Translations under genes and position numbers: made by a program | Notes under the pieces: model-generated | Databases searched by the model: none | What the model was told of the DNA's origin: nothing | The model's input: the letters and a program-made list of their open reading frames with translations, nothing else | In this document: positions 1-64,000 of the stretch, in pieces | Position numbering within the stretch: the first letter of the stretch is position 1 | Layout: each line of letters starts with the position of its first letter | DNA from: Lumbricus terrestris | Lineage: Eukaryota; Annelida; Clitellata; Crassiclitellata; Lumbricidae | DNA length: 64,000 nt | Assembly (NCBI GenBank): GCA_949752735.1 | Contig: OX457036.1 | Location: 8,193,192-8,257,191 of the forward strand | Direction: 5' to 3'

Positions 1-398
1 TCTGGATATCAGACGGGGGAGCCATTCTGGAAATGGAATGGGAGGACGATTCGTACGATTGAATATGGACACGGGTCAGCGAATGTCACGGACCGCAGAG
101 CAAGGGAGGAACTTGACCCCCCGATGTATGTATGTATGCGTGTATGTGTCTCAGTAAGCGAAACATACATCATAATAATTTGTTTTATGATGACAGCAGC
201 AAATAATGTGATCATTGTCATTATGATCATTATTATTATTCCTAAATCAGAAGGATCTCAGGCTGACTCTATCCAATGTGACACTTATCACTAGCAGGAT
301 AGTACTTGTGGTAAATGTAGTAGTAGTACAGGAGGTATCAGTAGTGGTAGTAGCATAGTTACAGTAATAATAGAAGAATCAGTAGTGGAAGTATTTAT

Positions 399-660
399 AG
401 TGATAGTGGTGGTGGTGGTGGTGGTGGTCGGTGGTGGTGGTGGTGGTGGAGGTGGTGGGGTGATGGGGGTGGTGGGGTGGTGGTGGTGGCGGTGTGGTGG
501 TGGTGGGGTGGTGGTGGTGGTGGTGGGGTGGGGTATTGGTGGTGGGGGTGGTGGGGTGGGGGTGGTGGTGGTGGTGGTGGTGGTGGTGGTGGTGGTGGTG
601 GTGGTGGTGGTGGTGGTGGTGGTGGTGGTGGTGGTGGTGGTGGTGGCGGTGGTGGTGGTA
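399..660. repeat. GGT triplet microsatellite
   Basis: About 260 bp of (GGT)n with interruptions. Long frames here (poly-Val, poly-Gly, poly-Trp, poly-Pro) are repeat translations, not genes. Confidence 0.97.
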
Positions 661-2750
661 TACTATACATAGTGCGCATGTGTGTGCGTTTGATATGAAT
701 TACCTTTAAGTCTGTAAAACGTGATTTAAAATGCTTACTTCTGCTCAATATTGGCAAAACAGCTAGGAATTGCTTTTTTGGCCCACCATAATTATATATC
801 CAAGGTATACATTATGTGACCGATCATATATAATTATTCGTGTATATGTATATATAAAGGCTATTATGATTATGCAGTTTATCTTGAGCCCAGCCTAGGG
901 CTGACAGCAGACAGCAGTCGATGAAACCGTGTTCAGAAGATTAAAGAAGAAGAGGCATCTTCTGAAACAAAATAGTCTCCAGGAAAAACATTCTGCTTCT
1001 TTCTATATGGATGTTTCTATAATTGCACATCATCTTTAGCATAGAGCCAACAAATAATATATATGCATTTGTGTGTGTATAAATATATATGTGTGTGTGT
1101 GTACAAATTGTACATAATGTAGAAATTAACAAATACATGCACGTGATTTTATATATTATAATATTCGTAAGCATGTGAATATACATCGATCATAATATGA
1201 ATATAATGCATCCATTTATATTTACATCGCATATATATATATCTAAATACATGTGTATGTATATGAGTATGAATATAATATGCAATCATATATATTTATA
1301 CACGCAACAGAGACACATAAATGTTAGATATACATAGAGGTGAATCTTTAGAAAGAGATATAAACACACATCCAGGAAGCGATACGGAGTCATAGCTTTA
1401 GACAGAGACGGACGAACATAGAGGGGGACAGATGAGCGTGAATAGAGGGCCACAGAGGGATTCCTACATAAGAACTAAGAAGGTTTGATCGATGACTGTC
1501 TTGACGTCTCTGAAACGGAAGTGAGGTCACAGCGGACGTCGAGGATCGATCAAGTTGCCCAACATCACAATCGGTGAGGTAACTATTTCACGATACACAA
1601 AACAAGTCAACAGTGTTCAGACAATGGATGTCAAAGAGAAGTAACCCATTGTCATTTCAAGCATGCAGACGCTCCATCTTTAATTATTCACTCGCGTTTG
1701 GCTTATTCTCTTCTGTTATGGTTCACCACTCCTATAGTCTCCGATCCGTCCTGCAGTCTATTCCTTCGTCCGTATAGACGCTTTGTCCTTCGGTCTGTCA
1801 TTGAATACCTTGTTTTTCCATCTGTATTGCATTTCAAGTATGCTGTATTGTATCTCATGAGTCATTCTCAAAGTCACTTAAAAAATCGCATTAATTTTGT
1901 TCAGAGCTGTATGGTATACGTTAAGCGCCTTCGTGAGGTTCTATTAAGGGCATTTAAGGTGTTATGTAGTATATAGCTGTCCATCTATATTCATGCATAC
2001 ATGTATAGGCTGTTTGACCATTTGTAAAGCGTTAAGTTGACGACTTTTTTACTATAAGATGTGAAAAATTAAATCACGAAAACATCCATCGGAAAATATC
2101 GTAACGGTCGTTTTGAAATGTCCCCGAATTTTCATTAAGCAGGTCTAAGTCTGCCGATAATGGTCTATACTAAACACTGCACGAACGGTGCAATAAACGA
2201 ATTACTTTTATCAATGCAGCTCTATGTTTACCGTAGATAATTATGTCAGAAATTTTCTTCTAGCGTTTCGGCTATGGATACCATGAGATACCGTTACAGT
2301 ATTGAAAGCTACTGAAATGCTGATCAGTGAACATAATGTGTTTTAAAAGGTGATTTATTTAAACGACTCGGTCATTCACAAGATGTCGCTGACGCCTACA
2401 TAGAAAACCATAACATAAAACATAGAAAATCTACATAGAAACCAGAGCCTTCTATTACAGTAATAGGAGACTGCATGAAACGCTGCACTCGATTACACAC
2501 CTTTCTAATGGTACAATTCAGGTAATATATCCGTCAAGTTTTAAAACAGATGTTAACTTAATCCGTCTCTTAAAAAGGTTGTGCGCACGTCCATTAAAAT
2601 TATTTTCACTCAGCCATGTCGCCCAACTTAAAATTCTGGTTCTGAAGTAAAAGATTAAATTTTCGAATCTCGGCAGGTAATTTTTTACTTTGCGAATATA
2701 TTACAATTAGTCAATCGGCATTCATAGATGCAATTAATTGAATTCTTTTT
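661..2750. other. No gene seen
   Basis: AT-rich sequence with short TATATG and GTGTGT runs. No coding pattern, RNA gene or delimited transposon could be supported. Confidence 0.6.
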
Positions 2751-2753
2751 TCA

Positions 2754-3243
2754 TGTATGTATGTATGTATGTATGTATGTATGTATGTATGTATGTATGT
2801 ATGTATGTATGTATGTATGTATGTATGTATGTATGTATGTATGTATGTATGTATGTATGTATTTCATACATACACACATACATGCATGCATACATACATA
2901 CATGCCTACATACATACATACATCCATGCGTGCATGCATACATACATACATACATACATGCATACATACATATATACATACATACATATACATACTTACA
3001 TGCATACATACATACATACATACATAGATACATACATACATACATACATACGTACGTACGTACATGCATACTAACATACACACATACATACATACATACA
3101 TACATGCATGTATGCATGCATACATACATACATACATACATACATACATACATACATACATACATACATACATACATACATACATACATACATACATACA
3201 TACATACATACATACATACATGCATGCATGCATGCATGCATAC
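2754..3243. repeat. Back-to-back (ATGT)n and (ACAT)n microsatellites
   Basis: About 110 bp of TATG repeats switches at about 2865-2880 to about 360 bp of CATA repeats, so the two arms are complementary. Confidence 0.97.
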
Positions 3244-3690
3244 ACACGGGAAACGAAGTGGGACGGTGGGGATTCGATCCGGACTGGGTTGAGCGGGGTG
3301 TCGACTAACCTAACGTCCGGTACTGCAGAACTTCTACAAAGACAACTCCTAGATAATTGTTATTGTTTTCAAATTTTTAACTGGAATTTTAAGTTACACA
3401 GAAACCAGAATGTCGATTGTACTTATATTGTTTTTATTTGCTACGAATTAAAGGTGTCAACATTTAACGACCTCCCAAGCATGAGCTCCAGCTTTCTATG
3501 GTGATTAACCCAATACGTGAAACGCTGTAAGTGAATTAAACACCTTTCTAATGGATCCCTTTTAGGTAATATATTCGCCAAGCTCAATTATAGGTTTCAA
3601 TTACGCAACAAGCTGGAACATGCCATTTCCATAATTTAAACAAGAAAAATTATAACACATCAGTAATGTTTATAATATTAAATATTTGTT

Positions 3691-3861
3691 TCGCATTGCA
3701 TTGCATTGTATTCTATTGTATTGTATTGTATTGCATTGTCTTGCATTGAACTGTATTGCATTGCATTGCATTGAATTGTATTGTATTGTATTGTATTGCA
3801 TTGTATTGCATTGCATTGAATTGTATTGCATTGCATTGCATTGTATTGTATTGTTTTGCAT
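3691..3861. repeat. ATTGC/ATTGT pentamer minisatellite
   Basis: Thirty or more 5-bp units mixing ATTGC, ATTGT and ATTGA. Confidence 0.95.
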
Positions 3862-3882
3862 ATATGACCATTTATAAAGCAA

Positions 3883-4190
3883 TTATCTCAGCAATAGTAT
3901 TTCAGAAGCGCTCCCAATGCGATCGACCTCGAGGTAAGAGGCAGTTGATCTGAGTCGAAAGAAAGATGAGGAAAGACTATCACTGAAAAATGCGGAGCGA
4001 ACGGATGGTGGAAGTAAATTCCATAGAGAAGGTCCTATGGCGGCAAAGCATCTGGATTGAGACATGACAATCCTGACGTCGGGAACAAGGAGGTGAAGTC
4101 GCTCAGAGACAGGATCCAAGTGGACCTGGAAAGAGGGCGAAGCATAGGATCATGCAGGTACATCGATGCCAGACCCAGTTGAGACGCGAG
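3883..4190 (-). pseudogene. LINE (CR1-like) reverse transcriptase C-terminal fragment
   Basis: The minus-strand frame contains LHLLVPDVR, then SQSRCFAAIGPSLWNLLPPSVR, the typical end of CR1-group ORF2 proteins (GP-LWN-LP motif). Nothing upstream encodes the catalytic part, so it is a 5'-truncated relic. Confidence 0.75.
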
Positions 4191-4811
4191 AACTAAAATA
4201 AGAACTTTTAATTACATCTGTTCTTATGTCCTTATGTCCTTATGTCCGTTGTCCGTCTCCTCGTCGTCCTTTGTCCGTCTGTCTTTCAGGTTCATTCTTT
4301 AATGATCCCCTTCTTCTTTTTCCATATGTTTTCCACCGCTTCAAGACGTTCTTTCGAAGGTTACTCTGGCTTTACATCTGGCTTTACATCTTTCAATCCA
4401 TCCGTCCGTCCGTCCATACATCTATCCATGAATCCTTTCTGTCTTCCACCTTTTGTCCATCAGAACGCCTTCTTATTGCCATCGTATATCTTTCTTCCAA
4501 TCCTCTAATACATACTTTCTACCTACTTTCCTTCTTCCCTCCTTATACCCTCCCTCCCACTCTCCATCCAACTCTCCCTTCATGCCTCCTTGTCTCCCTC
4601 CCTTCCTTCCTTCCTTTCTTCATTCCCGCTTCCCTGTCTCCTTCCCTCCCTTCCATTCATCCTTCTTTCCTTTATTTCTCGATCCTTCTTTCCTTCCATC
4701 CTTCCCTTCCATCCTTCCCTCCTTCCTTCCTTTCCACAGCATTGTCTTTTTCCGTGCATCTTAATAATTCTTTCTCGCTTTCATCACTCTAAAAATCTAA
4801 GAGTGGTTTAA

Positions 4812-5863
4812 CCCTCATCCGCACAAGGGGGGTCTGGCCAGACCCCCCTTCATATATTTGCTGCATAACTTTTTTAGGAGTGATATTTTCTCAGATTGCT
4901 TTTATTACTTTGTTCCTATATTAATGAGCTACAATTAGCACGTTTAAACGACCAAATCGGTTTAGTGTTATGGAAGTTCTGAAGATAATACTGGCTGAGA
5001 CTACAATGATATGACAGTTTGGACAGTGAAAGCAACTATAAAGAATGTGGTCATGAAGAGATGCCAATGCCTGATGAACAACATTCAGATGTTTCTTCTG
5101 ATGAAAACAATGTGAAATTGAATATGATGATAAACACGATGATGAGACGGGACCTGATAGAGAAGTTAATGATGACAAAATTGTTTATACCGATGAAGCC
5201 GAGAGACCTAAATTATAGGCTAAATACAAGTAGGCCTAGGCCTAAAGATCCGGATAATTTTTGGCAGTCAAAAGCAATGCCAAAAGGACGTGCTTTGTTG
5301 TACAATGCAGTAACAGAAGATGTGGAATAAAATAATACGGACACATTGAGAATATTCAAGATGGTTTTGACATTTTTTTAACAGCCGAGATGAAAGACAA
5401 TCATCATTCGACATAGGCCTACAAACCCGAAAGCAACAGCTAACGGACTATGTGTGATACATGTTTACATTTTAGGTTTAGTCTCATTCCATTATTTTTT
5501 ATAGATATTTTCTAGAAAACAGTCATGTTGACTCTGATCATAAGTGCATTCAGCACTAAATTTACTAAAATTATGGTTTCTTTATTTTGATTTCCAAATG
5601 TACAACTATTGCGTCGATGAACATGTATGACAAACCGTCACAATTAGTGTAATTAAGCATTTAATTTAAAATTCATCATAAAAAATAATTTATATTGCAT
5701 AAAGAGACTGATACATTGTTGTTTTGAGTTACTCTGATAACGTCTTACAAAATTGGCATATAAAAATTACTATTTCCTATGAAAAACCCACATCAAAACG
5801 GGGGGTCTGGCCAGACCCCCCCTTGTTCAAATTAAGATGCATTTTAGCTCGTTCGGATGAGGG
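4812..5863. mobile_element. piggyBac-like non-autonomous element
   Basis: Inverted CCCTCATCCG ends abut TTAA on the left (4808-4811) and CTAA on the right (5864-5867), as for piggyBac transposons with TTAA targets. Near each end is a perfect GC-rich palindrome centred on TCTGGCCAGA (about 4825-4850 and 5800-5821). Most of a transposase is missing. Confidence 0.75.
5019..5330 (+). pseudogene. Fossil ORF in the piggyBac-like element
   Basis: A 103-residue frame lies inside the element. Its acidic, Ser/Asp-rich start (DEQHSDVSSDEN) resembles the N-terminal region of piggyBac transposases, and DNFWQSKAMPKGRALLYN could be a later fragment. The catalytic Asp region is absent. It is probably a deletion remnant of a transposase gene; the family assignment leans on the element's ends. 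Confidence 0.45.
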
Positions 5864-5867
5864 CTAA

Positions 5868-6066
5868 TCTGTAAATGCGATAATTTATCAACAAATAAAA
5901 CGGCGAAATTTGTAACTGTGGAAGATAACGATTATTTGATTGATTAATCGTTCATTAATTGAAAGATTGAACGACTATTCGCTAACCGCTTCTTATAATT
6001 TTATTCGATTATATGCCTAGGTATCATAACCTCTGTCTGTAATTAATCCAATAGGCCTACTGCTTA

Positions 6067-6121
<55 letters not shown>

Positions 6122-7400
6122 ATATGAGAACGTTAACAAGACTAGTATTCTGAACAAGTACACGTACCTACCAGATCTAAGTCATTACTAACTAGCAATA
6201 TTATTAATAATACTATTAAAAGACAACAAAACGAATAATGTTAGTTTTGCATTATTTATGCATATTGCTTAAAATTATATATGCATTTAATAGCAATTGA
6301 ATATTAGTAAATCTTTATTGCCTAAATAGCTAATAAATTTTTATCGTAAACAGCCCTGAATAGAATCCATCAGACGTTTTTCTGCCAAAAACAATCTCCC
6401 CTCTTCCTCGTCCATTTCACTCTCTCCATCCCCCCTTCCCATTCCTTTTCCTACTCTGTACATCTCACCATTCCTCCTTCCTTCCATCCTTGCAGAAATT
6501 CTCTGCGTGCTTACCACCCCAACCGACTGCCCCTCCAGCAAACACCCTCCAAGAAAATAATCGTCTGCTCTTTCGCGCCATTCCTCTTCTCGGATGCCTT
6601 CCGACGATTCTTCATTCGCAGGAATTTCATAGAAATTTCTGGCAACTTTTCTTCGTCGTCGGCAGCGTTAGAGAAAATATTATTATTACGGGCAGAAATT
6701 TATTAGATTCGCGTCAAATAAAGATAGACATTTTCTCAGATCGTGGCGTGTTAGATCGTAGCATACTCGCTTAGAGCAGAGCAAATTAGAACAAATCAGA
6801 ATAGAACGAAACAGAATAGAACCAATCAGAAAAGAACAAATTAGAAAGGAATACTTGACTCAACAGTCATATAATTATGCGAGTGATTGACCGAAATCCA
6901 AAAAGATTGGGCTACACAATTAGATCTATCAGATTATTTCATGGATAAATCATAGAATCGATCAAAGATAAGAGACCAGATTAAACCCTATAGATTAGAT
7001 CATAGGTTCGATAATAAAATTATTATTAAAATAGGACTGTAATCATACAGAGATCATCGCAGACTACATGGTAGATCAGATAGTATACATGTAGGTAAGT
7101 AGATCATAAATTACATCGTAGATTAGATCTTACGTTAGATCATCATTTTATATTTATATAGACTTGAACAGATCACATGACAAGGTCTTATCCTTAATCC
7201 TTCCAAACGAAACGTCGTGTATTGGACGATGATAGCCTATTATGCTCACAATATAAATAATAAATAATATATTTTCTTTAATTAAACGCCTGCAAGACGC
7301 ACTGCGCTTTACATTTACAAGTTATGCAGTAATCTTAATTAAACTTAACTACTAACTGAACAGACAGCTTTGTAATTACATGGCGCTAATAGCAGCCTAC
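5868..7400. other. No gene seen
   Basis: AT-rich intergenic sequence with degenerate AGAACAAATCAGAATAGAA (6770-6860) and TAGATCATAG-type repeats (6950-7150). Confidence 0.6.
6070..6119. repeat. AT dinucleotide microsatellite
   Basis: Uninterrupted TA/AT run of about 50 bp. Confidence 0.97.
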
Positions 7401-7404
7401 AAAG

Positions 7405-7485
7405 CAAATCCGCCCAACGGGGGCTCGAACTCACTACCTCTCGCACTCATGGCCAGCGTGTTAACCACTACTCTGTGATTACTGC
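7405..7485 (-). repeat. tRNA-like SINE head, second family
   Basis: On the minus strand TAGTGGTTAACACGCTGG resembles box A and GAGTTCGAGCCCC box B, 35-40 bp apart. No acceptor stem is evident, so a SINE relic is likelier than a working tRNA. Confidence 0.5.
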
Positions 7486-7850
7486 ATAATTAATATGTTG
7501 GTTGCCAAAATGAATGTTATGCCATTGTTAATCACCATGGATCCATATAAGAACTCCACCACTGCTCGTAGCCTACGCTGTGCTCTAGCAGTGCCAGACC
7601 CAAGCCTGCAGAAAGGAGGGGCGACACTAATCATTCTTGATATGACACAGTGGTACTAAACAGCAACAATGGTCCATATAAAAGTACTAAGTAGGCTATT
7701 TAGAACCACACGGGAATTATGTCATCTGCAAATGTGGACGTTTTTCCACCGCGACCGTAAATTACATGTATAATGGCCTTGACCGTGTTCTTTTTTTCAA
7801 TGAATGGATCGGGTGAAACCTTTTACGATCGCGTTCCGCTTGTCTGTGTG

Positions 7851-8022
<172 letters not shown>

Positions 8023-8409
8023 AATGGCCACCAGTCTTGAGCCACATAAAACGCTACCACGAGATAAAAGCACGGTCTAACCAGATTAGGCGCTCGCACC
8101 TGTTCCACAACGTTGCCTGCTGCTCCCTGGCGAGTAATAACTTCCGCAGATTGACGGTCGATGACCCGCGGCGTCACTGATCGAAGGCCGAATAAACCCA
8201 GGTTCGGCCGAGTAGCTTAGGTCGACGTCGAGAACTTACTCGAAGCACGATCCGAGGCTGCCCCGATAGAATTGAAAAGCGCCCGGCAAAGAAGTTGGAT
8301 TATGCTTAAGTGGAACGAAATGGCGGAGAGTTAAGGCATTGGCGCCAGCAGCAGATATATATGTTTGCAGGGAAGAGAAAAAATTGCCACAGCTAAATTT
8401 TATGGCAAG

Positions 8410-8619
8410 CAGGGCTTAAAGTGTGCCTGGACGGTCATGGACGGCGTCCATGCACTTATTTTAAAATATGAACGCCGTCCAGCCACTTATTGGCCAGCAC
8501 AGACTAGAAAGGTAAGGGGCGTCCAGGCACTTCTTTTGGAGAGGGAAGGGGCGTCCAGCCACTTCTTTTGGAGAGGGAAGGGGCGTCCAGGCACTTCTTC
8601 TTCCACACTTTAGGCACTG
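8410..8619. mobile_element. hAT-like MITE with internal 36-bp tandem repeat
   Basis: Ends CAGGGCTTAAAGTGTG and, inverted, CAGTGCCTAAAGTGTG. A perfect ATGGCAAG duplication lies at 8402-8409 and 8620-8627. Inside, the motif GGGCGTCCAGGCACTTCTTTT repeats about three times. Confidence 0.92.
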
Positions 8620-9023
8620 ATGGCAAGAGCATGAAAAATGCGAAGCTGTAAATAGAGAACTTCAGCCTAGTTTCCATTGAAGTTTTTACAATATTTACAT
8701 TTTTTTAAATGTCCAAGTAGCCATGATTGATTGATCGAAGCAGCACAATGTAGGCCTAAAGGCTAGCATAAAATTTGAAGAAAAACAGACATTGACATTG
8801 ACATGTGCATGGGCCATACTCTACGACCGGGGTAGGCTACGCTGCAAGTGCGACATTCGGAGCGAGTGTATATTTAAGCACATTTACCGATCCCTCTCAT
8901 CTTCATAGGTCTTCATTGAAAGTTAATAATGGTGTCATTGACTCATTTGCATTAGCCTACTTTTGTCTCACTTTAAGTTCCCATGTGCAGTGCAGTGTGT
9001 CACTTGGATGAGAATTTTATTGA

Positions 9024-9228
9024 GGGCGCGGTGGAGTAGTGGGTAGGCCTATGTTCGTTGCCTTGCAGGTTCGAATCCACCGCGTAACGACCTTGGGAAA
9101 GTCCTTCATTTGCAATTGCCCAGCGCTTCGGCGTGAAACTCCGATGCAGTACCTGCGCTGTAGTCGGGAGCGCTTCTGAGTAGAGAGCTTGAAGGGGCTC
9201 TTTAACAAAACAAGTACGCATACAAACA
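9024..9228 (+). repeat. tRNA-derived SINE, copy 1
   Basis: GGTGGAGTAGTGGGTAGG resembles box A and GGTTCGAATCC (9068-9078) box B. The body reads GCGCTTCGGCGTGAAACTCCGATGCAGT, ending in AGAGAGCTTGAAGGGGC. Confidence 0.85.
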
Positions 9229-9906
9229 AATATAATAATTATTATTATAATTATTTGCGATGGCCTTTGATTGATCTGTTATTGAGCTTTAATTTTCATA
9301 CTTGTTGATTTCAGCCAGCTGCAGGGAACCAGATAGCTGCTCCATTTGAGTGAATTTTTAATAATGAATTTTTAGAAGTTATCATGTATTTTAGCGATTG
9401 CGTGCTAGTTAAGCGATTTGTTGTCTTAATTTGACTTTGATGGCCATTTGCTTGTAAAATGGTTTTCAAACGTAGTCGCCTGTGTGTAGTCAATGAAGTT
9501 TGGTGCCTCGGGTTCTTGTAATATCGCTCGTTTGTTCCCGCTATGGATTCCTGCAAGAAATCTGATTAGAGCGTAAAACTTATTGCAGAAGTATTATGTA
9601 AAATAAGCCAAAGATTCTAAAGCAGTAAAAAACGTTTTAAGAAATAGGACGCGTGTGAATAGTCGATGATTTTTATGCTGATTTCGTTCCACGTCTTTTG
9701 CTATGTATGAGTGAAGTCCCTGGGTTTCGTATCAGATGGAAATGTTTGCTGAAAAGGTTAGTTCAGGGAATTATTAAGTTTCGTGATCATCTTGTCTCGC
9801 CTCCACAAGTTCCTTTTTCTGTCGTATTTTTTATTTATTTATTTGGTGCATTATCTCGGTTTTTCAAATCTTGCGTTGCCCCAGTCCACCTTAATGCTTC
9901 GACTTA

Positions 9907-10060
9907 GATGTTCCCTCATTCTGGAACAAGCTTCTATGCACTAGGCCTTGTGCTTTGTGCTCTAGACTGCACGACTTTGAACTGCCTGCGAAAGATGACT
10001 ACAATTTCATCTCTCACACTGTCTCGGACTGTCTACAGTGTTAGCTCTAGGAACCAGTAA
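9907..10060. repeat. Dispersed repeat, copy 1
   Basis: Shares TTGTGCTTTGTGCTCTxxAC, TTTGAACTGCCT and GGAACCAGTAAA with 31440-31610 in the same orientation. Confidence 0.6.
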
Positions 10061-10068
10061 AGATTTTC

Positions 10069-10464
10069 GGTACTTGTGGGTTTGACGACCCCACAGAAAT
10101 ATAAATTCGATTAAAAATATTTCCTGGCGAAATAGAAGCAGGATTTATCGCGTGAGGGTCGGTTAGGGCTCAGGTTAGGCGTCGTGAGGGTCGGTGAGGG
10201 TTAGTTTTAGGGTTAGTGCAGTCATTCTGCTGAAATTGAAGCTGGATTGATGAAGACTAATTTTCAATGAAAAATTGATGAAAAATATTTAGTGACAAAA
10301 TAGAAACGGGATTTATCGAACAAATTCTTGTCTAAGCAGAAGCTGGATCGATTAAAAGGGTTCTGGACAAACTAGAAGTTGGATTTATTAAAGATAAAAA
10401 CGCTACAACGTTAGTTCTTTCATGGAATTTATATTTCTGTGAGGTCGTCAAACCCACAAGTACC
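10069..10464. mobile_element. Foldback-type MITE, 396 bp, in the presumed 5' flank of the zinc-finger gene
   Basis: Near-perfect 40-bp inverted ends begin GGTACTTGTGGGTTTGACGA. A perfect AGATTTTC duplication lies at 10061-10068 and 10465-10472. The interior has TAGAAGCTGGATT repeats and a TTAGGG-like segment. Confidence 0.93.
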
Positions 10465-10726
10465 AGATTTTCTCCTTGCCTAAAATTGTGCTGAAATAGA
10501 TAGGTTTGTCAACCTGTCATATTTCTCCTTAAGTTTGCAATATGTTGCGATATGTTATATGTGTACATATATATATAATAACATTTTAACAAAAAGGTGT
10601 TTGTTCCTGTGAGAACCAGCTGTTGCCATTTGAATGCACAGGAGGCACTCATGGACAGAGAAACTGCAGATGAGCTCCTGAAGATGGTTTGCTTTGAGCA
10701 ACGATGAAGCAAAGGTGACGGTCACG

Positions 10727-10801
10727 ATGGACAGCATTAAGGATGAGTGTGTGGCGGCCGCTCCAGTTCGACATCCGATGCTCGACGATCTGAGAGAAAA
10801 G
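10727..10801 (+). CDS. Zinc-finger gene exon 1 (start exon)
   Basis: Twenty-five codons begin MDSIKDECVAAA and end in LDDLREK at a GTTGGA donor (phase 0). SIKDE fits a SUMO consensus. The frame closes soon after the donor and upstream of the ATG, as expected for a first coding exon. The donor is not a strong match, so this is the least certain exon. Confidence 0.5.
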
Positions 10802-13800
10802 GTTGGATGCTAATAAATAAGTATGAGAGTAATTTTTGTTGTATGGGTTTTTTTTACGGCTGTAAATTATATTGTGCATTTATATCGTGCCTTTTTCTGG
10901 AAGATTCATCACCATCTTTGTATTGCACGGTGGTGTAGTGGTGACATCGTTGCCTTGAAGTCGGAAGGTTAGATTTTTTGAATCCACCTCAAGTCGCCGC
11001 ACAAGGACCTTGAGCAAGTCCTTCACTCGCAATTGTTGGGCGCTTCGGCGTGAAACTCCGTTGCAGTGTCCGCTCTGTAGTCTGGAGCGCCTCTGTGTAG
11101 AGAGCTTGAAGAGGCGCTATAGAAATGGATAAATTTTTAAAAATTGCCTCTCTATAGTGGCAACTGTTGCAGACTTTTCATATGTTCGTTTTGTATAGTG
11201 CCCCTTGAAGAAATCGACTCAAGAACGCCTCCAGCCCAGCTGCTGCACAAGAAGAAGACTTGAGAGATTTATGAAACAAAGTGTGATTGGTCAGATGTAA
11301 TAAACACAACTTGGAAGGGAAGTCGTTTCAGATGAGCAATTACAAGTGACAAGAAACCTACAACATCCACGAATGTACACACGCATGCGGCATGCATGCA
11401 ACAAAACATTGATTGTATTGTGCAATTGCAAGTGAAGGACAACTTCCTCAAGATCCCATTCACAGTGACCGCATAAAGCGCAGTCGAACCCGCACCCTTT
11501 GTGATGCAGACCAACTGCTCTAACCAATCTTTGTCTTCTTCTGTTGCTAGGCAACTATTGTTGTGTCCATCTTCGAAGCTCTACCAAAGGATTGCCAGAT
11601 GGATGGACTCGTCATCATTCAAGAGATCATCAACCAAGCGGTCAACAAGATGACTTGTGGACGGTATGGCTAAACGACGGCTCTAGCATTCTGTGTACGA
11701 AAGAATCGTGTAGCAGTGATGGTATGGCTAAAGGTGGCTTTAGGATTCTGTCCAGTGAATCACGTTGCTGTGATGGTATGGCTAAAGGATGGCTTTAGGA
11801 TTCTGCATGTTGGGATGAATCATGTAGCGTTTAACATGCTGGAATGTCGTTCTACAGGTCGTGGGTTCAAATCTCTACCATGGCAGAAATTTGTTTCGAC
11901 GTATCTGCTCCATCTGCACCATTATAGCCAATGAGATCGCTGGCCATACATACACTGTTTTTGTGAAGATGAGAGGGTGACAGAAGATGGGGCATCTGCT
12001 GTCGTATGCCAAGGCTAGGAAAATGATGTGGCCGGTGACAGTTCATACAAACAATGAGAGGATAGCTATGGATGTCATCCCAATATTAAATTATCATATT
12101 GATATGATAATTAATTTAATATTGGGATGACATCCTAATTCCGAAATGGCATCCTAATGTTGATTTAGCGGTACATCCAAATATTGAGATGACAACTTAA
12201 TATTAATATAACATCCAAAATTCCAAATTTTGGATGATATCTAAATACTGAGATGACATGCAAATTATTACAGCTCTAGATGACCTCCTAATGATGGGAC
12301 GATGTCATAGAAATGCTGATGACGTTATGGTATAATATTTATTTATTTATTTTTTTATTTCAAGTATTTATATAGCGCCTCTTCAAGAAACCTACTCAGA
12401 GGCACTCTCTGCGCTAACTAGCCGAAATGATGTTAAGTGTCATAACAACAAGAAAATTTCATCAATTAGCAAAATAAGTCACAGTGAGCCGGAAACAGTC
12501 ATCAGTGGCGATCCCTCGCAGACACGTAGAATCATCCAACCGAATCCCGTCAACAGCTTTCATCTGGTGTAAATGTTCAGAGTCTCTGGTACAGGTTGCA
12601 TCAATAGAGTAGAGCAGCGACAGGTGACAGGGCTCGCAAACACGAAACGCTGACGAAACTGAAGCTCCTTGCTGATCGAAGATGATGTGCGCGTCCGGCC
12701 AATCGTCGGGCACAAGGTATGCACAGTAGAAGGCATTTGTCGCTTGTCGGTCGGTAGTTTTGAACGCCACCAGAGACAACATCCGATCGAGTTAACTCCA
12801 CTGACCTGCGTGAACCGTCTTTCGGCGAGATGTAAACACCAGACAACAGCGGTGAAGCCGCACGGTCTTGATGGTTGAGCTCGACCGTGTGCATCAAGAA
12901 GCGTCTAACATCAACACGTGGGCGACACAAGACGACTTGCGAACAAAATCCTTCCTTCCAACGCAAAATCCTTGACAAACCCGACGAATAAGTTCGGAAC
13001 ACGAACCTAGAACCAGTAAACTCCAACGTGTGTGAAATTACTGCGAGAATTCTGCATAAAGTTGAAATAATCCACCGAAATGACGGAGTGGTCTAATAAA
13101 CAACCAATATGGCCGCTGACCTGTGCAGATATATTGTGATGAGTGGTTTAAAAACTGAGGTGACGCATGCATGATTATTATTTCTGGAGCACTTTTTACG
13201 GCTATGATTATAATTTTATTTGCAGGGTGGCTTCTGTGCGGTTTGTTCCGTGTGATTCGAACTCTGATGGGGCTGCATACATCTGGCAGGGCGTAACACA
13301 CCCCAACAACAATGGTAGTCACATTGGCAATCAGGGTAAGCATACTGGATTCATTCTCTTTACTTTATGACTAGTTCATGTACAGGATGGGCCAAAAAAA
13401 ACATAGGGGGGTCTTTTTAGTTCCACCCTATATATTTTGTTGGACACAGTAGTCGATTGGTAAGTGGTCACCTTTTACTGCGGGGAGTTAGGGTTCAGGC
13501 TGTACTCTAGGGTATACGTGGGTATACAGAGTATACTCACCTCCGGAGAAAAAGGTTTCGTGTACTCGCCTCTGAAAACGAGGGTATACAGTATACACGG
13601 GTATACAGCGTATTCTTGCCTCACAAAGACCAAAGTAAAAAAGTTGGTAGAAATAACATTTTGAGCAGAAATTTTAGAAAAATCATGAAATTTGATCGTT
13701 TTATGCCGTGGTCAAGGTTTTGGGCGAAAAATTGGTGAGAAAGCATCCGATGATTTGATTTTTTTTTTAAAGTCGTCAGGAAATTTTGCCAGAAAAAAGG

Positions 13801-16800
13801 TCAATTTTTTTCTGTGGTGTGTGCTTTAATACCTAAAAATTTCAGAGTACAGCCCTGGGTTCAAGCCACCCCTGCAAAGGTTACTGTGTTGGGACCTTGA
13901 GCAACAAGGCCTTCGCTCGCAATTACCATACTTGGTGGCATTGATTAAATAAATAAATTATAGTGATGATGGCTATGATGATAGCGGATTTTAATAATTT
14001 AGTCTTGTAAGACGAACCGTATGTGTTTCTGGATTTACGTGTGTGATGAACTTGACATGGTGAAGAACTATACTTTGGGAGTGCTATGAAAATGTTCAAT
14101 TATGATGCATATACAATAACATATAATTTTATGCACATGGGCGCCCGCACATAGGGGCAAGGGGGGGCACTTGCCCCCCCCTGGAAAATTGACAACTATT
14201 TTTCTAACTACTACTTTTGGGTTTAAGAAATTTCTTCCCATTGAAATACTAGTGTTTCGACTTCAATGAAAGTCAGAAATTTAAGTATAGAAATCTCTGG
14301 AAATAAAAAGCTCTTAATTTTCTGCCTTGCATTTCAAGCTCTTGCTGAAAACGGTAACAGTGACTTTTAACCCTCCTGCGGGTGCCCATTCAAATAACAT
14401 TCATATCGATTATGGCCTACTTGTCTGCATGGAATCTCGATGTATATAGGCTAATGCAATTTTTCACAATTGCCAAAAAATTAATTATCGATAAATAACA
14501 CGAATGTAAAATTTTGAAATTGATCAACAGCTCATTGAAATTAAGTCAGAAAGATCTAGGCCTACACAGGGCGGGCTTATTCACCCGCGTTTTGGAATCA
14601 AGTCTGCTTTAAGTCAGGCTGCATTTTGTCCATTTTGCATGCTACCAGTAGGCCCCTACAGAATTTAGGTAGGTCAAGCTGTAGATAAACTTGGATAATT
14701 GGCTCTGGTTATCACGCCTCGAGATTTTCTCCCAAAACCAAAATCTGTTCAAAAGAATTTATACCCCATTCTTCTGACCATCGGGATCCTCCACCTTTCT
14801 AAACGACACCTGCATTCACAGCTGACCCACTGGCTTCCGGACTCGGACCTCTTGTCTACCATTTGAACAGCCTTCCGACTCCATGCAGCGCTTCTGAATA
14901 AGCTGGTGCCCTACAATTGACTTTGGAGTGGCACTTTAGAAGTTAAGAAATTATGAATAATATATAGAAGTAACTTGATGGAGCACTTGCCCCTTTAAAA
15001 CTGATACCCGTTTCTCGTTCATTTATTTATTCACTCATTATATAGCGCCCTTTCAAAAACATACTTTTAACATTCTACTTTTGATTTTTATTAAATTTCT
15101 TCGCACTAAGAAAACTAGTCATATTGAAAACGATAGACCTACACAAAACGAAACTGAAAATATGCATTAAGAAACTTCTTTGAAAAATACCCGTGTTCTC
15201 ACTTTCCAGCTTTGCAATTTTTAAGCTCTTGCTACTAAGAAATTTAACGATGACCATCTTAAAAATTTTGCCCCCCCCTGCAAAAATTTCTGCGGGCGCC
15301 CATGTTTATGCATGTTCATATTTTATTTTTATATATGCATATCTAATGTTTCAATACAGTGTGTAAGGGTTCTAGAAGTGCATGACTATCTTTCTGTCAT
15401 GAACATGCTCTTTTCTGTAACTGAAGGCTCAAGAGACATTTTCGACATAAACAAGTGAATATATTCTTTATCATGCTAAAACTTCGCACATCTGCACGTT
15501 GGGTTACCTTGCAACTAGACTTGCACCTTTCAAAGCCATAAGTTGGCCATTGTGAAGTTGAGAAAAGGCGCTTTGTAAACAGCAGAGTGCCTAGCATAAC
15601 AGTACGTTACTTTGTTGATGCTTAGACATCAAACAAGAACCGATGGAATCTGCTTGGACGATTCTCGAGGTCTGCGGTCGAGACGATCTTCCATCTGCGG
15701 ACGAGAAGTTGGCAGACGCTTGCACTGGTTCCCCATTCGGCACGGCCAGCAGAAATCAAGATTCTCTGGAGCAATTCATTAAATCTGATACGACTTCTTT
15801 AAATTCACTGGTTAAGCCAACTAGACTTCGACCGATGTCGAGCAGGACTTTGACAACGTTGAACAAGACTTCGACGACGTTGAGCAAGACTTCGACGACG
15901 TTGATCAAGACTTCGACGGCGTTGCTTCGTTCGGCCATAAATGGAGAGAAGAAATCTCTGAGAGGAAATGATCAGAAGAGAAAATTGTGTGCAGCTGTGG
16001 AGGTGGGAAAGCCCAAAGTCAAGCGGAAAAAGCAAAAAATTGCCGCAAAAACCCGCAAGACGCTGGAAAATGGCGGCGATGGCGACTTGAACCACCGGAA
16101 GGTTCGAGCTGGAAAAACAAAGAATTTTCCATCGGAACCTTTGATGGAGATGAAAACGGAGGAAAGTGGACCTGCTGCTGAGGGTCAACTGCTGGATTGT
16201 GCTGTTTTTGAGAAGGACAAAGTTGAGGTCAGAGTTAAGGAAGAGGACGAACGTGATGGCGGGGACGAGGTAACTGTCTTTTCGAAGATTCCGTCGAAGA
16301 TGAGGGTGAAGATTGCGAAGAAGAGATGGAAGTCTAGTAAGTATTAAAGCATTGTTTTAGTAGTATTGTTTTATGCACCAAGCTTCAGAGGATCACTTTG
16401 GGACTTCAATATTCATTGTTAAGACGAGGGTGATGAATCGTGATGATGAGTATGAGAGAGAGAGAAGAAGGGCAATGATGATGAGGATGATTGATCGATT
16501 GATTGATTGATTGATTGGTGATGATGTACGACAGGTGATGATGATGATCTTAATTCTGAAGATGATTAGAAGGAAGCGGAAGACAATGGCATTGCCTTAA
16601 TGACGATAACGATGATAACGATACACGACAAGTTTGGTGATGACAATCATGATGATGTATATGCAATTTTATTTATCGATTATTATTATGATGCGTGGGA
16701 CGATGATAATGATGATGATGATGTTGATAGTTATAATGATGATGGTTATGATGATGGTTATGATGATGACGATGGTGATGATGATGATGATGACCAGATG

Positions 16801-19800
16801 CTGTAACCGGAATCACGCTTTCAGGTGAGCTAAAGAAGTTCCGATGTACGGATTGTCCGTATTCAACGAACAAGCGAATCCACCTGGAGTATCACATGAC
16901 GATCCATACTGGAACTGGAAAGTTCATGTGCCACGACTGTGACAAGTGCTTCACGGCTGCCTCATCTCTCCGCAGGCACCAGAGAGCCCACCAGGGTGAG
17001 GCGCATGAAGAAGTAACCTCACATAGCTTTGTTGTGGTTCCTTGTAATCGTAATCCTGAATTTATATAGCGCCACTTCAAGAGAAACGCCTCAGAGGCAC
17101 TCCCGACCTGACAGCACCAAACCACAATCAAAGACAATGGTTTTCAAATGCTTGTGGGAATGGGCAAAGAAAGTCCAAGAAGTTCATTAAGTACACTGCT
17201 AGGTAACTTAATCCAGTTAGTGTTCCACACATTGTGGTGCGGTGGTGTAGTGGTGGTGTCGTTGCCTTGAAGCCAGAAGGTTCGAGGTTCGAATCCACCT
17301 CAAGTCGCCGCGTAGGGACCTTGGGCAAGTCCTTCACTCGCAATTGCTCAGCGCTTCGGCGTGAAACTCCGATGCAGTGTCCGCTCTGCAGTCGGGAGCG
17401 CCTCTGAGTAGATAGCTTGAAGGGGCGCTATAGCAAGTGCGCATACAAATAACACTTTAGATTATTTTTAGATACCTTCTAAGTTTCTTGAAAAGTGATA
17501 TATAGTTTATAAGGTACTTGGCATGCAAGCATTCATAAATAAATGCTTCACTTGTATAATTATACTTACACAAATTTATATAATTATCCACAGATACATG
17601 TGATTTGCATGCACACATGTATATTTTCATAAATACATACATGAATAAATATATATGCATATATATATATATACTTTGCTATGTGAAATTATCTGGGATT
17701 AATTAAAAAAAAGTGATTGACTTATAATTTATTGTGCTTTGTGATACCCCAACGATAGACCTGCTCATTCTGGTCCAATTATACATTATAATACATTTAA
17801 AAGGTTCTGGGAAGGACCTGCACACATCACAGCGTAAACACAAAATACCCATGTAAAACTTCTTTGACCAGTTGAATATTTATTTAACTGTAGCAGGATC
17901 TGCCAGCTCGACGTTTCGAGTAAACGACAACTTATTGATTTGTTGATTTTTCCTCGCAGGTATCCGGCCGTTTGAATGTCCGATCTGTGGAAAAGGTTTC
18001 ATCGATTTGGCGTCTCTTAGGACACACTCCGTCGTCCACACTGGTAATGACAATTGACCATGTGTCTCTTTTGTTCCCTATCCCTTCAGTGCCACCCTTT
18101 TGTCTAAGATCTGAATGCAATGTTATTCATATTTGTTGACGTAATAGTGTACTTCATTGCAAAAGCAGATAATTTGATTGATTAATTGATTGATTGATTG
18201 ATTGATTTTCAAGCAGCTTTGTTTCATTGTTGATTTTTGTTTAACGATGCTGTGTTTTAACAGAAGTCGTTGGCATCACCCTCCTCTACTTTGCAGGCTT
18301 GTGACTGGCACTTTGTGGGTAGCAGCAGAGTTTTTGTTTCATTGTTTAGTCGGACAGATATTTATATATAGCATCTAGAGGGACAGACAATAATTATATA
18401 GCATCTAGACTATCATCAACTGTCTGTCTCTAGAAGCAGTTATGATCGTCTTTTGTGTCTGTTTGTATGTGCACTTGTTATAGCGCCCCTTCAAGCTCAC
18501 TATTCAGAGGCGCTCCCAACTACAGAACGGACACTGCATCAGAGTTTTACGCCGAAGCGCTGAGCAATTGCGAGTGAAGGACTTGCCCAAGGTCTCTACG
18601 CGGCGACTTGAGGTGGATTCGAACCTGCAACCCTTCGGCTGCAAGGCGACGAACATACCCACTGCACCACCATGCCCCAAAATTGATTCTGTGTCCTGCC
18701 CGCCGGTGTACCGGTATTTGATGATAGGTTGACCCCATTTGGTTTTTCCTTCTCTGTTACTCTCTGAATTATGTCGTCTAATACTTGATTGTTGTATGCA
18801 CTGGTCTGCTAAGTGTTTAAAAAACTTTTTTCGTCAAGCGTTTGAAGACCATTCTTTTTTATCGTAGCATGGTGTGCTGTTATTATGAGTTTATCTTGAA
18901 GTGGTGCTATATAAATAATTACAATTGCAACTGTTGGTAGATGGGCTGGTGTTATTCTTCAGGTGAGCGCATATTCAAGTGTGAGGAGTGTGACAAGGTT
19001 TACACCAACTCGGCCAACCTGAGTCGTCACCGTCGTGTTCACACCGGTGCTATGCCGTACGTCTGCAAGACATGCGGCGTGAAATATCGTGATTTGTCGA
19101 GCCTGAAACTTCACATGCTCAAACACACGGGTAGGCTGTTCTGGAAAAAGAGAGATAATTTCAAACAGTGCCAGTCCCAAGCCTGGATAGAGGAGGAGGG
19201 CGTCGCTATTGATCTTTGTTATCACACAGTGATGTTAAACTGAAAAACCACCACACGCATTAATGGTAGGCTGTTCTGGAGAAAGTGACATTATTTCAAG
19301 ATGAAGAAGAGAACAGGGGAGCTGTCCCTTAAGCCACTAGCCTTGAGCCGCCATTATATGATGCAATGCTCAAACACACGCATTAATGCACCTTATTAAC
19401 TGACATTGATCAGGTATGTTGCTATGTACTACATGTATGTCCAGTGCCTTGCAATTGCCATGAAGCATTTGAATGACGTTCCCTTCTGTGGAATGTCTCT
19501 TCTTGGCCAGTGCTTGATCGGTTACAAGCTGTTCCATAGATTCATTGTTTGTCTCCGGACATTGTTTTAAGCGCCTGTGGGGTCATAGCTACCTGAGGAT
19601 AAAATGGTAATAGTGAAAATAAAAAACAATGGTAATGAAATAATAAGAATTTTCAAAATAATAACAGAACAATAAAATGGTAACAATTATTAAATTATAG
19701 TTAAGTAATAAGGTAATAAACGTAATAAAATAACGATAATGAAGTAATAGGATAATAGCAATTATAAAATGATAATAATGAAGCAATAACATTGCTAAAA

Positions 19801-22065
19801 TAACAAAGTAATTTCATAATGAAACTTTATGAAATAATAAAATTATGATAGTAACGACTTTGAAATCAATATAGAGTAATCAAATAGTGGCAAGTATAGA
19901 ATAACAATAACGTTACGCGCCATATAAATTGTCATTATTATTATTATAACAATAATAAAATAGTAACCATTATAAAAATAGTAACCAATAAAATAGTAAC
20001 CATTATAGAATTTATGATGATAAAGCAATCGGATAATAGTAATTATGATATAAATAAAGTAATAAAATAGTAATAATGATGCTGATTTCAATTTCAGGTG
20101 AGAAACCATACCTGTGCGAGGTGTGTAACAAGCAATTCAAGACATCATCAGATTTTCGTCGCCACGAGCGCACGCACACAGGTGAGAGAAAGTATCGGTG
20201 CAAGCAATGCGGCAAGACTTTTGTTCAAGGCTGGAACCTCAAGCAGCACGAGCGTATCCATGGCGACGTGCGGCCATGGAGATGCGACCTTTGCCCTAAG
20301 GCGTTCCGCAGCAAGCACAGCCTCGATCACCACCTGCGAAGTCATACTGGAATCAAACAGTACCAGTGCAAAATCTGCTACAAGTGGTTCACGACGAAAA
20401 AGTACCTTAGCAACCACCAGGTACTTGTCCTGTTTCACAATGAAAGTACCTTAGCAATCACCAGGTGCTGGTCCTGTTTCATTATGACAAATGCCTTAAC
20501 AACCACCAGGTACTTGTCCTGTTTCACAATGAAAGTACCTTAGCAATCACCAGGTACTGATGCTGTTTCACAATGAAATTACCCTAGCAGCCACCATGTA
20601 CTGGTACTGTTTAATTATGGAAAAAGTACCTTAGCAACCACCTGGTACTGTTTCACAATGAAAGTACCTTAGCAGTCACCATGTACTGGTACTGTTGCAT
20701 TACGAAAACGTACCTTAGCAACCTACCGGTGCTGTACTGTTTCACAATGAAATTAACTTAGCAGCCACCATTTACTGGTACTGTTTAATTATGAAAAGGT
20801 ACCTTAGCAACCACCAGGTACTGGTACTGTTTACAATGAAAGTACCTTAGCAGCCTCCATGTACTGGTACTGTTTCATTATGAAAAAGTACCTTAGCAAC
20901 CATTAGGCACTACTCCTGTTTCACTATAAAAAGATGCCTTGCAAACACCAGGTAATGAATTAATTATCTTGTTTCACTATCAAATGCATACGTGTCGTAC
21001 AGGAATACATTTACTCATAAATAGAACAGGAGTTTCTTGATAGTGGGACCCACTCTGTTTTGGAGCAGCCTTCACTCTGACCTGTGTTCTCTTCCATGGC
21101 AAGTTTTATAAACTACTCAAGACTTTTCACCTTGGCCGCGCCTCAGTTGGGAGCACATCTCAATAGTTATCTTGAAGGGGTGCGAGATAGATAGATAGAT
21201 AGGTAGATACATACGTGCATGCATGCCTGCATACATACATACATACATGGATGGATGGATGGATGGATGGATGGATGGATGGATGGTAAGTAGAGTCAAA
21301 TTAAAAATAGAGCTTGAACTTCCTTTCCAGGTCCTGCACACGTTCGCGAAGCCATTCCGCTGTGCGACATGTGGTCAGAAGTTCAACCAGTTCTCGAACC
21401 TCAAGCGCCATGAGCGAATCCACTCGGACGAACGTCGCTACAAGTGCAAGGTCTGCGCGAAGACCTTCAAGTACATCAACTCGCTGCAGTACCACGAAGG
21501 CATCCACACCGGCGTCCGGCTGACTTGCAACCAGTGCGGAGTCTCGTTCCGTTGCAAGTCGAGCATCCGGCGACACCGCTGTCGTATGGAATTGCTGAGC
21601 GACTTGCAACCGGAAGACGGTGTGAAACGGGAGAAAGACGACGAGAAAAGCGATGAGACCGATGACTACGACTTTACGTTGGGTTGCGACGGCGAGTCGG
21701 AACAGAAAGTCGAAGTCGTGTCGATGGTGAATTCCGATTCGGAGCAGGACGCGTTGCTGAGGGAAAGTCGAGAGTCGCGAACGGACAACGGAGTCGGTTG
21801 TCCCGAATTGAAGGTTGTGCTGAGCAATATTAGGAGGTCGAGAATTCGGGCGGGGTGTCGAGAAAATGGGGCGGTTGACATGGTGGGTGGTGGAGACTGT
21901 TTGGGTTTAGACCTCGAAACTGACGAATTGATGATGGGAAATGTTATTTCGGTTTCGATATGCGAGTCGGACGGTGCGTCGTATCCGAATGTCGTCATAA
22001 AACAGGAGATTTGCGATGTTGATTCGGATGGTTTGGCTGCGGTTTCAGAGTCGGGTCTTGCGTGA
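10727..22065 (+). CDS. Nine-exon C2H2 zinc-finger protein gene (829 aa spliced model)
   Basis: This is a spliced gene model: 10727-10801, 11551-11663, 13226-13335, 15626-16336, 16825-16995, 17960-18043, 18963-19130, 20098-20420 and 21331-22065. The exons total 2490 nt, exactly 830 codons including TGA. Every intron begins GT and ends AG, and all phases agree (0, 2, 1, 1, 1, 1, 1, 0). The product carries eleven complete C2H2 fingers joined mainly by TGEKP-like linkers, plus a twelfth degenerate finger, so it is probably a nuclear DNA-binding transcription factor. SUMO-type IKQEP (start of exon 4) and IKQE (tail) motifs suggest sumoylation. The N-terminal domain (residues 1 to about 99) matches no family I recognise. 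Exons 1-3 have no finger, so they rest on open frames, splice sites and phase matching only. Exons 4-9 are strongly supported by finger content. The start ATG at 10727 is the first in the exon 1 frame; further 5' exons cannot be excluded. Confidence 0.8.
10925..11141 (+). repeat. tRNA-derived SINE, copy 2 (intron 1)
   Basis: Same family as copy 1 (GGTGGTGTAGTGGTGACATCG ... GCGCTTCGGCGTGAAACTCC ... GAGGCGCTATAGAAATGG). Box B is degraded. It lies in intron 1 of the zinc-finger gene. Confidence 0.85.
11551..11663 (+). CDS. Zinc-finger gene exon 2
   Basis: A pyrimidine-rich acceptor (TTGTCTTCTTCTGTTGCTAG) precedes 113 nt reading ATIVVSIFEALPKDC and then an amphipathic helix-like stretch (IIQEIINQAVNKM). 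The donor is GTATGG and leaves phase 2. The remaining two bases are completed by the single leading G of exon 3 to make an Arg codon. Confidence 0.55.
12070..12135. other. 66-bp near-perfect hairpin in intron 2
   Basis: The outer arms of 23 bp are perfect complements (GGATGTCATCCCAATATTAAA and its inverse). The inner ATCATA/TATGAT pairs extend the stem. Related GATGACATCCTAAT units follow to about 12330. Confidence 0.85.
12462..13026 (-). pseudogene. Possible unrecognised ORF pair, antisense in intron 2
   Basis: Two overlapping minus-strand frames (12601-13026, 141 aa; 12462-12782, 106 aa) lie in a stretch that is more GC-balanced than its surroundings. The N-terminal frame reads MEFTGSRFVFRTYSSG. 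I recognise no domain. One frameshift could link them, suggesting a decayed gene, but chance is not excluded. Confidence 0.25.
13226..13335 (+). CDS. Zinc-finger gene exon 3
   Basis: The acceptor TTTATTTGCAG and donor G|GTAAGC flank 110 nt with an open frame (VASVRFVPCDSNSDG...). It leaves phase 1. Its last G plus the AC that opens exon 4 gives Asp, followed directly by IKQEP. No known domain is visible. Confidence 0.6.
13441..13960 (+). repeat. tRNA-derived SINE split by a MITE
   Basis: The left part has a box A-like GTCGATTGGTAAGTGG. After the MITE, GGGTTCAAGCC resembles box B, then GGGACCTTGAGCAA and TTCGCTCGCAATT match the tail of the other SINEs here. It lies in intron 3 of the zinc-finger gene. 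Confidence 0.65.
13498..13855. mobile_element. DNA MITE inserted in a SINE
   Basis: Inverted ends GGCTGTACTCT; the flanks AGGGTTCA/TGGGTTCA match at 7 of 8. It splits box B of a tRNA-like SINE. The interior carries GTATAC-rich repeats. Confidence 0.75.
14136..15304. mobile_element. Non-autonomous hAT-like element, CATGGGCGCCCGCA family
   Basis: Inverted ends CATGGGCGCCCGCA and a perfect TTTATGCA duplication (14128-14135 and 15305-15312). Subterminal G/C runs (GGGGGGGCACTTGCCCCCCC) and two similar internal blocks. No transposase frame. Confidence 0.9.
15626..16336 (+). CDS. Zinc-finger gene exon 4 (basic linker exon)
   Basis: The exon follows the acceptor GATGCTTAG and opens with DIKQEPMESAW, a classic SUMO/repression motif. 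About 235 residues follow with no zinc finger. A 7-residue repeat (TLxKTST, about four copies) is encoded by a 21-bp tandem repeat at 15845-15925. After it come Lys/Arg-rich stretches resembling nuclear localisation signals (KVKRKKQK) and a VRVKEEDE motif. The exon ends at the strong donor TA|GTAAGTAT. An in-frame ATG at 15643 could be an alternative start. Confidence 0.8.
16425..16800. repeat. GAT-rich triplet array in intron 4
   Basis: Interrupted GATGAT/GATTGATT repeats just before exon 5; they produce spurious Asp- and His-rich frames. Confidence 0.9.
16825..16995 (+). CDS. Zinc-finger gene exon 5 (fingers 1-2)
   Basis: Acceptor CGCTTTCAG, donor G|GTGAGG, 57 codons. It encodes two C2H2 fingers, beginning FRCTDCPYS and FMCHDCDKCF, each C-x2-C-x12-H-x3-H. 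The Gly of the TGE linker is split across the intron, the usual arrangement for poly-finger genes. Confidence 0.88.
17235..17452 (+). repeat. tRNA-derived SINE, copy 3 (intron 5)
   Basis: The best preserved copy: box A GGTGTAGTGGTGG, box B GGTTCGAATCC, full GCGCTTCGGCG body and GGGGCGCTATAGCAAG tail. Confidence 0.88.
17960..18043 (+). CDS. Zinc-finger gene exon 6 (finger 3)
   Basis: Eighty-four nucleotides encode exactly one 28-residue finger unit (FECPICGKGF ... HSVVHT). The acceptor is TTTTTCCTCGCAG and the donor G|GTAATG. Length and phase match a single-finger exon. Confidence 0.88.
18478..18679 (-). repeat. tRNA-derived SINE, copy 4 (intron 6, antisense)
   Basis: Reverse-complement copy running TATAGCGCCCCTTCAAGC to CACTGCACCACCATGCC, with GGATTCGAACC as box B. 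Confidence 0.88.
18963..19130 (+). CDS. Zinc-finger gene exon 7 (fingers 4-5)
   Basis: Exactly 168 nt encode two fingers (FKCEECDKVY..., YVCKTCGVKY...). Acceptor TTATTCTTCAG, donor G|GTAGGC. The first finger follows a GER linker and the second an HTGAMP linker. Confidence 0.88.
20098..20420 (+). CDS. Zinc-finger gene exon 8 (fingers 6-8 and most of finger 9)
   Basis: Acceptor GATTTCAATTTCAG. Four fingers start YLCEVCNKQF, YRCKQCGKTF, WRCDLCPKAF and YQCKICYKWF. The fourth is cut after its first zinc-binding His (SNHQ). Exon 9 supplies VLH, giving an H-x3-H spacing, which strongly supports the CAG|GTACTT donor. That donor lies inside the first unit of a downstream tandem repeat. Confidence 0.88.
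20396..20990 (+). repeat. Minisatellite of about 44-bp units derived from the exon 8/intron 8 junction
   Basis: About 13 imperfect units share the pattern AGTACCTTAGCAACCACCAG followed by GTACTGGT and CTGTTTCAxxAT. The first unit is the real 3' end of exon 8 plus its donor site. Later units keep the exon-like half and, in several, a CAG|GT junction. Alternate units resemble each other more closely, suggesting dimer-wise expansion. Confidence 0.9.
21331..22065 (+). CDS. Zinc-finger gene exon 9 (fingers 9-12 and acidic tail)
   Basis: The acceptor CTTCCTTTCCAG precedes VLHTFAKPFRC, completing finger 9. Two full fingers follow (FRCATCGQKF, YKCKVCAKTF). The last, LTCNQCGVSF, ends RRHRC and lacks a normal second His, so it is degenerate. 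The remaining 160 or so residues are acidic (EKDDEKSDETDDYD) and contain VVIKQEICD, a SUMO-type motif near the C-terminus. Stop TGA is at 22063-22065. A hAT-like element begins 25 bp later. Confidence 0.85.
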   Translation, partial: VLHTFAKPFRCATCGQKFNQFSNLKRHERIHSDERRYKCKVCAKTFKYINSLQYHEGIHTGVRLTCNQCGVSFRCKSSIRRHRCRMELLSDLQPEDGVKREKDDEKSDETDDYDFTLGCDGESEQKVEVVSMVNSDSEQDALLRESRESRTDNGVGCPELKVVLSNIRRSRIRAGCRENGAVDMVGGGDCLGLDLETDELMMGNVISVSICESDGASYPNVVIKQEICDVDSDGLAAVSESGLA

Positions 22066-22089
22066 GATTGCGCGCCGGTTTATTTTAGT

Positions 22090-22522
22090 CATAGTTGTAA
22101 AAAACGTTTTTTTCGTTTTTTATTCTCTCCCAAAAAACGTCGTTTTTTTCGTTTTTTATTTTTCCCATCGTTTTTTATCGTTTTTTATTTTTTCTTTAAC
22201 TTTATTTATTCATTTACTTTCTGTTATTATTTTCCTTAATTTTAATTTTTTTCTGATATTCTTTATGTTCTCCGCCAACTCTCAAGGATTCAGCTAATTA
22301 AAGTCATTATTTCATCGTTTAACATCATCATTTAAGAGATAGCCTGCGTGTAGTAGGTTCCCAATCAATGTTTTCAAGGTTAAAATGCGGTTTTAGAAGT
22401 AGCAAAGTCAAATTATTTACCGTTTCCGTTTTTTATCGTTTTTTTGTCGTTTTTTATTTTTTCGAAAAAAACGACGTTTTTTACCGTTTTTTATTCCGTT
22501 TCCATCGTTTTTTACATCTATG
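22090..22522. mobile_element. hAT-like MITE rich in CGTTTTTT in the zinc-finger 3' UTR region
   Basis: Inverted ends CATAGTTGTAAAAAACG/CATAGATGTAAAAAACG and a perfect ATTTTAGT duplication (22082-22089 and 22523-22530). Both halves are dominated by CGTTTTTTAT repeats. It begins 25 bp after the stop codon. Confidence 0.9.
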
Positions 22523-22530
22523 ATTTTAGT

Positions 22531-23809
22531 CATCAGTATTGTTCTTACTTGTTTTTTTTCATTAATCAATTACAATTGGTTTTTTTTCGTATGTTATTTA
22601 TGAATGGCTAGTCGATCCTTATTCTGTTTGTTTGTTAGCTCTTAATTAGCACTACATTTAAAGTGATGAGAAGAAGACAATGCAGTTCATTGTTTATGGT
22701 GTTAATTCCTGTTATTGTCTTTAATTCTTGTTATTTTCTTGTCAGTTTCTGCAATTTATTCATTGATTCTTTAAAATATTGTGTCATCCATTTGTTATTT
22801 TCTTCAATTGAGACATATATTTGTTCGTTGTTCAGTGTATGTTCTGTGAATTACTTGTTTCGTTTGTTCTTGAATTACTTTACAGTTACGATGCTTTATT
22901 ACGTTCAATGTTTCGATTTCCACTAAGTGCAGTTCATCGTGTTTTGTCTTTTTCTCTTTTGTTTATCCAGAGTCTCTGAAGCGATTGTCTCGTATTTACA
23001 GATTGCTTCGTCATTGAAGACTTGCAGAACGACCTTAAAGACATAGCATGGACCACATGGCTTAACCTGTTACTGACCACAGTGTAGTAAATGGTATGGG
23101 AAATCCTGTATAATTGTCAGTATAGGGTTAACAGGGTCTGTGTCCTATAAGCCTGCAAGACTTACATGGTATTACAAGCACCTCATATTTCTACAATCAT
23201 GTCAGCAATCCATTTATACCGATAAAGGTGACACTATAAAACCAGTGTTTGATACTGTGAAAGTTGCTATCATGTCTGCCAAGAAGGAGGAAAGGTGGAC
23301 AGATGTCCAGGGGCCCGGCAACTTTTAAGGCTAGGTAGTTATTGAAAGTTTTTTACTTACTTTTATAAATATGATTTTGTTTGAATAACAACTGAATAAA
23401 ATCACAGTTGCATATGTAAATATAATATTGCACAATGATGTATGACTCTATATGTAGTTTTGTTATTTCGATTTTTAAAAAATTCTGGACATCATGAACT
23501 CTAAAGATTGGCTTAGAATTTCTGTCACTGTCCCTGTTACATAATTATGATGTCTATGGTTACTAGGTTCACTGTTTTGCCATAGTTTCAGCTTACACTG
23601 AATTTTAGCTGCAGCTTTCTTTGTATTGTCAGGCGTTTGAGTATTGAGCATTGAGTCCCGATATATACTAGTCACTGGTTCGTTGATCACTTTTGGGACG
23701 ATCATCTTAATGATTTTTGTTTGTTAATTGACTCGGCATTCATTGCGACTTGTGAGTGTTTCGTTCTAGTGCAATATTTGTTTTGCTTGTGAGATTGGTT
23801 AGTGTGTTG
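22531..23809. other. No gene seen; probably downstream of the zinc-finger gene
   Basis: AT-rich DNA with no recognisable coding exon. An AATAAA at about 23394 could be a distant polyadenylation signal, but nothing ties it to the gene. Confidence 0.45.
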
Positions 23810-24105
23810 CATGGGCGCCTGCACAAAGGAGCAAGAGGTAGCACGTGCCCAGTAAAAAATTGACGCCTATTTTTGACGGTTACTTTTCGGTTTTTAAAAC
23901 GGATTTGTTTGTACTGCATCACCAACGATGATGCCTGACGTGAAAAGTTGAGAAATTTACATTTAGAAACCTCCGTGATAATATCTGTGTTCGTAATGTC
24001 CAACTTTTCATTTTTCAAGCTCTTGTTAAGAAATTTAACTGTGACTTTTAAAATTTTAACTTTGTGTTTTCTCTCCTCATGTAGAATTACCTGTTGGCTC
24101 CCATG
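23810..24105. mobile_element. Degenerate copy of the CATGGGCGCC family
   Basis: Starts CATGGGCGCCTGCACA, ends GGCTCCCATG, and shares internal TTTTCAAGCTCTTG / AAGAAATTTAAC blocks with the element at 14136-15304. Flanks match only weakly. Confidence 0.65.
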
Positions 24106-24664
24106 TGTGCTAGCTTTGAATTGCAGATAGGTCAGGCTCTGTTTGGTTCTGTACCTTCAACAAGTGATTCACTCACAATTGAGACGCACCATTGATTAGA
24201 CCATTTAATCATAAAATTGTGTCCTTGGTTTTGGACGATAATTATTGGGGTTCTGGAAATTTCACATCTCGTTTACATAAGAACTTCATTCAATTACTTA
24301 CACTTATCGAGGTGATTTGACGAGAAATTTTGTTTTGAAAGTAAAAAACTGCCTTTGAAAATTAAAACCAGTGTCTCTAATATTTTAAATGGAACATGAA
24401 GTGAGGAGACATTTATGATTGAAAGTGAAATGGATGTAAAAGTATTTTCATGAGTAACCAGTCCCGTAATGTAAACCTCTAGTCCTTGATTGATGCTAGG
24501 TTATTAGATAGTGGTGTTTAGTAAAAGCATAGTAATTGTAATTACATGTAGAATGAGCTGATCAATAATTATGTTTATAATTGGTGTTGTGCTAGGATTT
24601 TCTATGGCGATCATCCATAAAGGTGTTCCTTGTATTCTGTACATTATGGGAATGTTTATGCTTG

Positions 24665-24803
<139 letters not shown>

Positions 24804-25252
24804 CACCCAGCACCTTTGACGTCTGCCAGAATTGAACTCCAGTTCTAAGAGTGCGTTGACGATGGCAGATGATTAGGGTAAATTTTTTATTCAATTAAAA
24901 TAATTAATAATCATGTTCTTTATTATTTGAAACCGACCAATGCATTACAATTACAATACGATTAAATGTACAATCAGAAATGGACGATTGGTCACAAGTT
25001 ATTACAGGAGTCGAATGTAACTTATATGGCAGCCATGCAAGGCGTCCAAATCACATCCTACAACTCGCTTTTCCATCGCCATCTAGTGACTGAGTGCACA
25101 TTTGGGCGGGTAGTGGGAATAGCACCTACTTCCTACTTCATGTTCTGCTTTTCACGCGAGTGATGTACCATTTTTTACTCTATGGATCCATTTATACTTT
25201 AAATTTGCTATGACAATGATGAGAAATTGTTTACCTGTAGAGTGGTGGTTCC

Positions 25253-25581
25253 CAACTCGTGGCCTGTGGGCCAAAAGTGGCCCGCCAGGCCTAAAAAATG
25301 GCCCTCATCTCTCAAAGAATTAACAGAAATAATGTTAAATGAAAAAGTTATTGACAATTCGAACATGATATTTTCTATTACAAATTATTTATTTTGACGT
25401 CTATAAATAGCATCAAAATTCTATTTTGATTCACTTTTGATATTTTTTATACTTCTAGTTAATTAAATTTTAGCCTTGCGACCCCCCTCCTTCTGATGTC
25501 CTTCAACAAAGAAAAAGTGGTCCTCATGCCCTCCAACTTAGAAAAAGTGACCCTAAAGTCAAGAAAGATTGGGAACCACTG
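25253..25581. mobile_element. hAT-like MITE with GTGGTTCCCAA ends
   Basis: Inverted GTGGTTCCCAA termini and repeated GGCCC..CC/AGAAAAAGTG motifs. No clean target duplication could be found. Confidence 0.7.
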
Positions 25582-25787
25582 CAGCTTATAGAGTCATTTA
25601 AATAGGATTAAACGATTATTTTTGTGTCGAATTAGAAGAAATTGTTGATTTTCTGGATACAGTTGATTTTTAAAGACTTGTATTAAATGCTGCTGCTCCT
25701 TTAGTCATTGATGTAGACAATTTCAGTTCATTTGTTAAATTGTAATTATCAATAATTATATATAATTTCTGTGTTGTTTGTGTTACA

Positions 25788-25862
25788 AAGGCACAGTTGC
25801 AAAATGGTTAGAGTGTTTGCTTTCTAATAGAGAGTACGGGTTTGAACCGCCTCCTTTGGGTC
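25788..25862 (+). repeat. tRNA-like SINE head
   Basis: AAAATGGTTAGAGTGTTTGC resembles box A and GGGTTTGAACC box B. No matching acceptor stem. Confidence 0.5.
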
Positions 25863-26181
25863 CGTTTAACACTGTATTGGCAGCGTGGAAGCAGAGCTGT
25901 TTTTAAGGAATTTTTAAAACTGCACAACTCCTTCTTTCCTTTCCAATCTTCCATGGTAAATTACTTCCAATTGGAGGACAATGACCTTTTCTGCTAGTTT
26001 TAACTGTATAGAAGTGCTTCTGCAACTGCACAAATCCATTTAGATCTGCACATTTTGTGTACAACTGCACGTTAAAAAAAGGCCTGTGTGAAAGAGTCAT
26101 TGACAGGGATGGATCCATAATTTAACGACAGGATATGACAACAGGCTGTTGTTGGTCTTACGATATAAGTCTTCTCACGAT

Positions 26182-26328
26182 CAGGACTGAAGGTGTGGGT
26201 GAACGGTCATGGACGGCGTCCATGCACTTATTTTTAAATCTGAATGTCGTCCTGCCACTTATTTTGCCAGCACATACTGGAAAGTTAAGGAGCATCCAGG
26301 CACTTCTTTTTTTACACTTTGAGTGCTG
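26182..26328. mobile_element. Second, diverged copy of the 8410-8619 MITE
   Basis: It shares the ACGGTCATGGACGGCGTCCA core and inverted ends (CAGGACTGAAGGTG/CAGCACTCAAAGTG). It has a single copy of the internal unit and a 6-of-8 target duplication. Confidence 0.8.
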
Positions 26329-26909
26329 CCCACAATGTAAAGTCTCTGTCCCCCCTCCCAAATCAGTCTCCTCGGGGTAAAAGTCTGTGTTGGAAGATCT
26401 GTGTTTTTCTGGTATAAATCTATTTGTGTGTGTGTGTGTGCGTGCGTGTGTGTGTGCGTGTGAAATTTCGGCAGTTATAAAGTTCAACTTATAACTGACC
26501 TGGTCCTCAAACATCAATACACCAATACCATTGTAGACCTACACCTTCCAAACTTCCATTCAACCAATGAGTTTTCTGACACCAACATGAAGTGACACCA
26601 AACAAACAAAGCAACTCGGGGTCACTTGTTCAAATTGAAGCTGAAAGGAACATTATGACAGAAATTCTTCAGTGCTAGCTGGAGTTGTAGACTTGTGGAA
26701 CGGTTGGATGACAGCATTCTCTTGGTGGACACAGCGTTTATGAAGCCAGTAGAACTGTTTTTTTTATGTTTCAGGTTGATTTGCAGTGTTTCTTACACAG
26801 ACTCAGTGTCTTCTGAACCACTTAAAACAATTACGTTATGTTCAAGCTTCCAACAGTGCGAGCAACGAGCATGTCCTCCATGGTCTTCTTCCATCAGAAT
26901 AGCGCAAAC

Positions 26910-27341
26910 CAGCGGTTCCAAACCCGTGGCCGCCGGGCCTACAAAAATGGCCCGCAGCATCTCAATGAATTAAAAAAAATATATGTAAAAATTGACAATT
27001 TGGACATACTAGAGCAGGCTATATAATTCTTTTCGGCGTTCATGTACTAAGAGGGGACGCAACATATACAGTCTATGTTACCTTACATACAGTGTCTGCC
27101 AACGAATGCAATAAAATTAGAGCGCAGCGACCTATCCTATCGACGGCATCGCAACATGCAAAGCGCTCAGCAGAATGACTGCACTAACCCTAAAACTAAC
27201 CCTAACCGACCCTCACGACGCCTAACCTGAGCCCTAACCGACCCTGACGCGAAAAAATAACGTCCCCCGATTGTACATGAACGCCGTTCTATTACAAATT
27301 ATTTTATTTGTACGTTAATAAATCGCATCAAACAATCTAGA
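26910..27341. mobile_element. Truncated relative of the 25253 MITE, carrying a nested MITE
   Basis: The left part (CAGCGGTTCCAAACCCGTGGCC, to about 27033) matches the 25253 element. Similarity resumes at 27287 (TTCTATTACAAATTATT). The intervening 27034-27286 has inverted ends CGGCGTTCATGTAC and an internal CTAACCCTAA-rich stretch. Confidence 0.7.
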
Positions 27342-28012
27342 TGGCTATTGCTAGTTAATCCTACTGATCACCCACCATCTTGTCGCACTCATCAATGGTA
27401 CGGTAATCAGGCTTCTGATCAGAGGGATGGTGCTGCTATTGATCCCACGATGTTATTTTGCTTAGGCCTACTCTTTACGAGGATTTTCCTAATGCCGATT
27501 GTGATGTCTAAGCTTAGTTAAGTGCATTATAGGCTTATCTATAATTGATTTGGAAGCAATAAAAATGTCTATGTCTACCTGTCTAAATATCAACAAGTTC
27601 AGAATGCTAATTTTGCCAGTTATCAAGCCGCGTTCGCCCACCTAGAACTTAAAAGAGCTTGATCCTATTCTCCTATAGGATGCTTCACTGATGATGTTGA
27701 AAATAAATTTTTGCTCTATAGAATCTAAGAAGGTAGGCCTATACGAATATAGGCTATTTCTCATGTAGACGGGCTATTTGGCTGTGTGCCTGCATTTGCG
27801 CATACTCTGCATACTTTGCATGCGTTGATTGCAAAGGGATTTATCACCAGAATGTTATATAGTTAGCTTGTTTGTCGATGATAGTTTAGTAATTATATTA
27901 TATTTAACTTTTGATTATAATTTGCACATTTTTATTACCTATTATTACTTCTATGTATTATAATGATGTTCTGTGTCCCATTGTGCGTTTGCAAGTGGAG
28001 TAATAAAGAAAA

Positions 28013-28052
<40 letters not shown>

Positions 28053-28547
28053 CTAGACTCGAAGATGCTACGATACTTCTCATATGAACTAGCTGAGTGT
28101 GTGTGGGCGTGTGCATATGTGTGTGCTTATGTGTTTTCGTGTGCTACTGTGTGTGTACTGTGTAGGTGTGCGTATGTAGGCCTATACTTTTTAGGCTTTA
28201 AGAATTATGTATAGGCTGTTATGCATTGATAACCTATAAATATGTGTAGGCCCTATGCTATAGGCTATGTAGGCCGTTGAATGCATGTTTGAACCATAAT
28301 TATTCATGTTTGGGTGCATGCATTATGTTTGTTTCCACTATGTTTGTATGCGTCTATGTTTGCACATAAGCCTATGTTTGTTTATTTTCTATGTATGTTT
28401 TGCATATTATATATTTGAATGCATGTATCGTGTAATGATGTATGCATGTACAATGTACATGCATGTATGTAGGCTATGTATATGTGTGTATGTAGGCTAT
28501 GCATAGTGCATACATAGGCCTATATATGTGTATCTATATATGTATCC

Positions 28548-28590
<43 letters not shown>

Positions 28591-29680
28591 CGTGTGTGTG
28601 TGCGCGCGTGCGTGCGTGTGTGTGTGTGTGTGCGTGCGTGCGTGTGTGTGTGTGTGTGTGTCGCACATAGGCCTATGCAATTATGCATGCATAAATGTAG
28701 ATCTATGCAGGCACGTGTGTTGATATCTGATACTCCATATTAGTCCATAACCTGGAGGCAGAATAAATCCGCAGAAGGTGGAGACGACGTACATGACATT
28801 GTGTTGTTACAAACAATTTCGTCTCTAGTCGTTGATCTCAGCATGAAAAAGATTCGCACGGACCTCCTTCCTTCCCTCCCTCCCTCCCTCCCTCTCTCCA
28901 CCGCCCTCCCTCCCTCTTTCCCTCACTTCCTCCCTCCACCGTTGTCATATAAATATAATGTAGGCTAAAACACACGTGGCTGAAAAGCAGGTCAACGCTG
29001 GACATAACAACATTGGTGCATAAACAACGCTAAAGGCAGAGGGGGCGGCAACAACCGGCAGTCCCCGGTCTCCCCTTGTCAGCGGCAGTTTTTTTCTTTT
29101 TTCTAGACGTTTGTTGGAAGCAGTTCTACTCCCACGCGCGATTGTAGGCCTACATAAGCAGCAAACAAGCACCGTTGAATTTCATTTGCAATTCATTTCA
29201 ATATAATATTATTATAGCTATGCATATTTATATAGATATACATAATTAGCCTATATATATATATAATGCGTGTGTGCGTGTGTATATACGTATATGTGTG
29301 GGGGGACTTGTATGCTGCGCCCCTTCAGGGTCCCTACTCAGAAGCGCTACCATCCTGGCCAAGCGAGGTTAAAGGCTTAAAGCATTAATCTTGTAAGTAT
29401 GAGTATTTGCATTTAACATTCTGTGAAACTGAAAACAGTTTGGGAGATCCCCTTGTATCCTTCACGGTAGTAGTAATTGTAGCCTAATCGTAAAGCTTCA
29501 AAAGCACCACTCGAGAGCCAAGCGCGGGCACCAGCCTATTCACGAGCGTCAAAAACAGTCCGTAAGAGTAGTCCAAAGGAGGTATAGGTCAGTTACCATT
29601 GGATCAGAGGGCAGAACAGCTACTAAGGTAGGACGTGTCGTCTTGCTTGAAAATTGGAACGTGGATGAACAGATGAGATA
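27342..29680. other. No gene seen; microsatellite-rich
   Basis: Contains many TAGGCCTA motifs, the TTAC and GT arrays, a CCCT run (28860-28940) and a SINE-tail fragment near 29318. Confidence 0.6.
28555..28662. repeat. GT/GC-interrupted dinucleotide array
   Basis: Alternating purine-pyrimidine TGTGTG with CGTGCG and GCGCGC interruptions, compatible with Z-DNA. A TTAC tetranucleotide run lies at 28012-28052. Confidence 0.95.
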
Positions 29681-30447
29681 GGTGTCAGGACAACTCGTCT
29701 ACCGACAACTCGTCTAACGACAAGTGGTCTCCGAACAATTCGTCTACGACAACTGGACTACAGACAACTGATCCAGCGCTTGAGAAATGGAAGTTGGATG
29801 AAAGTTTTTACAGGTGAAATGGAGGTTGGATTGATGAAAAAACGCAAGAGAAATGAAATCTGGATGACGGCTCTTTCACAGGTGAAATAGAAGCTGGATT
29901 GACGAAAATAACGTATGAGAAACAAAAGTTGGATGAAAGTATTTATTGATCTGAAATAGAAGCTGGATTGATGAAAAACGCTTAAGTAATGGAAGCTGGA
30001 TAAGGTATTGTTTTATATCTGAAATAGAAGCTGGATTGACGAAAATAACGGGTGAGAAATAGAAGCTGGATAAAGGTATTTTTAGATCTGAAGTAGAAGC
30101 TGGATGCATGTCGAAATACATGAATAAAATCATCGATCCAGCTTCCATTTAAGCTAAGAAACCATTTTCATAAATCCAGCTTCTATTTCATCAATACTAT
30201 TCGTCTGTAGACCAGTTAAGGCTGGAGTTAGCTAATGAAACAGTAACATTGGCTAAGCTATAATGTTAACTTTGCGGCTCTTTGCATTCGCGAAATCGCT
30301 TATAGGTTAATGTATTCAAATGTCATTTCTCGCATTAAGTCGTTTTCAATTGAAAGTAATGCAAGGGAGGATAATTTCAGTTAGACCAATTGTCCGGAGA
30401 CGAGTTGTCGGTAGACGAGTTGTCGGTAGACCAGTTGTCGTGGAACC
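29681..30447. mobile_element. Foldback-type MITE, 767 bp, with GAAGCTGGATTGA minisatellite
   Basis: The inverted ends consist of tandem GACAACTCGTCTACC-like units. GATGAGATA flanks both sides (29672-29680 and 30448-30456). The interior has about six alternating repeats of GAAATAGAAGCTGGATTGA with AACG spacers. Confidence 0.88.
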
Positions 30448-31439
30448 GATGAGATAGGGTACGAGTTCTCCGCCAGTTTTTGTTGATCGGCGCGCCACTG
30501 CCGCTGTCGCAGCCGACAATTTGTCGGTGTTACATCAGAAAATTTCTTCCAATACAGAGTTTCAACCAGAGGAAACTCTGTTTCGGGGGGGAAGACTTTA
30601 TATTGGGGGATACTTTATAGCGTGACACCGGTCGCGCCGCAGGCGACTCCGCCGGTTTTTGTTGATCGGCGCGCCACTGCCGTCGTCGCCGGCGACAATT
30701 TGTCGGTGCGCCGCGGTTACCACGCTGATTAGTTTATTTCTTCTTGTTTCATTTTTATGCGTTGCGTGATTTCGCGATAAAACTTGTGTCGGTTCGAAAA
30801 AGACATCGTGTACTTGTTTACCCCGACCAGTTGACACCTAGGCCTAATTCCATTTTTGTCGCCATAATCAAACTCCCAGACAGTAATTTGATTATTTAAA
30901 ATAGCATGCGTAGGCTACATGAGAACTTTTTTCGATTGCTAGGTCTTCTTCTTCTTTCCTTCTGGCTGGAATTAATCCCTTGCAGGGGAGGGGTCAGCCA
31001 CCACTAGGTCTATACAACAGAGCAAAGTTAGGGAATATGCAACCAGGATCTATTTTCTCAGCAATTTTTCGCAAAGTCACACAAGTGGAATCCGATTAGA
31101 TCTATAGATTTGGAAAAACATTTGCCGTATAAAACGAGACTTAGTAGGTCTATTTACATGTAGACCTATTTGTTGTGTCTTGTCTTTGTTGAAAGACTTG
31201 TTCATAAAAATGAAAGATACCCTCCAAGTGGTAGCTCGTGCAACAACCATCTCGCCTTTTATATACCTCCCCTCCTTTGTGGGGTGGTTGAGACACCACT
31301 GCAAGCGATTGGCTCAAACTCATTCGCTTCCTGCAAAGGTCTAAGCGATTCGATTACCTCCCATCTCACTACCCGGATGTAGACCGTTTGATTGACGAAG
31401 CAGTCGTAAGACCCTTGAAGGTGGTCATCTGGAACTTAG
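30448..31439. other. No gene seen
   Basis: Includes two similar segments near 30470-30530 and 30650-30710 sharing GTTTTTGTTGATCGGCGCGCCA, about 180 bp apart. No coding pattern. Confidence 0.5.
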
Positions 31440-31610
31440 ATCATGTACTCTGGGGACCTGTTCCCACCTATTGTTCGTATAGGCTTTGTGCTCTGTGCAC
31501 CAGACCGCTTGAATTTGAACTGCCTATAAAAGATTAGCCTATAGCCTACTTTAATTTCATTTCTCGAGTAGACCTACTCTTCAAGACTGTTCGCAATGGA
31601 ACCAGTAAAT
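31440..31610. repeat. Dispersed repeat, copy 2, beside the Maverick
   Basis: Diverged second copy of 9907-10060, ending about 150 bp before the Maverick's left target duplication. Confidence 0.6.
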
Positions 31611-31755
31611 ACTCTTTTTTCTTGCATGGTATTTATCAGAAACTGATAGTGTAGTGAACTTTTCATTTCCTTCTTCGTGTTATAAGTTGCGGTAGACTAT
31701 GTCAACTTAATCTTTCCGAATTAACGAAATTATATTGAGAAGATGTTAACATTTC

Positions 31756-31761
31756 CATGTG
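31756..31761. other. Maverick target-site duplication, left copy (CATGTG)
   Basis: Perfect 6-bp match to 40014-40019, directly abutting the AG terminus. Confidence 0.93.
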
Positions 31762-32086
31762 AGTAGTAAATGTATGACAGACTAAAAACATCAAAGGGTC
31801 CGGAGTTGAAACATCAAAGGGTCCGGAGTTGAAACAACAAAGGGTCCGGAGTTGAAACATCAAAGGCCGAAAGTTGGAACACCAACGTTTGTATGACTCA
31901 TCGTTAATTGGCTGACATCATCAGCGCGTGCTACAGTCGACACCCACAAATGGGTGGAGGGCCCAGTGTTTTATGAATCGACAAACTTGACTCATATGGG
32001 AGACCCCAGCCCCCAGCCCCACGCATGCTTCGTCAGCTGATTATCACCATCGACTGCAGCAGCAGCCACAGACGATGCTTAGTCAT
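31762..32086. repeat. Maverick left terminal inverted repeat (325 bp)
   Basis: It matches the reverse complement of the right end through GATGCTTAGTCAT. Its outer part has three copies of CATCAAAGGGTCCGGAGTTGAAA and a fourth diverged copy (31788-31880), a possible subterminal protein-binding array. Confidence 0.93.
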
Positions 32087-32440
32087 GGGTATTTTCGCCC
32101 AGCGCTGCCATTGCAACATGCAACACTAAGAATTGTGCAACACACATATGCAGACAGTAAAGCAGGCTTACTTAGACGGCCAACCGTAATAATCAGCGTT
32201 GCCAGAACAACACAGATGGCTAGACTTAAACCACTCTGAGGCAGATCCGCCGCTCTGACAATTATCAAACATGAACGCACACCACTTTTTATCATTTGTA
32301 TGCGCTCTAACGATGCATTTGTGGGTATATATTTGTGCCTGAATGTGTTTTAGTATAGAGTAGAAAGCATCATCGCCATCCCCACAAGCCACGCAACAAA
32401 AGTAACGAAAGAACACAGCGGTTTGATTTTCAACATCTTT
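32087..32440. other. Maverick left non-coding margin, possible small ORFs
   Basis: Between the left repeat and the protease stop there are only short overlapping minus-strand frames (32083-32295, 70 aa with two hydrophobic stretches; 32168-32416, 82 aa). They lie in different frames over the same bases, so at most one can be real and neither is recognisable. The region probably holds the 3' ends of the element's transcripts. Confidence 0.35.
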
Positions 32441-32896
32441 TTATTGATACAGAGAACACACAAAGCGATGCACTAGAAAGTCGTTTAACCCAGTGTCTCT
32501 TGTGAACATGTTGCAAATCGCATTAACGCTATAATTTCTAGCCCTATGTAGTGAATAAAAAATGCAATAGTGTCCACAGAATCTACTGCTAATGCTCTGG
32601 ATCTGACGACCAGTATTATACTGCCAGCTTGAGCAATTTTTATGTAAAAAGGTTCTGAATGGAATGTCTGGCTGTCGACCGAAACTGTCAAAAAATTCGC
32701 CATATGATGGGCTTTCAATATATATCACTATCCAGTGTATGCCCGGCTGTCCATATCTGTCTGTATTGCATACAAGTATGCTTGGCCTATTTCTATGAAC
32801 CCTAGTAGGAAGACGATCGCTAGCAAACACGCCCAAAAACATGACGGAGCACTTTTTATCTCTTCGCAGATAATTTTCAATCTTCAGACCGTCCAT
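32441..32896 (-). CDS. Maverick adenain-like cysteine protease
   Basis: The 151-residue product fits the adenovirus-type maturation protease family found in Polintons, which cleaves capsid precursors during virion assembly. Visible catalytic positions in order are His54 in GIHWIVIY, Asp70 in EFFDSFGR, Gln100 in RQIQS and Cys107 in SRFCGHYC, the His-acid-Gln-Cys order of adenain. It is the last gene of the minus-strand array, 14 bp after the major capsid gene. Length is close to Polinton proteases but shorter than adenain (about 200). No frame damage is visible. Confidence 0.9.
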   Translation of the reverse strand: MDGLKIENYLRRDKKCSVMFLGVFASDRLPTRVHRNRPSILVCNTDRYGQPGIHWIVIYIESPSYGEFFDSFGRQPDIPFRTFLHKNCSSWQYNTGRQIQSISSRFCGHYCIFYSLHRARNYSVNAICNMFTRDTGLNDFLVHRFVCSLYQ

Positions 32897-32910
32897 CTTG
32901 TTCTTCTTCT

Positions 32911-34233
32911 TTAGCTGTTATAGTCGAAAAGCACGTTGCGTGATCTGTCTATTTCCAAGATGTTTTCAAATTCTGCAAATGCGATGACGTTAATGGTAGC
33001 AGCCAGCGCCTGTGCAAACTTTAAATCGACTCGCACGTTACCACTTTTCAACAAATTAAAGTGATCACCCTCAGCCAAATCGGGAGTTAAATCGAATGCG
33101 TAAAAGCAATAGCCGCGCGCGTAGTCTTCTCTGCTGATATCGTTGTCTTCGTTTCTTTGCCACTTGCCAGTGCCCATAAAGAGTGAAGCATATGCGTTCA
33201 CAAACTGATTAGTTGCAAAGTTAGTTTCCAAGGGTTTTATACTTTGCTGTTGACCGTCTAGATATACTTTTAATTGTGTTATATTCATATGTTTGAAATT
33301 GAATGGATTCTTCGTGTAGATACCATTGAAAGCGTCATTATCCACACAACCAATCACAAGACGCGTCGGAATTTGACCGGTGAAAAGACACTCTTGAGTA
33401 ACATCCAGATTCCCTCTGGGAACCGTAAAAGTCTTGCAGACAACCCTTCGAATGGGAAACTTCAGATTTCCAATCTCTAACGCCTTGGCATGTGCGAGGA
33501 AGACTGATGGGCTTAGCTTGACTTTTCTGACATACAATTTACATTCCAGGATTTTTACTTTGTATGTAGCACCTGGCACCGAGGACAACAGACAGAATGA
33601 ATCTTTATTTCTTACGAGTCGGATTTTTATATTAATATCATTGGGTAAAAATTTTTCCTGGAAGAATAGGTCGCTGTGAATGCAGCCCAACATATCGACA
33701 ACGCGACCCTCGTCGGTCAGAGCGCTACGCTTCTTGAATCCTGAGTTCGTACCGGCATCGTCGTGCGGATTGTTTTCTTCGAAGCGCCCGGCAGTGTCTT
33801 TGTAAAATAGGGCAGAGGTGAGTTGAGAATTTTTGCTTGACGACCCGTAACTGAGTAGGGTCTCGATATAACTTCTATACGCATACGTGTTATTTGATGA
33901 AGTAACAAGGGTGTCGTTTAGAGTTATATCAACTTCGGAAAAAAGACTGTGTAGGAAAAGATTTACAGGCCCAACATGATCACCGGCGTCTATAGCTTCG
34001 TCATTCGCTCGAACGATAGATGCTCTAACGTACAGCTGTGTGTTGTTCAGATCCAGATAATCTTGGCCAGCGCCCGTTATGCTAAATTTTATAGGGGTGC
34101 CCTGCGAGATTGTTGCTATTGGATTATATTCCACGTACGAGCCAGACTCTATGCTGGTCTGAGTAGGAGGAACGCTGAAAAGATCCAGCTCGCTCTTTGC
34201 ACACTCGCAAGATTGTGGATGAACGAAAGCCAT
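32911..34233 (-). CDS. Maverick major capsid protein (double jelly-roll type)
   Basis: The 440-residue product belongs to the Polinton capsid family often labelled F54H12.2-like. It is predicted to form hexameric capsomers. Recognisable stretches are the N-terminal SELDLFSVPPTQTSIE and the beta-rich region around LFLHSLFSEVDITLND (about residues 86-101), and YRSYIETLLSYG. It starts 3 bp after the stop of the preceding gene and is followed by the protease gene, a common Polinton arrangement. The frame is complete from ATG to stop. Assignment is by family resemblance read by eye; a structural prediction should show two stacked jelly rolls. Confidence 0.88.
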   Translation of the reverse strand: MAFVHPQSCECAKSELDLFSVPPTQTSIESGSYVEYNPIATISQGTPIKFSITGAGQDYLDLNNTQLYVRASIVRANDEAIDAGDHVGPVNLFLHSLFSEVDITLNDTLVTSSNNTYAYRSYIETLLSYGSSSKNSQLTSALFYKDTAGRFEENNPHDDAGTNSGFKKRSALTDEGRVVDMLGCIHSDLFFQEKFLPNDINIKIRLVRNKDSFCLLSSVPGATYKVKILECKLYVRKVKLSPSVFLAHAKALEIGNLKFPIRRVVCKTFTVPRGNLDVTQECLFTGQIPTRLVIGCVDNDAFNGIYTKNPFNFKHMNITQLKVYLDGQQQSIKPLETNFATNQFVNAYASLFMGTGKWQRNEDNDISREDYARGYCFYAFDLTPDLAEGDHFNLLKSGNVRVDLKFAQALAATINVIAFAEFENILEIDRSRNVLFDYNS

Positions 34234-34236
34234 TTT

Positions 34237-34641
34237 TTAAATTGCTCCAAATATATCTTCCTTGATTCTTTTCCTATTTTTACTCAGTGAACGCTTACGT
34301 CTCTTCCGTCCGCTGCCGCTTTGGTTATTGAAATCCTTTGAAGATGTGAATGCCTTTATACCTTCTGGCACGCGCCGCTTGGCAGCTTCCATGATCGGAT
34401 CGCCATCCGCCACATCGTTCGCAATCTGAAGACCTGTTCTCAAGGCTTGCTTACCAAGGGCTTTAGCACCAGTCTGTATAAGTGGCCATGCACTTCTAAA
34501 GAGCCCGCTAAGAAAACTACCAATTCCATGACCGCGCTGAAGACGTGCACCCTGAAAAAAAGGCATGCCATTTCCACTTTGCTGCATATAGTAGTCTTCG
34601 TACGCCAAACGACTTGCATCACAGCAGAATGGTTTTTTCAT
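34237..34641 (-). CDS. Maverick small capsid-associated protein (basic tail, amphipathic core)
   Basis: I chose the ATG at 34641 (MKKPFCCDASR) because it overlaps the stop of the upstream gene as ATGA; a longer frame begins at 34692. The product is about 134 residues with a Gly/hydrophobic middle (GHGIGSFLSGLFRSAWPLI) and a very basic C-terminus (GRKRRKRSLSKNRKR). Polintons commonly carry such a protein next to the capsid gene. The layout resembles adenoviral pVI/core-type proteins (membrane-active helix plus DNA-binding tail), but that function is inferred only. The RRV and RRKR stretches could bind DNA or act as import signals. Confidence 0.7.
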   Translation of the reverse strand: MKKPFCCDASRLAYEDYYMQQSGNGMPFFQGARLQRGHGIGSFLSGLFRSAWPLIQTGAKALGKQALRTGLQIANDVADGDPIMEAAKRRVPEGIKAFTSSKDFNNQSGSGRKRRKRSLSKNRKRIKEDIFGAI

Positions 34642-35462
34642 TGTAAAAGATATGGGATTTTGCAGTGTCTGAAATGCAGTGTTATGATACACTTTCCGCT
34701 TTCGAATGAAACTGGCGCACCCGTGTCCGTCCTTATATGCAATTCTATGGAGTCGAAATTCTTCTGCTGCAGAGGTATATAGATGGGCTTTTCGTAGATG
34801 GTGCGCACGTTGCAGCCAGCATTACCATCGACGTTAACTATTCTGAGTAATGGCGCTTTTGTGTCTCCCACATGCACATGTTCAAGTACGTCACAGTAAA
34901 TATATAAAGCAGAAAAACCTCGATTTATATCGCAAGTTCTATCGCCAACAAACTCGAAAATGGCCTCGTCGTCCTGGCCATAATTGAGAATGGGCATCTG
35001 CTGAGCATCGATACCAAGCATCGAACACAATGCACGCGAAAAATGAATCTTTGTGCCTTTGTTTATATCGCCCATCATTCTTTTCGATACAGCGTCGTAT
35101 CTAAATTTCGGAAATTCGAGCAAGTCATTTTCCTCGGCAACTTCCCTTATAAATGTATTTATGTAATCGATAAGGTGCTGAGGCGTTTCGTAGTATCCGG
35201 CCGGAACCCAGCGTCTTTTAAATATAGGATTGCTTTGCATTGATCCACTTTCGGTAAACGTGGCGTGCGTGTATGTTATTCCGCCTTCTTGTCGTTCTAA
35301 ATTATACCATGTGTGTGGATAATGCAGTTCGAGAAGAGCAAGTTCCCATTCGCCGCTTAGAGAAATGGGATTCTCCAAACGTGTTGTAAATTGCGCTACA
35401 GTATTATTCGGATAAAATGCTGTGGAGCTGTTGCTAGGCAAAGTGAGATAGAAGTGCGCCAT
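34638..35462 (-). CDS. Maverick putative minor capsid/penton-like protein, copy A
   Basis: The 274-residue product starts MAHFYLTLPSNSS and contains the pattern NNTVAQFTTRLENPISLSG followed by WELALLELHYPHTWYN, typical of a conserved Polinton structural protein. I assign it tentatively as the single jelly-roll vertex (penton) protein. It is a tandem paralogue of the next gene: both share the N-terminal block, a central PAGYYE region and a C-terminal block (PLLRIVNV...., QQKNFDSIE). It ends with a TGA that overlaps the next gene's ATG, and its start lies 3 bp after copy B's stop. Confidence 0.72.
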   Translation of the reverse strand: MAHFYLTLPSNSSTAFYPNNTVAQFTTRLENPISLSGEWELALLELHYPHTWYNLERQEGGITYTHATFTESGSMQSNPIFKRRWVPAGYYETPQHLIDYINTFIREVAEENDLLEFPKFRYDAVSKRMMGDINKGTKIHFSRALCSMLGIDAQQMPILNYGQDDEAIFEFVGDRTCDINRGFSALYIYCDVLEHVHVGDTKAPLLRIVNVDGNAGCNVRTIYEKPIYIPLQQKNFDSIELHIRTDTGAPVSFESGKCIITLHFRHCKIPYLLQ

Positions 35463-35465
35463 TAT

Positions 35466-36335
35466 TTACTCAAGACTAAAATTTTTGCATTGTCTGAAAT
35501 GAAGTACAACGAACGACTTCCCATGTTCGAATGGGACTGTCTTTCCATTATCGCCTCTCATATATATTTCTATCGAATCGAAATTCTTCTGCTGTATAGG
35601 CACGTATATGCCGGACTTGTACAAGACGTGCACAGTATCGCCACTTTTATCTTCTATATTAACTATGCGAAGTAAAGGCGCTTTCGAATCGCCAAGCGCG
35701 ACAGATTCAATCAGATTACAATATACATATATATGTGAAAAGCTAGGATTTATATCGGCAACGTAATCAGCCTGCCATTCCCAATCAGACACCTCGTCCC
35801 ACGCTTTAATATAATCCTCGTAACGTGTGTGGTAAAAATAGGTTCCGTAATTGTTGTTTTCAACAACTTTATGTCTTTCCTCTATACCCAAAATTTTGCA
35901 CAAGTGCGATGAGAAGGTTATTCGCGCCGCGAAGTTGATCTTTCCGTGGACTCTTTTAGTTATTGCATCGTATCTAAATTTTGGATATTTGTCGAGCGAA
36001 TGCAATTCGGCGGCATCCTCAATATGCTTATTTATCGCAGCTACTACCGCATCAATATTTTCGTAATAGCCGGCAGGCAGCTGCCAAGTGTGGTGGACGG
36101 ATATGCATACGGCATCGATGCTTTCTCTTTTAGGAGTTTGGGTAAATGTAAAGCTGCCCTGACCGCTCTGAACGTTGTACCACGTGTGTGGGTACTGAAA
36201 TTGCAGAAGTGCAACTTCCCACCGGCCTTTGAGGGAGATGGCATTTTCCAACTTCGTTGTAAAGTGCGCTGTAGTATTGTCGGGGAAATGTCTCATGGAG
36301 CTATTGCTTGGAAGAGTAAGATAAAAATGCGCCAT
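35466..36335 (-). CDS. Maverick putative minor capsid/penton-like protein, copy B
   Basis: The start at 36335 (MAHFYLTLPSNSS) is chosen because it aligns with copy A; the frame extends four residues upstream (MRTT). The product is about 289 residues and parallels copy A throughout: FTTKLENAISLKG, WEVALLQFQYPHTWYN, LPAGYYENID, PLLRIVNIEDKSG and QQKNFDSIEIYMRGD. It has an extra segment near residues 150-180 (tyrosine/aspartate rich) absent from copy A. The two genes arose by tandem duplication and have diverged considerably, so both are probably under selection. Confidence 0.72.
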   Translation of the reverse strand: MAHFYLTLPSNSSMRHFPDNTTAHFTTKLENAISLKGRWEVALLQFQYPHTWYNVQSGQGSFTFTQTPKRESIDAVCISVHHTWQLPAGYYENIDAVVAAINKHIEDAAELHSLDKYPKFRYDAITKRVHGKINFAARITFSSHLCKILGIEERHKVVENNNYGTYFYHTRYEDYIKAWDEVSDWEWQADYVADINPSFSHIYVYCNLIESVALGDSKAPLLRIVNIEDKSGDTVHVLYKSGIYVPIQQKNFDSIEIYMRGDNGKTVPFEHGKSFVVLHFRQCKNFSLE

Positions 36336-36374
36336 TGTCGTTCGCATGCTCTTACAGACTGTGAGAAATTCTTG

Positions 36375-37403
36375 CTAGACTTTGTATATATCTTGAGTCC
36401 AAGAGTTGAACTTGTCATCATAGCCTTTCCATTTTACAAAATATTCTGTCTTACCGCGCCGCTTACGACTCTTCAGTATTTTTTCGATCGTATAAATATC
36501 GTCTTCCTTTAATATTTTTTGCAGCTCAAATTCGTAGAATTTACCCTTTATTTTTTCGCCACTTAAATCTTCGAGCTCATACGTTATGGGGTCTGTAGGC
36601 ACACGACTCACAATCTTAAAGATTTCCGTCGACCAGTTCGGTAAGTATCCCTTCTGGAAGGCTATCCTGGCCTTTGCGATTCTAACCTTGTCGTTCACTT
36701 CGTATTTCCATTTGGCCGGGCGCTTCTTCTCGCCATACAAACGTTTTATAATAATTTTTTCGTTGCCCTTAGAAACCTGACTGGGTGTCATTGCTATAGA
36801 TCTATGATGCGTAGTGTTGTAGGAATGAACGAGATCTTGTAAGATGTCTATATACCTATACGTATTCTTATAAGTAAAATATTTCCACATCTTGGTCTTG
36901 AGAGTTCTATTGAATCGCTCAACCACAGAGGCCTTTATGTCACTATTTTCGGACGTGTAAAAGCGAATAGAATTTTTACGTAACATGGCTTGAAAAGTTT
37001 TATTAAGGAATTCTGTGCCCTTATCAGTTTGCAAATTAGCCGGCTGACGATCTAAAAGAATGGTTGAAAATGCTGAGGTCAGGTCTGCACCAGACTTTGA
37101 TTTTAGCGGAATTGCCCAAGCATATTTAGACAAAACATCTATACACGTTAAAATATATTTATTTTTATCGTTATGTTTCACTAATGCAGAAAGATCAGCC
37201 AAGTCCGCTTGCCAAAGATTGTCAATGCCTGGTGCGAAAGTCTTTCGCCTTCTAAAGATAAGTCTAACAGGCTTATGCAAAGTGTAAGCATCTTGTTTAA
37301 TCAACCAATTTTTAACGTCTTTATTTTTAAAGTCAGAATGTTTTTGAAATGAGGTCACACCGGCGAAGCTTCCAGGCGCCTTGGGATCGAAGTACGAATC
37401 CAT
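36375..37403 (-). CDS. Maverick retrovirus-like integrase with C-terminal chromodomain
   Basis: The 342-residue product begins with the Polinton-type N-terminal block (YFDPKAPGSFAGV, QDAYTLHKPVR). The catalytic core has Asp67 (LWQADLADL), Asp127 (LQTDKGTEF) and Glu162 (SVVERFNR), a D,D-34/35-E triad. Residues about 304-342 form a chromodomain (IYTIEKILKS, YFVKWKGYDD, FNSW), which may guide integration to particular histone marks. It should cut and join the element's ends, producing the 6-bp duplication. Its ATG shares one base with the preceding stop (TGATG). Confidence 0.93.
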   Translation of the reverse strand: MDSYFDPKAPGSFAGVTSFQKHSDFKNKDVKNWLIKQDAYTLHKPVRLIFRRRKTFAPGIDNLWQADLADLSALVKHNDKNKYILTCIDVLSKYAWAIPLKSKSGADLTSAFSTILLDRQPANLQTDKGTEFLNKTFQAMLRKNSIRFYTSENSDIKASVVERFNRTLKTKMWKYFTYKNTYRYIDILQDLVHSYNTTHHRSIAMTPSQVSKGNEKIIIKRLYGEKKRPAKWKYEVNDKVRIAKARIAFQKGYLPNWSTEIFKIVSRVPTDPITYELEDLSGEKIKGKFYEFELQKILKEDDIYTIEKILKSRKRRGKTEYFVKWKGYDDKFNSWTQDIYKV

Positions 37404-38098
37404 CAGTAAGTCAGCCAGGCCGAAGAAGATGGCCTCAACGAGGTAAGCTGTTGTTTGTCGTGAATGCTCTTGGGCGTAACTGATGTCGATTCGACTGTGG
37501 AATCGTTAATATAGGCCCAACGTTCTTTATTTCCTATTAGCTCGCGAGGTATGTTTGAGTCTTTCAGAGCGTCGGCCAAGAGTCTCCAGCCGGTTGGGGG
37601 CGAAGATGTCGTGCGTTTTCTCATAAGATCGTTCACCAAATCGACCATGTGCGTTTTGGGAATGGCTGCGTCCTTCAAAATAAGTTCGCCTTTAGAATTC
37701 CAGGTCACGTCGGGGTTGCTCTTCATGTGTGTTAAAAGTTGAGCGGCCTGTGTTTTCCATTTCTTTGGAACTGTTTGCAAGACTTGAGTTTCTATGCTGC
37801 TGCTGCTGCTGCTGCTGCTACTGCCGCTGCTGCTAGTGTCTGTAGATTCGCCAGAGTCCGCCGCAGTCATCGCTTTTTCTTTGGTTTCGAACTTTGTAAT
37901 CACACTTGGTTTGTCAATGTTCAAGTAACGACTCAAACTGTTGGTATATAGTTTGGCCTTATCATCATCTGCAATATTCCTGTGCAGAATATCATACATC
38001 TGTGTGTCCAATTTCGACAGTGTTTTGTCTAGCATAGTCTCCTTCCATTTCTCTATCTGTCTAGGCTCCACCAGAACCATTTTCTTCGTATGCTCCAT
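37403..38098 (-). CDS. Maverick conserved protein of unknown function (PW-like)
   Basis: The 231-residue product has a region resembling a protein found in many Polintons: a PKKWKTQAAQLLTHMKSNPDV stretch followed by TWNSKGELI, HMVDLVNDLMR, PTGWRLLADALKD and a NKERW motif. A poly-Ser run (about 11 Ser, from a CTG-type triplet repeat at 37797-37830) separates it from a helical N-terminus. The function is unknown. Its stop overlaps the integrase start (TGATG). Confidence 0.65.
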   Translation of the reverse strand: MEHTKKMVLVEPRQIEKWKETMLDKTLSKLDTQMYDILHRNIADDDKAKLYTNSLSRYLNIDKPSVITKFETKEKAMTAADSGESTDTSSSGSSSSSSSSSIETQVLQTVPKKWKTQAAQLLTHMKSNPDVTWNSKGELILKDAAIPKTHMVDLVNDLMRKRTTSSPPTGWRLLADALKDSNIPRELIGNKERWAYINDSTVESTSVTPKSIHDKQQLTSLRPSSSAWLTY

Positions 38099-38099
38099 A

Positions 38100-38474
38100 T
38101 TATATTTTATTACTCAGCAATGTACCCAGAAAAGAAAGTACTGGAGTTAACAAGGCTCCTATGAAGCCGCCTGTCTGTACTATACGTTTCTTGATTTTTA
38201 CACGCGTCTTCTTGGATGCAAGCTTTCTCAGCTTGTGTTTGAACCGACCGAGTCTTTTCTTCTGAGCAAGTTTCAAAGGTACTGTTCCTTTTAAAATGTT
38301 GAGCGCACACTCGCAGAGGCAGCAAAGCAGAGAAGTGTTACAATCCTTTAAAATACGTTTCCGTACTTTAGGCGATGATTCTTTAAGCAGTCTGAGTTTC
38401 TCAAACTTCTCCTCAATGGGCTCGGGCATTTTGATTGAATGAGAGGTGTAGCGCGAGTAAGCGCTTATATTCAT
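38100..38474 (-). CDS. Maverick small basic protein with hydrophobic C-terminus
   Basis: The start at 38474 is favoured because ATGA overlaps the ATPase stop; MPEPIEEKFEK 15 codons later is an alternative. The 124-residue product has a CLCECALNILKG motif, a Lys/Arg-rich middle (KRLGRFKHKLRKLASKK) and a C-terminal hydrophobic segment (GGFIGALLTPVLSFLGTLL). This arrangement recurs in Polintons beside the ATPase. A DNA-condensing or membrane-interacting virion role is possible but unproven. Confidence 0.65.
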   Translation of the reverse strand: MNISAYSRYTSHSIKMPEPIEEKFEKLRLLKESSPKVRKRILKDCNTSLLCCLCECALNILKGTVPLKLAQKKRLGRFKHKLRKLASKKTRVKIKKRIVQTGGFIGALLTPVLSFLGTLLSNKI

Positions 38475-39085
38475 TTCCTTACATAGACGTAATGCGTCTC
38501 ACCCGGGAAAATATTTGATCTTATGCGGCAACGTTCGTCAGTTTCCGACCTCAGATCGACCAAAAGGTATCCGAAAGGTGCCATAGTAGCATCTTGGAAG
38601 GCCTCTATCATGAAATTTGCCTTGCCGGGAAACATCTGTCGTGCTAATATTGAAACCTGCGTGCTGTCTCTAACATTTTTGAAAAGTACAAAGTAATGCG
38701 CATTCAAACTGATTGTTCTTGAGTGCTTTCCGCTGTAGAAAAGATTCTGCGTCAGGTATAGTATAGAAACGTTCATATGATGACTAATCTTTGTAAATAA
38801 TTTGGTAACTCTCTCGTCCGTCTCACTCATAAGATCGTCTAAAATGAGCAGAGTCTTTTGCTTGCCGTCGAAAATAGCCAGGTCGGGTAAGCCCTCGTGA
38901 AATTGTACATGGGCGTATTTATCAAAGATTTCTTGATAGATTCCATAGCACCAAATAATTTTTTCTATTGCAGGTTTGACCATATAGTCTAAATGATCTA
39001 TAAATCGTAAAGTGAAGTTGGTTTTTCCACATCCACTGGGCCCGCTAATTATTGCAGAGAATGGATGCGACCATGTTGGATCCAT
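38471..39085 (-). CDS. Maverick DNA-packaging ATPase (FtsK/HerA type)
   Basis: The 204-residue product has Walker A GPSGCGKT at residues 15-22 and Walker B TLLILDDLM at about 78-86. It ends with the typical ATPase tail of this family (PFGYLLVDLRSETDERCR). It is predicted to pump element DNA into preformed capsids. Length is usual for Polinton ATPases, and the frame is intact. Its stop overlaps the downstream gene's start (ATGA). Confidence 0.92.
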   Translation of the reverse strand: MDPTWSHPFSAIISGPSGCGKTNFTLRFIDHLDYMVKPAIEKIIWCYGIYQEIFDKYAHVQFHEGLPDLAIFDGKQKTLLILDDLMSETDERVTKLFTKISHHMNVSILYLTQNLFYSGKHSRTISLNAHYFVLFKNVRDSTQVSILARQMFPGKANFMIEAFQDATMAPFGYLLVDLRSETDERCRIRSNIFPGETHYVYVRK

Positions 39086-39122
39086 TTTAAAAAGTAAATA
39101 CCTTTTGAAGCGCGCAGTCCTT

Positions 39123-39455
39123 TTATGCCATGTATATTCTTACAGTTCCAAGGATGCGCTCGTCGCATGAGGGGCAGTGTGTTGCAATGTCCGCACAAGG
39201 ATGGCACATATTCACATGCCTACACGGAAGAGATATTGACTGCACTTGCTTTTCTTTACAGAGTATACAAGTAACTGTTTTCTTCAGCTTTTCATTCTCC
39301 GCTTTAAGTTTCATAGTGCTATACTTTACAACGTTTTCCTTTTCACTGCGAAAGCTTACATCATCATCATCCTCATCTTCACTTTGACACATTACGCATT
39401 CGCATTTGTAGTTTCCACAAACATCCATTTCGCATTTACTAATGTTAGGACACAT
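39123..39455 (-). CDS. Maverick-borne RING-finger protein (IAP-type RING)
   Basis: The 110-residue product ends with a C3HC4 RING: Cys63, Cys66, Cys78, His80, Cys84, Cys87, Cys94 and Cys97, with a CPSCDERI tail like the RING of inhibitor-of-apoptosis proteins. No BIR domain is present. The N-terminus has a cysteine cluster (residues 2-23), then an acidic run (EDEDDDD) and a short helical segment (residues 45-60). It is the gene nearest the right repeat, so probably the first transcribed. As a cargo gene it may be a ubiquitin ligase acting on host defence or cell death; that role is inferred. Confidence 0.82.
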   Translation of the reverse strand: MCPNISKCEMDVCGNYKCECVMCQSEDEDDDDVSFRSEKENVVKYSTMKLKAENEKLKKTVTCILCKEKQVQSISLPCRHVNMCHPCADIATHCPSCDERILGTVRIYMA

Positions 39456-39588
39456 ATCAACCGCTGTTGCCGCTCTTTAGCAGGTTTCAATAGGAAATGA
39501 TTACTAATGAAAATATATCTTGACTTATAGGACATGCTGTGATATATTAGTCTATGTTCTATTTATAAAAATATGCTGAACAAGTATG

Positions 39589-40013
39589 ATGACTAAGCAT
39601 CGTCTGTGGCTGCTGCTGCAGTCGATGGTGATAATCAGCTGACGAAGCATGCGTGGGGTTGTGGGTGGGGGTCTCCCATATGAGTCAAGTTTGTCGATTC
39701 ATAAAACACGGGCTGCTGCAGTCGATGGTTATAATCAGCTGACGAAGCATGCGTGGGGCTGGGGGCTGGGGTCTCCCATATGAGTCAAGTTTGTCGATTC
39801 ATAAAACACTGGGCCCTCCACCCATTTGTGGGTGTCGACTGTAGCACGCGCTGATGATGTCAGCCAATTAACGATGAGTCATACAAACGTTGGTGTTCCA
39901 ACTTTCGGTCTTTGATGTTTCAACTCCGGACCCTTTGTTGTTTCAACTCCGAACCCTTTGATGTTTCAACTCCGGACCCTTTGATGTTTTTAGTCTGTCA
40001 TACATTTACTACT
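39589..40013. repeat. Maverick right terminal inverted repeat (425 bp, with 100-bp internal duplication)
   Basis: It is the reverse complement of the left repeat, with one extra exact-length 100-bp unit. Units start at 39613 and 39713 with CTGCTGCAGTCGATGGT and have diverged slightly. All genes read away from this end, so it probably holds the promoter region. Confidence 0.93.
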
Positions 40014-40019
40014 CATGTG
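40014..40019. other. Maverick target-site duplication, right copy (CATGTG)
   Basis: Perfect match to 31756-31761, directly abutting the CT end of the right inverted repeat. Confidence 0.93.
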
Positions 40020-40731
40020 GACATTTTTCGGATGAGCTTACTATGCCGCTCTCGCCGACATTTCGTGGGCGCCGAAGCCGCCGATATCATCAAGTCGGCG
40101 CAGAGCTCTGTAAGTTCAGATCCCAAGGTTTTCACGCACTTCCAACATAGGCCTAATTTCTGATCGTTGAGAGATCGTTCCAATCTCAAGCATTGGCGGA
40201 GTTTACAAGAGGCTACGAGAGCTAGCCCCTCCAAGAAGGATCAGAATCAGTTTTTTACCGTGAAAACGGTATATTTTCCCGGGCTTAGCCCACAAGAAGG
40301 TCCATACTCATACATGTTTTTCTGGGAAATGGCTCTTTTCACGAACGAAACTTCAATCGAATGATTAAAAAAGGTCATCAAAGTTTTTGTGGGCCGAGAA
40401 AATATTGTCGGCGCCCATGGGCGGAGACCTGGGCGGAGACTTGAGGGGGGGGGACGGAAAGACGCGAGATTCTTTGTCGGACGAACGGCTCTGAGTGTCG
40501 CCGAAAAATTTCCATCTTTTACCGGCCAAAATTTCTGACGACTTTCTTTTTTTAGTCATCCGGCGAAATCTCCACGAAATTTTCTATTTTCGCCGCCCAA
40601 AAAGTTGATGACCTTTTTTTAGTCGTGATGCTCAACGATTGGGGGGGACAAATGCATGGGCCGTCCCCCCCCCAACACAACACCTCCATTGGGGGGACCT
40701 CTCCCCTGTCCTCCCTAAGTCTCCGCCCATG

Positions 40732-42627
40732 CAGTGGCGTAACAACCTAGCCGGGGGCCCGTGGACGATGGAGCTCTGGGGCCCTACCTATTAGCGACAC
40801 TAAAGAGTGACAATTTATGATATGGTTTATTAAAACTGCAGTTATATTAAAATTGAATATCAAACGCTATATGGCCAATAATCCGTATTTCAAGGCACAT
40901 TGAGAGTTAAAATTCAAATTAATTAACAGTTCAAGAGAAAGCGAGAACAAAATTATAGGGCAGCTTATAATAGTGTCTATTGATCGAGATGCATTTGCCA
41001 GTTTGACCTGTAGGCTACATGTACCTGGCAATATGGTTTCTTTAGATACGATAAGATGCACAACCACTCTCTCCTAACTTTCATGTTTCCAGTTGAGAAG
41101 TAGCAGTAGGCCTAGTGTTTGTTACTGAAAATAGTTAACCCACTTTCATCTTCTTCAAACGTACCACTAGGCTATATGATGGCATAGGCCGTGACAGGAA
41201 AGAAAATCATCCCTCAAGGAAGACAATAGGCCTCGTGGAAGGAAAGTGTGCCGACAAATAGGGAAAGATGGGGTAAATAAATCAGTCTTAAGCAAATGTA
41301 GTGTATGTCACTTTTCTCACCTCTAGTCTTTTTCACGGGTGATGATGCTAAGTTTCGTTTAGGATTAACGGTCGGCCTAAACGAATGAATATCATCATCG
41401 GTTCCTGACGCCTTCAGCCAGTTGGCGGTGATGGATACGAATAAATGACATCCATTGCCCTCGTTCATTTGTCAAATCAACTGAATTGATATTAAGTTCT
41501 CTTTTATATTTTCTATGCCTTAAATTTTCGTTGAACGACTTGTCTAACAGAGTTGCCTCGATACTTAATGCTGTAATCTAAATGACATATTGTCATCGTT
41601 TTCTATTTCTATGATCTTGAAATTCCTGCCATCAACTCATTTCTGCAGGAAAAATTCTTCTCTCACCCTGTTTTCGCATTGTCTAGCATTCTGGTCTACA
41701 TATGAAAATCGGTTGTATCATCACCTCGTATATTTTTTCATCTTGGTTTCATTTAATCATCATTCCAAATGCTTGTGAAACCCGTCCAATGCTCGTTTGT
41801 AAGCCTAAGCTGTGTATCTTTATCGTTGCTGCTATCTGCGTCTATTATAACCCTCTTAGATAGCCTAGGAAACCTAGGCTAGGGGCCCTGAAAGAACTGT
41901 TTAATTTTCTCAACGGCTTAATTATCTTTGGATGTTGATGCTTATATTGACGTCTCATTGGCTTTAAATCATCATTGTGTTGCTCTTCTCTGCGTTGATC
42001 ATTAGACCGAATAAAAGAATTAGTGAAGGAATAAAGCGACTATATTATGAACACGAAGCATTGGAACCTGTCCTGCAGTCGTTCTTAAACCGGTAGGCCT
42101 ACATAGCGTTTACAGGCCACACAGCTAGCTTGTGTAGGCTAGAGACAGTGAAAGACACAGACTGCGAGAGAGGGAGTGGAGAGGGAGTGGAGAGCCTGGA
42201 GAGGGAAGAGGCATAGCAGATATTATTTCAAGCACATTCCTTAACGCTGGAGTTGAGTGGTCGTATATTGGTGTGGACCAGAAGTCACCAGAGTGAACCT
42301 ATACCCTCACGCACAACTGGCGAGTGTTGGTTTCTGCTTTGGGTCAAATACTGACACATGCTGCGACCCATGAAGCTCTATACACAGGCACCACACATAA
42401 GCCTGCAATCCCAACATGCATCTAAGGACCAAGTGTATCGGGTATCATATGAAGCATCTGTCAAAATTATAGGCATTAGTTCAAACTGCAGACAAACTAT
42501 AAATTATAGGCCCTAAATGGAAAAGTAAGTCTATGTGAATTTTCTTGTTAAAAACGCTCGGGGGCCCTTTGAACCTCGGGGGCCCGTGGATTTTGTCCAC
42601 CTTCGTTATATGGTTGTTACGCCACTG
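40732..42627. mobile_element. Non-autonomous hAT element (1.9 kb)
   Basis: Inverted ends CAGTGGCGTAACAACC on both sides and an exact CGCCCATG duplication (40724-40731 and 42628-42635). No transposase-like frame is visible inside. It is the largest of the CAGTGGCGTA family here. Confidence 0.9.
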
Positions 42628-42722
42628 CGCCCATGTCGGCGCCGCTCGTTCTGCACCAAGTCTCCGCTCCAAAAGTTTTTCTGCCCCCACCCCAAGAACG
42701 GAAACCAAACTCCGCCCATGAT

Positions 42723-42988
42723 CAGTGGCGTAGACAAGGGGGTTTCGGGGGTTAAACCCGCCATTGGCCTAGAATTTTTTTAAAGGTTATTTATCCACTT
42801 AAATAAGAAAAACCAAACAATTGCTTGTAGGCCTAGTAACAATTGTTTTTCTTACTTTATTCCCTTTGTTACTTAATTCCATTTTTTACTTACTGTAAGT
42901 CTGTAATACTTTTGGGCTGGTGTCCGAAGGGGCATCCAGCCAGGCCAAAAAAAACATACCTTTTTATAAATTCCTGACTACGCCACTG
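42723..42988. mobile_element. hAT MITE (266 bp)
   Basis: Ends CAGTGGCGTAGACAAGG and, inverted, CAGTGGCGTAGTCAGG. The flanks CCCATGAT/CCAATGAT match at 7 of 8 positions. Related by termini to the elements at 40732 and 60259. Confidence 0.85.
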
Positions 42989-43555
42989 CCAATGATCTTG
43001 CAGTATCCACGACGACAAGAACAATTCGAAAGCAAAATCAAGACGTCTCTGATCAGAGATGACATCGTCCATGGTCGACGTTGAAGACATCATCATAATG
43101 CCGTAAAAGCTTTCTAGCAGTCTCCGATGGAGTTCTTTCAACTTCTTTGTCATTGAGTATTATATTTGCGTTGAAGCAGGCTTTTTTCTTTTTTCGTCTT
43201 CCTCTGTTTCACCGGTTCCGACCGAAAGTGCACCATTAAAACCGTGCGCAAAAAGAAGCCGAGGTTGCTTTGGTTACGGTAGGCGGAACTATTTTTCTCT
43301 ATGACGATACGAAAATACTAAATCGATTGCTTTTTTATTTGGCTCGTTTGTATCCAAAAGAGTGAGTGGTTTTTTGTTTGCGTATATCTGAGCCTATTTT
43401 TTCTTATTCTCTGCTGAATTTGCGTTCGATAAGTGCTTTATGGTCGCTACCCTTTGATAAGCCAGACGTCGTGTGGGTGAAATATGCACCAAACACCACT
43501 TTTTGCTTTGATTAAATAAATCGAATATTATTTATTCATTTATTTCTCACATTTG

Positions 43556-43760
43556 CTATAGCACCCTTTCAAGCCCTCTATTCAGAAGCGCTCTCGACTA
43601 CAGCGCGGACACTGCATCGCAGTTTCTCGCCGGAGCACACGAGCAATATTGCGAGTGAAGGACTTTCTCAAGGTCCCAATACGGCGTTTTGAGGTGGATT
43701 CGAACCTGGAACCATCAGGCTCCAAGGCCCCGAACCCACCACTACACCACTGCGCCCCAC
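43556..43760 (-). repeat. tRNA-derived SINE, copy 5
   Basis: Reverse-complement copy (CTATAGCACCCTTTCAAGC ... GGATTCGAACCTGG ... ACTACACCACTGCGCC). Tail fragments with a TATAGCGCC core also occur near 12373, 15040, 17070, 29318, 43870, 46955 and 51312. Confidence 0.85.
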
Positions 43761-44157
43761 CAAATATTATCATTTTCATTTATAGGCTATAACCCTTGGT
43801 TTGTAGAGGTCTATTGATAACCAAGGTAACCTATTTCATTCATTCATTCATTCATTCATTCAGAGCATTTATATAGCGCCTCTTCAAGAAACTACTCAGA
43901 GGTGCTTCCAGCGCAATCAAGACCAAAGAAAAAAGACTTGAGAGATTTGTAGAACCCAATTCAGATAATAAGATTTTCAAACGTTCTCTGTACGCCTAAT
44001 GAGAGAAGATAAAAAAAATTGATTTGATTTCCGAGCAGTCTTTCTTTCCCATAGGCTATAGATTTGTTCCAACCTCACTTCGCGTCCTTTTCTTTAGTCT
44101 GCAACTTTTTTGCCAATTACTTCTGTTCTTTTATTTTCTCATTCTTTGTCGACCTTG

Positions 44158-45690
44158 AAGGAATATTGCGAAAAATTATACGACGGAGAGGAAGAAGAAG
44201 TAGAGATTTCCTATCAAGAAAGAGAACCACCACCATTGATTGAAGAGATCAGAAGAGCAATAACGAGAACAGCATCACGAAAGGCCCCAGGCCCGGACGA
44301 TATAGCAGTTGAATTATTAAAGTTTGGAGGAGAAATGACAATAAGCAAGTTGCACGAGATCTGCGTAGAGATCTGGAATACAGGAATATGGCCAGAGGAA
44401 TGGACACAATCAACGTTCATACCACTTCCAAAGAAAGGAGACCCGCTTCAATGCGGAAATTATAGAACAATCGCATTAGTCTCCCACGCAAGCAAGATCT
44501 TGTTGCGTGTAATACTGGAAAGAATGCAAAACAGACTAGCGGAAGAAATCGCTCCAGAACAGGCAGGATTTAGACCAAAACGAGGCACAAGAGATCAAAT
44601 AGTGAACATAAGGATCATATTGGAGAAGGCAAGAGAGAGGAAACAACCGTTGTATCTCTGCTTCATAGACTTCTCCAAGGCTTTCGACACGGTTAGGCAC
44701 GACCAGCTGTGGCTGGCCATGCTTGACACGGGATTCCCACCGCAGCTGGTAGAACTGATCAGAAATTTATACAGACAACAACACGCTAACGTGAGAACGA
44801 ACGACCTCACATCAGCATGGTTCAGGGTAAAGGGAGGGGTCAGACAAGGTTGCAACCTCTCACCATGCTTATTTAATATTCTATCGGAGCAGGTGATGCG
44901 GATAGCATTGGAAGGCTATGGGGGCGGCCTTAGAATCGGAGGGAGAATTATAAACAACCTCAGATATGCTGATGATATTGTTCTGATTGCTACATCTCCG
45001 GAAGAACTTCAAGAAATAGTGAACCGAGTAGAGAAGGCAGCAGAACAGTTCAACCTGAAGATAAATGTAGGGAAGACGAAGGTCATGACAACCACTGATG
45101 AGATTTTGACAACAGAAGTAAGCGCAGGACAGCTGGATCAAGTGGATTCATTTGTTTATTTGGGATGCCGGGTTACAAAGGACGCAAATTGCACGGGAGA
45201 AGTAAAATCAAGACTTGCGATGGGAATGACGAGTCTGGTAAATATGACGAAGATTTGGAAAAATAAAGCTGTCAGCAACAGAACAAAGACGAGACTACTG
45301 AAGGCATTGGTGTTTCCAATGGCGACATACGGGTGTGAGGCATGGACCTTAAAGAAAGAGGAGGAGAGACGCATACAAGCATTCGAGAACAAATGTTTTA
45401 GAAAAATATTAAGAGTCCCATGGACAAAAAAATTGACCAACGAACAGGTGTACTTCATAGCAGGAACAAAGCAAGAACTGTTGACCCACGTAAAAACAAG
45501 AAAGTTGCGATACTTCGGACACGTGATGAGACAGAAAAAGGAAAGCATAGAAAACAACCTGATGACGGGACTGATGGAGGGAGAAAGGGGAAGAGGAAGA
45601 CCAAGAATGGCATGGATAGACAACATCTTGAAATGGACTGGACTTTCGGGGAGGAGGTTAATGAACATGGCAGGAGATAGACAACTGTAG
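44158..45690 (+). CDS. LINE reverse transcriptase (N-terminus missing)
   Basis: The frame is open from a host-derived ATG at 44110, but its first 16 residues come from flanking DNA, so element coding starts at KEYCEKLYDGEE. RT motifs are in order: KAPGPDDI, FIPLPKKGD with NYRTIALVS, EQAGFRPKRGTRDQI, FIDFSKAFDTV, VRQGCNLSPCLFNI, YADDIVLI (catalytic Asp pair) and NVGKTKVM. The C-terminal part has YGCEAWTLKK, RYFGHVMRQKK and GRGRPRMAWIDNI, usual after the RT domain in this group. The lack of stops over 510 codons shows a recent insertion. Without the endonuclease it is not self-mobile. Confidence 0.88.
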   Translation, partial: KEYCEKLYDGEEEEVEISYQEREPPPLIEEIRRAITRTASRKAPGPDDIAVELLKFGGEMTISKLHEICVEIWNTGIWPEEWTQSTFIPLPKKGDPLQCGNYRTIALVSHASKILLRVILERMQNRLAEEIAPEQAGFRPKRGTRDQIVNIRIILEKARERKQPLYLCFIDFSKAFDTVRHDQLWLAMLDTGFPPQLVELIRNLYRQQHANVRTNDLTSAWFRVKGGVRQGCNLSPCLFNILSEQVMRIALEGYGGGLRIGGRIINNLRYADDIVLIATSPEELQEIVNRVEKAAEQFNLKINVGKTKVMTTTDEILTTEVSAGQLDQVDSFVYLGCRVTKDANCTGEVKSRLAMGMTSLVNMTKIWKNKAVSNRTKTRLLKALVFPMATYGCEAWTLKKEEERRIQAFENKCFRKILRVPWTKKLTNEQVYFIAGTKQELLTHVKTRKLRYFGHVMRQKKESIENNLMTGLMEGERGRGRPRMAWIDNILKWTGLSGRRLMNMAGDRQL

Positions 45691-45757
45691 AAAATGCTCA
45701 TCCATTCGTGCAGCCAACCGTCGCAGAGCGACGATGGCGGAATGACATGACATGACA
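44158..45757 (+). mobile_element. 5'-truncated non-LTR retrotransposon (LINE, RTE-like)
   Basis: A TGTCGACCTTG direct repeat flanks it (44147-44157 and 45758-45768). It carries one open reverse transcriptase frame, a 3' region of about 65 bp and a short TGACA/TGACATG tandem tail instead of poly-A. There is no endonuclease domain, so the insertion is truncated at its 5' end. The short 3' UTR and repeat tail fit RTE-like elements; clade assignment is tentative. Confidence 0.85.
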
Positions 45758-45768
45758 TGTCGACCTTG

Positions 45769-47496
45769 CCATCCTGTTTTTCGTACCTTAAATCTATCTT
45801 TGACCTATTTTTCGGTTTGCCCTCATTTTTAATATTTTTTATCTTTCCAATTCTTATTAAGTGCTTTTATTCCTTTTAGACCGTCCTACTAGAATCTAGA
45901 TCGTCGAAAACATTTATTACACTTTAGTTCCCCTTCCATGCCTGCCTGCCTGCCTGCCTGTCTGTCTGTCTGTCTGTCTGTCTCTCTTTGTTTCAGTGAT
46001 CCGATCATTTAATCTTCCTTGCGTGTCAAATTCTTCATCCACATATCTCTCCATCTTTCATTTTATTTCTCAATTTTCTTCTATCTCTTTCAATTATTAG
46101 TCCAACTGTTTCGATTTACAGCACACTCTCTGCTGTTGCTTCGGCTATTATTCTGTCTGCCATTATATCCCTTCCAAAATCATCTATTGCTTACTGATAC
46201 CGACGATTGCCCTGTCTCTCCTGTCATTTCTTTATCGATTTTCCACCCGCCCTTCTTTATTGTCCAACTCCTTCCATATCTGCATCATGCTCCGCACGCT
46301 CGTTCAATGCCCCCACCTATTTATCCTTTAGAACCAGGCTCATAATCTCGTTTCCAGCATTCACCATTGTTTAACTCGACGTCCAATTCCAGCTCGATCC
46401 TCCATCATTCACCTCCGGCCGCCCATCGTAAGTCAATCTCCTCTTCCTACTCTCATCCTCAGCAACCCGATCTATCATGCATCTCGCCATCCGAGTTCCA
46501 CTTTTCATCCATCTTCGTCATTCGTCGCAATTCCCCGTCCTTATTCCTTCCCTCCGTCTCCTTCCGTCGATGTATTATCTTGAACGAATCCGTAAATATT
46601 CGCGAGTATAACACGCACACGCGTGTATAACGCGCGACGAAGAAATTGACTATGATGGAGAAAAAGCAAAAATGCGGCTTGGGCATTTGCTGCTGCACCT
46701 TCCCGTCTCATTTCTAGTTAGGTGCACGTGTGCCTTGCGTGTCTTTGCGCCCATCAAATAGGCCTATGTAACAAACGGCTCAAAAATCACCATATCTCAT
46801 TGGCTATTACCTCAGGGCTGCGAACAAGAGATTATTAATGATCTCTTTCTTTGTTCGCATTATTTTTAATTACATGGTAGCACACAAATAAATAATATAA
46901 TTGACTATACATAATTTATGTGTAATTATATTCATTTATTCATTACGAGAATTTATATAGCGCCCGTTCAATGTTACTTTTCAGGAGCGTTCCCGATCCA
47001 TACCCGGTTAAAAAGAACAGCTTTCAGATTGGAGTCGAAAGCATCGGATAAAAAATCGGTAGCAAGCGATAAGCCTATAAATATATGATATATATATATA
47101 TATTCCTAAGTAACAAATATTGATGGCTATGCATGTTTGGAGGCTTAGACCGAATTCGTTGCGCTGCGTTTGTTACTTTCGCGGTGTTTTATGCGATGTC
47201 AATGCAATCTGCTAAAGGGTTTTGCCTGTTGAGCCCTTGCGCTGAACAACTACTCATCAGTCCTTGACTACACCGCCCTACGTTCGACTTCTCGTAATCT
47301 GGAGCACTCAGCTTAAGCAATAATAGGCCACCAATCTCCTACAGCTGAAACTAAATCACGTCTTTGTTGTCTTTATTAGGCGCCAATATAAGACTATCCA
47401 TAATTATCTGACCTTGAGAAAATGTGATCGACTGACTTACTCAAGGTCCATACACTGCAGTAATCGTACCGGGAGAGGGCTGGAAGAAAACTTCGG
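45769..47496. other. No gene seen
   Basis: Pyrimidine-rich DNA (45850-46560) with a TGCC/TGTC run at 45940-45982 and a SINE-tail fragment near 46950. The frames here are compositionally biased and unconvincing. Confidence 0.5.
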
Positions 47497-48655
47497 TAGA
47501 AACATATTTTGAAGCACATTACCAGGTACTTATAACATGCTTCTCGAGAGGCCCAATTTGAAGCACGTTGCTTATAACATGCTTCTCTAGAGGCACAATT
47601 TGAAGCACGTTGCTTGCAGCAAGCTTCTGTAGAGGCATAGGTCCTATTATGACATATCCTGCTGATCAGCTGGTTAGTGAGTATGTCGTATATCCAACCA
47701 ACCTGCAGTGAATCGCCAGCCAATCAGTCAATCGGTCTAGCCAAATAGCCTAGTCGTTGAGGCAACCAATCAGCCAGTCAAACTCATTCAGTCAGTCAAC
47801 CAGTCAGCTAACCAGTCAACAGATTTTGTGGGCAGGCAGACAAACAAACAGACGTATACACAGGATATGGAGACCGAGAGGCAGACTTAATTACCCCTTC
47901 CGTTGCAGTGGACTGTGTCCCTGACCACTGGCCTGCGAATCAGCGCAGACCACTGCCTGAGGCTGCCAGTTCATCGCACTTATTTTGACAATCAATTGCA
48001 ACAATGATCGTTTGCCCTGATTCATGGCATTGATTCATGGACCTGACGGAAATGGCCGACCAGGAAAACCACTATCAGGAGATATCGCGGTCCAATGTGT
48101 CCATGCATGCTGGGCTCTCTGCACCCCGCACGATCACACCACCTCGCGACGGGGTTGTTTGGTCTCCTATATACACCCGAGGCGTGACGCCTGCTTGCTT
48201 ACTTATTCACGATGACAATGTCTGCAATATGAACATAAATTCGTATTATCCATGGCGTACTGAAATGAACCCTAATGTCAAGGAAATGGAACGACATGAT
48301 AAATTACAATAACTGATGTCGGGCCAATGCTTTGGAAAGTATTCATGCGCGCATTTTAATATTTCTCTGTAGAAGCGTGTTGCAAGTTGCGTGCTTCTTA
48401 AATTGCTTCTGTGAAAGCATTCTATAAAGTAAAGTGCTTCTTAATATGCCTCTGTGTGATCATGCAATAAACTACGTGCTTCAAAGCATGCCTATGTGAA
48501 AGCATGCTAGCATTAACGTACTTCTAAATATGCCTCTGTGCGACCATGCAATAAGCTACGTGCTTCAAAGCATGCCTCCCTCTGTGAAAGCATGCTAGAA
48601 GTAACGTACTTCTTAATATGCATATACTGTAGCAGCGTACTTATATTATGGTGCC
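47497..48655. repeat. Inverted pair of minisatellites with GAAGCACGTTGC units
   Basis: The left array (47497-47640) has about three copies of ACATGCTTCTCTAGAGGC plus GAAGCACGTTGCTT. The right array (48360-48655) has inverted relatives (ACGTGCTTCAAAGCATGCCT, two and a half units of about 110 bp). About 700 bp lies between. Confidence 0.75.
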
Positions 48656-50228
48656 TTTCATCTGCGCCGGTTACTGTAACCGTAATCGTAAATCTCCCTA
48701 ATGGAGGAGTCTGAGAACTTCATTGCATGCAAACGACAGCGCAATGCAATACATTACGACACAGTACAATACAATTCAATGCAGTGTTTCAGATAGGTCT
48801 ACAGAGGACACAAGAAATTTAGGCCTAATTGCAATCACATTGTTATTCTTAAGATTCCGTGCTAAACCACAGTAACACATCAGTAGAACTAATTCTCCTG
48901 TCTTCAGCCGTCACCCTAGATACCGGAGGACTGGTCACACCAGCAGTGTCTGTATCTCGTCACCATCCGTGATCAGTAATTGATGGAACGATGTATACAG
49001 TAAGTCCATGACATTTTCCCATCAGTTCTTGTCATTTAAGGTCTTCCCCTGAGCTGTTTATCCTGGCACCGTGTCCTGGATAATCCCTTTTTCCAATTAA
49101 GCTCCTATCTTTCGCATTGCTCGCTGATAAAAGGCTCATATTAAATAATGATGTGTATTAGTAGGCCTAATAGGAAGCTAACGATACTAAGCTAGAGATA
49201 ATTTTTAATAATAATTATTTAATGTCAGCAATAATATTGCATTAAAACAGTAGAACACTTAGAATATGATAGTAATACGTCATTCAAAAGTCTGTAAAAG
49301 CAATGCTATTTACACTATGATGACTCACTATTAATTAAGGAACGTAGGCCTAATGCCAATGATACCAATGACACTACCATAATATCAAAATTAGATAATT
49401 TAAGCTACTGATAGTATGTCATTATTACAACATTAATAATTTTGATAATGATATGCTAATACGTACAGTACTGTTAAGAATAGAATGTTGACAATGCAAG
49501 AATATAATAATATAACTATCTTAACAACAAAGTGTAGGCCTATGTAAGAATATAATATAATTAATCTTAACAATAAAGTGTTATTATTGTCAATAATCCG
49601 AAGTTAATGATAAGTAAGTAAGTAAGTGAGTAAGTGAGTAAGCATGTGGCCTTTATTTGCATATGACAAGCGCACATGCATTACATTGACGCCCTTACTA
49701 ACGTCTTAACAGTCAATATTAACAAAGCTAACAACATCAATAATAATAATATTGCTAATGGTATAATGCCAATATTAAAAGGTGGAAGATGCAGCGCGTT
49801 TAGGCTACAGGATAATAACGTCGCCCTTTTACGTCCGCGCGGATGTCCTAAGAGACAGGTAGCGAACACTATAATCGTACGTTCCTCTTGATGTCGGTTC
49901 GGCTCTCAGGTTGATTATATTCCCTCAGGTCTCTGATCATCGGAATAGATTGCTGTCTGCAGTTGATTCAACCCTTGATCTATCCGGAATGAATGGTGGA
50001 AGATGAGGTGGACCTTTCTGTGGCAATTTGCACGAAAGTCGAAATGTCATCGACGTTGAGGTTACAGGGTTCAAGGATTTTCTGACCCACCGTAATGGTT
50101 GGTCACGATTTCAGTTGAAGAGTGATCTTTGGAGGAATTGAGTTGCGCGAGTCGTCGCTGAAAGATGCTGAGTTATAAAACGAAAATCAATATTATAGAT
50201 TATTTCTATCATTGCTATAATCGGGCAG
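48656..50228. other. No gene seen
   Basis: AT-rich, with an AAGT/GAGT run at 49611-49643. Nothing coding recognised. Confidence 0.6.
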
Positions 50229-50289
50229 TATTATTATTATTGTCATTATTATTATTATTATTCTTATTGTTATTATTATTGTTGTTGTC

Positions 50290-50367
<78 letters not shown>

Positions 50368-50380
50368 ATTATTATTATTA

Positions 50381-50417
<37 letters not shown>

Positions 50418-50470
50418 TACTTTTACTATTATTATTATTACTATTATTATTATTATTATTATCATCATCG
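50229..50470. repeat. ATT triplet microsatellite
   Basis: About 240 bp of (ATT)n; a second and third tract lie at 52965-53086 and 53181-53260. Confidence 0.97.
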
Positions 50471-51328
50471 TTGTTAGGCCTATTATTATCATTATTATTA
50501 TTAGGCCTATTATTACTATTATTATTGTTATTAATAATTAATTAATAGTAATGATTTTTTTCTTCATCTGACAGCCATTATCTCCGATTACCCGATAGAC
50601 TCTGAGACCTAAAGAATAATACTTACAGGAAGATTGTCTCCATCTGCACTACAGTGTTTCCCATATCCAGACATAATTTAGTGACTCGTTCTTTTCAGAT
50701 TTCCAATCACTCACATGACGCCCTGAACCGTGGAGTGCGCTGGAGTGGATAAGTAACGGATTTTGCCGCTAGGCTGCAGTGACAGATTCCGTCGTGAATT
50801 GAAACAGAAAGCAACGGTTGGCTTCACTGATTTCGAGAGTCCCACTGCGACGACCATCATTTTGATGACAGATTACGAAAGCGACGCATATAAATGGCAT
50901 GTCGATTATTAAAAAATATCGAATTGCGAATAATTATTATTATTGTCCTTAGCCGTGTATAGGCCTATGAGCTGAGTCGCGATGTCTTTTACAGCTGGCA
51001 GATAAGCCTTTTTATGAAGTCCTCAATGATTACATCTGTCTGCGGAAGGAACCGAGTCGCGTTCGTCGTCTCAGCTGCTGGGTCAAGCTGACTTAAACGC
51101 ACTTAGTCTGGCAGACTCTGCTTTTTAAAGAAGAAACTGCAGTGTAAGAAGAAAACATGACCTGAAAAATTCTTGACAAGTCTAAATCTGAGACACATGT
51201 AAGTTCAGAAATGTCGGTCCCATCCGTGATTATTTTGAGTGCCAGTCGTAGTCTATAATTTAGTTAGACCGAACTGTTTAAGTCTGTAATGCACCAATTA
51301 ATGATAATTTATATAGCGTCTTTACAAC

Positions 51329-51555
51329 CAAAGCCGTAGCTAGGGGTGTGTTTTGGGTGTTTGAACACCCCCCGAAATGGAAAATGTGAAAAATAATATA
51401 ATGCATTTACGAGCACATGAAGTAAAAACCATGAAATAAAACCATGAAAACACCCCCCGAAATATGCCGGATGACTAAGAAAGGTCATCAGTTTTTTGGG
51501 GAAGGAAAAATGGTGACTGAAACACCCCCGAAATCAAATCCTGGCTACGGCCTTG
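51329..51555. mobile_element. MITE, 227 bp, CAAAGCCGTAGCTAGG ends
   Basis: Inverted ends CAAAGCCGTAGCTAGG/CAAGGCCGTAGCCAGG and a perfect TTTACAAC duplication (51321-51328 and 51556-51563). It lies within a SINE-tail fragment (TTTATATAGCG). Confidence 0.92.
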
Positions 51556-52992
51556 TTTACAACTACTGTTGAAAAAACGAAAGAATTTTGACGAATAGTA
51601 CGAAATGTGCCAATGCCTTTCGGCGTGAAATGTGGAAAGGAAGGAGTGTTGGAAAGTGGAACAGAACAAAATGACTGAGTGAGAAGAAGGAATGAGTAAA
51701 TGACAAAGTTTTTTTTATTTGTCACGTCGTAGCGAAAGCATCTGACTACAATGATAGTGTTTTTCACTTGGCGCTATATGAATTTACAAACACAATTATG
51801 GTGAATGAATGTGTGTCAGAGTTAGCAACCAAACTAACGAGTGAACAGTTGAGCAATATTAGCACTCGGACGATTTATTACGAAAATAAATAGGCCTAAG
51901 TCAATCAGTTAAATTATCGTTCGACAATAATTGTATATCGCCTTTCAAGCACATAATTGAAAATACAGAAGCGTGATTATTGTCGACAGAACAGAGGAAT
52001 AACAATTATTGTTACTTGCCAACTTAATCTAAAATATTTTTCTGAATGTCGACACCAAAAAATTAATAGACATTTTTTCGGTCTTCATTCGTCTTTCCTT
52101 GTCAGAATAATAATTCTCTTTATGACATCGATAAAATAGCAGAGCCGTGAAAACGAGGCCTGCGATAGAATACCGGGCGATGTCAAGTGTGAAAGTTATA
52201 GACTTAAACATAGGAACGTTGGCAACAATAATATTATTATCGTTTTGCCAAACTTGTAGGTCAGTGATACATTATTATACCATCAATGCATAATAATTGA
52301 TAAATTAGCCTACATGTGCAAATAATAGCTCAGCCTCTTTAGCGGAACCATTAGACTATGTTCCTTTGGGTATAATAGGCCTACTTACTGACAGTCAGCA
52401 TACAATTTTTGCAGACTGCGTGCTTGTGTTACTGTCGTGGTGGAGTTTGATTGATTGATTGATTGATGGTTTTCTAATGCATTTTTTGTTGCGCATATAA
52501 TAATTCTTTATGCTCTTGCGTGTAATAGTCCTAGGCATGTCAACATGTGACAACTGATAACCGGAGCGCAAGATTCCATCTTCCGTGATAACACCTATGG
52601 ATGCTCTTCGTGACAAAGGTATCCAGCTTGATGCTGAGTGGCATTGTCTCATTACAAAGTGTATTGGCTTCCTCCGTCTCCTTTGTCATGGCTTCCAATT
52701 CGCAGCGATCATGTATTAAGCAGCGAAAGGGGGAGGAGTTATGTCGTGACAGAAACTTGCCCGTGGAATTGGATTCAAGGCGAGGAAGAAAGGCGAGGTA
52801 TCGCAAGAAATTTGTCAGGGATATGCTATAATTATTTGGGTTGATATCATTTCAGTCCGGGAAGACACATTTTTGGGAGTGGCTTTAGATCGCAAACTCC
52901 GGACTGCATGGCTAGTAGGCTAGCTACCTGGGTTTCACATGCGTGTCAGAGCATTCGCGTTATTACCATTATTATTTTTTTATTGCTATTAC

Positions 52993-53052
<60 letters not shown>

Positions 53053-53095
53053 CATCATCATCATCATTATTATCATTATTATTATTTTTTTGCCC

Positions 53096-53165
53096 CGAGG
53101 TATTTAGGATCCCTCAGGGACTTCATTGCTAACTATTGTTTAAAAACTAGGCCTATAGTCCGGAA
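53096..53165 (+). repeat. Dispersed repeat with AGGATCCCTCAGGGACTT core
   Basis: A second copy with the same core lies at about 53775-53850, in the same orientation. Confidence 0.6.
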
Positions 53166-53180
53166 TTGTCAGGCCTCGTC

Positions 53181-53260
<80 letters not shown>

Positions 53261-53545
53261 GCAATCATTTATTAAACGCAGCAGTTTTACAAGAAACTAA
53301 AAGAAAAGTTGCTTTGTTCTGGAGTTAGCGCGCCTCATCACCAAACAGATGTGTGAATATGCCTCGAAACGCAGCGGGGTTATAACTTTGCGTAGCCTAG
53401 AAAGTTGAGAGGCGTTTGAAAAGGTGCGTGTTTTTTATAATTTTTATTATTATTTAAACATTGTGCTCTGAGGTACTTCAATGCCCAGGGTTTTAGAAAT
53501 TATAAAATTGGTGTATCTGTAATAGCTATAATTATTTATTTTTAG

Positions 53546-53760
53546 TAGTAGTAGCAGCAGCAGCAGAAGCAGCAGCAGTAGTACTAGTAGTGGTAGTAGT
53601 AGTATTAGTAGTAGTAGCAGTAGTAGCAGTAGTAGCAGTAGTAGTGGTGGTGGTGGTGGTGGTGGTGGTGGTGGTGGTGGTGGTGGTGGTGGTGGTGGTG
53701 GTGGTGGTGGTGGTGGTGGTGGTGGTGGTGGTGGGGTAGTAGTAGTTGTAGTAGTAGTGG
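53546..53760. repeat. AGC/AGT then GGT triplet array
   Basis: AGTAGC-rich triplets change into about 90 bp of uninterrupted GGT, then back to GTAGTA. Confidence 0.96.
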
Positions 53761-54112
53761 TGTCATGTTTTTATTCACCGATGTATACAGGATCCCTCAG
53801 GGACTTGAATATTAACTAATGTATCGAATGAAACGTCCAGACTGACCCTTATAATAATTATTATTTTTTATTATTATCGCTTCTGCTATCAATAGCCTAC
53901 TACTAGTCTACTACAACACCAAGAACAGCAACTGCTATTGTTACTGCTGCTGTTACTGCTACTACTACTAGTGCTGCTGCAATTGTTGTTCATTTTAATT
54001 ATAATTATTTCGTTATCGTTAATCTGCGCGAAGTTCATAAATTTTATGACAGTTGGGAACGAATGTGCAATTTTCAGAAATATCCGTTGACACAGTGAAG
54101 CGAGTAGGCTAC

Positions 54113-54302
54113 AGCCTTCCTGGAGTATATCGCCTCTCCTGGAGCATACCGCCTCTCCTTGAGTATACCGCCTCTCCTGGAGTATACCGCCTCTCCTGGA
54201 GTATTCCGCCTCTCCTTGAGTATTCCGCCTCTCCTGGCGTATAACCGCCTCTCCTGGAGTATACCGCCTTTCTTGAGTAGCCTATGCCGCCTCTCCTGGA
54301 AT
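54113..54302. repeat. 20-bp minisatellite
   Basis: About ten units of CTCCTGGAGTATACCGCCT with small variants. Confidence 0.93.
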
Positions 54303-54574
54303 AGATTTGTCCAGAATCTGACGCAGTGGACTTGAACTGGACATCGTGGATTTTCTCCAGACTACGAGCGTGCATGTCTTCCGTGGAATTGGACCGGATA
54401 TTAAATATTTATTGGATCGCTATTTTTGACTGCGTTGTATTATCAGGATAATTATTAACAGTTTACTAGTTTCGCTATTCTTAGCAGCGTTGTATGGTCG
54501 GAAATTGAATTTTTATCCTTCATTAAGTACAGTGATATCTGTGGCATTAAATGCACAGACAACGGCAAACGTGC

Positions 54575-54759
54575 AGAGAGATAGACGGAGAGTGTGAGAG
54601 AGAAAGAGACAGAGACAGAGAAAGACAGAAAGAGAGAGACGGAGAGAGAGAGAGAGATAGAGAGAGAGATAGACGGGGATGAGAGATAGAGAAAGAGACG
54701 GAGACAGAGAGACAGAGACGGAGAGAGAGAAAGACATAAAGGGATAGAGGCGGAGAGAT

Positions 54760-54832
<73 letters not shown>

Positions 54833-54952
54833 GGAGAGAGACAGAGACGGAGAGAGACGGAGACACAGGCAGAGAGACGGAGAAAGAGATGGAGAGAGAG
54901 ATAGACAGAGACACAGACAGAGAGACGGAGAGAGAAAGAGATGAAGAGAGAG
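54575..54952. repeat. GA-rich polypurine tract
   Basis: About 380 bp of almost pure GA/GACGGA on the + strand, including about 60 bp of uninterrupted (AG)n; it could form triplex DNA. Confidence 0.95.
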
Positions 54953-55770
54953 CTAGCTCGTTTGCTTTGAACTGGTAATCGGTTTAAAGTTTAACGAGCA
55001 AAGTCAGCAGAAACTGAAACCTCCGAATATGTTTTTAAAATTCTGACAAAACTAATTTTTTAAACGTTTGTACTTGTTTTCTTTAATCTCCCAAGAGACC
55101 TGTTACCTTCACGATTCGAGGAAGAAGATGAGGAAGAATGCGAAGAAGAATGCGAAGAAGAATGCAAGAATGACAATAAGACAAAGAACGAAAGTAAGAA
55201 TAGCCAGTAGGCAGCCAGGAATTGAAGTGCTAAGACTTGATTTTTCTAAGCGTATGGCGTCCCGCGGCCAATCCTCTCCTCCTCTCTCTCTGCATAATCC
55301 ATTCATCAACAGTGTTCGGTCATTGCTCTCTTTATGGCGACGTTCTGAAGGCGACAAAGCGGATTAAAACCTCGTAACAAACATCAGACGTCGTTGGCTT
55401 TGTCACCGAATAAACACGGATGGTATCGGAAAAATGAATTTAGTTGCATGTTATAATATCAGTATCAAGATGGTTCTTGAATGAAGACAATATTATTATA
55501 ATTATACAAGATAAACCATTTTTAAAACTCATTACAATTGACAAAAATATGTGAAATTTTATGTCATTAGTTTATTTACAGGGGATAGGCCTACAATAAT
55601 GTTAGGAATACCATTTCTCATGCTGATTCGGAGATTCCGTAGGACTAAACTGACTCACCTGGCATTCCAGTGTATTGACCATCTTTCTGAAACCATACAA
55701 CATTAGACTGCCACGTCCATCACTTTTTACAGATAGCGGCTGATAGCCACTTGCATACATGAGAAGAAGA
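54953..55770. other. No gene seen
   Basis: A Lys-rich frame at 55068-55367 derives partly from a GAAGAAGAATGC repeat and has no recognisable domain. Confidence 0.5.
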
Positions 55771-56160
55771 AATGCATGCATGCATGCATGCATACATGCA
55801 TGCATACATGCATGCATACATGCATACATGCATACATGCATACATGCATACATACATACATACATACATACATACATACATACATACATACATACATACA
55901 TACATAAATAAATAAATACATACATACATACATACATACATACATACATACATACATAAATACATACATACATACATACATACATACATACATACATACA
56001 TACATACATACATACATACATACATACATACATACATACATACATACATACATACATAAATACATTCATACATACATACATACATACATTCATACATGCA
56101 TGCATACATACATACATACATACATACATACATACATACATACATACATACATACATACA

Positions 56161-56191
<31 letters not shown>

Positions 56192-56310
56192 GTCATACAT
56201 GCAGGCATACATTCATACATACATACATACATGCATTCATACATACATACATTCATACATACATACATACATACATACATACATACATACATACATGCAT
56301 ACATACATAC
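55771..56310. repeat. CATA microsatellite, left part
   Basis: About 540 bp of CATA/CATGCA units. It is interrupted at 56311 by the Gmr1-like element and resumes at 63366. Confidence 0.97.
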
Positions 56311-56743
56311 TGTAAGGTTCACGGCCGTCTACGAGGATGACTATCAAAAGATAAGGTCCCAACTTTTGTAAAATAAGGTCGATTTATTCATACAAGCAAT
56401 ATTTACAGCAAATAACAAAGGTTACCGTCTAGTAGAACCAAAGTTGACAAACCAGACGAAGCAGTACGGTTGACAGCACAGCAGACAACGGCTAACGAAG
56501 CCCAGGAAGACAGATGAACTGCCAGAACACCAACAGGGCGAGACGGCGACGTAGAAGACGGACCACATTCAACGAGAGACATCAAACCCACCAGCCTCAC
56601 ACATCACCACAACCGCAGAACAGGGACGTTAGCCACGCAAGCAAAGGCTTATATAGGCAATGCCCAACCCTCAATACACCCACGCTTCCCAAGACAGAAA
56701 GAGTACGGAAGAGTAGAAGGACCGTAGACACCTAATGGCTACA
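56311..56743 (-). repeat. 3' LTR of the Gmr1-like element
   Basis: 433 bp, same TATA-like (56648-56657) and AATAAA motifs as the 5' copy. The left edge abuts the long CATA microsatellite. Confidence 0.93.
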
Positions 56744-57291
56744 TATCCCCCTCCCAAAAGCATGAGGAGTCCTGAGGGGACGACGAAATATAGCAACAAA
56801 CGCTACGCCTACAAGTTCATAGCAACAAGAATCGCAAAGCACTATATCGTTACAAGTTAGCGTACTAAGCAATTCATTGCAACAACTAACGCAGCACAAA
56901 CTACTAACTAAAGCATCATCATAAGTAACTGAGAGTTCATATAATTCAAAGTCATTCAAAAGTTCGAATCATCTAATCTATAACACACGAAAAAAATTTT
57001 GGACACTCAACGTGTATACAAAAATGAGCCAAAAATTTTAACATGTCATTGGCCAAAGCCAAACGAGACGAACGAGAACAGTGTCAACCACCGCAAGCTA
57101 ACAGAGAACCTAATTTCCCCAACAAGAACCCCCAACAAGAACCCCCAACTCTTGAGTCATTCTTGAAAAAGGCGATGCAGCTTCCACCACTTTTTCTGGA
57201 AAAAAGTGGCTGCTACACGAAGACACTCACTGAAGTGTTCTGTTCGAAACTTTCAATTGACGGACGTCCTTATTTGACAACTGTGACGACT

Positions 57292-58893
57292 TTATTTTTT
57301 TACTTTGACAGTGACTGAACTGTTGTTTTCCTCTGACAACTGAGACGGACGGCTGAGAATATCCGGGAGGACATTTAACCTGCCCGGACGATGCCGAATG
57401 TCCAGATTGAACTGCTCCAGTTCCAAACTCCAACGCAAGAGCTTCATGTTTTTATTAGCCATCTGCCGGATGAACTGCAGAGGCTTGTGATCCGTGTACA
57501 CAAGGACCAGTGCGGACCCGAAGTACACACTGAAGGCTCGTAGCGCGACCATCAGTGCCAACGCCTCCTTCTCAATGGTTGAGTATCGAACCTCATGCGC
57601 GAGCAGCTTCCTGCTGATGTAGCAAATCGGATGCTCCAGTTCTTCGTGTATCTGAAACAAGCAGGCTCCCACACAGAATTGAGATGCGTCAACACCAACA
57701 CAAAACTGTTTAGAAAAGTCAGGAGGTATAAGAATAGGTCGAGAAGCAAGACGAGATTTCAAATCCACAAAGGCACTCTCTGCTTCCTCATTCCATCGAA
57801 AAGGAACCCCTTTCTTCGTTAACGCCGTCAGCGGCAAAGCAATGTCAGAGTAATGAGGTAAATAACGCTTATAATACCCTGCAAGCCCAAGAAACGATTG
57901 CACCTGCTTCTTATTGCATGGCCTGGGAAAACGCAACACCGCTTCCACCTTCATTACCCGTGGCTGGACACCATCCACTCCAATGTGGTGACCCAAAAAA
58001 TCCACTTCAGCATTTGCAAATACACATTTAGCTAGATTCAAAGTCAAACATGCATCCGCAATCCTACTCAACACCTTCCTCAAGTGTATCAAATGATCCG
58101 ACCATTCCAAACTGAAAATGATTATATCATCCAGATATGCATCACAAAAATCATTCAATCCATTCAGAACTTTCGTAATTAATCTGGAAAATGAGGCAGG
58201 AGCGTTCTTCAAGCCAAAACTCATATATTTCCACTGATAATGACCCTTCGGGGTTACAAAAGCAGTCAACGGGACTGAATCAGGATGCATTGGAATCTGC
58301 CAATACCCTTTGGTCATATCCAATTTTGTCAAATAACGGGATTTTTCCAGTCGATCAATTAAGACCTCCACCCGGGGCATCGGAAATGGATCCGCTACGG
58401 ATAACCCATTCAGTTTTCTGAAATCTGAACATAAGCGATCCGTACCGTCTGGCTTAGGAACCATGACAATCGGAGCCGCCCAAGGACTCTCGGATTCCTC
58501 AATAATCCCAACCTTCAACAACTGTTCCACCTCTTTCTCCCCCTTAGCCATCCTCTCAGGATTCAACCTATAAGGTGATTGTCGAACAGGACGAGCACCT
58601 TCGACCAACTCAATCCTATGTGACACCATGTTAGTCTTACCCGGTGACTTACTAAAGACATGTGCAAAGTCATGCAAAACATCACGTAATTCATCACGAC
58701 ATTCAGCAGACACATTACATTGTAAGACTTTATCCTCTAAAGTCAACTCAGTCACCTTCACATCCGTATCCACCAACAACACAGAAGCAATCACATCATC
58801 TTTCGATACATCATGCATCACATCCAAACGATCCACATATCGCTTCATCAAATTCACATGTACCACTCGTTCCGTTTTTCGTCTATCCGGCGT
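57292..58893 (-). CDS. Gmr1-like element reverse transcriptase and RNase H
   Basis: The same frame as integrase resumes after TGA, with an in-frame start candidate at 58866 (HVNLMKRYVDR, a typical post-integrase spacer). Counting from 58866, RT motifs are KLDMTKGYWQIP (about 181-192), FGLKNAPASF and YLDD at 244-247. RNase H follows with VDAS near 391-394, the EKEALAL glutamate near 434 and YTDHKPLQ near 458. The product copies genomic RNA into cDNA. The frame is uninterrupted to its stop at 57292 and no envelope-like ORF lies between it and the 3' LTR. Confidence 0.9.
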   Translation of the reverse strand, partial: TPDRRKTERVVHVNLMKRYVDRLDVMHDVSKDDVIASVLLVDTDVKVTELTLEDKVLQCNVSAECRDELRDVLHDFAHVFSKSPGKTNMVSHRIELVEGARPVRQSPYRLNPERMAKGEKEVEQLLKVGIIEESESPWAAPIVMVPKPDGTDRLCSDFRKLNGLSVADPFPMPRVEVLIDRLEKSRYLTKLDMTKGYWQIPMHPDSVPLTAFVTPKGHYQWKYMSFGLKNAPASFSRLITKVLNGLNDFCDAYLDDIIIFSLEWSDHLIHLRKVLSRIADACLTLNLAKCVFANAEVDFLGHHIGVDGVQPRVMKVEAVLRFPRPCNKKQVQSFLGLAGYYKRYLPHYSDIALPLTALTKKGVPFRWNEEAESAFVDLKSRLASRPILIPPDFSKQFCVGVDASQFCVGACLFQIHEELEHPICYISRKLLAHEVRYSTIEKEALALMVALRAFSVYFGSALVLVYTDHKPLQFIRQMANKNMKLLRWSLELEQFNLDIRHRPGRLNVLPDILSRPSQLSEENNSSVTVKVKK

Positions 58894-60250
58894 TCATACC
58901 AAATAATCAACCGGACCCAGACGACGTAATACCACATAAGGTCCACAATACTTGGCCTGTAAGGGTTTACCCACCAATGGAATCAAAAGTAGCACCTTTT
59001 CACCTTCCTCAAAAGTCACAGCCTTCGAATGTTTATCATAAATTTGCTTCGACTTAGCCTTAGCAACAACAGCATTTTCACTTGCCATGTGCAACCCAAC
59101 ACGCATACGCTCACGCAACTGCAAGACATATTCAATCACATTCTTTCCAGATACTTCATTTATAACATCTTTTGACAACCATGCCTCTTTCATTAATTGA
59201 AGCATACCACGCACATCTCTACCATACATTAAGTCAAAGGCAGAAAAGCCAGTACCCTGTACAGGAACTTCCCTATACGCAAACAAAATCCAAGGGAGCA
59301 TGGTATCCCACGAACCCGGATACGTTTCAGCCACCGCTTTCAACATATCTTTCATGGTACGATGGACTCTTTCACACGAACCATTCGTCTGTGGTCTATA
59401 AGGACTAGTCTTCAATTGTACAATGCCACATTCATGCACAAACACCTGCATCAAATCAGACATGAACTCAGTTCCACAATCAGAAAGTAGTTCTTTCGGA
59501 AAACCGAACATCGTAAACACCTCACACAAACATTTCGCAACATCCTGGGCCGTATGCGTCTTTAACGGAAATGCAAAAGGGAAATGCGATGCTAAATCAA
59601 TCACAGTCAAGATAAATCTGTTACCCGTTAAGGCACAAACACTTAAAGGACCAACGATGTCCATCGCTAGACGTTCAAACACTTCTTGCATAACAGGCAC
59701 ACTAACCATAGGCGCTCTATAATTCCTGTTACCTTTACCCAACCGTTGACAAACATCACATGAACGACAGTACTCACGTACATCCTTATTCACAAGTGGC
59801 CACCAGAAATGCTTCAACAGTCTGTCTAAAGTCTTCTGTGTTCCCAGATGACCCGATGCTGGTATATCATGTGCCACGTGCAACAATTGCATTCTCAACT
59901 GACGTGGAACCACAATCTGTGACACACCCATCTTAAATGGTGTTAACTTGTCGTCCCACCGACGTATCAACACACCTTCCACTAACTCATACGGTTGTAC
60001 ACGGTCATCGCCCTTCGATTTATTCTCCGCCAGCTCAAACATTGGAATCAAATCAGGACAACTTCTTTGCCTCTTAATTAATTCTGATCTCGGAATACAT
60101 ACATCCTGCCAGTCAGTGTCAACAATTTCATTCGACTCGAATAAAGCTTCCAAGTCACCTTCGTCTAAATGCGCTTGATCATCAGACGTACACCTTAAAT
60201 CATTTGTCAATAAATCCCGATCGACCGACTCTGCACTCTGACCCAGAATC
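58894..60250 (-). CDS. Gmr1-like element integrase domain
   Basis: The frame continues from the protease beyond the MITE. The zinc-binding region reads HDIPASGH then CRSCDVC (HHCC). The catalytic core has Asp in AMDIVGPL, Asp in LSDCGTEF and Glu in NGSCERVHR. The C-terminus has a GPY/F module (KYCGPYVVLRRLG). It inserts the cDNA and should give a 4-5 bp duplication. Its position before the reverse transcriptase is the Gmr1 hallmark. It ends at a TGA right after VDYLV, where the same frame continues into the RT region. Confidence 0.88.
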
Positions 60251-60258
60251 GTCGGCTC

Positions 60259-60685
60259 CAGTGGCGTAACTACGGGGGGGCACGGGGGGGCAGCCGCCCC
60301 CCCAAATGGAAGGGCTGCCCCCCCAGCTGCCCCCCCAATCCCTGCGTTTGTTTTACTTTTTACTTTTACGAGTGATAAAGAATTAAAGAATGCTATATAA
60401 TTTATGACTTATTTTATTTTTTATACAACTTCCTGTACAACTTCTTATAGGGTGGGTGATTGGAAAGTGGGACAGGCCACTATAGTGCACTGTGGGACAG
60501 ACAGGCTAGTGAGGCTTGCATGCGTATTATGTCCAATACTGTAATACATCCAAAATCTAAAAATACATAGTCTATGGCAATATACCGATGCCGATGCACA
60601 CTTTAATTGCTAACGGTAGCCACCCCATCATTTTAAGCTGCCACCCCACTGCCCCCCCATGAAAAAATAGCTGGCTACGCCACTG
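60259..60685. mobile_element. hAT MITE inserted in the Gmr1-like pol
   Basis: The ends are CAGTGGCGTAACTACGG and, inverted, CAGTGGCGTAGCCAG. GTCGGCTC duplicates lie at 60251-60258 and 60686-60693. The 427-bp body has G- and C-runs near the ends and no transposase. Confidence 0.93.
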
Positions 60686-60693
60686 GTCGGCTC

Positions 60694-61269
60694 CAAACGC
60701 GTCGGTTCACTGCACACAGCACTCTCTGTCGCCTTGCGTTCCTCTGCATATTGTTTAGCTTGAGCTCGGGTCGTAATAGCCACATCCACAATATCACCCG
60801 AAAGCGCAACGTCATTACCAATCACCACGTGCACACCATTCATAGGAAAAGAACTCAGCGTACAACAGAGAATCTCGCCTTTCACAAATGCACATTCCAC
60901 GTTCACTTTCACAAGAGGGCGCTCCATAATTTGACCAGAAATACCTCTCAGAAGGCGTGTCTCATTTAACTGCACAAAATCATGTTCATCCAACCATTCA
61001 GCCGATACTAAAGATTGAAGACAACCTGAGTCTCTCAGAAAAACACCATCCTTGCGTTCATTCAAATCATTAATGACACACCCATTCACACAGAAAGGAG
61101 CATACATTTTATCAACAGTTTCAATAGGCTTCTGAAAACTCTGTTCCTTAACAGGCGCCGACAAAGTTTGTACTAAACCCACGGGTTTCGGACCCCTCCA
61201 GTTTTCAATTTCAGGCCCCTCCTTTCGTTGTAATTTCCGACATTGGGACCTCAAATGCCCAGGAATTCT
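60694..61269 (-). CDS. Gmr1-like element protease domain (interrupted)
   Basis: This is the same frame as gag, resuming after the TGA. It begins with the end of the zinc knuckle (PGHLRSQC). A retropepsin-like region follows: VFLRDSGCLQSLV has the catalytic D-S/T-G triad and VHVVIGNDVA matches the later hydrophobic-Gly motif. It matures the polyprotein. The frame runs into the hAT MITE at 60685 and ends there artificially at about 60628. It has no separate start codon. Confidence 0.8.
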
Positions 61270-62622
61270 TCAGAACGAGCACGTGACCTGCTCTCCAAAC
61301 CCCTCAACGTCATCATTTTTATGATTTTGCTGCTTAAAGCCATACGTCCCTCTCTGAGGCGAACGCTTACTCCATTTTGACTCATGGCGTACACCTTCCT
61401 TGTACCCTGAACCCTGACGCTCCCACACGTCTTTCTTCTCACTATCGTCACATGAGAAGCGGTTTGTACGCTCAGAAAAATTCCTTTGGAATCCCCCAGC
61501 ATAATTACTCGGCCCCTGTTTATACAAAACAGCGTATTCATCTGCCATACGTGCAGCACTCGCTACAGTCTCAGGACTTTTGTCCAAAAGCCACTTGTGT
61601 ACTTCTAACGGCAACGCTTGTACAAATTGCTCCATCTGTATGACCTCTTTAAATTTAGCCAAATCATCCCACGAATTTGTACCCTCTACCCAACGTTGGA
61701 AAGGTATCTGCAATCGATACGCGTAATTTGCGAAAGTCTCCCGTGGTTCTTTTTTCAACCCCCGAAATTTCTTCCGATAGAACTCCGGTATCCGTTCATA
61801 AGCTGTGAGTAATGTGGATTTAACAACATCATATTTCACACAATCCTCCAAAGACAAAGACGCAAATACATTTGCCGCCTTTCCCGATAGTTGTGGCTGC
61901 AAAAGGGAAGACCATTTTTCCATCGGAATTTTATGCAAAGCCATTGCCTGTTCGAACGCCGCAAAATAGTGTTCAATATCCGAGGGGTCAAATTTAGGAA
62001 CAAATTTCATTGCCGCCCCAAAACGAAAATCCTCCTTGTGCTGCACAGGACGGTCTGGCACACCTCCTAATTCTAACGTCCGCAAGTCAATATCGCACTT
62101 CTGTTTGTCTACCTCCAAAGACATCCGTTTCTCCTCTATGTCAAATCTCCTTTTCGTCTCCTCAGCCTCAGCTTCCATTTTCATTTTCCTCTCCTCAGCC
62201 TCAGCTTCCATTTTCATTTTCCTCTCCTCTGCCTCAGCTGCCATTCTCATTCTCTCTGTCTCTGCCTCAGCCTCCATTCTCATTTTTCTCTCCTCCACCT
62301 CCGCTGCCATTCTCATTTTCTTCTCCTCTGCCTCAGCCGCCATTCTCAATTTCTCTTTCTCCACCTCCCACTCAAATTCTCTGTCCTCCTTAAATTTCAG
62401 GCGCTCCAATTCAACGGCCTCCCTCTTCGCTTGCGCCCGAAGTTTCCATTCCTCACTTCCTTGTTTAGGCGACAACGCTTTTCTAGCCAACTTCATTAAT
62501 TGAGGTTTCGTTAACCCTTTAACGTCCTCACCCAACGTCGCACAATATTTTCTCAATTCGTCCACCGGCAACTCCACTAACTCATCCCATTCCAGAAGAG
62601 TAACTTCCTCTGAGGACGCCAT
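61270..62622 (-). CDS. Gmr1-like element gag (ends at TGA inside the zinc knuckle)
   Basis: The frame starts MASSEEVTLLEWDELVEL and runs 450 codons. Residues about 92-160 are a charged coiled-coil made of MAAEAEERKM-type repeats, encoded by tandem 33-36-bp DNA repeats. Residues about 200-390 resemble the capsid region of gypsy/SCAN-type gag (FVPKFDPSDIEHYF, WSSLLQPQLSGKA, YRLQIPFQRW). The frame stops at TGA after TCSF. The following in-frame residues supply the His and final Cys of a C-x2-C-x4-H-x4-C knuckle, so the TGA stands where the second Cys should be. The original product was probably a continuous gag-pol. Confidence 0.85.
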   Translation of the reverse strand: MASSEEVTLLEWDELVELPVDELRKYCATLGEDVKGLTKPQLMKLARKALSPKQGSEEWKLRAQAKREAVELERLKFKEDREFEWEVEKEKLRMAAEAEEKKMRMAAEVEERKMRMEAEAETERMRMAAEAEERKMKMEAEAEERKMKMEAEAEETKRRFDIEEKRMSLEVDKQKCDIDLRTLELGGVPDRPVQHKEDFRFGAAMKFVPKFDPSDIEHYFAAFEQAMALHKIPMEKWSSLLQPQLSGKAANVFASLSLEDCVKYDVVKSTLLTAYERIPEFYRKKFRGLKKEPRETFANYAYRLQIPFQRWVEGTNSWDDLAKFKEVIQMEQFVQALPLEVHKWLLDKSPETVASAARMADEYAVLYKQGPSNYAGGFQRNFSERTNRFSCDDSEKKDVWERQGSGYKEGVRHESKWSKRSPQRGTYGFKQQNHKNDDVEGFGEQVTCSF

Positions 62623-62932
62623 ACTAGTCTACCTGCGCAGACCACGGAGACCACAAATTCTCCCCAAAATTCCCAATTCTCCCGACAGTCCACTTCAAAA
62701 CTGTCACAAATGCGAACAACGCACAAAATTTCTGCCAACGCACGAAATTCAAATAGCCCAGGCCCCCAAAACGAAATGCGACACCGCAAAATTTCCGACA
62801 AATACGGCAAATTTCTCAAAATTCCGGCGAACTACACGGACCAAAAAATATCCGAAATTTCCCAACGGAATTATACCAACAAACATTCACCAAAAACACC
62901 CAAAACGAGCAAAAGCACGGAGGGCCCCCATT

Positions 62933-63365
62933 TGTAAGGTTCACGGCTGTCTACGAGGATGACTATCAAAAGATAAGGTCCCAACTTTTGTAAAATAAGG
63001 TCGATTTATTCATACAAGCAATATTTACAGCAAATAACAAAGGTTACCGTCTAGTAGAACCAAAGTTGACAAACCAGACGACGCAGTACGGTTGACAGCA
63101 CAGCAGACAACGGCTAACGAAGCCCAGGAAGACAGATGAACTGCCAGAACACCAACAGGGCGAGACGGCGACGTAGAAGACGGACCACATTCAACGAGAG
63201 ACATCAAACCCACCAGCCTCACACATCACCACAACCGCAGAACAGGGACGTTAGCCACGCAAGCAAAGGCTTATATAGGCAATGCCCAACCCTCAATACA
63301 CCCACGCTTCCCAAGACAGAAAGAGTACGGAAGAGTAGAAGGACCGTAGACACCTAATGGCTACA
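62933..63365 (-). repeat. 5' LTR of the Gmr1-like element
   Basis: 433 bp, differing from the other LTR at two visible positions. On the minus strand it has a TATATAA box (63269-63280 region) and an AATAAA signal in the AATAAATCG context. Confidence 0.93.
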
Positions 63366-63582
63366 ATACATACATACATACATACACACACACATTCATA
63401 CATGCAGGCATACAGTCATACATACATACATACATACATACATACATACATACATACATACATACATACATACATACATACATACATACATACATACATA
63501 CATACATACATGCATGCATACATACATACATACATACATACATACATACATTCATGCTTAAATACATACATGCATGCATGCC
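63366..63582. repeat. CATA microsatellite, right part
   Basis: About 215 bp of CATA units directly after the 5' LTR of the Gmr1-like element; the same array as 55771-56310 before insertion. Confidence 0.95.
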
Positions 63583-64000
63583 CAGTTGCCCACATGCCTA
63601 GGCACTACAAATATTATAGGCCTACATTTTTGCTAATTTCTAACCTGCTGATTGCGAAATTCCGTGATTTCTGAGCACCAAATTTCGGCACTGCTTGCTT
63701 AACAGAAATTGCTGAAGCTTAACTCACCAGGTGCAGTTTTCCTTCATGCCACGCAGCACGTTCCAGGAAACGGCGAGAACCGCGGGGGTTAACTCGCACC
63801 AAACAGAGTCTGATTTTCGGTCTATTTTGATTATTCGAGCTGGAGCGTTGTGGCAGAGCTAATTCGGGCGAAAATGTTGTCTCAGACACACGCTAATAAG
63901 CTCGTTAGAAGCAATCAAAAATGTCAGAGACGGAAACAACTGGGCAGAGATGACCGTAACAGACAGACCAAATGACAGACAGACTGACCAAAGAACAGAC
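63583..64000. other. No gene seen
   Basis: Unique-looking non-coding sequence ending in a short GACAGAC-rich run. Confidence 0.5.

Follow-up and report, generated by a model that had tools for sequence, protein, structure and literature searches.

A candidate multipartite Polinton in the Lumbricus terrestris genome, with virion/integration genes and DNA polymerase B on separately integrated elements that share their ends

INTRODUCTION

Polintons (Mavericks), which are 15 to 20 kb long, are deemed self-synthesizing because their polymerase and integrase move as one unit. Virophages rely on giant viruses, and multipartite organization is known from single-stranded DNA (ssDNA) and RNA viruses. 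In the available sections of PMC11071308, Polintons are described with DNA polymerase B (PolB) and integrase together. The available text of PMC4061559 describes the Bidnaviridae (i.e., Bombyx mori bidensovirus) as having two linear segments, terminal inverted repeats (TIRs), a polinton-derived PolB, and separate capsids. Duplicate pentons are reported for adintoviruses and meldviruses in the available part of PMC11071296, along with genomes that carry adenovirus-class virion genes without PolB or integrase.

Here, we describe an 8,252-bp element (positions 31762 to 40013) in a 64,000-nucleotide stretch of Lumbricus terrestris DNA (i.e., the window). It is of a kind with virion and integration genes (type A), and shares its terminal repeats with elements of about 9 kb that carry PolB and a PC4-domain protein (type B) and with elements that have large inverted arms and little coding sequence (types C and D). 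We assign a probability of roughly 0.8 to a Polinton of multipartite type, the A and B elements of which complement one another via the shared termini, with C/D riding along. It is also probable that this is the first multipartite polintovirus, that is, a double-stranded DNA (dsDNA) virus-transposon whose replication, virion/integration, and palindromic segments integrate separately, are joined only by concertedly changing TIRs, and are split in at least four TIR lineages. A search of the open-access literature found no split Polinton of a like kind.

The system resembles Polintons in its AG-starting TIRs, 6-bp target site duplication (TSD), chromodomain-bearing integrase, A32-like ATPase, adenain-like protease, capsid, and penton (all on A) and in its PolB (on B). 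Unlike in Polintons, this gene set is split over two separately integrated elements, mostly of 8 to 10 kb; the window element has no PolB, which lies on partner B. Elements with the window-type repeat (TIR1) fall short of the Polinton length, and two 17-kb copies of another repeat family (TIR4) contain inserted DNA. The Bidnaviridae likewise combine segments bearing TIRs with a polinton-type PolB. However, the available text of PMC4061559 gives them ssDNA, a parvovirus-type jelly-roll capsid, and a main segment that holds both the PolB and the capsid genes, and describes neither an integrase nor integrated copies with precise ends; here, the capsid protein is predicted to be a double jelly roll, and no PolB was found in seven A loci or the window. 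Adintoviruses and meldviruses share the adenovirus-like virion genes and the RVE integrase with a chromodomain, but the available part of PMC11071296 names no partner segment with shared ends. The adintovirus definition includes an N-terminal OTU-like domain on PolB, and none was found on the B polymerase by a whole-frame Pfam scan that missed the polymerase domain too. Virophages are close in the predicted structures of the penton (nearest to that of mavirus) and the capsid protein (near those of Sputnik and mavirus); unlike in virophages, there is no sign of a giant virus here, and the polymerase lies in a partner whose ends are the same.

RESULTS AND DISCUSSION

Gene content of the window element

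The TIRs begin with AGTAGTAAATG and are 99% identical over 302 bp inside the element (316 bp and 98% with flanking bases counted). The left TIR holds 23-bp subrepeats and one 100-bp unit, which occurs in 1 to 9 copies per end across 20 delimited elements. A single perfect 6-bp flanking match is expected by chance about once in 4,096 cases. Ten stop-to-stop frames, all on the minus strand, span 7,036 of the 8,252 bases and correspond to a capsid protein, two pentons, a protease, an ATPase, an integrase, a RING protein, and three proteins without an assigned function (Table 1). An earlier note, made from the sequence, had reported the CATGTG duplication, AG-starting inverted repeats, ten minus-strand genes in 8.25 kb, and the absence of PolB, and all of these were confirmed. 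The Pfam scan matched the RING, A32-like ATPase, rve plus chromodomain, and adenovirus protease families and no polymerase, while tblastn with the partner-element PolB gave no match in the element or in the 10 kb to either side of it. A PHROGs search gave no convincing match.

Table 1. Coordinates of features of the window element and its flanks
Feature	Position	Strand	Basis or remark
Left TSD, CATGTG	31756..31761	.	Perfect 6-bp match with right copy
Left TIR, 302 bp	31762..32063	+	Seen on A, B, C, and D elements
Adenain-like cysteine protease	32441..32896	-	PF00770, E 7.4e-6, above curated cut-off
Major capsid protein, 440 aa, predicted double jelly roll	32911..34233	-	Foldseek of AlphaFold2 model
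Small basic protein, 194-aa frame, first Met at residue 61	34237..34641	-	Frame list
Penton paralogue 2, 274 aa	34638..35462	-	~46% identical to paralogue 1
Penton paralogue 1, 293 aa	35466..36347	-	Structure model
RVE integrase with C-terminal chromodomain	36375..37403	-	PF00665, E 1.9e-10; PF00385, E 4.8e-10
Serine-rich protein, 231 aa, no family assigned	37403..38098	-	Frame list, Pfam
Basic protein, 124 aa, no family assigned	38100..38474	-	Frame list, Pfam
Packaging ATPase, A32-like	38471..39085	-	PF04665, E 5.4e-6, above curated cut-off
RING finger protein	39123..39455	-	PF13920, E 4.7e-9
Two tandem 100-bp subterminal units	39612..39811	.	Sequence comparison
Right TIR, 302 bp	39712..40013	-	Sequence comparison
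Right TSD, CATGTG	40014..40019	.	Perfect 6-bp match with left copy

The protease motifs (HW, FDS, and Q..SSRFCG..C), the Walker A and Walker B motifs of the ATPase, and the D, D, and E motif stretches of the integrase are all present and, in the integrase, intact. The capsid model matched the capsid proteins of PBCV-1, Sputnik, and mavirus (Foldseek; E, about 1e-10 to 1e-13; TM, 0.45 to 0.60), with an iridovirus capsid protein also near. At the sequence level, the Pfam double-jelly-roll match was weak (below the cut-off) and PDB searches with the capsid protein and with two alignments gave nothing convincing; fold comparison alone provided a convincing match. The AlphaFold2 model of penton paralogue 1 matched the mavirus penton (Foldseek; E, 2e-10) and also the adenovirus penton base. 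The small basic protein, for which Pfam gave no convincing family match, is pX/pVI-like only by eye, and may have a corresponding role.

Three kinds of elements with closely similar ends

The L. terrestris genome (1.06 Gb) was searched with the terminal repeat as the query, yielding at least 40 scored ends, mostly paired at a spacing of 7.5 to 9.3 kb. The 20 places fetched comprised 7 A, 5 B, 7 C, and 1 D. With the window element included and L031 omitted (a single end in the stretch), 20 TIR1 elements were delimited and classified by sequence (8 A, 5 B, 6 C, and 1 D); all 20 have AG-starting TIRs and a perfect 6-bp TSD, and their lengths are 7.5 to 9.3 kb. The 8-kb form is a multicopy lineage in the host genome, one of two outcomes foreseen in the earlier note, and does not look like the product of one deletion event, which was the other. 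PolB does occur under the same TIRs, in the separate B elements, in which no A gene was found.

The ends of A, B, and C/D are 95 to 97% alike, while their interiors are unrelated. Over the outer 230 bp, identity was 97.2% for A-A, 97.0% for A-B, 97.1% for A-C, and 96.6% for B-B (95.4 to 95.9% for pairs with D). Beyond the outer 1,000 bp, representative A, B, and C/D elements have no DNA in common, except C with D. The ten A genes had no match in the 13 other loci, and queries from the other kinds (PolB, ORF169, ZF241, and C141) had none in the seven A loci and the window, save one at chance level (E, 0.31). A further B gene seems, by eye, to be spliced and zinc binding.

Since A lacks PolB and forms a multicopy lineage rather than the remains of one deletion, its replication must come from elsewhere, and the source of PolB is likely the second element of about 9 kb. 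Because this source has the same ends and no A gene was found in it, the dependence of A and B looks mutual (i.e., a split genome) rather than that of a satellite on a helper.

Separation of PolB and integrase across the genome

A census of four TIR families, in which 40 candidates each of 98, 183, 83, and 121 were scored (an element with both genes could thus escape if it is rarer) and one entry each on the small contigs C293, C296, and C146 was excluded, covered 69 paired elements: 31 had a listed integrase, 11 a listed PolB, 27 neither, and none both. The 22 single ends comprised 12 A, 2 B, and 8 with neither. For TIR1, the gene lists gave 19 paired elements (7 A, 2 B, and 10 other); by sequence, these 10 of the "neither" class proved to be 1 A, 2 B, 6 C, and 1 D, while its other 17 (TIR2 to TIR4) are classed by gene lists alone. 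Among the matches listed, none of 119 PolB places lay within 25 kb of the 109 integrase places (110 rows less C17:25517112, which belongs to a split match), the nearest being 64 kb away; the integrase search detects relatives of the window integrase only.

These counts bear on the possibility that A is a satellite. Its helper would be an autonomous, complete Polinton or a free virus bounded by the same ends, and B would also derive from that helper. Satellites often have ends in common with their helpers, A has no PolB, and a free virus may exist, given that relatives of the capsid protein are abundant in the protein database (at least 4,589 at E ≤ 0.001 among 7,999 scored candidates). However, no element with both genes appeared among the 69 paired elements, no listed PolB place lay near a listed integrase place, A retains all of its capsid and integration genes with the ATPase under constraint, and IMG/VR, searched with the capsid protein as a single sequence and then as a 25-row alignment, yielded no relative. 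We consider this explanation improbable. The satellite-like borrowing suggested in the earlier note thus holds insofar as replication comes from elsewhere, while no full Polinton helper was seen among the paired elements and the matches listed.

Recurrence of the split in other TIR families

A and B ends are also shared beyond TIR1, by sequence in TIR2 (A end L058 versus B end L050, 92.6% over 471 bp) and TIR3 (A end L056 versus B end L042, 92.4% over 275 bp) and by coordinates in TIR4, where B is one copy so placed. The pairing covers TIR1 to TIR4; B ends L048, L049, and L051/L052 stand without a matched A end. The distant A copies L053 and L054 (76 to 81%) showed no recognizable end and were excluded from this comparison; L059, an A end region, likewise did not reveal its end, and L055, which missed the end, served only for ATPase and RING. 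D-type centers are present under a TIR2-like repeat too. Five pieces were fetched under the L041-type repeat; four of them are D-like, and in L046 the likeness spans only ~190 bp.

The identity of placed B copies to the L014 PolB was 99 to 100% in TIR1 (three copies), 91 to 92% in TIR3 (five), and 89% in TIR2 (four). Integrase identity to the window did not separate TIR2 (88 to 89%) from TIR3 (88 to 90%), and these sequence comparisons indicate a matched integrase clade for TIR1 only.

A and B together sum to one Polinton gene set, and two TIR4 A copies reach about 17 kb, as might be expected if deletions in a single recent Polinton of full length had left A and B as its halves, which chance then amplified. 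Yet the split is found in four TIR families, PolB has diverged to a dS of 1.8 under constraint, and the 17-kb copies carry insertions. Six 201-bp samples of these copies gave no PolB match (a decayed or partial PolB could escape); one encodes a Ty3-type RT/RNase H (PDB 4ol8; E, 3.3e-12), a 66-aa piece that PDB matched and Pfam did not, and another encodes the A penton, displaced from its usual position. Inserted DNA thus accounts at least in part for the 17-kb length, and the data speak against chance-amplified halves, the least probable of the explanations considered. Origin by a single deletion was likewise thought unlikely.

Proposed organization

The multipartite reading is based on the shared ends, separate 6-bp TSDs, complementary gene sets, the lack of any observed element with both integrase and PolB, purifying selection on one gene of each half, and the recurrence of A and B in further TIR families. 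As in a multipartite genome of bidnavirus-like organization, the segments here have their termini in common and complement one another in gene content. The window element would be segment A (virion and integration), and segment B a separate chromosomal element supplying PolB. The B polymerase, protein primed at the shared termini, would copy A, B, and C/D in trans; the A integrase would insert all kinds, and the A capsid may package them, either jointly in one particle or separately. That A and B are alike in length (mostly 8 to 10 kb) would fit a packaging limit.

Polymerase and integrase are apart here, yet as a pair they persist and diversify, their ends still matching, and provide a natural test of the coevolution of terminal repeat, polymerase, and integrase. 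If true, this reading would extend multipartite organization to the double-jelly-roll dsDNA lineage, in integrated form, and integrated segments could reassort via the host germ line. "PolB-less" Mavericks in annotations may be segments rather than wrecks.

The B polymerase and selection on both halves

Between clades, dN/dS was 0.06 for PolB (at a dS of 1.8) and 0.054 for the ATPase, ratios indicating that one gene of each half (PolB on B and the ATPase on A) is under purifying selection. Among young TIR1 copies, the integrase gave 0.26 to 0.78 with very few changes (three of seven comparisons, with L002, L003, L006, and L008 excluded; dS, 0.004 to 0.013). A could also move by its own integrase, the motifs of which are intact, and host replication, with B, C, and D as passengers with captured ends, and nonautonomous elements commonly retain ends alone. 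Nevertheless, B retains a constrained PolB frame of 1,111 aa, PolB identity tracks the TIR family, and A retains genes for capsid, penton, protease, and ATPase, none of which this mode of movement would require. We consider it very unlikely.

When run on whole frames, Pfam did not detect the polymerase domain in three B polymerases, and a PDB sequence search matched no polymerase. Exonuclease and polymerase motifs occur in order in L014, L019, and L032. When pieces of PolB were scanned, one L014 piece matched PF03175 under the cut-off (E, 1.9e-5; 24.2 versus 25.8 bits), two other L014 pieces had no match, and L033 matched the same family with an E value of 2.5e-26.

Limits and gene content of the window element

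An earlier note, made from the sequence alone, had described a compact Maverick (Polinton) in the window, and its account of the limits and genes was borne out. The element (8,252 bp) has the exact duplication CATGTG at both flanks, its ends are inverted repeats beginning AGTAGTAAATG (302 bp at 99% inside the element; 316 bp at 98% counting flanking bases), and its ten minus-strand frames cover 7,036 bases. Pfam matched a RING protein, an A32-like ATPase, an RVE integrase with chromodomain, and an adenovirus-type protease, while a double-jelly-roll match fell under the cut-off; the motif stretches of the integrase, ATPase, and protease are all present in place. For the 441-aa frame, an AlphaFold2 model (mean pLDDT, 68.7) supports a double-jelly-roll capsid protein: Foldseek matched it to PBCV-1 with E down to 1.3e-13 and to Sputnik and mavirus (TM, 0.41 to 0.60 by query length). 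The AlphaFold2 model of the 302-aa frame (pLDDT, 84.8) supports a penton protein, matching the mavirus penton at E = 2.2e-10 and the adenovirus penton base at E = 2e-9 or weaker. The 275-aa frame is a paralogue of the 302-aa frame (about 46%; both placed in one alignment). The capsid protein has at least 4589 protein-database relatives (best 7999 candidates scored; up to 85% identity), and none was found in IMG/VR. As the note had also stated, no DNA polymerase B (PolB) was found in the element, either by Pfam or by a search with the polymerase of the B elements described below.

Shared ends and unrelated cargo

Copies with the same terminal repeat (TIR1), which the earlier note had suggested looking for, exist in the host genome (1.06 Gb, 331 contigs): the 302-bp query returned 40 full-length ends (best 40 of 98 candidates), 38 of which form 19 pairs, and the window integrase gave at least 110 match rows. 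Twenty TIR1 loci were fetched and 20 elements, counting the window's, were delimited at both ends; a perfect 6-bp target duplication flanks every one of the 20. Eight are type A (virion and integration genes), five are type B (PolB), six are type C, and one is type D.

Locations of the elements and features discussed (contig positions refer to the host genome, G000)
Feature	Location	Description
Window element	31762-40013 of the window	Type A
Other type A	L013, L016, L018, L020, L022, L026, L029	Delimited
Type B	L014, L017, L019, L025, L032	PolB of 1,111 codons
Type C	L015, L021, L023, L024, L027, L030, L031	Large inverted arms, low-complexity frames; L031, single end only
Type D	L028	Large inverted arms, low-complexity frames
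Sub-terminal units	window:39612-39811	100-bp unit
Rearranged A element	L026:741-9037	1,607-bp perfect inverted copy
Insert in PolB frame	L025:7315	Own end plus 12 bases of own left flank
Long A copies	C17:14586989-14604462; C8:51092996-51110178	About 17 kb
Second repeat	C6:3700931 (B); C12:29713068 (A)	92.6% over 471 bp
Third repeat	C10:6040875 (B); C1:60401378 (A)	92.4% over 275 bp

The PolB frame is broken in L017 and L025 and uninterrupted in L014, L019, and L032, where the ExoI, ExoII, and ExoIII and polymerase A, B, and C motifs occur in order. B elements also encode a 169-aa protein with a PC4 domain (PF02229, E = 2.8e-20) and a third gene that looks, by eye, spliced and zinc binding and has no Pfam match. 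The inverted arms of the six delimited C elements measure 1.1 to 3.1 kb (95.6 to 99.9%). C elements carry an exon-like frame of at most 141 aa, upstream of which a T-rich run suggests, by eye, a 3' splice site; the D element resembles C (82% over 3 kb) without this frame.

Mean identity over the outer 230 bp was 97.2% for A-A, 97.0% for A-B, 97.1% for A-C, and 96.6% for B-B pairs, and 95.4 to 95.9% for pairs involving D; the two ends of a single element average 97.9 to 100% identical, by kind. The ten A genes had no match in the 13 non-A fetched loci, and PolB, the other two B proteins, and the C frame gave a single, chance-level match (E = 0.31) in the window and the seven fetched A loci. Inward of the outer 1000 bp, representative A, B, and C/D elements have no DNA in common, C versus D excepted.

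Search for a full-length parent

The PolB-bearing full-length copy that the note had envisaged, of which the window element would be a deletion derivative, did not emerge: among the matches listed, none of 119 PolB places lies within 25 kb of the 109 integrase places (nearest, 64 kb). Two A copies of about 17 kb were considered as possible parents. Six 201-bp samples, spaced 2.5 to 2.8 kb within each copy (below the 3.3-kb polymerase frame), had no PolB match, a spacing that a partial or decayed PolB could escape; one sample matches a Ty3-type RT/RNase H (E = 3.3e-12 to 4ol8), and another is the A penton, shifted downstream. Judged from these samples, both look like A elements carrying inserted DNA.

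Pfam scans of entire B polymerase frames missed PF03175, which was seen in pieces only: L014 at E = 1.9e-5, just below the curated cut-off, and L033, an 83% relative in which the literal ExoI pattern is unmatched, at E = 2.5e-26. The PF03175 profile found at least 78 places above cut-off in the genome and the B polymerase at least 41, with no overlap among the matches listed.

Other terminal-repeat families and selection

Integrase and PolB relatives at 87 to 92% have terminal repeats that differ from TIR1. Short stretches of their ends show that the second and third repeats are each common to a B copy and an A copy; the A copies L057 and L060 bear a fourth. Censuses of TIR2 to TIR4 took the best 40 ends per family, out of 183, 83, and 121 candidates, and were overlaid on listed integrase and PolB coordinates. 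A and B occur in each of the four families, the B of TIR4 being one copy placed by coordinates only. The 69 paired elements of the four families (best 40 ends per family) comprise 31 with a listed integrase, 11 with a listed PolB, none with both, and 27 with neither, the 17 of these in TIR2 to TIR4 being assigned by coordinates against listed genes; the 22 single ends comprise 12, 2, and 8 with integrase, PolB, and neither. No matching A partner has been found so far for three B end types. PolB identity to L014 tracks family among the B copies placed (TIR1, 99 to 100%, three copies; TIR3, 91 to 92%, five; TIR2, 89%, four). By integrase identity to the window, TIR1 stands apart (98 to 100%), while TIR2 (88 to 89%) and TIR3 (88 to 90%) are not separated. 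Among the ends compared, different families have terminal AGTAG in common (by eye), and TIR1 to TIR3 an inner box of 32 to 44 bp. The third kind also occurs in another family: four of five pieces from elements that bear the TIR2-like L041 repeat (L043, L044, L045, and L047) are palindromic D-type centres, 86 to 87% like L028.

The dN/dS of PolB between TIR1 and the 83% clade is 0.060 to 0.062 (dS about 1.8); between the window and L055, the ATPase gives 0.054 and the RING protein 0.35. Within TIR1, dS is 0.03 to 0.06 for PolB (dN/dS about 0.065) and 0.004 to 0.013 for the integrase (three valid comparisons; dN/dS of 0.26 to 0.78 on very few changes). By these distances, the TIR1 copies are young.

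A proposed multipartite Polinton

We infer that these elements are segments of a multipartite Polinton, which likely works as follows. The PolB of B, protein primed at the common termini, would copy A, B, and C/D, and the PC4-domain protein could coat displaced single strands; PC4 binds single-stranded DNA. The capsid, penton, ATPase, and protease of A would build and load the particle, and its integrase would insert every segment, giving the 6-bp duplication. C and D may be regulatory segments or riders. In L026, the protease/capsid end is repeated at the opposite end, and the element lacks the RING and ATPase genes together with the greater part of the gene beside them. Because of this duplicated end and the identity of the two ends within elements, we propose that exchange between ends would hold the repeats alike.

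Titles and abstract openings listed in searches of the open-access literature, a scope outside which most subscription papers lie, contained no description of a split or multipartite Polinton. An excerpt of one paper describes genomes with adenovirus-class virion genes and no recognisable PolB or integrase, and names no partner segment (PMC11071296). Bidnaviruses, which in an excerpt of their description have two linear ssDNA segments, separate capsids, and a polinton-derived PolB (PMC4061559), offer the closest parallel in organisation. Mavericks are listed, in a further excerpt, among elements found in all analysed mollusc genomes (PMC10294476).

The insert in the PolB frame of L025 represents an end that was either duplicated locally or inserted again. 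The 100-bp sub-terminal unit occurs one to nine times at each end of the delimited TIR1 elements of all four kinds and is a candidate origin or packaging signal.
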